Under the pieces are notes generated by a model that saw only the letters and a list, made by a program, of their open reading frames with translations, was not told the DNA's origin and ran no database searches. Below, piece after piece: positions 1 to 37,271 of a DNA stretch of 37,271 nucleotides (position 1 is its first letter; every line of letters begins with the position of its first letter). This stretch comes from Crocinitomicaceae bacterium. GTDB lineage: Bacteria; Bacteroidota; Bacteroidia; Flavobacteriales_D; Crocinitomicaceae. Both the position numbers and the translations under genes were made by a program. Where the stretch lies: assembly GCA_021738405.1 (NCBI GenBank), contig JAIPCC010000015.1:1-37271 (forward strand), read 5' to 3'.

Positions 1-1
1 T

Positions 2-436
2 ACCGATTTGTCTGGCACACCCTTTTTGTTGCAATGCAATAAAACGCTCACTGGCGAACTGCTCACACTTCCGCTCGGACTCGAGCTCAAAATCTTGAGT
101 CTGCACTTAGGTGGCGGCATGCAATACCGCTATCGCCTCCAAGGCCAAATGCAAAAAGATTTTTACGCTTTTTATCCGAACGCCATTGGCACAGAGCTCT
201 TGTCAACGGAAGTTGGCGAAAACACCCAAGCCAAGCTAGACATGGGTTATTTTGCGTACCTCCAATGGAATGCCACCAAAAGAATTGGCGTCAGGGCCAG
301 TGCTTACCGCGGTTTTCGCGACCTCAGCAACGGTTTAGAAGTAGGCGCCTACAACGAATGGCAGCAGCAGTTCAACAATGAATCTTTTAGCCTCAAGAAC
401 CTACAATTCAATTTGGGTTTGAATATTCGTTTGTGA
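2..436 (+). CDS. C-terminal part of an outer-membrane beta-barrel protein (5' truncated)
   Basis: This reading frame is open from base 2, so the gene begins before the window. The roughly 144 visible residues show alternating polar/hydrophobic stretches with frequent Tyr, Gly and Gln, and end in short strand-like segments (final residues FNLGLNIRL). That is typical of the last strands of an outer-membrane barrel of the PorT/OmpW/OprF kind in Bacteroidota. No catalytic motif is visible, and the N-terminus, signal peptide and exact family cannot be seen. The next gene on the same strand starts about 14 nt after the stop, so they may be co-transcribed. The exact function is unknown. Confidence 0.6.
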   Translation, partial: TDLSGTPFLLQCNKTLTGELLTLPLGLELKILSLHLGGGMQYRYRLQGQMQKDFYAFYPNAIGTELLSTEVGENTQAKLDMGYFAYLQWNATKRIGVRASAYRGFRDLSNGLEVGAYNEWQQQFNNESFSLKNLQFNLGLNIRL

Positions 437-450
437 ATAAGTGAGTTGTG

Positions 451-885
451 ATGAAGTGGTTTGTTTTTCTTTTGTTATGCTATATCCTCACGTCGTTTGC
501 CACACCGCGCTCCTCCGACTCCAAATTCAATTTGCAGGTGAGTGTTAGTGCTGTGGCCAGTTCCAAGGGTTGGATTGAATTTGCGCTCTACAAAAACCCG
601 GACACCTTTGCCAAAGTCGGCACCACTTACCGCTTGGCGCGCACCGATGCCCAAAAAGGAATGGTCACTTATACATTTAAAGATTTAGAACCGGGCAAAT
701 ACGCAGTTGTTGTTTATCACGATGTCAACCAAAACAAAATTTGCGACAAAAATTTCTTCGGGGTCCCGACAGAAGGCTACGCTTTTTCGAATAATGTCAG
801 GCCAAACCTGAGTGTGCCAAGTTTTGAAGACTGCTGTTTCAAATTTCAACAAGACCGCAATATCCCTATCAAAATGGTTTATTAA
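451..885 (+). CDS. DUF2141 family secreted protein
   Basis: About 144 residues. A GTG at 448 is also possible, but the ATG at 451 gives a clean signal peptide (MKWFVFLLLCYILTSFA). The mature part has the DUF2141 pattern: a beta-sandwich with strands around GWIEFALYKNPDTFAKV, the turn FKDLEPGKYAVVVYHDVN, then NKICDKNFFGVPTEGYAFSNN. The DxNxN..D..FGxPxEGYGFSNN core is the family signature. DUF2141 proteins are small periplasmic or extracellular proteins of unknown role, sometimes next to outer-membrane receptors. That fits the barrel gene just upstream. Its stop overlaps the convergent coaE stop by a few bases. Confidence 0.85.
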   Translation: MKWFVFLLLCYILTSFATPRSSDSKFNLQVSVSAVASSKGWIEFALYKNPDTFAKVGTTYRLARTDAQKGMVTYTFKDLEPGKYAVVVYHDVNQNKICDKNFFGVPTEGYAFSNNVRPNLSVPSFEDCCFKFQQDRNIPIKMVY

Positions 886-1469
886 ACCTTGAATTTTTGC
901 CGGAGTTCGGCGATTATTTCTTCAAGCTGAATCAGTAAAGGCCTCCCGTCATTGACAACATGATACGGTGTGAGCGCCATTTTTTGCACATCTGTCCATT
1001 GATTGGCAACACGCTTGAGCACCTCTTCTCGAGAGAGACTGTCTCTTTTCTGCACACGTTCAATTCTCGTTTCAAGGGGAGCCAGAACCAAAACAGTGGC
1101 GTCAAATTTCAAGTACGCACCGGTCTCAAATAAAATAGCCGCTTCGTTGAATACCAAATCGAACGTTTGTTGTTGGGCCCAACTTTCAAATGCACTTCTC
1201 ACAATAGGATGCACGAGCGCCGAAACTTGCGCTTTCAATTCGGCATTCGAAAAGAGTTGTTCGGATAAAAATTGCTTGTTTAATTGGCCATCTCGATATA
1301 CTTCTGGACCCAACAAATCCACCAATTGCTTTTGGAGCAAGGGGTGTTCGTCGTAAAGTCTTTTGGCCACTTGATCCGAGTAGAAAACAGGATAGCCCAT
1401 TTTTTCGAGCACCATTGCAATAGTGCTTTTTCCTGATCCAATACCGCCGCTCAGCCCAATCTGTAACAT
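882..1469 (-). CDS. coaE: Dephospho-CoA kinase
   Basis: 195 residues, normal for CoaE. It catalyses the last step of coenzyme A synthesis: ATP-dependent 3'-phosphorylation of dephospho-CoA in the cytoplasm. The P-loop is at residues 8-16 (GGIGSGKST), directly after the first strand. Further family features are the YSDQVAKRLYD segment (Asp at the substrate site), LVHPIVRSAFE, FNEAAILFETGAY, and the lid region ETRIERVQKRDSLSREEV. It is convergent with the DUF2141 gene and shares its last bases. It is divergent from the methyltransferase gene, with 38 nt between the start codons. Confidence 0.95.
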   Translation of the reverse strand: MLQIGLSGGIGSGKSTIAMVLEKMGYPVFYSDQVAKRLYDEHPLLQKQLVDLLGPEVYRDGQLNKQFLSEQLFSNAELKAQVSALVHPIVRSAFESWAQQQTFDLVFNEAAILFETGAYLKFDATVLVLAPLETRIERVQKRDSLSREEVLKRVANQWTDVQKMALTPYHVVNDGRPLLIQLEEIIAELRQKFKV

Positions 1470-1495
1470 GTCCCGAAATTAGGAAAAGAAAGTTG

Positions 1496-1503
1496 TAAAT
1501 TTG
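1496..1503 (+). promoter_or_regulatory. Candidate -7 promoter element for the methyltransferase/ZIP pair
   Basis: TAAATTTG matches the Bacteroidota housekeeping -7 consensus TAnnTTTG. Only four bases separate it from the ATG at 1508, so the transcript may start at or next to the start codon. No clear -33 TTTG is visible. Confidence 0.5.
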
Positions 1504-1507
1504 CAGC

Positions 1508-2263
1508 ATGCCACAAAAAGAATGGTTCGCCACTTGGTTTGACTCCCCGTATTATCATTTGTTGTATCAGCACCGCGACGACAACGAAGCAAAGCTCTTT
1601 TTAGATCATTTAGTCCAAAAACTAGATTTGCCAAGTACCGCGCGTGTCCTCGATCTAGCCTGTGGTAAAGGCAGGCATTCGCTTACGCTGGCCCAAATGG
1701 GTTTTGAAGTAGTAGGCGCCGACTTAGCACCCAACAGTATTCTAGCAGCACAAGAACAAGCAGATAAGTTAGGCGTCAAAAATGTAGCATTTAGTGTGCA
1801 CGACATGCGTCAAGCGATGGACACCTCTCCTTTTGACGTGGTATTCAATTTGTTTACGAGTTTCGGTTATTTCGATACCTTAGCCGAGAATCAAGCGGTT
1901 TGCAAAGCACTTTCAACGATGCTGACTGCTAATGGCTTGCTCGTGATCGATTTTTTAAATGCAACTAAAGTTTGTGCCAATTTAAAACCAGCCGAGACCA
2001 TCGAACGTGAAGGCGTGGTGTTTGACATCAAGCGCTGGCACAACGATACCCATATTTACAAGCAAATCGAAGTCCTTGCTGCACAAGATCAAACGCAAAT
2101 TGGTGTTTTTACCGAACGCGTTCAGGCGCTTTCTAAAAACGATTTTGAGTCTTTGCTTGCGGCAGATTTTGACATAATAGAAACCTTCGGGTCTTATCAC
2201 TTGACACCTTTTGATGAAAAGACAAGTGAGCGCCTGATCCTGATTGCAAAAAAGAAAGCATGA
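1508..2263 (+). CDS. Class I SAM-dependent methyltransferase
   Basis: 251 residues. Motif I of the Rossmann methyltransferase fold is at residues 47-57 (VLDLACGKGRH), followed by the acidic end of strand 2 (VVGADLAPNSI) and a motif IV-like segment (FDVVFNLFTSFGYF). The N-terminus (WFATWFDSPYYHLLYQHRD) and the SFGYF region are typical of a Bacteroidota subgroup of small-molecule type methyltransferases annotated only at superfamily level. The substrate cannot be read from the sequence. The last codon and stop overlap the following ZIP gene by 4 nt (ATGA), so the two are probably translated together. Whether they are functionally linked is unknown. Confidence 0.88.
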   Translation: MPQKEWFATWFDSPYYHLLYQHRDDNEAKLFLDHLVQKLDLPSTARVLDLACGKGRHSLTLAQMGFEVVGADLAPNSILAAQEQADKLGVKNVAFSVHDMRQAMDTSPFDVVFNLFTSFGYFDTLAENQAVCKALSTMLTANGLLVIDFLNATKVCANLKPAETIEREGVVFDIKRWHNDTHIYKQIEVLAAQDQTQIGVFTERVQALSKNDFESLLAADFDIIETFGSYHLTPFDEKTSERLILIAKKKA

Positions 2264-3027
2264 ATTTTTACACTGTAGAGCTCCTTTTGATAGGTTCGGT
2301 TGTATTGGGTGGCGCCATTGTGAGCTACCTGAATGCGACCAACAAAAATCAATACATCAAACTGGCATTGGCTTTCAGCGGTGGCTTTTTATTGGCCGTC
2401 ATTTTCCAACACTTATTGCCTGAGTTGTATGGCGCGCATCAAGGGCACGCACACCATGCACACGAAGCCTTACCTGTTTTTCAGGTGGGCGTTTTCATTT
2501 TGTTGGGCTTTTTGGTCCAGTTGGTTTTGGAATATTTTTCTGGCGGCATCGAGCATGGACATGTGCACGTACACAAAGGGCAGGCAATGCCTTGGACTTT
2601 ATTTATTTCACTTTCTGTTCACTCGGTCATTGAAGGGATTCCACTCGGAAACATGCTGCAAATTGGGGTTGACCCAGAGAGTCAGGTGCCGTTTAATGGT
2701 AGTTTCTTGTGGGGAATTATTTTTCATCAGGTGCCAGTGGCCATTGCGCTCATGACACTTTTATTGGCGACTAAAATCAAGCGCAGTGGGGCTTGGTTGA
2801 TTTTATTGGCATTTGGCCTCATGACTCCAATTGGGGTTTTGTTGGGGCTTGCGATTACCACCGAACAGTTGGGCATGAACGTTCAATTGATTTTGGCGGT
2901 AGTGGTTGGTATGTTCTTACACATCTCAACCACTATTATTTTTGAAACCACCGAAAATCACAAATTCAATTTGCTCAAGCTGCTGAGTATTTTACTCGGA
3001 AGCGGCTTGGCTTTGGGTTTGTTTTAG
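2260..3027 (+). CDS. ZIP family divalent metal transporter
   Basis: 255 residues with about eight hydrophobic segments. After TM2-TM3 there is a His-rich loop (HQGHAHHAHE, about residue 65) and a second one before TM4 (HGHVHVHKG), both likely metal-handling. TM4 carries the ZIP signature HSVIEGIPLG and TM5 has FHQVPVAIAL; the His/Glu pairs of these two helices form the binuclear metal site of the family. It probably imports zinc or iron across the inner membrane. It is translationally coupled to the methyltransferase gene through an ATGA overlap. The 3' end is only 8 nt from the convergent DUF3127 gene and shows no obvious hairpin between them. Confidence 0.92.
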   Translation: MNFYTVELLLIGSVVLGGAIVSYLNATNKNQYIKLALAFSGGFLLAVIFQHLLPELYGAHQGHAHHAHEALPVFQVGVFILLGFLVQLVLEYFSGGIEHGHVHVHKGQAMPWTLFISLSVHSVIEGIPLGNMLQIGVDPESQVPFNGSFLWGIIFHQVPVAIALMTLLLATKIKRSGAWLILLAFGLMTPIGVLLGLAITTEQLGMNVQLILAVVVGMFLHISTTIIFETTENHKFNLLKLLSILLGSGLALGLF

Positions 3028-3035
3028 CGAGCTGC

Positions 3036-3434
3036 TTAGAAAGGAAGGTCGTCTTCTTCTTCAGCAGCAGCGTTTGAACTGGTGCCCGGAAGTGGCTCAG
3101 AACCCATGTTCATGGCAGAAGGCCCGTTGCTAGGCATGCCCATTGGTTGGCTTTGACCTTGTTTCTCGATGCGCCATGCTTCGATGGTATTGAAATACTT
3201 GACTTCACCTTGTGGGCTGGTCCATTCGCGGCCACGCAAATTAAAAGAAACCTCTACGTTGTCATTGGCTTGGAACTGATCGAGCAAGCTACATTTGTCT
3301 TGGGTAGTTTGAAAAATAATATCTTGTGGATACATCGAGGTGGTGTCTGTAACGACGAACTCGCGCTTTTGGAATTTTTCAGAAATGCGTTGTGTTTCTT
3401 GGATGACCTTAACGGTGCCTGTGAATTTAAACAT
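3036..3434 (-). CDS. DUF3127 protein with SSB-like acidic C-terminal tail
   Basis: 132 residues. Positions 1 to about 95 form the DUF3127 domain (FTGTVKVIQETQRISEKFQK, VVTDTTSMYPQDIIFQ, NVEVSFNLRGREW, VKYFNTIEAWRIE), which reads like a small OB-fold: five strands with a Phe/Tyr-rich face. It is followed by a Gly/Pro/Met/Ser-rich linker and an acidic tail ending EEEDDLPF. That organisation (OB domain, flexible linker, DD-hydrophobic-PF end) is that of single-stranded DNA-binding protein, although the core is not canonical Ssb. A role in nucleic-acid binding is inferred, not shown. The flavin reductase gene lies 10 nt upstream on the same strand. Confidence 0.85.
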   Translation of the reverse strand: MFKFTGTVKVIQETQRISEKFQKREFVVTDTTSMYPQDIIFQTTQDKCSLLDQFQANDNVEVSFNLRGREWTSPQGEVKYFNTIEAWRIEKQGQSQPMGMPSNGPSAMNMGSEPLPGTSSNAAAEEEDDLPF

Positions 3435-3444
3435 GGACTTGTGG

Positions 3445-4338
3445 TTAGTTATTAAAAGATAAAAGGGTGAGCCACGCTTCTTCTAACTTATTTTGAGCGA
3501 GCAGATCGTGGGCGCTGCGATGCAAAGCTGCTTCGAGTGCGCTGGCGTCGTGCTCAAGTTCGAGAAAAAGGGTGGAGAGTTCGAGTAATTTGTATTCGTT
3601 GACGTCGGTTTCGTTGGGGAGTTCTTCGATGCCCGCGAGTTGGCCGAGGTCGTTGGCGCTGAGTACCTGACTGCTTTTGATGTCTTGGGGCAGGGCGTCA
3701 TAGCCAATACCGCAACTAGTGATGGGCTTCTTGATTTCAAACATAGATGCCGAATTGGCTCTGCAATACCAATCGCCGCCCATGCGTGCAACTAAATCGA
3801 TTTTGTGTTGGTCGATGAGGCCGTTTTCGTTGAGGAGTTCTTCTTGGATATGAAGTTGCACAACTTCGCAAATGATGAGGTTACCGGCGCCTCCTTCTTG
3901 ACCGAGCTCAATGATTTGATTGACTTTGCATTCGAACTGAACAGGCGCTTGCGCTACTCTAAATGGCGCAACTTTCTCAGAGGCCAAAGGCGTAAAGCCG
4001 GCTTTAATGAATTCGTCTACACCTGGTGCGTAAGGAGAGCTCGCCAAGCTCATTTGGTGAACCATGTTGTAGTTCACGACGTTGATGACTACCTCTGGAA
4101 CAGCTTTGGCGTTGTTGAAGGTGTCTTTGCTTTGACCTGTGCGCCCAGAGCGTGCTGGTGAAAACACCAAAATGGGTGGGTTGGCACTGAATACGTTGAA
4201 AAAACTAAACGGCGCCAAGTTGGCGTTGCCGTCAGCGTCTAGGGTAGAGGCAAACGCAATAGGGCGCGGGCCAATAGCACCTAATAAAAGTTGGTGCAAA
4301 CGCTGGACGGTGAGTTCTTTGGGATCTAGGCTGAGCAT
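3445..4338 (-). CDS. Flavin reductase family protein (FMN-binding split barrel)
   Basis: 297 residues. The first 200 or so match the DIM6/NTAB flavin-reductase-like domain: PRPIAFASTLDADGNANLAP, then SFFNVFSANPPILVFSP (flavin-phosphate region) and TFNNAKAVPEVVINVV. Proteins of this type bind FMN and reduce or use it with NAD(P)H; the physiological substrate is not evident. After about residue 205 there is a helical, Glu/Leu-rich extension common in Bacteroidota members. A perfect -7 element (4346-4353, minus strand) lies 7 nt upstream of the ATG. It is divergent from the MORN-repeat gene across only 38 nt. Confidence 0.88.
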   Translation of the reverse strand: MLSLDPKELTVQRLHQLLLGAIGPRPIAFASTLDADGNANLAPFSFFNVFSANPPILVFSPARSGRTGQSKDTFNNAKAVPEVVINVVNYNMVHQMSLASSPYAPGVDEFIKAGFTPLASEKVAPFRVAQAPVQFECKVNQIIELGQEGGAGNLIICEVVQLHIQEELLNENGLIDQHKIDLVARMGGDWYCRANSASMFEIKKPITSCGIGYDALPQDIKSSQVLSANDLGQLAGIEELPNETDVNEYKLLELSTLFLELEHDASALEAALHRSAHDLLAQNKLEEAWLTLLSFNN

Positions 4339-4345
4339 ACAAGTT

Positions 4346-4353
4346 CAAAGTTA
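4346..4353 (-). promoter_or_regulatory. -7 promoter element for the flavin reductase gene
   Basis: On the minus strand this reads TAACTTTG, a perfect TAnnTTTG element, 7 nt before the ATG at 4338. A -33 TTTG at the usual spacing is not clear. Confidence 0.5.
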
Positions 4354-4364
4354 GCCAAAATTCG

Positions 4365-4372
4365 TAAATTGG
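4365..4372 (+). promoter_or_regulatory. Weak -7 element for the MORN-repeat gene
   Basis: TAAATTGG is one mismatch from TAnnTTTG and ends four bases before the GTG start at 4377. With the minus-strand element at 4346-4353, two opposing promoters share about 40 bp. Confidence 0.35.
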
Positions 4373-4376
4373 CGTT

Positions 4377-5222
4377 GTGAAATTACGTACATCTCTCTGT
4401 TGTTTTTTACTTATTTGCAGTGCCTCATTATGGGCGCAAAATAAACGCAATGCCAATGGGGAACGCCATGGTAAATGGACTTTTACGGGTAAAGATTATC
4501 CGAATAAGAACATCCCCAAAACCCAAAAAGTGGAGGAAGGCAACTACGTCAATGGCCGCAAAGAAGGCGTTTGGACCAAATTTTTTCCGGATGGCGGCGT
4601 CCAGCTCAAAGGAACCTACAACAACAATCGTCCGCAAGGAAGCTACACGCGCTATTATCCGAATGGTAAAATTGCCGAACAAGGCGATTTTCAAGCGAAT
4701 GGTTACAAAGGGCTGCTCTTGCGCTACCACGAAAACGGTCAGTTGGCCTACCGCGCCAATTTCAATAACCAAGGGCAGGAGAGTGGCAAGGTGAGTTACT
4801 ACCATCCGAATGGCAAGTTGGCCCTGAGTTATACGGTCAAGAACGGAGAAGTTCAGGGGCAAGTAGCGCGCTACAACACAAGTGGGCAGCTGCAGAATTC
4901 TTTTGTGGTGGGTCCGGAAGGAAAAATTGGCGCACTTCAAAAAGCCAGCACCCCTCAAAATACACCTGCACCAAAACCTGCCTTAGTGGCCAGTACCAAC
5001 GTATATCCACCGCGCTTGTCTAACCCCAAAACAAAAGGCCTGCGCTTTGTACCCAACGGCTACAACAAAGTCTACAACGACAACGACGAAATCTGGATGG
5101 ACGGCGAATTTAAAAATGGCCAACTTTACGACGGAAAGGTCTATGACTACGACCAAGACGGCATCCTTCAAAAGGTGCGGATCTACAAATTAGGCAAGTA
5201 TCATTCCGATGGTCAGCTCTAA
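4377..5222 (+). CDS. MORN-repeat (YwqK-type) secreted protein
   Basis: 281 residues starting at GTG, with a signal peptide (KLRTSLCCFLLICSASLWAQ). Residues 25 to about 175 contain six or so tandem MORN_2/YwqK units of about 22 residues (G-x-W/Y-x-x-Y/F-Y-P-N/D-G-x-x-x-x-G-x-Y/F), for example GVWTKFFPDGGVQLKGTY, GSYTRYYPNGKIAEQGDF and GKVSYYHPNGKLAL. A Pro/Thr-rich linker follows, then a last unit about DGEFKNGQLYDGKVYDYD. Databases often label such proteins 'toxin-antitoxin system YwqK family antitoxin', but nothing here supports a toxin-antitoxin role. It is an exported repeat protein of unknown function. Confidence 0.85.
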   Translation: MKLRTSLCCFLLICSASLWAQNKRNANGERHGKWTFTGKDYPNKNIPKTQKVEEGNYVNGRKEGVWTKFFPDGGVQLKGTYNNNRPQGSYTRYYPNGKIAEQGDFQANGYKGLLLRYHENGQLAYRANFNNQGQESGKVSYYHPNGKLALSYTVKNGEVQGQVARYNTSGQLQNSFVVGPEGKIGALQKASTPQNTPAPKPALVASTNVYPPRLSNPKTKGLRFVPNGYNKVYNDNDEIWMDGEFKNGQLYDGKVYDYDQDGILQKVRIYKLGKYHSDGQL

Positions 5223-5237
5223 TCTTGAGGTTTTCCG

Positions 5238-5245
5238 TAAATTTA
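5238..5245 (+). promoter_or_regulatory. Weak -7-like element upstream of fabD
   Basis: TAAATTTA is one mismatch from TAnnTTTG and lies 16 nt before the fabD ATG in the 39-nt gap after the MORN-repeat gene. It is compatible with an independent fabD promoter. Confidence 0.3.
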
Positions 5246-5261
5246 CCCCCAAATTAACGAC

Positions 5262-6143
5262 ATGAAAGCATATGTTTTTCCGGGCCAAGGAGCCCAATTC
5301 TCTGGAATGGGCAAAGACCTCTACGAGCAGTCAGAACTGGCACGTTCCTTATTTGCAAAAGCCAATGAAATCCTTGGTTTTGATATCCAAAGCATCATGT
5401 TTGAAGGCTCTGACGAGGCCCTCAAGCAAACGAATGTAACCCAACCTGCCATCTTCTTACACAGTACAATCTTAGCGGCTTGCCTTGGCGAGAGCTTTGC
5501 GCCAGATATGGTTGCGGGTCACTCTCTGGGCGAGTTTTCTGCATTAGTTGCCAATAAGACACTCACTTTTGAAGATGGTTTACGCCTTGTTGCCAAGCGT
5601 GCAGACGCCATGCAAAAAGCATGCGAAATGGCCCCAAGCACCATGGCCGCCATCCTCGGTCTCGAAGACGAAGTTGTGGAGCACATTTGCGCAGGTATAG
5701 CTGGTGTTGTGGTTCCAGCGAATTACAATTGTCCGGGTCAGCTCGTGATTTCAGGCAGCCTTGCGGCCATAGAAGAAGCGTGCACACAACTGAGTGCTGC
5801 GGGCGCTAAACGCGCGTTGGTCTTGCAGGTTGGTGGTGCGTTTCACTCCCCACTCATGGAACCTGCACGCGAAGAACTCGCTGCCGCCATTGAAGCCACA
5901 CACTTTGCGCAGCCAATCTGCCCAGTTTATCAAAATGTCAATGCACAAGCAGTCACAGACCCAGCTCAAATCAAGGCCAATTTAGTTACGCAACTTACCG
6001 GTGCTGTCCGCTGGACGCAAATCATGCAAAATATGCTTGCCGATGGTTGTGTCGAGGTCATTGAAGTAGGGCCAGGGAAAGTTTTGCAAGGTCTTTTCAA
6101 GAAAGTAGACCGCGAAATCCCTACGAGCAGCGCAACTTTATAA
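5262..6143 (+). CDS. fabD: Malonyl-CoA:ACP transacylase
   Basis: 293 residues, normal for FabD. The enzyme transfers malonyl from CoA to acyl carrier protein, supplying extender units for type II fatty acid synthesis. It has the N-terminal FPGQGAQFSGMG oxyanion loop, the nucleophile elbow GHSLGE (Ser88), the Arg that binds the malonyl carboxylate (VAKRADAMQ), and the catalytic His in GGAFHSPLM. The C-terminus has VIEVGPGKVLQGL. It stands apart from other fab genes here, as is common in Bacteroidota. Confidence 0.96.
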   Translation: MKAYVFPGQGAQFSGMGKDLYEQSELARSLFAKANEILGFDIQSIMFEGSDEALKQTNVTQPAIFLHSTILAACLGESFAPDMVAGHSLGEFSALVANKTLTFEDGLRLVAKRADAMQKACEMAPSTMAAILGLEDEVVEHICAGIAGVVVPANYNCPGQLVISGSLAAIEEACTQLSAAGAKRALVLQVGGAFHSPLMEPAREELAAAIEATHFAQPICPVYQNVNAQAVTDPAQIKANLVTQLTGAVRWTQIMQNMLADGCVEVIEVGPGKVLQGLFKKVDREIPTSSATL

Positions 6144-6192
6144 ATTTTTATGGAATCTGAAAGTTCTGGGCATCTTGCTAGAAAACATGCTT

Positions 6193-6915
6193 ATGAAGAA
6201 CTTTATGATGGTGTGGATGCTCTTGGTAGCAGCAAGCACAGTAGCGCAGTCCGGAACCGGTGATGTCATTGGAACCTTTATCAATTTCAGTACCCAGCAA
6301 CCCGTTGTAGGTGCCAAAGCCCTTATCCGTGAAAACGGTCACGTTTATTTAGCGCTTTCCAACGAAGAGGGGCGTTTTCGCATTGTTGGTGTTCCTGCCG
6401 GAACCTATCAATTAATCGGTTGTTTTCAAAAAGATACCACTGCTAAAGTGACGGTAGAAGTCCCGATAGAAGCTTATGGCAATGCGGGCACGGTATATTT
6501 TCAAAGCAAAACCCAAGACGTCAAAGCCGTGCGTGTTGGAGGGGGCCGTTACGAACAAGCGCGCATTCGTATCGGCGAAACGCCCGTGACCACCCTTACC
6601 GCCAAAGAAATCAAGAACCGCCCTGACAAATTCAGCGTCATCGATATGGTGGCCAACTCCAATTCTGATGTCAAAAAAGACGAAGACGGTGGCCTCATGT
6701 TTCGCGGAGCGCGCAAAGGCGACATGATTTACGTACTTGACGGCATCAAGTCCAATGAAGTATTCAATGTGCCGAGTTGTGCTATTGGCCGCGTAACAGT
6801 CTACACAGGTGGCTTGCCTGCTAAATTCGGCGACACACTTGGCGGAGCGGTAATCCTAGAAACCAAAAGTTATTTTGACCTTTACCGCGAATGGGAAATC
6901 AATCAGCCCGATTGA
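6193..6915 (+). CDS. TonB-plug-only protein with carboxypeptidase-regulatory-like domain
   Basis: About 240 residues from the ATG at 6193, chosen because it gives a proper signal peptide (MKNFMMVWMLLVAASTVAQS); a TTG at 6175 and an ATG at 6187 are upstream alternatives. Residues about 20-110 form a CarboxypepD_reg-like beta-sandwich (VIGTFINFSTQQPVVGAKAL, GRFRIVGVPAGTYQL). Residues about 125-230 form a TonB-dependent receptor plug (LTAKEIKNRP, GLMFRGARKGDMIYVLDGI, TGGLPAKFGDTLGGAVILET). The protein stops right after the plug, with no 22-strand barrel. Its stop overlaps the convergent truA end by 17 nt, so there is no room for a lost 3' part here. It may be a deliberate barrel-less protein rather than a fragment. 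Confidence 0.82.
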   Translation: MKNFMMVWMLLVAASTVAQSGTGDVIGTFINFSTQQPVVGAKALIRENGHVYLALSNEEGRFRIVGVPAGTYQLIGCFQKDTTAKVTVEVPIEAYGNAGTVYFQSKTQDVKAVRVGGGRYEQARIRIGETPVTTLTAKEIKNRPDKFSVIDMVANSNSDVKKDEDGGLMFRGARKGDMIYVLDGIKSNEVFNVPSCAIGRVTVYTGGLPAKFGDTLGGAVILETKSYFDLYREWEINQPD

Positions 6916-7660
6916 GTTCAGGGGCTTGGTCATAAGAAATAGCCCACAAAAACAAGCCTTGAGCGGGCACCGATACAAACGCCTCCGAGCGGTCTTGAGC
7001 AGCAATGATGCCAGGCAGTTCGGAGGCTTTTATTTTGCCCAAACCAACCTCCACGAGCGTGCCCACAATGGCGCGCACCATGTTGCGCAAAAAGCGATTG
7101 GCACTGATCTCAAAGTAAATGCCGTCGTCGGTGGTTTGCCACTGCGCACTGAAAACTTCACAAATATTGGTCTTGACATCCGTATGCGCTTTGGCAAACG
7201 ACGAAAAATCTTGCGTTCCCAATAAATGTAGGGCAGCTTCATTCATTTGCTCTATGTCCAAGTGGCTTTCTAAATACCAACTCGAAGCGCGTACAAACGG
7301 ATTTTTGCGCTGATGAATAAAATAGCGATAGGTGCGTTTGCTGGCGTCGAAGCGCGCGTGTAAGTCTGAGGAGACTTCCCAAGCTTGTTTAAACGCCACA
7401 TCAGGAGCAGTCATGCGGTTGAGCTTGAAAACGAGTTGCTGGGGGTCCCAACTTTGAGGTAAATCGGTGTGTAAAAAATAGTGCTGGGCATGTACCCCTG
7501 TGTCTGTGCGGCCGCAGCCCACTACTTCAATGGCTTGGTTGCCGTGTAATCTAGAGAGCACAGTTTGTATTTCTTCTTGTACACTGCGTGCGTTGGGCTG
7601 AATTTGCCAACCGTGATAAGCGCTGCCGTCGTAGGCAAGAGAAATGAAATAACGTGGCAA
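6899..7660 (-). CDS. truA: tRNA pseudouridine(38-40) synthase
   Basis: 253 residues. TruA converts uridines 38-40 in the anticodon stem-loop to pseudouridine. The active-site motif GCGRTDTGVHA is at residues 48-58, with the catalytic Asp at 53. The N-terminal strand with YDGSAYHGWQIQP and the later FLRNMVRAIVGTLVEVG segment are standard. It starts 4 nt after the stop of the PD40 gene on the same strand, so the two are likely co-transcribed. Its 3' end overlaps the plug-protein gene. Confidence 0.95.
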   Translation of the reverse strand: MPRYFISLAYDGSAYHGWQIQPNARSVQEEIQTVLSRLHGNQAIEVVGCGRTDTGVHAQHYFLHTDLPQSWDPQQLVFKLNRMTAPDVAFKQAWEVSSDLHARFDASKRTYRYFIHQRKNPFVRASSWYLESHLDIEQMNEAALHLLGTQDFSSFAKAHTDVKTNICEVFSAQWQTTDDGIYFEISANRFLRNMVRAIVGTLVEVGLGKIKASELPGIIAAQDRSEAFVSVPAQGLFLWAISYDQAPELNRAD

Positions 7661-7664
7661 GTTT

Positions 7665-9032
7665 TTATTTTTCAGTGGATTGTATCACGCCAATTGGCGC
7701 TTCAAATAAATTGTAACTGAACAAACCATCGATTTCGCTGACACTTGCCCAAATGACGCGAAGTTGATCGGCAGCAATTTGAAAGTGTGTGTCGTCGAGG
7801 GTTGTATTGATGGCCGCGCCCAGGTTAACTGGTGCAGACCATTCTTTGCCTTCGCGTTTGCAAACGAAGATGTCGTAGCCGCCCATTCCCGCGTGGCCAT
7901 CTGAGGCAAAAAACAAGAATTGGCCGTCTGGCGTTACGTAAGGTGTAGTTTCGCGGCCTTCGGTATTGATGCTGCGCCCGAGTGCTTTGACTTCTGCTTG
8001 CCAAATGCCATTGATTTTTTGGGCAACATAAATATCGGTCGCAAATTTCTCAGCTTCGCGGTCCGACACAAAATAAAGCTCTTCTGTGTACGTAAATTCA
8101 TCGATCCAAACTGTATCGGTTTTGGTTGGTGAACCATCAAAATAGCTAGTGTTCAAGCCGGGAATTTCATTAATGATGCGCTTGTCATCCCAAATGCCAT
8201 TCGCTTCGGCCGCTAATTCAAAAATATCAGATCCTTGCGTACTCGCTTCTTTGGAGGCGGTGGTGTTGAGGGTGCCAAGCGCAAGAAGCCCGTCTTGGGA
8301 CACATAAGAAAGCGCGTCAAAACCTTCTGTATTCAGCAGGTCGTTATAGCTGAAGCTGCGCGTCCATTTTCCGTTGTCGTCTAGGGCAGTACTGGCTTGA
8401 TAGATGTCCTCAAAAAAGCGTTGGTCGTCGGGGTTGAGGTTGGCGCCTTTGGAGTCGGGGTTGCGGGTAGTGAAGTAAAGTGTTTGCCCGTCAGCGCTTA
8501 AAATTGGGCCGTATTCGTCGTATTTGGTATTGAGTTCAGGTGCGAGCACTTGACCTTGAAAACCGATGGCTTTGGCTTTTTGTGCCAAATAGAAAGCACA
8601 TTGCTTTTCAAGTGCTGCAAAACCGAGCAATTCAAAATCTTTTTCTTTTTTGACCAGCGTTTTGGCCTTGGCAAGGTGTGTCATGGCAGTGTTCGCTTGG
8701 CTGAGGGCTAATTCAATTTGACTTGCTAAATACAATTCGTCGAGTGTGGTTGCACCGGACAGCAGTTTGAGCGCTTGGTCGCTGTGTTCCTTTGCGTAGT
8801 TGTAAGAACGGAGGTCGAATTCGGTTGCGGCGAGCCAATAAAAGGCGTTGGCGTTATTGGGGTCTAGCGCTACGGCTTGTTTGAGCAACATGTAGGCATT
8901 GCTACTTTGGCCTTCGTTGAAGAGCGTGACGGCGTTGGCGCAAATGCGTTTGGCCTTGAGTTGGTCTTTTTTGGGCGTGGCCTGCGCAAAACTCAAAAAT
9001 GGAAGGGTCAGAATGATAAGTAGTGCTTTCAT
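7665..9032 (-). CDS. TPR and PD40 (WD40-like) repeat exported protein
   Basis: 455 residues from the ATG at 9032, preferred over an upstream in-frame start at 9077 because it begins a clean signal peptide (MKALLIILTLPFLSFAQA). Residues 25-140 are TPR-like helices (NEGQSSNAYMLLKQAVALDP, NANAFYWLAATEFDLRSYN). The rest is a PD40 beta-propeller with repeats such as YGPILSADGQTLYFTTRNP and TPYVTPDGQFLFFASDGHAG, plus GGYDIFVCKREGKEWSAPVN. This is the N-terminal architecture of Bacteroidota OmpA-family PD40 proteins, but no OmpA peptidoglycan-binding domain follows. It is likely periplasmic or outer-membrane associated; its function is unknown. It is divergent from the phosphodiester glycosidase gene. 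Confidence 0.85.
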   Translation of the reverse strand: MKALLIILTLPFLSFAQATPKKDQLKAKRICANAVTLFNEGQSSNAYMLLKQAVALDPNNANAFYWLAATEFDLRSYNYAKEHSDQALKLLSGATTLDELYLASQIELALSQANTAMTHLAKAKTLVKKEKDFELLGFAALEKQCAFYLAQKAKAIGFQGQVLAPELNTKYDEYGPILSADGQTLYFTTRNPDSKGANLNPDDQRFFEDIYQASTALDDNGKWTRSFSYNDLLNTEGFDALSYVSQDGLLALGTLNTTASKEASTQGSDIFELAAEANGIWDDKRIINEIPGLNTSYFDGSPTKTDTVWIDEFTYTEELYFVSDREAEKFATDIYVAQKINGIWQAEVKALGRSINTEGRETTPYVTPDGQFLFFASDGHAGMGGYDIFVCKREGKEWSAPVNLGAAINTTLDDTHFQIAADQLRVIWASVSEIDGLFSYNLFEAPIGVIQSTEK

Positions 9033-9049
9033 GTATAGGGAATAGAGTA

Positions 9050-9057
9050 CAAAGTAA
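9050..9057 (-). promoter_or_regulatory. Weak -7 element for the PD40 gene and truA
   Basis: The minus strand reads TTACTTTG, one mismatch from TAnnTTTG, 17 nt before the ATG at 9032. The opposing perfect element for the divergent gene lies at 9077-9084. Confidence 0.3.
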
Positions 9058-9076
9058 ATAAAACTATTAAAATCCA

Positions 9077-9084
9077 TAACTTTG
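9077..9084 (+). promoter_or_regulatory. -7 promoter element for the phosphodiester glycosidase gene
   Basis: TAACTTTG is a perfect TAnnTTTG. The alternative TTG start at 9082 falls inside it, which favours the ATG at 9097 as the true start (12 nt downstream). Confidence 0.5.
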
Positions 9085-9096
9085 AATAAAGAATAT

Positions 9097-9957
9097 ATGT
9101 CAAGCTTGTTTCGCTTTTTTGCCCTTTGTTTTGCTACGCTGCTGTTGCAGGCCTGTTCCTACGGCCAACCTGCGCCAGAAATGGCAGCGCCAGATTATTC
9201 CAATTGGGTTACGCTCACCAAAGGCATGGAGTACAGAGAAATCGCGGCGCCCGTCAAATCTTTCATCGGCGATTCAAAATTGTCAATTTTGCGCATGGAT
9301 CCCTCGCAGTTCCGCTTTGATTTATTCACTGCAACGCAATTCGATTCTGTGCCCAAAGACGTTTCCACTTGGGCAGATACCTTTGATTTATTGGTGGCCT
9401 TCAACGCCGGTATGTACAACTTGGCTAGGCCGCTGCAGAGCCGCGCTTACTTGCAATCTGGCGACCATTATAACAACGCTAAGCTTCTTGAAAACTTCAA
9501 CCTCATGTTGGCTTTGGGCCCGAAACCCAACACCAACCGTTCCAATATTGAAGTCCTCGACCTCACCTGTGCCAATTGGGAGCAAGAAAAAAATAATTTC
9601 AGTGGTTTTGCCCAAGGCTTGCGCATGATCGATTGCAATGCGAGCCCCATGAACTGGCAAAAGAAAGTACAGTCTTGCAGCATGCTTGTGGCTGCCGAAG
9701 ACGAAAAAGGTTGGTTTTACCTCATTTTTACGCGCTCGCCTTATACGCACAATCAAATGATTGGTTTTATGAAGCAGATGCCTGGCGGGCTCCACGATGC
9801 CATTTATTTAGAGGGCGGCCCTGAAACCAGTTTGCTCATAGATGTCAATGGCCATTGCATAGAAAAAGTAGGTTCTTGGGTTTCAACTACCTGGGAACGC
9901 GACGACAACAACCGTTTTTGGCGCCTACCCAATATTGTCGGGATCCGCAGAAACTGA
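9097..9957 (+). CDS. Phosphodiester glycosidase (NAGPA/DUF2233) family lipoprotein
   Basis: 286 residues from the ATG at 9097. An N-terminal hydrophobic stretch ends in a lipobox (TLLLQAC), so it is a lipoprotein. The body matches the NAGPA/DUF2233 fold: an early strand around SILRMDPSQFRFDLFTAT, the core FDLLVAFNAGMYN, then FAQGLRMI and the conserved late segment DAIYLEGGPETSLLI. Family members hydrolyse GlcNAc-1-phosphodiesters or related exopolysaccharide and teichoic-type linkages. The substrate here is not determinable. The upstream TTG (9082) lies within the -7 element and is rejected as start. A hairpin terminator lies about 125 nt downstream. Confidence 0.85.
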   Translation: MSSLFRFFALCFATLLLQACSYGQPAPEMAAPDYSNWVTLTKGMEYREIAAPVKSFIGDSKLSILRMDPSQFRFDLFTATQFDSVPKDVSTWADTFDLLVAFNAGMYNLARPLQSRAYLQSGDHYNNAKLLENFNLMLALGPKPNTNRSNIEVLDLTCANWEQEKNNFSGFAQGLRMIDCNASPMNWQKKVQSCSMLVAAEDEKGWFYLIFTRSPYTHNQMIGFMKQMPGGLHDAIYLEGGPETSLLIDVNGHCIEKVGSWVSTTWERDDNNRFWRLPNIVGIRRN

Positions 9958-10019
9958 TATCTATTATGTTTTAGCACTGCTTTCACTCATACTTATTTTT
10001 TTGAATGTACTGCACCTTT

Positions 10020-10044
10020 GTAGTGTTCAACGGAACTACACTAC
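10020..10044. repeat. Inverted repeat GTAGTGT-N11-ACACTAC
   Basis: Two perfect 7-nt arms (10020-10026, 10038-10044) are separated by 11 nt; a nested GTTC-N4-GAAC lies inside. It could be an operator for the TetR-type regulator encoded at 10210, or the 5' hairpin of a short transcript ending at the 10081-10110 terminator. The sequence alone does not decide between these. Confidence 0.4.
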
Positions 10045-10080
10045 TGAGTTTTACACATTCAACTACCGTAACTGGACAAT

Positions 10081-10110
10081 AAAAAAGCCACCTTTCGAGG
10101 TGGCTTTTTT
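10081..10110. terminator. Rho-independent terminator (works in both directions)
   Basis: A 12-bp perfect stem, AAAAAAGCCACC / GGTGGCTTTTTT, closes a six-base loop TTTCGA. A-rich and T-rich flanks give a U-tract on either strand. It lies between the phosphodiester glycosidase gene and the TetR operon. Confidence 0.9.
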
Positions 10111-10186
10111 ATTTTGTCAAAATGGACTTATGACATCCATAAAAAGATGTTATATGAATCCTACTATTTATGAATAGTGTTGCTAT

Positions 10187-10194
10187 TATTTTTG
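10187..10194 (+). promoter_or_regulatory. -7 promoter element for the TetR-exporter operon
   Basis: TATTTTTG is a perfect TAnnTTTG, 15 nt before the ATG at 10210. The upstream GTG at 10177 precedes this element, so the shorter start is preferred. Confidence 0.5.
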
Positions 10195-10209
10195 CAACAA
10201 ATTACTTTT

Positions 10210-10878
10210 ATGGATCTAGTTGATCGTTTTCAGATTCCCGTCCTCGAAGCAATCGCACTGCGCAATCCGCAAGGCACGCAATTAGGTCAGCGCATCATTG
10301 AAGGCAGTATTTTTTTGATTGACGAACTCGGCTTTGAGCAGTTTACTTTCAAAAAGCTCGCACAGTCGGTCGGTACAACAGAAGCATCGGTGTATCGCTA
10401 TTTTGCCAGTAAGCAAAAGCTGCTTTTGTATTTGATCAATTGGTATTGGGGGCGCTTGGAGTGCCGCTTGTTGTTGCAGACGCAAGGTGGCTCAGTGAAA
10501 GAGCGTTTAGAGAAAGCGCTAGAGTTGGTGCTTATTCTGAAGGCCACTTCTTTGTCTTTTTCCAGCGAGAAACGGCTGCAGCATATTGTCATTCATGAAG
10601 CGCCGAAAGTATTTTTAACCAAGGCCGTTGACAGCGACCACCAAACTGGTTACCATTCCATTTACACTGAAATCGTGCGCTATCTTTCTGACTTAGTGCG
10701 CGCGTACCAGCCGGCTTGTAAGTATCCTGAAATGTTGGTGAGTACGCTACTAGAAGGCAGCTTGCAGCAGCGTTTTTTTAGTCAGCACCTGCCCGAAGTC
10801 ACCAATGCCTCCGAACAAGAAGATGCGGTGGCTATTTTTTATACACAATTATTTTTTAGCTTCCTCGACCATGAATAA
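10210..10878 (+). CDS. TetR/AcrR family transcriptional regulator
   Basis: 222 residues from the ATG at 10210. The N-terminal helix-turn-helix is clear: ILIEGSIF-type helix 1, then DELGFEQFTFKKLAQSVGTT and EASVYRYFASKQKLLLYLI (recognition helix and the YxxFxxKxxL signature). The C-terminal ligand-binding part is helical and unlike well-known subfamilies. It is the first gene of a tight operon; its last 8 nt overlap the start of the ABC exporter gene. That strongly suggests it controls this exporter, probably binding near the promoter at 10187. The GTG at 10177 used by a longer reading frame lies upstream of the -7 element. Confidence 0.9.
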   Translation: MDLVDRFQIPVLEAIALRNPQGTQLGQRIIEGSIFLIDELGFEQFTFKKLAQSVGTTEASVYRYFASKQKLLLYLINWYWGRLECRLLLQTQGGSVKERLEKALELVLILKATSLSFSSEKRLQHIVIHEAPKVFLTKAVDSDHQTGYHSIYTEIVRYLSDLVRAYQPACKYPEMLVSTLLEGSLQQRFFSQHLPEVTNASEQEDAVAIFYTQLFFSFLDHE

Positions 10879-12505
10879 CGACGTCACCAAACCATTTGAC
10901 CGCTTTTGGGCACTGCTCAAGCCCGACAGCAAAGACATCTCAGATATTTATTTGTTTGCCATTATTGGTGGCGTGCTGAGTCTTGGCTTACCCCTGGGTA
11001 TTCAGGCGATCATCAATTTCATTCAGGCCGGAAAAGTGAGCACCTCTTGGTTTTTACTCGTGGGTCTGGTGGTTTCTGCCATTGGTTTTTCGGGCTACAT
11101 GAATATTGCGCAGCTGCGCATCACCGAAAGCCTGCAACAGCGCATCTTTGCGCGCTCGTCTTTGGAGTTTGCCACGCGCATTCCCAAAATTCAGCTTCGC
11201 GAACTACTGCTGCGCTATGCCCCAGAATGGACCAACCGCTTTTTTGACACCCTCACCATCCAAAAAGGCATCTCTAAATTGCTCATCGATTTTACGGCGG
11301 CTTCATTGCAAATCCTCTTCGGTCTGATTTTGCTCTCGTTTTACCATCCGTTTTTCATCATTTTTGGCTTTGCACTCTTACTTTTGCTCGTTTGGATTTT
11401 TCGCGTGACGGCCAAACGTGGCTTTGTCACGAGCTTACAAGAGTCAAAGTATAAGTATAAAGTAGCCAATTGGCTCGAGGAAATTGCGCGCAACCGCATG
11501 ACCTTCAAGCACCTGGGCAGCAATGGTATTTTATTGAAGCGCACCGATGACTACCTGCAGGGTTATCTCAAATCGAGGGACGCACACTTCAAGGTACTGG
11601 TGCAGCAATACATTTACTTGATCGGTTTTAAGGTTTTAATTGCGCTGGCTTTACTGATTATCGGCGGCCTGCTTGTGCTGAACCAACAAATGAATATTGG
11701 CCAATTTGTAGCGGCAGAAATCATCATTGTATTGGTCCTGAATTCAGTAGAAAAATTGATTGTGAGCCTCGAGATGGTTTATGATGTACTCACCGCAATC
11801 GAAAAAATTGGCGAAATCACTGATTTACCATTGGACATGCAAGAAGGCTTGATTTTAGAACCAAAGACAGCGCTTAACATCGAAATAGACCAATTGGAAT
11901 ACCAAACAACTTGGAGCCGCACGCCGCTCTTGAGCAATCTGACGTGTCGTTTTGAGGCAGGCAAGTTTTATCACATCCAAGATTTCAAAGGCAATCAGGC
12001 CCAAGGCTTATTTCTTATGATTGCCGCTATGGCACTTCCCAATAAAGGCCAAGTCCTGATCAATGGCGTCCCGACCAGTAATTTGCAACCTGAACATTTA
12101 CGCGCGCAGATTGCCAGCCTCTCTCATCATGACCAGCTGATCTACGGAACGGTGTTGGAGAATATCGCGATGGGCCGCAATTATAGCATCGAAGAAGTAC
12201 TCGCCGTTGCTACAGCAGTTGGTTTAGACCAGCATGTCTTAGCGCTCACTGACGCATACCAGACCGTGCTCAACCCAGAAGCGAGTACCTTGGATAGACA
12301 GCTTATCACATTAGTTATTTTGTGCCGCGCGTTGATAGCGCAACCAGCTGTATTGCTCTGGGATACCCACAACCATTATTTACCCAACGACCAACTAGAA
12401 GTTGTTTTGAATCATTTGCAGCAACATTTCAAAGGAACTGTCCTTTTGGCCAGTATTCATGAAAATAATTTATCGCTCATCCACGAAAAATTGATTTTAT
12501 GTTAA
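10871..12505 (+). CDS. ABC exporter-like protein with degenerate nucleotide-binding domain
   Basis: 544 residues from the ATG at 10871, inside the TetR 3' end. Residues about 20-310 are a six-helix type I exporter membrane domain (LFAIIGGVLSLGLPLGIQ, FLLVGLVVSAIGFSGYM) like those of peptide/toxin exporters without the peptidase domain. Residues about 335-544 align with an ABC ATPase, but its motifs are lost. Walker A is DFKGNQAQG (371-379; Lys replaced by Ala377). The Q-loop region reads SLSHHDQ (Gln replaced by His). The signature is LDRQL (474-478) instead of LSGGQ. Walker B is VLLWDTH with Thr499 replacing the catalytic Glu. Asp498, a His at about 530, ENI and CRAL remain. ATP hydrolysis by this protein is unlikely. 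The operon supplies HlyD and TolC partners. Confidence 0.85.
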   Translation: MNNDVTKPFDRFWALLKPDSKDISDIYLFAIIGGVLSLGLPLGIQAIINFIQAGKVSTSWFLLVGLVVSAIGFSGYMNIAQLRITESLQQRIFARSSLEFATRIPKIQLRELLLRYAPEWTNRFFDTLTIQKGISKLLIDFTAASLQILFGLILLSFYHPFFIIFGFALLLLLVWIFRVTAKRGFVTSLQESKYKYKVANWLEEIARNRMTFKHLGSNGILLKRTDDYLQGYLKSRDAHFKVLVQQYIYLIGFKVLIALALLIIGGLLVLNQQMNIGQFVAAEIIIVLVLNSVEKLIVSLEMVYDVLTAIEKIGEITDLPLDMQEGLILEPKTALNIEIDQLEYQTTWSRTPLLSNLTCRFEAGKFYHIQDFKGNQAQGLFLMIAAMALPNKGQVLINGVPTSNLQPEHLRAQIASLSHHDQLIYGTVLENIAMGRNYSIEEVLAVATAVGLDQHVLALTDAYQTVLNPEASTLDRQLITLVILCRALIAQPAVLLWDTHNHYLPNDQLEVVLNHLQQHFKGTVLLASIHENNLSLIHEKLILC

Positions 12506-13863
12506 ATCTCTCTCCACAAAATCGCAATCAGATCGATACAGAAGGTCTTGTGGCCACACAAATGCTCAATAAGGCACCTAAAAAGCTGTTGCGCAATACC
12601 ATCTATGCGCTTTTAATTTTAAGCCTCGTTATTCTCTTTTTACCTTGGACACAAAACATCCGCTCGAATGGTCAGGTACTCACTTTGCGTCCTGAACAAC
12701 GTCCGCAAACCATCAATGCGCTCATCGGTGGTCGGATCGAAAAATGGTTCGTGAAAGAAGGCGACCTCGTCCGGCAAGGCGATACCATTATGTTTATTTC
12801 CGAAATCAAGGACGGTTATTTTGACCCTCAATTGGTCGGCCGCAGCGAAGATCAGCTCAAAAGCAAGGAGCTCAGTGTGGTTTCATATAGCGACAAAGTA
12901 CAGGCGCTGGACGCGCGCATCGACGCGCTCATTGCAACGGGTAAATTAAAGGTGCAACAAGCGCGCATCAAGGCCCAACAAGCTCAGCTCAAACTGAAGT
13001 CGGATAGCATTGAGAACCACGCTGCCAACCTCAATTACCAAATTGCCAAAGACCAATACGAACGCTTCGAGAAACTTTACGAAAGAGACCTCAAGTCCAA
13101 GACAGAAGTAGAAACCAGAAAGGTTGCCATGCAGCGCGCACAGGCTTCCATGATTGGCGCTCAGCAGAAGTTTTTGCAAAGCCGCAACGACATCATTGAC
13201 GCCAAGGTTGAATTGAATGCCGTCGAAACTAAATTTCAGGATGAGGTGTCTAAAGCTGAATCCGAAAAATTTACCGCACTCTCGAGTATGTACGAGGCTG
13301 AAATCGATGTCAGCAAAATGCAAAGTCAAGTGGCGAATTATTCCATTCGAAACGGGATGTATTATATTTTGGCCCCACAAGATGGCCGCATTGCCAAAAC
13401 TTTATCCAGCGGCATCGGCGAAACCATTAAACAAGGGGCAGCCATCGCGACCATCATGCCGACCAACTACGACCTCGCGGTAGAAATGTACGTCAGACCG
13501 ATGGATTTACCGTTGCTTCAGGTGGGGCAGCACGTGCGCATTCAGTTCGACGGTTGGCCTGCAATTGTATTCTCTGGCTGGCCCAATACCAGTTACGGCA
13601 CCTATGGCGGAACCGTCTTTGCGATCGATCAGTTTGCTAATGAGAATGGTGAGTTTCGCGTATTGGTGGCACCAGATGCGAAGGAGCATAAATGGCCAGA
13701 GGCCTTAAGAGTAGGTGGAGGTGCTTACGCCATGCTCTTGCTCAACGACGTGCCCATTTGGTACGAACTCTGGCGAAACGTAAATGGCTTCCCGCCAGAC
13801 TACTACAAAGCCAAAGTGCCAGATATGAAATCCAAAACAAAATCTATTAAGAATGAGAAATAA
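12499..13863 (+). CDS. HlyD family membrane-fusion (periplasmic adaptor) protein
   Basis: 454 residues. A cytoplasmic N-terminus is followed by one membrane helix (residues about 34-54, IYALLILSLVILFLPW). Next comes a lipoyl/biotin-like half-motif (GGRIEKWFVKEGDLVRQGDTI), a long alpha-helical coiled hairpin (about 115-275, rich in Gln/Lys/Ala/Glu), the second lipoyl half (ILAPQDGRIAKTLSSGIGETI), and a beta-barrel domain (VGQHVRIQFDGWPA). It bridges the inner-membrane exporter to the outer-membrane TolC channel. The start codon overlaps the ABC stop by 7 nt, and its end overlaps the next gene by 11 nt. Confidence 0.92.
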   Translation: MLNLSPQNRNQIDTEGLVATQMLNKAPKKLLRNTIYALLILSLVILFLPWTQNIRSNGQVLTLRPEQRPQTINALIGGRIEKWFVKEGDLVRQGDTIMFISEIKDGYFDPQLVGRSEDQLKSKELSVVSYSDKVQALDARIDALIATGKLKVQQARIKAQQAQLKLKSDSIENHAANLNYQIAKDQYERFEKLYERDLKSKTEVETRKVAMQRAQASMIGAQQKFLQSRNDIIDAKVELNAVETKFQDEVSKAESEKFTALSSMYEAEIDVSKMQSQVANYSIRNGMYYILAPQDGRIAKTLSSGIGETIKQGAAIATIMPTNYDLAVEMYVRPMDLPLLQVGQHVRIQFDGWPAIVFSGWPNTSYGTYGGTVFAIDQFANENGEFRVLVAPDAKEHKWPEALRVGGGAYAMLLLNDVPIWYELWRNVNGFPPDYYKAKVPDMKSKTKSIKNEK

Positions 13864-15250
13864 GTTCGGCATCCTCGGCTTGCTCTTTTGTGCCCTCACG
13901 AGTGTGTGGTCGCAGGACAACATCATGCGCCCCGAAGCTTTTATGCTGCAAGTACTCGAAGGGCATCCGCTCGCCAAGCAAGCCAAGCTCATTCCCGAAT
14001 TTGCCCAAACTTATGTACTCAAGGCCCGCGGCGGTTTTGATCCTAAATTGGCTTATGACCTCTCCCAAAAATACTACGGAGACAAAATGTATTACAGCTT
14101 GTCCGATGCCCAGCTCAAGGTACCCACTTGGTATGGTTTGAGCGTCCAAACGGGCCTGGAACAAAACAGGGGAGTATACTTAGATCCGCAAGGCCTCACG
14201 CCCCAAAACGGCTTATGGTATGGCGGGCTAAGTGCACAGCTTGGGAATGGTTTGCTCATCGATGAGCGCCGTGCAGAATTGCAGAAAGCCAATGTTTATG
14301 TTCAAAGTAGCCAACTCGAACAGCGCTTGGCGCTCAATGAACTAGTCTTAGAGGCGGGCTACGCGTATTGGGATTGGTATTTGCAATACAATTCAGGTCA
14401 AGTACTCAGAGAAGCGCTCGCTGTTGGGGCTGTTCGGCTCGATGCCATGCGCCAGATGGCCGAACTTGGTGATCGCCCGGTGATAGACACCGTTGAGGCC
14501 GCCATCCAATACCAAACCAGGGCTGCAGCACTTGCAGATCAAGAGGCAAAATTAGCGGTAGCCACCGCGTTTTTGAACCGCTATTTATGGAAGCCTGACG
14601 GCACGCCCCTCGAGCTCAACCCCGCTACACAACCACTTGCGGCTGCAACACTCGTTGGCCAAGCGCCAAAGCCAATTTATACAGGTGCTATCGATTCTAT
14701 GGTAGCACAGCATCCTTATTTAGGTATTCTTGACTATAAGCTCGATGTCTTAGCCATTGAAAAACGCTATAATCAAGAGCAGCTGAAGCCGCAAATAGAA
14801 TTGAAGTACAATTTTTTGAATGAACCCATTCAATACAACCCCCTGGCACAATTCTCTATCAACGATTACAAATGGGGCGTTTCGGCCCAAATGCCTTTGT
14901 TTTTGCGCAAGGAACGCGCGGCTGTTCAACAGACCAAATTGAAAATAGAGCAAACCACTTTCGAAAGACAAGACCGAATGGCCGAGCTCACGGCTAAAAT
15001 GCTTTCCGCCCGTGCTGAATACCTCAATGCGCAAAAGCAATTAATCATCTTTACGGAGAATGCTGCAAGCACAAAGAAACTGTTGGCTGCCGAACTCAAT
15101 TTATTTGAGACTGGAGAAAGCTCGCTTTTCATGGTCAATATGCGCGAAAGCGCTGCGTTCGTTGCGGCCTTAAAGGTATTTGAATACCAGGCCAAATGCG
15201 AGCAGTTATGGCTCAAATGGGAGTTCTTACAAGCTAGCTTAGTGAGATAA
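13853..15250 (+). CDS. TolC family outer-membrane efflux protein
   Basis: 465 residues with a signal peptide (MRNKFGILGLLFCALTSVWS). The remainder has the TolC/OEP pattern of two repeats of long helices: QSSQLEQRLALNELVLEAGY, YWDWYLQYNSGQVLREALAV, and later KLKIEQTTFERQDRMAELTA and NAQKQLIIFTENAASTKKLL, ending with the L..FETGESSLFMVNMRE motif typical of OEP proteins. It forms the outer-membrane exit duct of the tripartite exporter. Its start lies inside the HlyD gene. Its 3' end overlaps the convergent SbtA-like gene by 17 nt. Confidence 0.9.
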   Translation: MRNKFGILGLLFCALTSVWSQDNIMRPEAFMLQVLEGHPLAKQAKLIPEFAQTYVLKARGGFDPKLAYDLSQKYYGDKMYYSLSDAQLKVPTWYGLSVQTGLEQNRGVYLDPQGLTPQNGLWYGGLSAQLGNGLLIDERRAELQKANVYVQSSQLEQRLALNELVLEAGYAYWDWYLQYNSGQVLREALAVGAVRLDAMRQMAELGDRPVIDTVEAAIQYQTRAAALADQEAKLAVATAFLNRYLWKPDGTPLELNPATQPLAAATLVGQAPKPIYTGAIDSMVAQHPYLGILDYKLDVLAIEKRYNQEQLKPQIELKYNFLNEPIQYNPLAQFSINDYKWGVSAQMPLFLRKERAAVQQTKLKIEQTTFERQDRMAELTAKMLSARAEYLNAQKQLIIFTENAASTKKLLAAELNLFETGESSLFMVNMRESAAFVAALKVFEYQAKCEQLWLKWEFLQASLVR

Positions 15251-16193
15251 CGCTGTAATAAAGCGGCATTCCAATCGCGATATTGAAAGGGAAGGTCAGG
15301 CCTAAGGCCATCGGAATATACAAGCCCGGGTCTGCCTTGGGCGCAGCCAAGCGCATCGCTGCAGGAACCGCAATATAAGAGGCGCTGGCTGCCAAAACAG
15401 CAAATACAAAACGATTCGAAACATCAGCCGTCACAAACTGTGAAAGCCAAGCCACCACTATGCCGTTGAGCGCCGGAATCAAAAGTGCAAATGCAGCCAT
15501 TGCCCAACCGTGCGTCTTGAAAGACTTGATGCGACGAGCCGTTGTCATGCCCATTTCAAGTAAGAAGAGCGCTAAAAATCCTTTGAAGATGTCCGTTGTA
15601 AAAGGCGCAATATCTGCCGCCTGCTTGCTATCTGAAAGCAAACCAATGACCAAGCTACCCATGATCATTAAAACACTGCCGTTGGCCAAAGAGTGTCTGA
15701 GCAGTTCGGGTAAAGAAAACTTTGTATCGTTATTTTCATAGATGCGCAGCAGTAAGACACCCACAATGATGGCAGGGAACTCCATAAAAGCCATGACCGC
15801 CACCATGTGTCCGTTGAAGGTCAAGTTTTGCAATTCCAAAAACGAAAGCGCTGCCACAAACGTTACCGCACTCACGGAGCCATATGCCGCTGCAATGGCT
15901 GCCGCATTCGAAATGCCCACACGCTTTTTGATAATAAAAAAACTGTAAAGCGGAATGCAAGCTGCAATGGCCATTCCAAAGACCAAAGACCACGAAATTT
16001 CTGAAGTCCAGGGGCTGTGTTGGAGTTCTTGCCCGCCTCTGAAGCCAATGGAGAACAAAAGGTATAGCGATATAAATTTGAAGGAGGACTCCGGAATTTC
16101 GAGGTCACTTTTGATCAAAACGGCAACAATGCCGAGTAAAAAGAACAGGATAGTAGGGTTGCTGAGGTCGTGCGATAAAAAGTCTAAGTTCAT
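15234..16193 (-). CDS. SbtA-like sodium-dependent bicarbonate permease
   Basis: 319 residues with about ten hydrophobic helices. It matches the SbtA (DUF897) family: N-terminal NPTILFFLLGIVAVLIKSDL, FISLYLLFSIGFRGG, the first AAYGSVSAVTF repeat signature, FMEFPAIIVGVLLL, FKGFLALFLLEMGMTTARR, and the second half VLAASASYIAVPAAMRLA. SbtA imports bicarbonate with sodium in cyanobacteria; homologues in heterotrophic bacteria are presumed to do the same for anaplerotic carbon fixation. It is the last gene of a minus-strand set with the DUF6671 protein (20 nt upstream) and a small helical protein, divergent from a LysR regulator. Confidence 0.88.
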   Translation of the reverse strand: MNLDFLSHDLSNPTILFFLLGIVAVLIKSDLEIPESSFKFISLYLLFSIGFRGGQELQHSPWTSEISWSLVFGMAIAACIPLYSFFIIKKRVGISNAAAIAAAYGSVSAVTFVAALSFLELQNLTFNGHMVAVMAFMEFPAIIVGVLLLRIYENNDTKFSLPELLRHSLANGSVLMIMGSLVIGLLSDSKQAADIAPFTTDIFKGFLALFLLEMGMTTARRIKSFKTHGWAMAAFALLIPALNGIVVAWLSQFVTADVSNRFVFAVLAASASYIAVPAAMRLAAPKADPGLYIPMALGLTFPFNIAIGMPLYYSVISLS

Positions 16194-16213
16194 TCTTTAT
16201 TTTTTGGATATAA

Positions 16214-17029
16214 TTAGGGATTACAATGCGGGCAATATTGCGGATCTTCCGCCAACAGATCCTTTCTTTTTTCAATCGTTTGATGCTGGCAATGTGCGCA
16301 GCGATAGTTGAGATATGCATGCGTATTGGTTGCCTGTTTGCACCAAGCGCAGAGAAGCTGACCACTACGCTCAACAACTGAAAAGTCGGGTGCTGCGCAA
16401 TTCGGACAGCTGCTCTGCATGCGTCGAATTAGGTCTTGGCCAACTGCAGCAATAGTTTGTTGTCTTTTGGGATTCATGTGCGCCCGCAGGTCAGTTTCAA
16501 GCACCCATTTTGGGTGTTTTTGCAGCAATGGCAACAGTTCCTCTTCTTTTGTAAGGCCTTTGGCGATGACCTCACCGTTGTTGGCGTCTTTTAAAACCAA
16601 ACCTTGTACACCAAATTGAATGCTTGTCAAGAAATCAGTTAATTGCAAACTTCGGAAATCCAACTGCTGATGGCAAAGATCCATACTGACGCTGTGGCCA
16701 TATATTTCTAGGTTCTGGTCTAGGTCAATATACACAAGCCATTCTTCATTGACGTTCAGAAAGGGGCTGGCTGGATGAGGCCCAAATGAACCTTCGCTGG
16801 CAAGTCCTTGACGCTGATTGGCATGGGCCATTCCGGCGAGGCATTTTTCTTTGACCGTTTGCCGCGGACCTTCAATTCTTGGTGTAGTGCCGCAAAATGT
16901 ACCAAACTTGTCTGTGTCAAAGCCGAACGGCACAAAGAGTTCAACGCTAAGGGGTTCAAACAAAGGCTGAAGAATTTGCTCCTTAAGATGCTTGCTGCTG
17001 AGTAACAACTGAGATGGAAACATGGCCAT
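16214..17029 (-). CDS. DUF6671 family protein with two C-terminal zinc ribbons
   Basis: 271 residues (an alternative ATG two codons later, at 17023, is equally good). The first 190 or so are a globular domain with FGTFCGTTPRIEGPRQTVKE, EGSFGPHPASPF and NEEWLVYIDLDQ, which I recognise as the DUF6671 pattern. The C-terminus has four CxxC pairs at residues 208/211, 227/230, 244/247 and 266/269, enough for two zinc-ribbon modules. No catalytic role is known to me. It overlaps the upstream small gene by 47 nt and is 20 nt from the SbtA-like gene, so all three appear to be one operon. A link to inorganic carbon uptake is inferred from position only. Confidence 0.8.
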   Translation of the reverse strand: MAMFPSQLLLSSKHLKEQILQPLFEPLSVELFVPFGFDTDKFGTFCGTTPRIEGPRQTVKEKCLAGMAHANQRQGLASEGSFGPHPASPFLNVNEEWLVYIDLDQNLEIYGHSVSMDLCHQQLDFRSLQLTDFLTSIQFGVQGLVLKDANNGEVIAKGLTKEEELLPLLQKHPKWVLETDLRAHMNPKRQQTIAAVGQDLIRRMQSSCPNCAAPDFSVVERSGQLLCAWCKQATNTHAYLNYRCAHCQHQTIEKRKDLLAEDPQYCPHCNP

Positions 17030-17267
17030 TGATGTGCAACAGGGTAGCGGGGTCTAATGCTTTGAGTTCTTGGATCAGGTTCTTTTTGATGGCTTGTAAT
17101 TCTGAAAGTCTTTGCTCGGCTTGGGTATCGGGGGCGCCAAACATTTCTCGGTGTCTGAGCGTTTTTTGGGAGTGATAAGCAATTTTTTGTTGAATCAAGT
17201 TGCTCAATACCTCAAGTGCTTCCTCAGGATGATAACTACTTTGAATTAATTCAATTTCTTGTATCAT
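16983..17267 (-). CDS. Small helical protein upstream of the DUF6671 gene
   Basis: 94 residues from the ATG at 17267 (the longer frame starting at 17309 would add an unlikely Cys/Lys-rich leader). It is strongly helical, with LEVLSNLIQQKIAYHSQKTL and AEQRLSELQAIKKNLIQELK separated by a FGAPDTQ turn. The end is short and polar with HINGHVSISVV. I do not recognise the family. It is not evidently a PII-like SbtB, the usual SbtA partner in cyanobacteria. Its 3' end overlaps the DUF6671 gene, and it is the first gene of the set divergent from the LysR regulator, making it a candidate new partner of this permease cluster. Confidence 0.65.
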   Translation of the reverse strand: MIQEIELIQSSYHPEEALEVLSNLIQQKIAYHSQKTLRHREMFGAPDTQAEQRLSELQAIKKNLIQELKALDPATLLHINGHVSISVVTQQQAS

Positions 17268-17299
17268 GGAATTGATTTTTTTTTTGCAAATTTGGCACA

Positions 17300-17326
17300 T
17301 TATTATCATAAATAAATATATAATAA
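17300..17326. promoter_or_regulatory. Inverted repeat in the LysR/SbtA-cluster divergent region
   Basis: TTATTAT (17300-17306) and ATAATAA (17320-17326) are perfect inverted arms with a 13-nt spacer, in the 85-nt gap between the divergent genes. LysR regulators typically bind such AT-rich dyads between themselves and their target, so it is a candidate operator. The region is very AT-rich, so chance is possible. Confidence 0.4.
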
Positions 17327-17352
17327 AGATATATCCAACATAAATAAAACTT

Positions 17353-18300
17353 ATGAACTACACACTCAATCAACTCCGCATCTTTTTGAAGATCGTACAA
17401 AAGGAGAGCATTACCCGCGCAGCAGAAGCATTGTTCTTAACCCAGCCTGCTGTTTCTATACAGCTCAAGAACTTTCAAGATCAGTTCGATATTCCACTCA
17501 CAGAAATCGTCAATAAAAAATTGTACGTCACAGAATTTGGGCGTGAGGTAGCTGCAGCTGCTGAAAAGATTTTAGAAGAGGTTTATGCCATCAACTATAA
17601 AACATCGCAATACAAAGGGCAGCTCAGTGGTCGTTTACGGATCAGCGTCGTGTCTACCGGTAAGTACATCATTCCTTATCTCCTTGCAGACTTCATGAAG
17701 GCGCATCCTGGCGTTGAATTAGTACTCGATGTATCCAACCGCGCAAACGTAACACTCAATTTAGAAACCAATGAAACCGATTTTTCATTGGTTTCTGTTT
17801 TGCCAGATCGGCTCAATTTGGAAGAAATTCCGTGCATGAAAAACCAATTGTTTTTGGTGGGTAAAGAACCACTTTCTTTTGCAAAGAAGGGCCCGTGGCA
17901 CAAAGAGCTCGAAGACATCACATGGGTCAAGCGCGAAACCGGGTCGGCTACAAGAAAAGCACTTGATGAATTCCTTTCTAGCCACGACATTCAGGTCCGT
18001 CGCCACATCGAGCTCACTTCCAACGAAGCTGTTAAACAGGCGCTCATTGCAGGGTTGGGCTATTCGGTCATGCCACTCATTGGCATTCGCAACGAACTAC
18101 AATTAGGTCAACTCACTGTTTCTGCCTTGCCAGATTTACCACTAGAGTCTATGTGGCGCATGGTATGGCCCAAAGGCAAGAAGCACAGCGGTGTAGCGGC
18201 AGCATTTAAAACTTACCTGGAGCAAAATATGGCTCCGCTCATCGAAAAGAATTTTGGTTACATCGATGGCCTTACGGCTGTGCCAAAATCCATGATGTAA
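17353..18300 (+). CDS. LysR family regulator, CbbR/RbcR-like
   Basis: 315 residues. The N-terminal winged HTH (residues 1-60: LNQLRIFLKIVQKESITRAA, LFLTQPAVSIQLKNF) is followed by a linker helix and a periplasmic-binding-like effector domain (SGRLRISVVSTGKYIIPYLL, FMKAHPGVELVLDVSNR). The STGKYxxPxLL and LDVSNR features resemble CbbR/RbcR/CmpR regulators, which respond to carbon-fixation metabolites. It is divergent from the SbtA-like cluster across 85 nt, so it probably controls bicarbonate uptake. The 3' end overlaps the convergent hydrolase gene by 29 nt. Confidence 0.9.
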   Translation: MNYTLNQLRIFLKIVQKESITRAAEALFLTQPAVSIQLKNFQDQFDIPLTEIVNKKLYVTEFGREVAAAAEKILEEVYAINYKTSQYKGQLSGRLRISVVSTGKYIIPYLLADFMKAHPGVELVLDVSNRANVTLNLETNETDFSLVSVLPDRLNLEEIPCMKNQLFLVGKEPLSFAKKGPWHKELEDITWVKRETGSATRKALDEFLSSHDIQVRRHIELTSNEAVKQALIAGLGYSVMPLIGIRNELQLGQLTVSALPDLPLESMWRMVWPKGKKHSGVAAAFKTYLEQNMAPLIEKNFGYIDGLTAVPKSMM

Positions 18301-19675
18301 CCCATTCCATTAAAGTGGGGTCTAGGGTTAGTTCGAGGCTTGCATACTCTGCTAAATTGCAGCTTTCACATTGCTGAAACAAGTGATTGGCGCCTTCTAA
18401 AATGTAAAAAGTACTTTTCGAAAGAGAGGCAGCACTCATGTTCTTTCTGAATCCTTCTTGATTGGAAAGCGCAGGGACTTGAACGTCCTTACTCCCATTG
18501 ATTACCAAGAAAGGGAGGTTCAGTTGCGCGAGATATATTTTGCTCTCAAAGGCCAAAAATTGACGAGCCCACTCCTTGTTAAAGAAAGCAGTCATTTGTA
18601 TTTGTAGATCCTCCTGACTTGCACCGTCTAGCAGTTTGGCTGGAATGCTGTCCCAAACTTGTTTCAACCAAGTCTGATAAAGAGAAGGAAATGTTTTCTC
18701 GGAACTTTGAAGCGCAATTTCAGCTCCTTTACTATAAAGTCGTTGATTCCATGAGCATTCTACTTTAGAAAAACCCATGGCTTCTGGGATCAGATATTGC
18801 TGATCAATAAGCACTTCCTTGCCACTTGTGCCCACAGAAGCCGCTTCAATAATGCCCGCAATGTCTTTTGTTTGAACGGAAGCGCGCAAGGCGGTCATGC
18901 CACCTTCTGAATGTCCGTAGACATAAATCTTGGCTTTTGGAAAGGCTTTATGGAAGTACGCAATAATCGAAACCAAGTCAGTAGCGAAATCAACTTGTGT
19001 TGCGCTTTCAAATTTACCGGTGCTCTTTCCAACGCCACGGTCATCGTAGCGGTAAGAGGCGATGCCTTTTCTACCTAAATGATCGGCCAAAACCCAAAAT
19101 GGTTTGTGTCCTAAAATTTCACAATTGCGGTCTTGTGCACCTGAACCGGACACCATAATAACGAGTGGGAAGGTACTCGCTTTCTCGAATTCTGGCAGGA
19201 TGAGGTTTCCAGAAATCTTGATTTTTTTGGTCGTAGCGATCTCGATTTCTTGTTCTTTATAGGGGAAGGGTGCTTTGGGTTCTTGTATTTTGCCTGCCAC
19301 TTCTTTCATGGTTTGCACTTCTTTGTAAAACACAGCCTTCCAGGTCAGACCTGATTGCGCCATTGTGCCTACCAATGAGTCTCCTTGCAGTTTGGCAGCG
19401 TAGGTGAGGCCAATCATTTTCCAGCTGAACCAAAGGCTGTCGCTAAACAACGCGTAGTCTTCCATGGTTTGTGGCTTGAGCTTGGGTTGGTCGGGTATTG
19501 AAACCACAATTGAGCCGTCGCGCCCGATACCTTCAACTTGTAAATCCATTAACAAAGATTTGCCCGCTACCTGAAAATTGCTGTGCCAAGTGCCTTGAAT
19601 TTGTGCGTAATAAGTTGATTCAATAAATGGAAGGATGAATAATAAGACAAGGTAGTTCAGCTTCATTTTTTTCAT
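18272..19675 (-). CDS. Secreted alpha/beta hydrolase
   Basis: 467 residues. A signal peptide (KLNYLVLLFILPFIESTYYAQ) is followed by an N-terminal beta-rich domain (to about residue 140; IQGTWHSNFQVAGKSLLMDL). The C-terminal hydrolase has LVIMVSGSGAQDRN, SYRYDDRGVGKS, the nucleophile elbow GHSEGG, a late Asp (NGSKDVQVP) and the catalytic His in GANHLFQ. This layout is shared by many Bacteroidota exported esterase/peptidase-like hydrolases; the substrate is unknown. Its end overlaps the LysR gene. About 46 nt separate it from mtnA upstream. Confidence 0.88.
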   Translation of the reverse strand: MKKMKLNYLVLLFILPFIESTYYAQIQGTWHSNFQVAGKSLLMDLQVEGIGRDGSIVVSIPDQPKLKPQTMEDYALFSDSLWFSWKMIGLTYAAKLQGDSLVGTMAQSGLTWKAVFYKEVQTMKEVAGKIQEPKAPFPYKEQEIEIATTKKIKISGNLILPEFEKASTFPLVIMVSGSGAQDRNCEILGHKPFWVLADHLGRKGIASYRYDDRGVGKSTGKFESATQVDFATDLVSIIAYFHKAFPKAKIYVYGHSEGGMTALRASVQTKDIAGIIEAASVGTSGKEVLIDQQYLIPEAMGFSKVECSWNQRLYSKGAEIALQSSEKTFPSLYQTWLKQVWDSIPAKLLDGASQEDLQIQMTAFFNKEWARQFLAFESKIYLAQLNLPFLVINGSKDVQVPALSNQEGFRKNMSAASLSKSTFYILEGANHLFQQCESCNLAEYASLELTLDPTLMEWVTSWILAQP

Positions 19676-19721
19676 AATTAGGTTGTAAGAAATTGGATCA
19701 ACAAATTAATAAATTAACAAA

Positions 19722-20810
19722 TCAAGATTTATATTCAGGGAATAAGCTTAGAATCCCTTCTTCAGAAGCTGCGCAAATACCGCGTTCTGTTATGAGGCCG
19801 CTCACCAAACGGGCAGGCGTCACATCAAAGCCGTAGTTGGCTGCAGGGGTGGTTTCGGGGCAAATCAGTACGGGTTCTATTTTACCTGCTGCCGATTTAC
19901 CAATTACATACTTGACTTCATTTTGGTCGCGTTCCTCGATCGGAATTTCTCGGAGGCCGTCGCGGATGTTCATGTCGAGGGTCGTGGAGGGCAACGCCAC
20001 GTAAAATGGAATGTTGTTGTCTTGGGCAGCAAGAGCCTTGAGATAGGTGCCTATTTTGTTAGCGACATCGCCGTTTCTGGTGGTGCGGTCTGTGCCGACG
20101 ATGACGAGGTCTACCATGCCGTGTTGCATAAGGTGCCCGCCAGTGTTGTCTACAATTAAAGTGTGGTCAACGCCATGACGCGTGAGTTCGTAGGCCGTGA
20201 GGTTGGCGCCTTGGTTGCGAGGGCGCGTTTCGTCGACCCATACGTGCACTTTAATGCCCTTTTGAACAGCTTGATAGATTGGCGAGGTAATCGTACCCCA
20301 CTCAATGCAACCGAGCATTCCGGCGTTGCAATGTGTTAAAATTTGTACGGGCTCGCCATTTTTTTGGGCAGCAATGGCCTCGATGAGTGGCAAACCGTGC
20401 ACGCCGATCATGCGGCAGGTTTCGATGTCTTCATCAACAATCCGCTGCGCTTCTGCCCAGGCACCCTCCACAAAGTCTGTAGCTTCGTCTAGGGCATGGC
20501 GCATGCGGTCTAGCGCCCAAAATAAGTTGACTGCCGTTGGACGCGATGCCCTCAGCGTACTGAAAGCCTCATCTAAGAAACTGCCATCTAGGCCTTCATG
20601 GACCATTTGGCGCACAGCCAGGAAAATTCCGTAGGCTGCGGTAGCGCCAATAAGCGGAGCTCCGCGGACGGTCATGTTGCGAATGGCCAAGTCGGCGTCT
20701 TTGTAGGTTTGCAGTTTCACCACCACAAACTCGTGTGGCAATTGACGTTGGTCAATGACTTCTACATCGCGCTGTGGGGTGGTCCAGATGGTTCTAAATG
20801 TTGTTGACAT
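19722..20810 (-). CDS. mtnA: S-methyl-5-thioribose-1-phosphate isomerase
   Basis: 362 residues, typical for MtnA. The enzyme isomerises methylthioribose-1-phosphate to methylthioribulose-1-phosphate in the methionine salvage pathway. Motifs: NMTVRGAPLIGATAAYG (substrate loop), ILTHCNAGMLGCIEWGT with the catalytic Cys, VDETRPRNQGANLTAYEL, and VDLVIVGTDRTTRNGDVANK with the catalytic Asp. It follows metK on the same strand, but a terminator hairpin lies 17 nt before its ATG. No other salvage genes (mtnK, mtnB-D) are in the window. Confidence 0.95.
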   Translation of the reverse strand: MSTTFRTIWTTPQRDVEVIDQRQLPHEFVVVKLQTYKDADLAIRNMTVRGAPLIGATAAYGIFLAVRQMVHEGLDGSFLDEAFSTLRASRPTAVNLFWALDRMRHALDEATDFVEGAWAEAQRIVDEDIETCRMIGVHGLPLIEAIAAQKNGEPVQILTHCNAGMLGCIEWGTITSPIYQAVQKGIKVHVWVDETRPRNQGANLTAYELTRHGVDHTLIVDNTGGHLMQHGMVDLVIVGTDRTTRNGDVANKIGTYLKALAAQDNNIPFYVALPSTTLDMNIRDGLREIPIEERDQNEVKYVIGKSAAGKIEPVLICPETTPAANYGFDVTPARLVSGLITERGICAASEEGILSLFPEYKS

Positions 20811-20827
20811 AGGGCATATAAATTAAA

Positions 20828-20849
20828 AAAGCCCGTTTGAACGGGCTTT
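20828..20849 (-). terminator. Rho-independent terminator after metK
   Basis: The stem AAAGCCCG/CGGGCTTT with a short T/A-rich loop is followed, on the minus strand, by TTTTTTAATT. It sits 11 nt past the metK stop and only 17 nt before the mtnA start, so mtnA needs read-through or a promoter overlapping the hairpin. Confidence 0.85.
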
Positions 20850-20860
20850 CTGAGTTTGTA

Positions 20861-22117
20861 TTAAAGGCCGAAAGCCGTTTTGATTTGGTCTACGTAATCG
20901 AGTTTTTCCCAAGTGAAGAGCTCTACTTCGCGGCTCACTTTGCTGCCGTCTGGCGCTGTAAAGTGTTTGGTCACGACCTCATTGGTGCGTCCCATGTGGC
21001 CATAAGCTGCCGTTTCTTGGTAAATAGGATTGCGCAATTTGAGGCGCTGCTCGATGAAGTAAGGGCGCATGTCGAAGATTTCGCCGATTTTGATGGCCAT
21101 ATCGCCGTCGCTCATTGCTACTTTAGAAGTGCCGTAAGTATTGATGTACAAACCACAAGGCTCCGCTACACCAATGGCGTAAGAAACCTGCACAAGTACT
21201 TCGTCGCACAAACCTGCTGCCACCATGTTTTTGGCAATATGACGCGTTGCGTAAGCTGCAGAGCGGTCTACTTTAGATGGATCTTTTCCGGAGAAAGCAC
21301 CACCGCCGTGCGCACCTTTACCACCGTAGGTATCCACGATGATTTTGCGTCCGGTCAGGCCGGTGTCACCATGAGGCCCACCAATTACAAATTTGCCCGT
21401 TGGATTGATGTGGTAGGTGATGGCGTCGTCGAATAAAGCTTGCAAAGCAGGCTTGAGTTTCGCTTTTACGCGTGGAATCGCGATTTCGATGATGTCTTTT
21501 TTGATTTTAGCCAACATTTCTGCTTCTGGAGCGAAGTCGTCGTGTTGGGTAGAAACAACAATAGTGTCGATGCGTTGCGGCACGTTGTCGTCGGAATATT
21601 CGATGGTGACTTGCGATTTGGCATCTGGGCGCAAATAAGGAATGAGTGCCGCTTCGTTGTTGCGAATAGCAGACATCTCTTCTAAGATTTTGTGAGCCAA
21701 ATCTAAGGCCAATGGCATGTAGTTATCTGTTTCTTTGGTGGCGTAGCCAAACATCATACCTTGGTCACCAGCGCCTTGGTCTTCTGGGTTGCTGCGTTCT
21801 ACACCTTGATTGATATCAGAAGATTGTTCGTGTATAGCCGATAAGATACCACAGGAATTGGCATCGAACATGTATTCCGATTTGGTGTAACCAATTTTGC
21901 GAATGGTTTCGCGGGCAATTTTTTGAACGTCGAGGTAAACATTAGACTTCACTTCGCCTGCCAACACCACCTGACCTGTGGTTACGAGGGTTTCGCAAGC
22001 AACTTTCGAACTTGGGTCAAAAGCCATAAAGTTGTCGATGAGCGCATCTGAAATTTGATCAGAGACTTTATCTGGGTGTCCTTCTGAAACGGACTCGGAT
22101 GTAAATAGGTATGCCAT
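20861..22117 (-). CDS. metK: S-adenosylmethionine synthase
   Basis: About 418 residues from the ATG at 22117 ([18 protein letters not shown]; an in-frame ATG at 22126 is an alternative). It makes SAM from methionine and ATP. Key motifs are [46 protein letters not shown], and the [19 protein letters not shown] segment near the active site. The -7 element TAACTTTG is 20 nt upstream. A SAM riboswitch does not fit in the 25-nt gap. Confidence 0.96.
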
Positions 22118-22137
22118 GGGCTTCAAATATTAGGTCG

Positions 22138-22145
22138 CAAAGTTA
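22138..22145 (-). promoter_or_regulatory. -7 promoter element for metK
   Basis: The minus strand reads TAACTTTG, a perfect TAnnTTTG, overlapping the stop codon of the upstream dehydrogenase gene and 20 nt before the metK ATG. Confidence 0.5.
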
Positions 22146-23306
22146 CAAAATAAATTTGCTTTGCTCGCGCGCTTTTCTGCGCAGCAAAGGATTGGGTCGG
22201 TAGCGGTCTTCGCCGTATTCGGCAAACAAAGTTTCAAGCCGCTCGAGTACCCAGACTGCACCGAGTTCGTCTGCCCATGCCAATAAGCCTTTCGGGTAGT
22301 TGACGCCTTTTGTCATGGCGAGGTCTACAGCCTCTGGGCTGGCCACTTGCATGAACACTGCATCAGCAGCTTCATTGATCAAGAGTACGAGAATGCGCTC
22401 AAAAATTTGTCGACCCAAGTTGTGGTCTTCGGTAGGAGCAGGTGCGGTGCTGTCTTCTTTGTAGTCGTAAAATCCTCTGCCCGATTTTCTGCCTAGAAAC
22501 CCAGCTTCCATGTGTCGCTTTTGGGTAAAAGACGGCTTGAAGCGCGGGTCGTAGTAAAATGCAGCAAAGACGGTTTCGGTGACCGTATAATTGATGTCGT
22601 TGCCGATGTAGTCCATGAGGGTGAAGGGGCCCATCTTGAAGCCGCCAATTGTGGTCATGGCCCAATCTATCGTGGCAAAGTCTGCCAAGCCTTCTTCGTA
22701 AATGCGGAGAGCTTCTCCGTAAAAAGGCCGCGCTACTCTATTGACAATAAAACCTGGCGTGTCTTTACACACCACAACGGTTTTGTACCAACTGGTGATC
22801 AATTGTTCAATGCGTTGGGTGTTTTCATCGGATGTAGCTACACCAGGAATCACTTCAACGAGTGGCATGAGCGTGGCAGGATTGAAAAAATGAATTCCCA
22901 TGAAGCGGCTCGCGTCTTGTAAACAGGCACCAATAGAGGCGATGGATAAAGAAGAGGTGTTGCTGGCCAGTACGCATGTGGGCCCTACAACTTGTTCGAG
23001 CTGCTGAAAAACTTGGTGCTTGATACCCAAATTTTCGACGATGGCTTCTATGACCAAACTCGCTTGGCTGTGTTCGCTCAGTTGGGTCGAAAACTGAAGG
23101 TTTTGCAGGATTTCTTGCCCTGATTCAGCTGAAAACTTGCCTTTTTCAACGAGTTTATCGATACTTTTTTTGATTTGTTGCTCGGCGCGCAAAAGCTGCT
23201 CGGGGTTGGTATCGCTCAAAACAACTTTATGCCCAGCTTGGGCGGCTACTTGGGCAATGCCGGCACCCATTGTGCCCGCGCCAATTACACCAATTATTTC
23301 TTTCAT
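22143..23306 (-). CDS. 3-hydroxyacyl-CoA dehydrogenase (PaaH-like)
   Basis: 387 residues, slightly longer than the roughly 280-residue single-domain form because of a C-terminal extension with a second dehydrogenase C-domain-like half (NEAADAVFMQVASPEAVDLA). NAD-binding motif GAGTMGAGIAQVAAQAG (residues 9-25); catalytic His in FMGIHFFNPATLMPLVEV; NTSSLSI; KDTPGFIVNRVARP. It oxidises 3-hydroxyacyl-CoA; resemblance to the PaaH/PaaC type of the phenylacetate pathway suggests that role, but a general beta-oxidation function is equally possible. The PaaG-like gene lies 1 nt upstream. Confidence 0.9.
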   Translation of the reverse strand: MKEIIGVIGAGTMGAGIAQVAAQAGHKVVLSDTNPEQLLRAEQQIKKSIDKLVEKGKFSAESGQEILQNLQFSTQLSEHSQASLVIEAIVENLGIKHQVFQQLEQVVGPTCVLASNTSSLSIASIGACLQDASRFMGIHFFNPATLMPLVEVIPGVATSDENTQRIEQLITSWYKTVVVCKDTPGFIVNRVARPFYGEALRIYEEGLADFATIDWAMTTIGGFKMGPFTLMDYIGNDINYTVTETVFAAFYYDPRFKPSFTQKRHMEAGFLGRKSGRGFYDYKEDSTAPAPTEDHNLGRQIFERILVLLINEAADAVFMQVASPEAVDLAMTKGVNYPKGLLAWADELGAVWVLERLETLFAEYGEDRYRPNPLLRRKAREQSKFIL

Positions 23307-23307
23307 T

Positions 23308-24084
23308 TTAGTGTCCTTTAAATTCAGGGTTTCTTTTCTCGAGAAAGGCTGTGACTCCTTCTTTGAAGTCGTGCGTTTGCCCAGCTTCGGTTTGCAAGAC
23401 TTCTTCGATATGTAATTGCTTTTCTAGTGAATGATTCAAACTCAGGTTGAGGGCTCTTTTGGTGAGTCCTAGGCCTTTGGTGGGCATTTGTGCCATTTGG
23501 CTGGCGAGTTTGGCCACTGCTGCACTGAAATCTTCGTCGGCAACGGCCTTGTAAATCATGTTCATTTGTTCGGCGTCTTTGGCCATTACTTTTTCGCCGG
23601 TCATCATGAGTGCCGTTGCTTTTTGCAGCCCAACCAAGCGCGGCAATATGAAGGTGCCACCCGAATCTGGAATGAGTCCAATTTTTGAAAAGGCTTGAAT
23701 AAAAGAGGCGCTTTCTTTGGCCAAAACGAGATCACAAGCCAGTGCAATGTTGGCGCCAGCACCTGCAGCTACACCGTTAACGGCAGCAATAACAGGCTTT
23801 TCGAGTGCGCGTATTTTCAAGATGATCGGGTTGTAATGTTCGGCCACAATTTGCTGTAAGGCTGGGCCTTCCGGATCAGTTGCTTCAGAGAGGTCTTGCC
23901 CGGCGCAAAAGGCTTTTCCTTCTCCGGTTAACACAACTACTCTGATCTTGTCATCAGAACTACAGCGGTCGAGTTCAGCTTGCAATTGCAGGGCCATTGT
24001 GCGGTTGAAAGAATTGAATACAGTTGGTCTGTTCAAGGTGAGGGTAAGGACGCCCTCTTCAAAATGAGAAATAATTGCTGACAT
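23308..24084 (-). CDS. Enoyl-CoA hydratase/isomerase family protein (PaaG-like)
   Basis: 258 residues of the crotonase fold. The oxyanion-hole segments are AFCAGQDLSEA and GVAAGAGANIALACDLVLA. The later IGLIPDSGGTFILPRLVG has Asp where PaaG (1,2-epoxyphenylacetyl-CoA isomerase) carries its catalytic acid, in contrast to the Glu of enoyl hydratases. That favours a PaaG-type isomerase; ordinary enoyl-CoA isomerase is the alternative. It is 1 nt from the PaaH-like gene and 8 nt downstream of a WYL regulator gene. No other phenylacetate genes (paaABCDE, paaK, paaZ) are seen. Confidence 0.88.
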   Translation of the reverse strand: MSAIISHFEEGVLTLTLNRPTVFNSFNRTMALQLQAELDRCSSDDKIRVVVLTGEGKAFCAGQDLSEATDPEGPALQQIVAEHYNPIILKIRALEKPVIAAVNGVAAGAGANIALACDLVLAKESASFIQAFSKIGLIPDSGGTFILPRLVGLQKATALMMTGEKVMAKDAEQMNMIYKAVADEDFSAAVAKLASQMAQMPTKGLGLTKRALNLSLNHSLEKQLHIEEVLQTEAGQTHDFKEGVTAFLEKRNPEFKGH

Positions 24085-24092
24085 ATTTTTTT

Positions 24093-25100
24093 TTAAGATT
24101 GATAGCGTTTGAGTAGGGCCTGTGCGCGTTCTTTTAAGGTCAAGCGCAGGCTTTCGGGTTCGAGTACCTCAACTTCGCCGGCGTAGCCGAGTAGACTCCG
24201 GATAAATTCTTCTGTGACTAAAATGCGCAATTCAAAAATGCTGTAAGCATCTTGCTTTTCAAGTAATTTTTGGGAGTGATGAAAAGCTTGCGTCTCGATG
24301 TAGCGCGCTGCAATGGCATCGGCTTTCAAGACGATGCGCAGCGCGGCACCTTTAAAAGCGGTAATGCCGATGGCGTCGCGAAAGTAATCTGTGGCATTGA
24401 AATCTGCGGGTATTTGTGCGGCTTCGTCTAAAAGTTGCAGTTCGGTCATGCGGTCTAGTGCAAAAGTCGAGATGTCTTGCTTTTGAAGGTCAAAACAAAT
24501 GAGGTACCAGCGGTTGCGGTACTCCTTCAAAAATAAGGGGCTTACTTTTCGGGGTTTAGACTGTTGTTGCTGAAAACTTGTATACATAAACCACACGCGT
24601 TTTTGCGCCTGTATACCTTCTAAAAGCGTCGGTAAGTATTCGTTGCCGCCTGTAGAAACCGCCGCTTCAAATTGGATGTATTTCGACATTTCTTGGCTTT
24701 GCTCGCCCACTGCTACGCGGTCTACAATTTTGTCGATAGCCATGCCAAATTGCTGAAAAAAAGGCACTTCTCTAAATTGTTGGAGCGTAGAAACTGCGAA
24801 GCGAATAGAAGCAAGTTCGTCTTCGGAAAGCGGAACATCATTGATACTGAAATCGGGGTCTTCGTAAAAATAGCCGCCATTTTTTTTGCTGTAGCGAATG
24901 GGGGCGTCGTGTTCCATTTTCATCGTGAAAAGGTCTTTCTCGATGGTGGAAGCGCAAATGTGTACGCCTGATTCCGAACCGAACAAGGCGTCCTCACAAG
25001 CAGATCTGAGGGCTTCTTTAGACGGATGCGGTTTGTATTTGTTGCGCAGCATTCTGTCGATGATGCGGTAACGAATCAGGGCATTTTTAATGTGTGGCAT
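24093..25100 (-). CDS. WYL-domain transcriptional regulator
   Basis: 335 residues. The N-terminal part (to about residue 70) is a winged-HTH-like DNA-binding region (RYRIIDRMLRNKYKPHPSKE, ALRSACEDALFGSESG). The central WYL domain has KPRKVSPLFLKEYRNRWYLI with the conserved NRWYLI core, then FALDRMTELQLLDE. A WCX-like C-terminal domain ends with ESLRLTLKERAQALL. WYL proteins sense ligands or nucleic acid and regulate nearby genes. It begins at a TAATG overlap with the upstream frameshifted gene and precedes the paaG/paaH-like genes in the same operon. Confidence 0.88.
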   Translation of the reverse strand: MPHIKNALIRYRIIDRMLRNKYKPHPSKEALRSACEDALFGSESGVHICASTIEKDLFTMKMEHDAPIRYSKKNGGYFYEDPDFSINDVPLSEDELASIRFAVSTLQQFREVPFFQQFGMAIDKIVDRVAVGEQSQEMSKYIQFEAAVSTGGNEYLPTLLEGIQAQKRVWFMYTSFQQQQSKPRKVSPLFLKEYRNRWYLICFDLQKQDISTFALDRMTELQLLDEAAQIPADFNATDYFRDAIGITAFKGAALRIVLKADAIAARYIETQAFHHSQKLLEKQDAYSIFELRILVTEEFIRSLLGYAGEVEVLEPESLRLTLKERAQALLKRYQS

Positions 25101-26514
25101 TAGTGGTTTTCCAGTTTTTGCTGGTAGCCAAAGAGTTCAAAAAACTTGATGGCCTTGACAACTTCGTAAGGTACGTCGTCTTCCCAGCTATGTGCATTTG
25201 CTTTGATTTTACTCAAGACGTCGTCCGAAAGGATGTGCAGTAAACTGGTGTCGTATTCTTGCAAGGCGGTAATCTTGTCATTTGCTTGCATGTAATTGAG
25301 CAGACCAATCAAGTTCTCGGGTAGCTTGATATTCCCTAAATGATACAAGCTGCCGTCTTCAACATTGATGGCCGGATAGATATACAACTTGACATTATGT
25401 CCAAAACCGCGTCCAAATGCCTCGAGCAAGCCACCTGGTAAATTGTCATAGTACTTCTCGTCAAAAATGATGTGCAAATTGTAAATGCCCATAATGACGC
25501 CAACTAAGTTGCCACGTGCAATTGAAGAGAGGTACTCGAGCATTTTGTAGTGCTTGAGGTAGTTGGAAACCATTACAGTATAACCCAAAGAACCCAATAG
25601 TTCGGCCCGGTCTAGGAAGTCTTTATCGGAAATTTTGCCATCGGCGGTGAGGTCCTTGAGGGTGAGTTCAAAAACAACCTCGAGCTGTTCTGGCTTGACG
25701 CGTTTTTCTTTGGCAAAGGCTGCACGTGCGCGCTCGATCATGTCGATGTGCACTTTGGTAACGGGTCTGAACCGACCTCTCATGAGCAAGATGTTTTTCT
25801 TGTAGAGGGCCGTAGAGGGTTGCATCACATTTTTAGCGAGGTCGAACATGGTGGCGTTCGTGATGCCGCGTCTGACCAAGTTGAGTGCAATAATGCGGTT
25901 GTCTGTGTCTTCAAAATCGGGTCCCGAAATGCGGAGCATATCGATTTCCATGCGGTCTGGGGGCAAGCGGTGCACAATGCCATCGATGAAGTCGTCGATA
26001 TTGCCCGATTGAAAATAGCAGGCATAAATGAGATTGACACCTAAAATACCAAGGGCTTCTTGCTGCGCTTTGTGGCTGTTGTCGTGCATTTTGATGTGCA
26101 AAATGACGTCGTTTGGCTTTTTGTTGAGCCCTAATTGAAAACGCATGCCCACCCAACCTTGTCCTTGATTGGTTTTGTGGTAATTGAGCGATTCTACTGT
26201 ATTGCAAAAAGCAAAAAAGCAGGCGTCGCGGTTCTTGACTGGCAAGATATCCTGGAGGTGCTTGAATTCTGTCTGAAGCATGGTGAGCAAGCGCTCTTCG
26301 CAAACGTAGCGAACGGTTTCTCCGTACATGGAGTCCGATACTTTCATGTCGTAGGCAGACTGCGTGTAGGCGATAGTTCCTGAGCTGCCGCCAGCCTTGA
26401 AAAATTAGCGGCCACTTCCTGACCTGCGCCAATTTCTGCAAAACAACCATAGATGTCTTTGGTTAGGTTGATTTTTAGGGCCTTGTCTTCGGTGGTTAAA
26501 CGACTTGCGCTCAT
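25100..26514 (-). pseudogene. Nucleotidyltransferase-like protein (annotated in relatives as nicotinate-nucleotide adenylyltransferase), frameshifted
   Basis: The intact frame covers 25100-26347, but the family's usual N-terminus continues upstream in another frame. From the ATG at 26514 the frame reads MSASRLTTEDKALKI, then NLTKDIYGCFAEIGAGQEVA up to AAN-F, and runs into a stop. One added base in the T run (five A on the plus strand, 26400-26404) joins it to FKAGGSSGTIAYTQSAYDMK and the intact frame, giving about 471 residues. The motif RGRFRPVTKVHIDMI is a variant of the GxFxPxHxGH nucleotidyltransferase loop, with T-x-x-H in place of HxGH. Downstream it overlaps the WYL gene by TAATG; upstream it starts 1 nt after the peroxidase gene. 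The shift may be a base-call error, true decay, or programmed. Confidence 0.75.
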
Positions 26515-26515
26515 G

Positions 26516-27589
26516 TTAGTGTGGGTCTTTGAAATTCGGATTTGAAATATAGGAGTTGTCTGTAAGGGTAAGCAGAAACTTTTTGAGCAAGTATTTTTCT
26601 TGCGCGCTCAGTTGAACGCCGCCCTGATTGGCAAACTCGATCAGTGGGTCAATGGTAGCGGACATATGTACGCCACTGGAGTAGTGTTCGATCACTTCGT
26701 CGAGTGTCTGAAAACGACCGTCGTGCATGTATGGCGCGCTGAGTGCAATATTGCGCAGCGTAGGTACTTTGAATTTGCCGTAGTCTTCGGGGTTGTTCGA
26801 AACTGCGCCGCGCCCGAGGTCTGAGAAATTGGCGTCTAAGCCGTTGTTGCTGTATTTCTTGACGCGCATGAGCGGCCCGTTGTGGCAGTGAAAGCAATCG
26901 GCGCCATTGAGGCTTTTGAAGAGGTCGTAGCCAGCCCATTCCTCTACATCTACTGTTTGCAAAACGTTTTGTTCTTGTGCGGTGAGTGACATGCCGTTTT
27001 CGTATTTGTACATGACATCGTATTTCGACGATGCAGAAATCATGGTGCGGATAAACTGCGCAATTGCTTTGGTGACCTTTGTGGAGTCGATGCCTGGTTC
27101 GCCAAAGGCACGGTAAAATTTATTGCGGTAGTTGATGTCTAGGTTGAGCTTATAGACTGCGTTGGTCCAGCTTTGGTGCATCTCGATTGGGTTCGGAATG
27201 GGCTCGAGGATTTGTTGTTCTAGTGTGGAGGCGCGGCCGTCCCAGAAAAAGAAGTTGTCCCAGCCGAGGTTGATGAGCGCCATGGAATTGCGGTTGCCGG
27301 CAATGCCGTCTATGCCCGTTGAGTATTTGTTGGGGTCTGAAAAACTGCTCTGCGCTAAATGGCAAGATGCACAGCTCATGGAGTCGTTGGCGGAGAGTCT
27401 TTTTTCGTAAAACAACCAGCGCCCCAAGTCTACACCCTCTTCGGTCATGGGGTTGTCTGCCGGGATGATCATGTCCGGAAAGTGACTTGGAATCTCTAAA
27501 GCATAGGGTGTAGCTTGAAAGTTAGCCTTGTCTTTTTTACAAGCGCTTAACAACACCAAAAAACCTAAGAGAAATAAGAATCCTTTCAT
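26516..27589 (-). CDS. Diheme cytochrome c peroxidase / MauG (MbnH-like) lipoprotein
   Basis: 357 residues. The lipobox LLSAC puts the anchor at Cys17. Two c-type heme sites are visible: CASCH (residues 73-77) in the N-terminal half, and CFHCH with HNGPLMRVKKY in the C-terminal half. PTLRNIALSAPYMHDGRFQTLDEVIEHY is the peroxidase C-domain signature. Its partner, an MbnP-like gene, starts just upstream (TAATG overlap), the arrangement of MbnH/MbnP. In that system the diheme enzyme oxidises a Trp of MbnP, creating a copper site. Functional detail here is inferred from the pairing. Confidence 0.88.
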   Translation of the reverse strand: MKGFLFLLGFLVLLSACKKDKANFQATPYALEIPSHFPDMIIPADNPMTEEGVDLGRWLFYEKRLSANDSMSCASCHLAQSSFSDPNKYSTGIDGIAGNRNSMALINLGWDNFFFWDGRASTLEQQILEPIPNPIEMHQSWTNAVYKLNLDINYRNKFYRAFGEPGIDSTKVTKAIAQFIRTMISASSKYDVMYKYENGMSLTAQEQNVLQTVDVEEWAGYDLFKSLNGADCFHCHNGPLMRVKKYSNNGLDANFSDLGRGAVSNNPEDYGKFKVPTLRNIALSAPYMHDGRFQTLDEVIEHYSSGVHMSATIDPLIEFANQGGVQLSAQEKYLLKKFLLTLTDNSYISNPNFKDPH

Positions 27590-28326
27590 TAATAGGGGCT
27601 TATGGCGATTTTAAAGTTGGCGATGACTTTTTGCGTAAGGGCTTCTTGTCCGGCAGCGGTGTGGGTGAGGTTTTCGGTGCTGAGGTTGATGCTATTGACG
27701 CCTTGTCCTAGAAAGGCGAGTAAGTCGAGTTTGAGTTTGAATTCGCGTGTTTGGTTGCCGATATCGGTCCAGTTGACAGCGTTGAATTGGAGGTTTTGCG
27801 CATAGGTGTCGGTACCGATATGGAAACTAAAAGAGAGGTCGGGGTAGGTAGTGCCGTCTATAATTGTATCTACTTTACCTTGGACATTCATGAAGATATA
27901 ACCCGGATTCCAGCCCCAGTGCATTGGGCCGGCATTGCTGATATTGAGGGGGCTTTCGTTTGGAAACGCACTCGGGTCGAGGTGATTGAGGCTGCTGTCT
28001 ACACCGAGAATGGCACTTAAGTTATTGAACTTAGCGTAGTCTCCTTCTTTTTTGAAAAGGAGGCTGCCCGTTTCACGGTAGTCTAGTAAGGCGGCCTGAT
28101 GCAATGCGTTGGAACCGTTGCCAAATAGGGTAAAATAGCACTTGAGTTCTGTGAATTTGATCTTGTAGCCTTCTTGGGTGGTATAGATGCTGTCCATGTA
28201 GAAAGGGAGCGCCCCAAAGACGGGTTGCATACTGACTTGAATCTGCGCTTTTGGAGCCGTGGGTTTGTCGTCGCCACAAGCAGCGAGCAGCAAGCCAAAA
28301 AAGATCACTAAAAATGTTGGTCTCAT
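27589..28326 (-). CDS. MbnP-like copper-associated lipoprotein
   Basis: 245 residues. Signal peptide and lipobox LLLAAC (Cys17). The mature protein has the MbnP fold signatures: GALPFYMDSIYTT near the N-terminus, YKIKFTELKCYF, and the hallmark HWGWNPGYIFM with His136 and two tryptophans (137, 139). In MbnP one Trp is oxidised to kynurenine by the partner diheme enzyme. It is coupled to the MbnH-like gene by a TAATG overlap. A perfect -7 element lies 4 nt before its ATG. A role in copper binding is inferred from family knowledge. Confidence 0.85.
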   Translation of the reverse strand: MRPTFLVIFFGLLLAACGDDKPTAPKAQIQVSMQPVFGALPFYMDSIYTTQEGYKIKFTELKCYFTLFGNGSNALHQAALLDYRETGSLLFKKEGDYAKFNNLSAILGVDSSLNHLDPSAFPNESPLNISNAGPMHWGWNPGYIFMNVQGKVDTIIDGTTYPDLSFSFHIGTDTYAQNLQFNAVNWTDIGNQTREFKLKLDLLAFLGQGVNSINLSTENLTHTAAGQEALTQKVIANFKIAISPY

Positions 28327-28330
28327 CTAA

Positions 28331-28338
28331 CAAAAATA
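28331..28338 (-). promoter_or_regulatory. -7 promoter element for the MbnP-to-PaaH operon
   Basis: The minus strand reads TATTTTTG, a perfect TAnnTTTG ending four bases before the ATG at 28326. It would drive the six-gene minus-strand run down to 22143. Confidence 0.5.
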
Positions 28339-28361
28339 CGTCAAAACGCTCAAAATGTTCT

Positions 28362-28369
28362 TAATTTTA
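28362..28369 (+). promoter_or_regulatory. Weak -7 element for the helicase-nuclease gene
   Basis: TAATTTTA differs at one base from TAnnTTTG and lies 26 nt before the ATG at 28396, close to the opposing MbnP element. Confidence 0.25.
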
Positions 28370-28395
28370 GGAAAAGTTCAGCCCAAATTCAGCTA

Positions 28396-31300
28396 ATGCC
28401 CCAACCTTCTTCCAAAGCCTTACGCGTTTATGCCGCATCAGCGGGTAGCGGCAAGACGCATCGTCTTGTTTTAGAGTACCTTAAGATTTTACTTTCCGAT
28501 GCCAACTACCGTCAAAAGTTCAGGCATATTGTCGCCATGACCTTTACGAATAAGGCGGCCAACGAAATGAAAGACCGCATCCTTCAAACCTTGAGTGGTT
28601 TGGCCTACCCCGCAAGTGCCAACTCTAAAACAAAAGCGCTCCAAAAAGACCTCCTCGACGAAACGTCACTCACAGAAGTACAGTTGCAGCAACGCGCGGC
28701 GGGCGCACTTCAGGGCATCTTGCACCACTACGAAGATTTCAATATTTCTACCATAGATAAATTCAACCTGCGCCTCATTCGTTCCTTTAGTCGCGACCTC
28801 GACTTACCGGCCGATTTTGAAGTGGTGCTCAATGAAAAGCTGATCCTCGACGAAGTCCTAGACCTACTCATTGCGCGGCTTGGGCAGCCCGATGCGCAAG
28901 AACTCACCCGCTGGATGCTCTCTTATGCCCGAACAAAAGTAGCGGAGGGCGAATCCTGGGACTTCAAAAAATCTTTGCTGCACTTTTCGGAGGTCCTGAG
29001 CAAAGAACGCAACGCGAAAGAAGTGGCGCAGCTGCTCACCAACACCTATACACCCGATACCTACAAAGAATTTCAAGAAAAAGCCGAGCGGGTTAAAGCC
29101 GACTTTTTAGCCGAGTGCGCCGCAGTTCATGCGCTTGCCGCGCCTTTCAAGGGGGCAAATTTCAAGACTGCAACCGAGCAAAAACGCATAGATGCATTTG
29201 TGGAAGACCCAAATTGGGGGCTAGGCAAAAAAGAAGGTTCTTTTTACGCTCCCAAATTCAAAGAAAAGCTCGAAGAGAACTTTTACGAGCTCCCGTCTGC
29301 GGTCAACAATGCACTTCTCGAACTCGAAACAAGTTATGACCAAGCTTTGGGGGCCTTCAAACTCCTCGAAACGCAGCGCAAAAATTTTTACGACATGGCC
29401 TTGTTGCAATACGTAGCGCAGCAAACCAAGGCCCTCATGACTGCGCAGCAGCAAATCCGTATTTCAGAGTTCAATCAGCTCATCAGTCAGTTGGTGCAAG
29501 GTGAACAAGCGCCATACATCTACGAGCGTTTAGGGATTCGCTACGAACACTTCTTGCTCGACGAATTTCAAGATACCTCCCGTTTGCAATGGGTCAACAT
29601 GATTCCATTGGTACTCGAAGCCATTTCTTACGAGCGTCCGAACCTCATTGTCGGCGACGCCAAACAAAGTATTTACCGCTTTAATAACGGTTTGGCCGAA
29701 CAATTCGTCGCTTTGCCAAGTCTCTACAATCCCGAAAACGACCCTCAAATGGCCCAAAATAGTGCGCGTTTTGAGGCCAGTGCAGCAAAAAACAGCCTTG
29801 TAGACAACTACCGTTCTGCTGCTCAAATTGTCGAGTTCAATAATGCGCTATTCAAGCAATTAGCGCTTGCCTTGCCGCCGCAGCACCAAGATTTCTATGC
29901 CTCACTTCATCAACATCCCAAATCGAACAAGACAGGCTTTGTGCAAATAGAAAGCCTCGTCAATGACCTCCCCGAAGCGCTCCTCCACGAAAAAATCCGC
30001 AACACCATCCAGCAAGTTTTGCTCGACGGCTTTAGGCCTTGCGATATTTGTGTGCTCACCGAAACCAACAAAAAAGGCAACGCAATTGCCCTTGCCCTGA
30101 CGCAAGTAGGCATGCAAGTGGTGTCGCAAGACTCACTCTTGTTGGTTTCCAATCCATTGGTGCAATTGTTTTTATTGTATCTCAAGAAGCGCGCAAAGCC
30201 TTCCAACCCAACACTCGGTAAGCGCTTGGCAGAAGCGTACTTGCGCGCCAAAGGTAAGTTTGAGGTTGCGAGCTATATGTCTTACTTTAAGACCTATGAG
30301 AAGGAAGGCAAGCAATTGCGTTACTTTGATGAAAATGCTTTTTACAAAGCCGAATTTGGATCTGAAGAAGCGCTATTTATGCCTTATGAGCACCTTTTTG
30401 ACTTGCTGCAGAAAGTAGCCGCATGTTTTCAAATCAACGATACCACCGAGCCTTATGTGCATCATTTTTTCGATGTTGCTTTTCAATACCAACTCAATCG
30501 CAACGCGGAGTTATTACCTTTTATCGAATTTATTGAGCAAAACAAAGACAAACTAGCCCTACAGATGCCCGAGTCTACGGAGGCCATCCGCATCATGACG
30601 ATTCACAAAGCAAAAGGCTTGGAATTCCCTGTGGTGCTCATGCCAAGTCTTGATTTTAGCATCATCATTTACGGCATGTCTAAGTTTTTGATGCAGGCTG
30701 GTGAGGGCTTGGCCTATTCGTTTCCGTCCGACGCCATTCCCGAATTCAGGTCTTTCAAAGAAAAAGAACTCGCGGCCATCTACCTCGATAAACTCAACTT
30801 GCTTTATGTAGCCCTCACCCGACCAGAAAACAGGCTCTACGTTTGGAATCACCACAAAGCCAAAGGTTTTGGTGCTCAAATTCACGAACAACTGCTTGTG
30901 CACCCCGACCTCAGGCTACAAGAAGAGCATGTCTATGTATCCGGACAAGCCGTTCCAGAAGTGCGCAGCGAGGCGCAAAAAGCAACTTTAGAGGCAGCGA
31001 ACACTAAGTTTTATCATCCATTGGCACTACCAGATCAGCTGTGGTATCCTTCTTTGGTGTTTAGAACACCGGATTTAGAGCAGGTGCCAGATCAACTTTT
31101 TGGATTGGCCTTTCATCGCCTCATGGCGCTCTGTTCGGCATCAAGTCAAGTTCCCGCTGGGCTGCAAGCAGCTTTGCAAGAAGGCTCAGTTGCTCAAGAT
31201 CAGGTCACCGAACTCAGTGCAGCGGCAATGCGTTTTTGGACACACGTAAGTGCCCAACATCTAGAGGAAGGTATTTTGGAAGAATTCAATGAGCAGCGCA

Positions 31301-31509
31301 TCATTGCCGATATCAATCAAATGAAGCAGCCCGACAAAGTTTGGCTCAAGCAAAATGAAGTAGTTGTGATAGACTTCAAGACAGGCCTTAGACAAGATAC
31401 CCACATGAAGCAAATTATTTCCTATGCCGAGCTCTTGGAGTCGATTTTTAAATTGCCCGTGCGTCCGTTTTTATACTACACGCAACTTGATCTATTCTTG
31501 GAGTTGTGA
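28396..31509 (+). CDS. UvrD-family helicase with C-terminal nuclease domain (RecB/AddA-like)
   Basis: 1037 residues. Superfamily I helicase motifs: Walker A AASAGSGKTHRLV (about residues 13-25), HIVAMTFTNKAANEMKDRIL (motif Ia), FLLDEFQDTSRLQW (motif II), LIVGDAKQSIYRFNNG (motif III), and LLYVALTRPENRLYVW (motif VI). The C-terminus has the PD-(D/E)xK motif VVIDFKTGLRQ followed by KQIISYAELL. This is the architecture of RecB or AddA, the helicase-nuclease subunit that resects double-strand breaks. In Bacteroidota the AddB/RecC partner is often adjacent, but none is seen here. Convergent with the GATase-like gene (18 nt overlap). Confidence 0.92.
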   Translation: MPQPSSKALRVYAASAGSGKTHRLVLEYLKILLSDANYRQKFRHIVAMTFTNKAANEMKDRILQTLSGLAYPASANSKTKALQKDLLDETSLTEVQLQQRAAGALQGILHHYEDFNISTIDKFNLRLIRSFSRDLDLPADFEVVLNEKLILDEVLDLLIARLGQPDAQELTRWMLSYARTKVAEGESWDFKKSLLHFSEVLSKERNAKEVAQLLTNTYTPDTYKEFQEKAERVKADFLAECAAVHALAAPFKGANFKTATEQKRIDAFVEDPNWGLGKKEGSFYAPKFKEKLEENFYELPSAVNNALLELETSYDQALGAFKLLETQRKNFYDMALLQYVAQQTKALMTAQQQIRISEFNQLISQLVQGEQAPYIYERLGIRYEHFLLDEFQDTSRLQWVNMIPLVLEAISYERPNLIVGDAKQSIYRFNNGLAEQFVALPSLYNPENDPQMAQNSARFEASAAKNSLVDNYRSAAQIVEFNNALFKQLALALPPQHQDFYASLHQHPKSNKTGFVQIESLVNDLPEALLHEKIRNTIQQVLLDGFRPCDICVLTETNKKGNAIALALTQVGMQVVSQDSLLLVSNPLVQLFLLYLKKRAKPSNPTLGKRLAEAYLRAKGKFEVASYMSYFKTYEKEGKQLRYFDENAFYKAEFGSEEALFMPYEHLFDLLQKVAACFQINDTTEPYVHHFFDVAFQYQLNRNAELLPFIEFIEQNKDKLALQMPESTEAIRIMTIHKAKGLEFPVVLMPSLDFSIIIYGMSKFLMQAGEGLAYSFPSDAIPEFRSFKEKELAAIYLDKLNLLYVALTRPENRLYVWNHHKAKGFGAQIHEQLLVHPDLRLQEEHVYVSGQAVPEVRSEAQKATLEAANTKFYHPLALPDQLWYPSLVFRTPDLEQVPDQLFGLAFHRLMALCSASSQVPAGLQAALQEGSVAQDQVTELSAAAMRFWTHVSAQHLEEGILEEFNEQRIIADINQMKQPDKVWLKQNEVVVIDFKTGLRQDTHMKQIISYAELLESIFKLPVRPFLYYTQLDLFLEL

Positions 31510-32190
31510 GTCGAGACCAGCTAGCTCTGCCGAAATCTTTAAAAATGTATAGACCAACGGATGCGGGAGGTCTCGGGTAGAGGATATCTGCGGACAAAAA
31601 CTAGAAGACAAAAAGTAAGGATGTGCTTTGAGGGTAATGATTTCAGGATCGTCAAACTGATTGACGGCTTCGATATCGATGAACTCACCAATTAATTGCT
31701 CGAGTAGTTGAGGATACATGCTGTAGCGCGTAGCACTCAATTCTACCGAACTACAATTCTCATACAAGCGTTCCATGGCGCTTGTTTTTGGAAGCACATC
31801 GATGCGTTCAAAGTGATTGCTATTGACGAGGTTCTCAGAAATGAGCTTTTCGCCATACGGATTCATGTTATTGGCAGTGATGAGGTAGTCAATGAAGATT
31901 TTAAAGCAATCGCCGGTAGCAAAGACAGGTATGTTGAGCTCAACCAGATGACGGAAAACGCCATTCAAAAAAAATGGATTGAGGTAGGGGCCAGGTGCCA
32001 CCCAAATGCCGTCGTATTGTTCGAAGACAGTTTTCTTGAACTGCAGCGCCTCATTGACTTTGATCCAGTAATAATTGATTTCGAGTTCTAAGAATTCGGC
32101 AGCGTGGTCCAAGGAAAGGTTTGTCGCGTGGTGCGAATTGTAGGTGAAGTTGTAGTCGCCTATGATTGCTATTTTAAGTGCTTCACTCAT
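31492..32190 (-). CDS. CTP-synthase C-terminal-related, degenerate class I amidotransferase
   Basis: 232 residues. The fold features of the GATase1-like 'CTP synthase C-terminal region-related' family are present: KIAIIGDYNFTYNSHHAT at the start and DGIWVAPGPYLNPFFLNG mid-protein. The nucleophile region reads PVFATGDCFK, where active relatives have GTCGGFQ. Aligned, the nucleophile Cys is a Gly and a Cys (residue 95) sits two positions later. The His motif reads HPYF (190-193) instead of HPEF, so the triad Glu is missing. Glutaminase activity is doubtful; a binding or altered role is possible. The lipoprotein gene upstream is 25 nt away. Confidence 0.75.
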   Translation of the reverse strand: MSEALKIAIIGDYNFTYNSHHATNLSLDHAAEFLELEINYYWIKVNEALQFKKTVFEQYDGIWVAPGPYLNPFFLNGVFRHLVELNIPVFATGDCFKIFIDYLITANNMNPYGEKLISENLVNSNHFERIDVLPKTSAMERLYENCSSVELSATRYSMYPQLLEQLIGEFIDIEAVNQFDDPEIITLKAHPYFLSSSFCPQISSTRDLPHPLVYTFLKISAELAGLDSQLQE

Positions 32191-32215
32191 TCAGGCGTTT
32201 TAGTTCAACTTAAGT

Positions 32216-32866
32216 TTAGCGCTTGAACCAACTGCGAAGCTTGGCGTTGTTGATTTGGATCGATTCTTCCACTGCTGTTTGTGGATCTACGTACCAAACT
32301 TTACAACTGAAAGTCACTTCAAACAAAGAGTAATCTCCGGTGCCATCCGAAGCTTGCTTCAAAATAGTGAAGTTTGCTGTTTGGCCTGGGTCTGTTTCGC
32401 GAGAAATCCAGAATTTACCTGTGTTGTCGGTGTAAGAAACCTGAACGCCATTGATGCTATTGGTAGCAAGTGTAGTAACGTCTTTGAAAGGCACTGGATT
32501 GCCAGAGTTGGTCATGTGAAAATCATTGAACATCGGAAGCGTTGGAGTGGTGCTGCCGGTTGCGTCCCACTCGAGTGAACCAAAAGACAAAGAAATGTTT
32601 TGTGGGTTGGCCATTGAAGCAATGCCTGAAGTGTAAATAACTTTAGAAAGGATCGGTGCAACATTGACAATTTGGGTGTCGAGTGCAAAGCCAAGGTAAT
32701 TGTTGACGTTTTGTGTGAGCTCAACTTGCGTGCCGTTGACATAGCCAACGAAGCTTGCGTTGAGGTCTACTTTATTGCTTGGCGGTGGAATGATTTCGTG
32801 TTCGATGCAGGCTGAAGAAATCAGAAGAAGTAAGGTGGCTAAGAAAGCAAAGCGCGTCAGTTTCAT
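32216..32866 (-). CDS. Lipoprotein of unknown function
   Basis: 216 residues. Lipobox LLLISSAC is preceded by a hydrophobic leader (KLTRFAFLATLLL). The mature part (IEHEIIPPPSNKVDLNASFVG onward) is beta-rich, with Asn/Thr/Gly turns (VNGTQVELTQNVNNYLGFAL, VQVSYTDNTGKFWISRETDP) and ends in RSWFKR. I do not recognise the family. It has a complete Bacteroidota promoter upstream (32893-32924). It lies between the GATase-like gene and DUF6495, with 25 and 89 nt of spacing. Confidence 0.7.
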   Translation of the reverse strand: MKLTRFAFLATLLLLISSACIEHEIIPPPSNKVDLNASFVGYVNGTQVELTQNVNNYLGFALDTQIVNVAPILSKVIYTSGIASMANPQNISLSFGSLEWDATGSTTPTLPMFNDFHMTNSGNPVPFKDVTTLATNSINGVQVSYTDNTGKFWISRETDPGQTANFTILKQASDGTGDYSLFEVTFSCKVWYVDPQTAVEESIQINNAKLRSWFKR

Positions 32867-32892
32867 GCGTTTGTGTTTAGGTTACAATAACT

Positions 32893-32924
32893 CAAATTTA
32901 GTTCTATAAACGGAATTGTCCAAA
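32893..32924 (-). promoter_or_regulatory. Complete Bacteroidota promoter for the 32216-32866 lipoprotein gene
   Basis: On the minus strand TTTG (32924-32921) is followed after 20 nt by TAAATTTG (32900-32893). This is the best match in the window to the -33 TTTG / -7 TAnnTTTG consensus; it gives a leader of about 20 nt. Confidence 0.65.
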
Positions 32925-32955
32925 AAAAGATGCCTTAGGCTTGAAAAAAGGTTGT

Positions 32956-33435
32956 TTATTGGGTCTGTAGAAGCTGCAGAAAGTCCTGAAGAGTTTGGGG
33001 GTGGAGTGGTGCAGCACCCTTGCAAATCAGTGCAAAAACTTCTTGTGCTTTGTGTTCAGAACTTTTTTTAGCGCCTTTCTTTAAAGTGAGTGCCGACCAA
33101 GAAGTTTGAATGTACTCAAGCCAATTTTCAGGGTTGATATCTGGCTGAATCTCTTCTGAATTCCACTGGAAATGAAAAAGGTTCCAATCGTCGTGTCGAA
33201 AATCAAAAACCGTGATGAAATCATTTCCAATCTGAAGTAAACCAGGCATTTGGTTGTATGCTTTCTCAAGGACAATATTGGCAAATAGATCGATGAATTC
33301 TTGGGCTTTTGTAGGGTTGTCAGAGGCGAGTTGGCGCCATTCGGCGTCGTAGAGTTCGTTGATAACCAGAAAATGCTTGAATTCTGTTTCGAGTTCGCTT
33401 AACTCTTGTGGCGTAAGTGATCTAAATTTGAGCAT
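32956..33435 (-). CDS. DUF6495 family protein
   Basis: 159 residues. The N-terminus FRSLTPQELSELETEFKHFL, then LYDAEWRQLASDNPTKAQEF and IDLFANIVLEKAYNQMPGLL, match the DUF6495 pattern of Bacteroidota. The middle (FITVFDFRHDDWNLFHFQWN) is a beta segment. No catalytic residues are known. It starts at a TAATG overlap with the gldH stop, the order gldH-DUF6495 pointing to a shared transcript. No link to gliding is proven. Confidence 0.72.
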   Translation of the reverse strand: MLKFRSLTPQELSELETEFKHFLVINELYDAEWRQLASDNPTKAQEFIDLFANIVLEKAYNQMPGLLQIGNDFITVFDFRHDDWNLFHFQWNSEEIQPDINPENWLEYIQTSWSALTLKKGAKKSSEHKAQEVFALICKGAAPLHPQTLQDFLQLLQTQ

Positions 33436-33902
33436 TATTCTGCTTCGCTGATCTTGACTTCTAAACTGATGTCGAGCACTTCATCTACGCTTTTTTCGGT
33501 GATGGCTTGTTCGAGCTTGAATTTGTATTTGCCCTTGAAGGGCACTTTGCGGCGTTTGAAAATGAGCTGATGCTCAACGACGGTGCCAGATTTTTTGCCA
33601 ATCCAGTTGCCGTTGGCGTCTGCCGTTTTGATTTCGTAAGGTTCGCGAACGCTTTTGCCAAATGGCGGGGTGGTGCGCAAGAAAATCCAGAGGTTATTGT
33701 AGGCGTAATCTGTGGTGCTGCGCAGCGTAAAAATGAAATCGTAGAGTTGGGTGGTGTCTTCGATATTGACTTCAAATGAAGGTTTTACACTTTGCGTCCA
33801 TTGCTCGTTTTTGAAGCGATAGGCTTTGGTGTAAATAGCCTCTTTGGTGCAACTTGCCGTTAGCAAGCTCAGCAAGAAAAAAACACTAACTAGCTTTTTC
33901 AT
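33435..33902 (-). CDS. gldH: Gliding motility lipoprotein GldH
   Basis: About 155 residues from the ATG at 33902, preferred because it begins a lipoprotein signal (KKLVSVFFLLSLLTASC). A longer frame starting at 33986 lies within ricT and adds an unlikely 28-residue leader. The mature part has YDFIFTLRSTTDYAYNNLWI, TTPPFGKSVREPYEIKTADA and NGNWIGKKSGTVVEHQLIFK, which match GldH. GldH is one of the lipoproteins needed for gliding motility and linked to the type 9 secretion machinery. The gene order ricT-gldH is common in Bacteroidota. Confidence 0.9.
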   Translation of the reverse strand: MKKLVSVFFLLSLLTASCTKEAIYTKAYRFKNEQWTQSVKPSFEVNIEDTTQLYDFIFTLRSTTDYAYNNLWIFLRTTPPFGKSVREPYEIKTADANGNWIGKKSGTVVEHQLIFKRRKVPFKGKYKFKLEQAITEKSVDEVLDISLEVKISEAE

Positions 33903-35061
33903 TTTTTGGCCCTCCGGGGTTCGGTTTGCGGGGTTTGCGATTGGGTCTTCTTTTTTTATTGTTATTGTTGCTGAAAGATTTTTCAAAGCGCGTGAGGCTG
34001 TCTTGGCCTACAACATTCTGATAACCAATTTCTTCTACTTTTTCTTTCACTTGTGCAAAGTCGGCGAGGTCTTTGGGCTTCACGCCGTCTTTGTTGAGTT
34101 TTTTGATCTCTGCAACGCGCTCAGGGGTGAGTGCAACCATGCCGTTTTCACCTTTGTAAGCGTACCAAATGATCCGCTTGAAAACATCTGTTTTCATGTG
34201 AACGGCATCGCCTTTTTCGGTCTGTAGCTTGCTGTCTGGCTTAGGCATAGACTTAATGGCGTCTAGGTACATGTCGAGTTCATAGTTGAGACAACATTTA
34301 AGTTTGCCGCACTGACCCGCTAATTTTTGTGGGTTTAAAGAGAGTTGCTGATAACGCGCCGCCGATGTGGATACCGATCTGAAGTCGGTGAGCCATGTGC
34401 TACAGCAGAGTTCTCTACCGCAAGAGCCGATTCCGCCGAGGCGCGAAGCTTCTTGACGCGAGCCAATTTGACGCATTTCGACACGCACTTTGAAGCGCTC
34501 GGCCATGTCTTTTATGAGTTGCCTAAAATCGATGCGACTTTCTGCAGTGTAGTAAAACGTAGCCTTGCTGAGGTCTGCTTGGTACTCGACATCTGATATT
34601 TTCATATCGAGTTTGAGGTTTTGAGCTAAGGTGCGCGATTGGGTGAGGAGGTCGCGTTCCAAGGTGCGTCCTTTGATCCATTTATCGATTTCTTCCTGAT
34701 TGGAGATGTGCAAGATTTTTTTGCACTCCATGGTTTTGAGGTTGGGGGCCTTTTTCTTGACTTGAATACGAGCGAGCTCGCCGAGGGCGGAAACCACACC
34801 GATATCCCATCCTGGGGAAGTGTCCACAGTTACGACATCGCCGGTTTGTAGGGAAATGTGGTCTGCGTTTCTGTAGAAAGCTTTGCGTGCATTTTTGAAG
34901 CGAACCTCTACAAGTTCGAAGGTGCTCTGACCAGCTGGTAGGCTGATGTTGGCAAGCCAATCAAAAACTTCGAGTTTATTGCATCCGCCGCTGCTGCATG
35001 TGCCGTTGTTTTTACAACCTTTTGGTGTTCCTCCACCGCTACTACATGACGCACAACCCAT
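33886..35061 (-). CDS. ricT: PSP1 domain protein RicT
   Basis: 391 residues. The N-terminus is a Cys/Gly-rich segment with Cys at 3, 6, 16, 22 and 27 (MGCASCSSGG, KGCKNNGTCSSGGC). The PSP1 core follows: FELVEVRFKNARKAFYRN, TGDVVTVDTSPGWDIGVV, KMECKKILHIS-type helix, YYTAESRIDFRQLIKDMAER, GGIGSCGRELCCSTWL and SLNPQKLAGQCGKLKCCLNY (the GRxLCC and CGxLKCCL motifs that ligate Fe-S in the RicAFT complex). The C-terminus is basic. It probably works in RNA processing or maturation. Its 3' end overlaps gldH by 17 nt; the start lies 43 nt past the holB stop. Confidence 0.9.
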   Translation of the reverse strand: MGCASCSSGGGTPKGCKNNGTCSSGGCNKLEVFDWLANISLPAGQSTFELVEVRFKNARKAFYRNADHISLQTGDVVTVDTSPGWDIGVVSALGELARIQVKKKAPNLKTMECKKILHISNQEEIDKWIKGRTLERDLLTQSRTLAQNLKLDMKISDVEYQADLSKATFYYTAESRIDFRQLIKDMAERFKVRVEMRQIGSRQEASRLGGIGSCGRELCCSTWLTDFRSVSTSAARYQQLSLNPQKLAGQCGKLKCCLNYELDMYLDAIKSMPKPDSKLQTEKGDAVHMKTDVFKRIIWYAYKGENGMVALTPERVAEIKKLNKDGVKPKDLADFAQVKEKVEEIGYQNVVGQDSLTRFEKSFSNNNNKKRRPNRKPRKPNPGGPKNEKAS

Positions 35062-35076
35062 TTGATTTTTTTGTTG

Positions 35077-35084
35077 TAAAGTTA
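35077..35084 (-). promoter_or_regulatory. Weak -7 element upstream of ricT
   Basis: TAACTTTA on the minus strand is one mismatch from TAnnTTTG, 15 nt before the ATG at 35061. It may give ricT-gldH-DUF6495 their own promoter. Confidence 0.3.
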
Positions 35085-35103
35085 ATAAATAAAGTCGTTT
35101 GAA

Positions 35104-36222
35104 CTACGCCTGATGGATGTAGCGCATCGTTTGAAAACAAAGTTGCGTAAATAAGATGCGTGCATTGGCGTTGCGGTCTATCTGAAAATAGGCGGCGTCA
35201 AAGGTGCTCATGAATTCTCGGATGTTGTTGCCTGAAATAAATGGCGCAAATTTTTCTAAAAACGCAGCTTCCTCGCTCGAGACTTTGGTCAGCAGATCGC
35301 CCATATAATTAGTGAGCAAGCTTTGGCGCATCATGTGGAGTGCGTATTGAATAAATAGTTTTTGTCTTTCCTTGCCAATGGACGCGATGTCGTCGGCCCA
35401 ATTCATCATGGCCAACACTTCTTTTTTGTAGCATACGCGCATGAGTTGGATGAATTGATTGCGTTGTTGGTCTTGGTCATCTGAAGTAGCCAAATAAGAC
35501 ATAGCGGCAAGTACAGAGCCATCGGCAAAAGCGGCAATTGCATCGGCGTTGGTGCGCGTTTGACTTTTGGTTTGCTGCAAATAAGCACTGAGGTCGTCGG
35601 TACTGATTTTAGGTACCCTAATGAGTTGCGTGCGGGATTGGATTGTGATCATGAGCTTGCTGGCATCCTCACTCACCAATAGAAACAAGGTTTTGGCGGG
35701 TGGTTCTTCGAGTATCTTGAGCAACTTATTGGCACAATCTGCATTCATTTCTTCTGGTTGCCAAATGATCATGACTTTGTAGCCACCTTCGTAACCTTTC
35801 AGACTCAGTTTGCGGATGATTTCTTTGCTTTCTTCGGTGCCAATAATGGGCTTGCGCAGTTTGGAATCGATGCGTTCGGTCCAGTCGAAGAGGTCAAAAT
35901 AGGCCGATTGTTGGAGTTGAGCGCGCCAATCTGCCAAAAATAAATCAGAAGTTTTGCCAATGCTCAGCACGACAGGAAACACAAAATGAAGGTCTGGATG
36001 CTGGAGCTGCTGTACTTTTTGACATGAGGCGCAGCGTCCGCAGCTGTCGTTTTCGCCGCGGTCTGTGCAAAACAGATATTGACTAAAAGCCAAAGCTAAA
36101 GGCAAACCGCCATAGCCAGCTGGGCCTTGAAGCAACTGGGCATGTGCAATTTTGCCCGAATTGATCTCTTGGATGAGTTCTTGCTTGAGGGTTGTTTGAC
36201 CTATGATTTGCTGAAATTGCAC
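35104..36222 (-). CDS. holB: DNA polymerase III delta' subunit
   Basis: About 372 residues from the GTG at 36222 (a TTG at 36228 is used by the longest frame but lies inside the -7 element). AAA+ clamp-loader features: FQQIIGQTTLKQELIQEI, HAQLLQGPAGYGGLPLALAF with a P-loop lacking the Lys/Thr (typical for delta'), the zinc module CTDRGENDSCGRCASCQ, KLLKILEEPPAKTLFLLV, and SRTQLIRVP at the sensor region. It is part of the clamp loader that loads the sliding clamp. rsmI lies 27 nt upstream. Confidence 0.9.
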   Translation of the reverse strand: MQFQQIIGQTTLKQELIQEINSGKIAHAQLLQGPAGYGGLPLALAFSQYLFCTDRGENDSCGRCASCQKVQQLQHPDLHFVFPVVLSIGKTSDLFLADWRAQLQQSAYFDLFDWTERIDSKLRKPIIGTEESKEIIRKLSLKGYEGGYKVMIIWQPEEMNADCANKLLKILEEPPAKTLFLLVSEDASKLMITIQSRTQLIRVPKISTDDLSAYLQQTKSQTRTNADAIAAFADGSVLAAMSYLATSDDQDQQRNQFIQLMRVCYKKEVLAMMNWADDIASIGKERQKLFIQYALHMMRQSLLTNYMGDLLTKVSSEEAAFLEKFAPFISGNNIREFMSTFDAAYFQIDRNANARILFTQLCFQTMRYIHQA

Positions 36223-36225
36223 CCT

Positions 36226-36233
36226 CAAAAATA
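36226..36233 (-). promoter_or_regulatory. -7 promoter element for holB
   Basis: The minus strand reads TATTTTTG, a perfect TAnnTTTG, overlapping the TTG at 36228 and ending three bases before the GTG at 36222. Confidence 0.45.
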
Positions 36234-36248
36234 GCGAAAAACCCGCAA

Positions 36249-36923
36249 TTATTCGGCGTTCCCCTTCAAGAGCAGCACGATTTCACCTTTTGCCTCATGT
36301 TGAGCGAAATAGCTTTGAAGTTCGGCGAGTGTACGGCGGTGATACGTTTCAAATTTTTTGCTGATTTCCCTGACCACACAAGCTTCTCGCTGCGGGTCTA
36401 GCCATTCGCACATTTGGTTGAGTGTTTTGGCAATGCGGTGCGGTGATTCGTACAAAACCACAGTTCGGTTCTCTTGGGCGAGTGCTTGAATGCGTGTCTG
36501 TCGGCCTTTTTTGTGTGGCAGAAAGCCTTCGAAAACAAATTTGTCGCAAGGAAAGCCAGAAGCGACTAATGCGGGTACAAATGCCGTTGGGCCAGGCAGA
36601 CATTCAACTTCAATTCCTGCCTGAACGCAAGCGCGCACCAATAAAAACCCAGGATCTGAGATACCCGGTGTGCCGGCGTCAGAGACCAACACACAAAATT
36701 CGTGTTGTTGAATCAGTTCGACGGTTTTCTCTAAAAAGCGGTGTTCGTTGTGGGCATGAAAGGCCAAGACCTTCTTTTTGATTTCAAAATGATTCAAAAG
36801 TTTGTTGGTCACGCGGGTGTCTTCGGCAAAAATGAGCGGTGTTTCTTTCAAGATGCGCAAGGACCGAAGTGTAATGTCTTCTAAGTTGCCAATTGGGGTC
36901 GGGACGAGGATCAGTCTGGGCAT
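36249..36923 (-). CDS. rsmI: 16S rRNA (cytidine(1402)-2'-O)-methyltransferase
   Basis: About 224 residues from the ATG at 36923 (MPRLILVPTPIGNLEDITLR); the longer frame from 36959 would add an overlap into radA. It 2'-O-methylates C1402 in the decoding site, using SAM. Motifs: VPTPIGNLEDIT, AEDTRVTNKLLNHFEI, CVLVSDAGTPGISDPGFLLV, VECLPGPTAFVPALVASGFP, FVFEGFLPHKKGRQ and VLYESPHRIAKTLNQM. The radA stop is 4 nt upstream. Confidence 0.95.
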   Translation of the reverse strand: MPRLILVPTPIGNLEDITLRSLRILKETPLIFAEDTRVTNKLLNHFEIKKKVLAFHAHNEHRFLEKTVELIQQHEFCVLVSDAGTPGISDPGFLLVRACVQAGIEVECLPGPTAFVPALVASGFPCDKFVFEGFLPHKKGRQTRIQALAQENRTVVLYESPHRIAKTLNQMCEWLDPQREACVVREISKKFETYHRRTLAELQSYFAQHEAKGEIVLLLKGNAE

Positions 36924-36927
36924 ATGA

Positions 36928-37271
36928 TTAAGCAAAAACCGCGCGCACCACTTCTTCAATTTTGGTGCAAGGGATGATTTCTATTTGGTGTTTGTGTCCT
37001 TTGATGCCTTTGGAATATTTGGACACGATGATTTTTTTGTAACCGAGTTTTTCGAGTTCACCCAAGCGTTGCTCTAGGCGGTTGACGGGCCTGAGCTCTC
37101 CGCTGAGGCCAATTTCGGCTGCAAATGAGATGGTTTTATCTATAGCGAGATCGGCGTTGGAGGATAAAATAGCCATGGCAACTGCTAAGTCAATGGCGGG
37201 GTCGTCTACTTTGATGCCGCCGGCAATATTCAAGAAAACGTCTTTGGCGGCCAAGCGAAAACCGCAGCGTT
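36928..37271 (-). CDS. radA: DNA repair protein RadA, C-terminal part (5' end outside window)
   Basis: The frame is open to the end of the window (RCGFRLAAKDVFLNIAGGI), so the gene starts beyond it. The visible 114 or so residues are the Lon-protease-like domain of RadA: KVDDPAIDLAVAMAILSSNA, FAAEIGLSGELRPVNRLEQR, LGELEKLGYKKIIVSKYSKG. RadA is a RecA-like helicase that promotes branch migration in recombination. The P-loop and zinc-finger parts are not in the window. It is followed after 4 nt by rsmI. Confidence 0.92.
   Translation of the reverse strand, partial: RCGFRLAAKDVFLNIAGGIKVDDPAIDLAVAMAILSSNADLAIDKTISFAAEIGLSGELRPVNRLEQRLGELEKLGYKKIIVSKYSKGIKGHKHQIEIIPCTKIEEVVRAVFA

Follow-up and report, generated by a model that had tools for sequence, protein, structure and literature searches.

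A Tripartite Exporter of Bacteroidota Whose ABC Subunit Has a Degenerate, Putatively Non-catalytic ATPase Domain

The window (the whole 37,271-nucleotide stretch of Crocinitomicaceae DNA analyzed here) encodes an ABC exporter subunit with a well-preserved membrane domain (TMD) and a nucleotide-binding domain (NBD) stripped of almost all of its catalytic residues, and comparison with homologues indicates that this loss of the ATPase is old, shared, and graded. Our preferred reading, which we hold at roughly an even chance, is that the gene belongs to a tripartite exporter in which the membrane domain exports together with HlyD and TolC, with no ATP hydrolysis by the window protein and perhaps driven by ions. 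ATP hydrolysis is the defining property of ABC transporters, and whether ABC membrane domains can transport on ion gradients alone has been debated on the basis of truncated forms of LmrA and MsbA. A family whose ATPase has been disabled by evolution, and in one clade removed, with the membrane domain and its partners retained, would make the ion-gradient question directly testable.

The operon consists of four overlapping genes, TetR-ABC-HlyD-TolC, all on the + strand of the window, which comes from a genome of 2.16 Mb and 99.7% completeness. They encode a TetR-family regulator (10177..10878; Pfam TetR_N, 38.8 bits), the ABC exporter half-transporter (10871..12505; 544 amino acids, identified from its open reading frame, Pfam, and alignment, with an NBD predicted to be non-catalytic by its motifs), an HlyD-family periplasmic adaptor (12499..13863; 454 amino acids; HlyD_3, 56.9 bits; TIGR01843, 85.9 bits, under the cut-off), and a TolC-family outer membrane factor (13853..15250; 465 amino acids; OEP, 88.4 bits). 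The ABC frame runs from an ATG at 10871 to a stop at 12505 and overlaps both the TetR stop (10878) and the HlyD start (12499), and TolC starts at 13853, inside HlyD, whose stop is at 13863. The preliminary description's intact operon and 544-residue open frame overlapped on both sides are both borne out. An alternative in-frame start at 10805 would lengthen the protein to 566 residues; 10871 is preferred because homologues support it.

By fold and descent the protein is a member of the ABC exporter superfamily, an ABC_membrane domain (47.1 bits, above the Pfam cut-off) being followed by an ABC_tran fold. The ABC_tran match scored 24.6 bits against a cut-off of 25 and begins only at profile position 27, and therefore the Walker A part is missing from it; the motifs by which an ABC exporter is recognized functionally, namely, an intact Walker A, LSGGQ, and the Glu of Walker B, are not complete. 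Together, the ABC, HlyD, and TolC genes make up the gene set of a type I secretion system. Pfam detected no peptidase domain in the ABC protein and no recognized secretion substrate among the eight window proteins scanned. The TetR gene suggests that the operon serves induced small-molecule efflux.

Motif columns were set by alignment to two half-exporters that the same genome encodes and whose motifs are canonical. The membrane domain (residues 1 to 326; 10871..11848, + strand), delimited by long helices in an AlphaFold2 model and by conservation in the 52-sequence alignment A1, precedes the fast-evolving degenerate NBD (residues 327 to 544; 11849..12502, + strand). Within the NBD, on the same strand, DFKGNQAQG (residues 371 to 379; 11981..12007) stands at the site of Walker A, GxxGxGK(S/T); the Q-loop reads SLSHHDQ (residues 416 to 422; 12116..12136), with H419 in the Gln column; LDRQL (residues 474 to 478; 12290..12304) occupies the LSGGQ site; Walker B and the D-loop read LLWDTHNHYLP (residues 495 to 505; 12353..12385), with D498 kept, T499 for Glu, and P505 for the D-loop Asp; and the H-loop reads LASIHEN (residues 526 to 532; 12446..12466), with I529 in the His column. 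What is missing, namely, the Walker A Lys and Ser/Thr, Q-loop Gln, LSGGQ, catalytic Glu, D-loop Asp, and H-loop His, comprises the residues needed for nucleotide binding and hydrolysis, and D498 is the sole catalytic-motif residue left. A histidine one residue off the H-loop column, H530, is replaced by D or N in the close relatives L039 to L041 and L059. The substitutions at Walker A, the Q-loop, LSGGQ, and the Walker B Glu that the preliminary description had noticed hold against the canonical half-exporters, whereas the accompanying statement that every catalytic motif had been lost is slightly too strong because D498 is retained; it is correct for all other motifs.

Sequencing error is an unlikely cause of these changes because separate public contigs (L036 to L043 and L059) have degenerate motifs identical or closely similar to those of the window; the ABC protein of one of them, the Crocinitomicaceae contig L036, is 95% identical to the window's. 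More widely, 98 of 150 genomes of the window's taxonomic family contain a homologue at an E value of ≤1e-20, and a scan of public genomes returned 406 relatives. The best 80 of the 406, representing 79 distinct loci, are titled as Bacteroidota, save one Polynucleobacter MAG contig (L103); a cultured carrier is Olleya aquimaris DSM 24464 (L083). This contig, labelled Polynucleobacter meluiroseus, carries an exporter with Crocinitomicaceae-type motifs plus HlyD and TolC and is probably misbinned. The 79 loci and 30 proteins from genomes of the taxonomic family (window included) form a set of 109 proteins, with some duplicates, in which not one (0/109) has a complete set of ATPase motifs. The Walker A Lys and Ser/Thr are present in 67/109 and absent in 42/109; both Walker B acids survive in 5, Gln in the Q-loop column in 4, His in the H-loop column in 6, and SG in the signature in 1 (L024). 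Where the contig leaves room, HlyD follows the ABC gene in 104 of 105 loci (the exception is L069), TolC is present in 69 of 69, and a TetR homologue lies upstream in 87 of 104. Judged from these alignments, motif loss beside HlyD and TolC, usually with TetR, is recurrent across Bacteroidota, which is the pattern that the preliminary description proposed to look for by aligning homologues.

Constraint on the membrane domain is much stronger than that on the NBD. Between the window protein and its counterparts in two genomes of the same genus, G145 and G084, TMD identity is 67.0% and 63.3%, respectively, and NBD identity is 26.8% and 25.7%; the values for the close genome G065 are 95.6% and 85.5%. 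The orthology of the four other half-exporters of the window genome was checked by an all-against-all comparison; relative to G145 and G084, these proteins are 54 to 79% identical in the TMD and 55 to 73% in the NBD, and their TMD minus NBD difference is −19 to +12 points versus +38 to +40 here. In alignment A1, 59 of 62 invariant columns fall within the membrane domain, in keeping with its earlier characterization as well preserved, and the mean majority fraction is 0.70 in the membrane domain versus 0.39 in the NBD. The dN/dS ratio is 0.008 to 0.026 for the membrane domain (estimable in 7 of the 15 pairs listed) and 0.03 to 0.10 for the NBD (estimable in 5 of the 15), dS being saturated in the other pairs. 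By these ratios the NBD is under purifying selection and not in free drift, so it still does something, possibly binding a ligand of some kind. Fast evolution of the NBD could also be taken as a sign of local decay or of a pseudogene, but the recurrence of these motifs, in identical or similar form, on separate public contigs, the open frames, the purifying selection, and the intact operons make such decay scarcely credible, and the description of a conserved gene rather than debris stands.

AlphaFold2, which had been suggested as a further check, predicts that the degenerate NBD folds: the model of the window protein has a mean pLDDT of 85.1 and a pTM of 0.74, and the NBD is well predicted to about residue 530, with a tail at pLDDT 60 to 66. 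Foldseek matched the model to PCAT1, TM287/288, TmrAB, HlyB, and MsbA, with TMq values of 0.87 to 0.90 to the PCAT1 core structures 8vox and 8voz. A folded NBD with a dN/dS of 0.03 to 0.10, together with the retention of a DFKGNQAQG-like loop in the window's closest relatives, would also suit a cryptic use of nucleotide, in which the altered domain would use contacts of a new kind to bind a nucleotide or some other ligand and would act on the membrane domain as an allosteric switch. The loop is, however, wholly different (DSSxSxN-type) in neighbouring lineages, and NBD identity is only 26 to 27% to the two same-genus genomes; we consider cryptic nucleotide use very unlikely.

The preliminary description had offered a partner ATPase encoded elsewhere as one source of power. 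The degenerate subunit would then pair in trans with another half-exporter or with a free-standing ATPase, an arrangement with ample precedent: a review of degenerate sites in type I exporters deals, in the portions relevant here, with transporters that have one degenerate and one canonical site, commonly as heterodimers or two-NBD proteins (PMC7756269). The phrase "two degenerate NBS" is absent from that review. Candidates exist in the window genome (G000), where the ATPase motifs of four other half-exporters are complete or nearly so: A and D are canonical, the signature of B reads LSTGQ, and in C the catalytic Glu is replaced by Asp. All four, however, have orthologues at 89 to 95% identity in G022, a genome of the same genus with neither the exporter nor HlyD. 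Matches to PF00664 number 5, 6, 5, 6, 5, 6, 5, and 4 in the carriers G000, G065, G084, G145, G136, G127, G139, and G121, counts that should include the degenerate protein, and 4, 5, and 4 in the non-carriers G022, G100, and G132. Matches to ABC_tran (E value of ≤1e-8) number 21 and 25 in the carriers G000 and G065 versus 24, 24, 27, and 24 in the non-carriers G022, G132, G100, and G053. No dedicated partner ATPase was found adjoining the operon or peculiar to carriers in the few genomes compared. A neighborhood search with the window ABC protein as the only query revealed a second similar piece in just 1 of 109 loci (L104, about 4 kb off, 20% identity), 30 of the 109 loci spanning about 1.5 kb or less per side. 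Further, a mixed dimer would be left with two incomplete composite sites because the degenerate subunit lacks both Walker A and LSGGQ, and nine homologues (among the matches listed) contain no NBD that could pair. So small a sample of genomes is still compatible with a partner that is shared rather than dedicated, but this comparison lends a partner no support, and we regard a heteromer as distinctly unlikely. Two of the window genome's half-exporters, L182 (G000:C22, with Asp for the catalytic Walker B Glu) and L181 (G000:C3, with LSTGQ), are possibly the halves of a heterodimer, the pairing being a guess.

Wider sampling by way of the adaptor, in which HlyD was found at an E value of ≤1e-40 in 75 of 296 phylum genomes and 60 of 76 HlyD places were examined, revealed four grades of ATPase loss among the relatives. 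In grade (a), a distant clade of 17 rows, most of 700 to 840 amino acids, Walker A and both Walker B acids are kept, with the H-loop His in 15 of 17 rows and the Q-loop Gln in 0 of 17; the signature is LSTGQ, close to LSGGQ, in three rows and more altered in the others. These proteins may be active as ATPases, and their retention of these motifs makes it quite plausible that the ancestral protein was an active ATPase. Grade (b), to which most members belong, keeps Walker A without the remaining motifs. Walker A is lost in grade (c), the window's Crocinitomicaceae-type clade of 16 rows (SH-aLRT, 100), and elsewhere in L153 with L211, L200, L210, and L201. Grade (d), in at least nine genomes, consists of the membrane domain alone, in open frames of 334 to 361 amino acids that end soon after TM6. 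A class-level scan detected homologues in 191 of the 395 genomes of the class, and among the matches listed nine are TMD-only (L150, L154, L157, L158, and L202 to L206); HlyD and TolC adjoin the gene in all nine (9/9). A 353-residue frame in G682 that looked TMD-only was left out of the count, as it ends at the contig end. The suggestion of a distinct exporter class needs refinement: the losses are shared across the family, but because 67 of the 109 proteins keep the Walker A Lys and Ser/Thr without the other motifs, the window represents a late step in a graded loss and no uniform class.

The tree (100 rows, membrane-domain columns) was built by a quick method, with SH-aLRT as its sole measure of support and with an outgroup that is very distant; neither its root nor the direction of its earliest changes is certain. 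The nine TMD-only rows form a single clade (SH-aLRT, 99), and several independent origins of this form were rejected on that ground. The Walker A-negative label requires six changes, at least four of them forced by well-supported branches; the rows L147, L199, and L200 were scored as negative yet keep Lys in the column, and L201 lies on a long branch. Left out were L173 and L175, which are HlyD loci without an ABC frame, and, from the tree, other ATPase frames in L167, L170, and L172. The HlyD-TolC pairs at L173 and L175 are preceded by a frame of about 400 amino acids with no match to ABC or TetR queries. Relatives of about 700 to 840 amino acids (L147, L155, L156, L159, L160, L162, L163, L165 to L172, L174, L176 to L179, and L199) are extended at the N terminus by a region that precedes the membrane domain; no convincing Pfam domain was recognized in this region of the two proteins scanned (L147 and L199).

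Relatives also occur on plasmids of Sphingomonadales. Walker A is absent in all seven records examined (L201 and L212 to L217) of 15. In L201, L214, L215, and L216, the annotation places TolC and either HlyD or a lipoyl-type adaptor next to the exporter gene, and the corresponding region of L212 carries no annotation. An IS3 transposase is annotated beside the degenerate exporter gene on the plasmids L213 (Sphingopyxis sp. 113P3) and L217 (Sphingobium sp. TKS); the exporter frame of L213 is cut short.

Given a dead motor in the window protein and some distant relatives without a motor, this branch of ABC pumps may work free of ATP. The TMD-only proteins are, however, a separate clade, and for that reason their properties need not apply to the window protein. 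An operon with no evident motor, and nine TMD-only loci (among the matches listed) that retain just the membrane domain, HlyD, and TolC, could also point to a passive or structural role: the membrane domain would be an anchor, gate, or selectivity filter for the HlyD-TolC conduit, and substrates would move downhill or leave from the periplasm, no step at the inner membrane being energized. An anchor should hardly need a membrane domain so strongly constrained, its transmembrane charges included, and we consider a passive role unlikely.

Among those charges, an acidic residue in TM6, E283 (FVAAEII; 11717..11719, + strand), is kept in all grades: 9/9 TMD-only, 16/16 Crocinitomicaceae-type, 47/48 Walker A-positive, and 16/17 distant-clade rows. 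TM6 of the window protein also holds a conserved E294-K295. In both half-exporters used for comparison, Thr stands in the position of E283 and Gln in that of E294, and Lys at 295 occurs in one of them. E283 is a candidate for ion coupling by inference and no proof of it because the distant clade shares it; as a marker of ATPase loss it was rejected, being present also in 16 of 17 distant rows that bear Walker A and B. In the second intracellular loop (ICL2), F212 is kept in 47/48 Walker A-positive, 15/16 Crocinitomicaceae-type, and 1/9 TMD-only rows, a pattern softly consistent with NBD docking. It is a soft marker because the distant NBD-bearing clade has Phe in only 12/17 rows (Tyr in 3 and Val in 2) and 5/9 TMD-only rows have Tyr. 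Weaker conservation of the whole ICL2 in TMD-only forms was rejected (0.61 versus 0.61 to 0.65).

Under the preferred reading of export without ATP hydrolysis by the window protein, the working unit would be the membrane domain with HlyD and TolC. A homodimer of the membrane domain would alternate access without hydrolysis and feed the HlyD-TolC conduit; the energy would probably come from a proton or other ion motive force, through the conserved TM6 charges E283, E294, and K295; and the window NBD could act as a folded cytoplasmic clamp or scaffold, docked still via ICL2. Export that is not ATP-driven at this domain was the second option of the preliminary description and is the one favored here. 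There is a reported precedent in exporter membrane domains that lack the NBD: as given in the sections of the two papers drawn on here, the LmrA-MD homodimer is a secondary-active translocator whose delta-pH dependence is abolished by E314A in TM6 (PMC2704374), and ethidium transport by MsbA-MD followed delta-pH, with an efficiency below that of full-length MsbA (PMC4979069). Unlike these laboratory truncations, the TMD-only forms described here are natural and occur in at least nine genomes. More tentatively, and with the balance leaning somewhat against it, we propose that in a natural, Bacteroidota-wide lineage, with relatives on Sphingomonadales plasmids, a tripartite pump once driven by ATP has come to be driven by ions (secondary-active), and that living intermediates would record the loss of catalytic residues, then of nucleotide binding, and, in one clade, of the whole ATPase.

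The system resembles the type I secretion exporters (HlyB, PrtD, and LssB) in operon logic, ABC_membrane fold, and HlyD and TolC homology; TIGR03375, TIGR01846, and TIGR01842 are among the best NCBIfam matches of the window protein, and HlyB (8dck) resembles its model with a TMq of 0.89. It differs in that the 25 NCBIfam scores listed, out of 46, are far under their cut-offs and in its apparently non-catalytic NBD. PCAT1 and other bacteriocin or peptide exporters provide the best PDB matches by sequence and fold (8vow and 8vox), but PCAT1 is a peptidase-containing transporter with an intact Walker A in the alignment. TmrAB, TM287/288, and TAP are similar in fold and likewise tolerate non-canonical ATPase motifs; as far as the sources consulted describe them, they combine one degenerate with one canonical site, whereas here 0 of 109 proteins are complete and no dedicated partner was found in the genomes compared. 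No paper on this degenerate exporter family was found among the open-licence papers listed, which is weak evidence of absence, and the word "Bacteroidetes" is absent from the first 300,000 of the 747,799 characters of a review of tripartite systems (PMC8277102). In these bacteria, operons counted as ATP-driven type I secretion systems may not be such, and genes annotated as "ABC transporter ATP-binding protein" may not deserve that annotation.

Three genes near the operon have kept company with it in other genomes. A DUF6671 gene (16214 to 17029, − strand, in the window) accompanies the operon at short distance in 19 of 109 loci, in 5 of which (L047, L048, L052, L054, and L074) it is directly 3′ of TolC on the same strand, and is possibly linked to the exporter in function. 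A strong homologue of the bicarbonate transporter Sbt_1 (15234 to 16193, − strand; Pfam, 379 bits) is convergent to TolC, a position kept in close relatives. Upstream of the operon, a gene at 9082 to 9957 (+ strand) has a weak match, below the Pfam cut-off, to NAGPA (phosphodiester glycosidase), and its position relative to the operon is also kept in close relatives.
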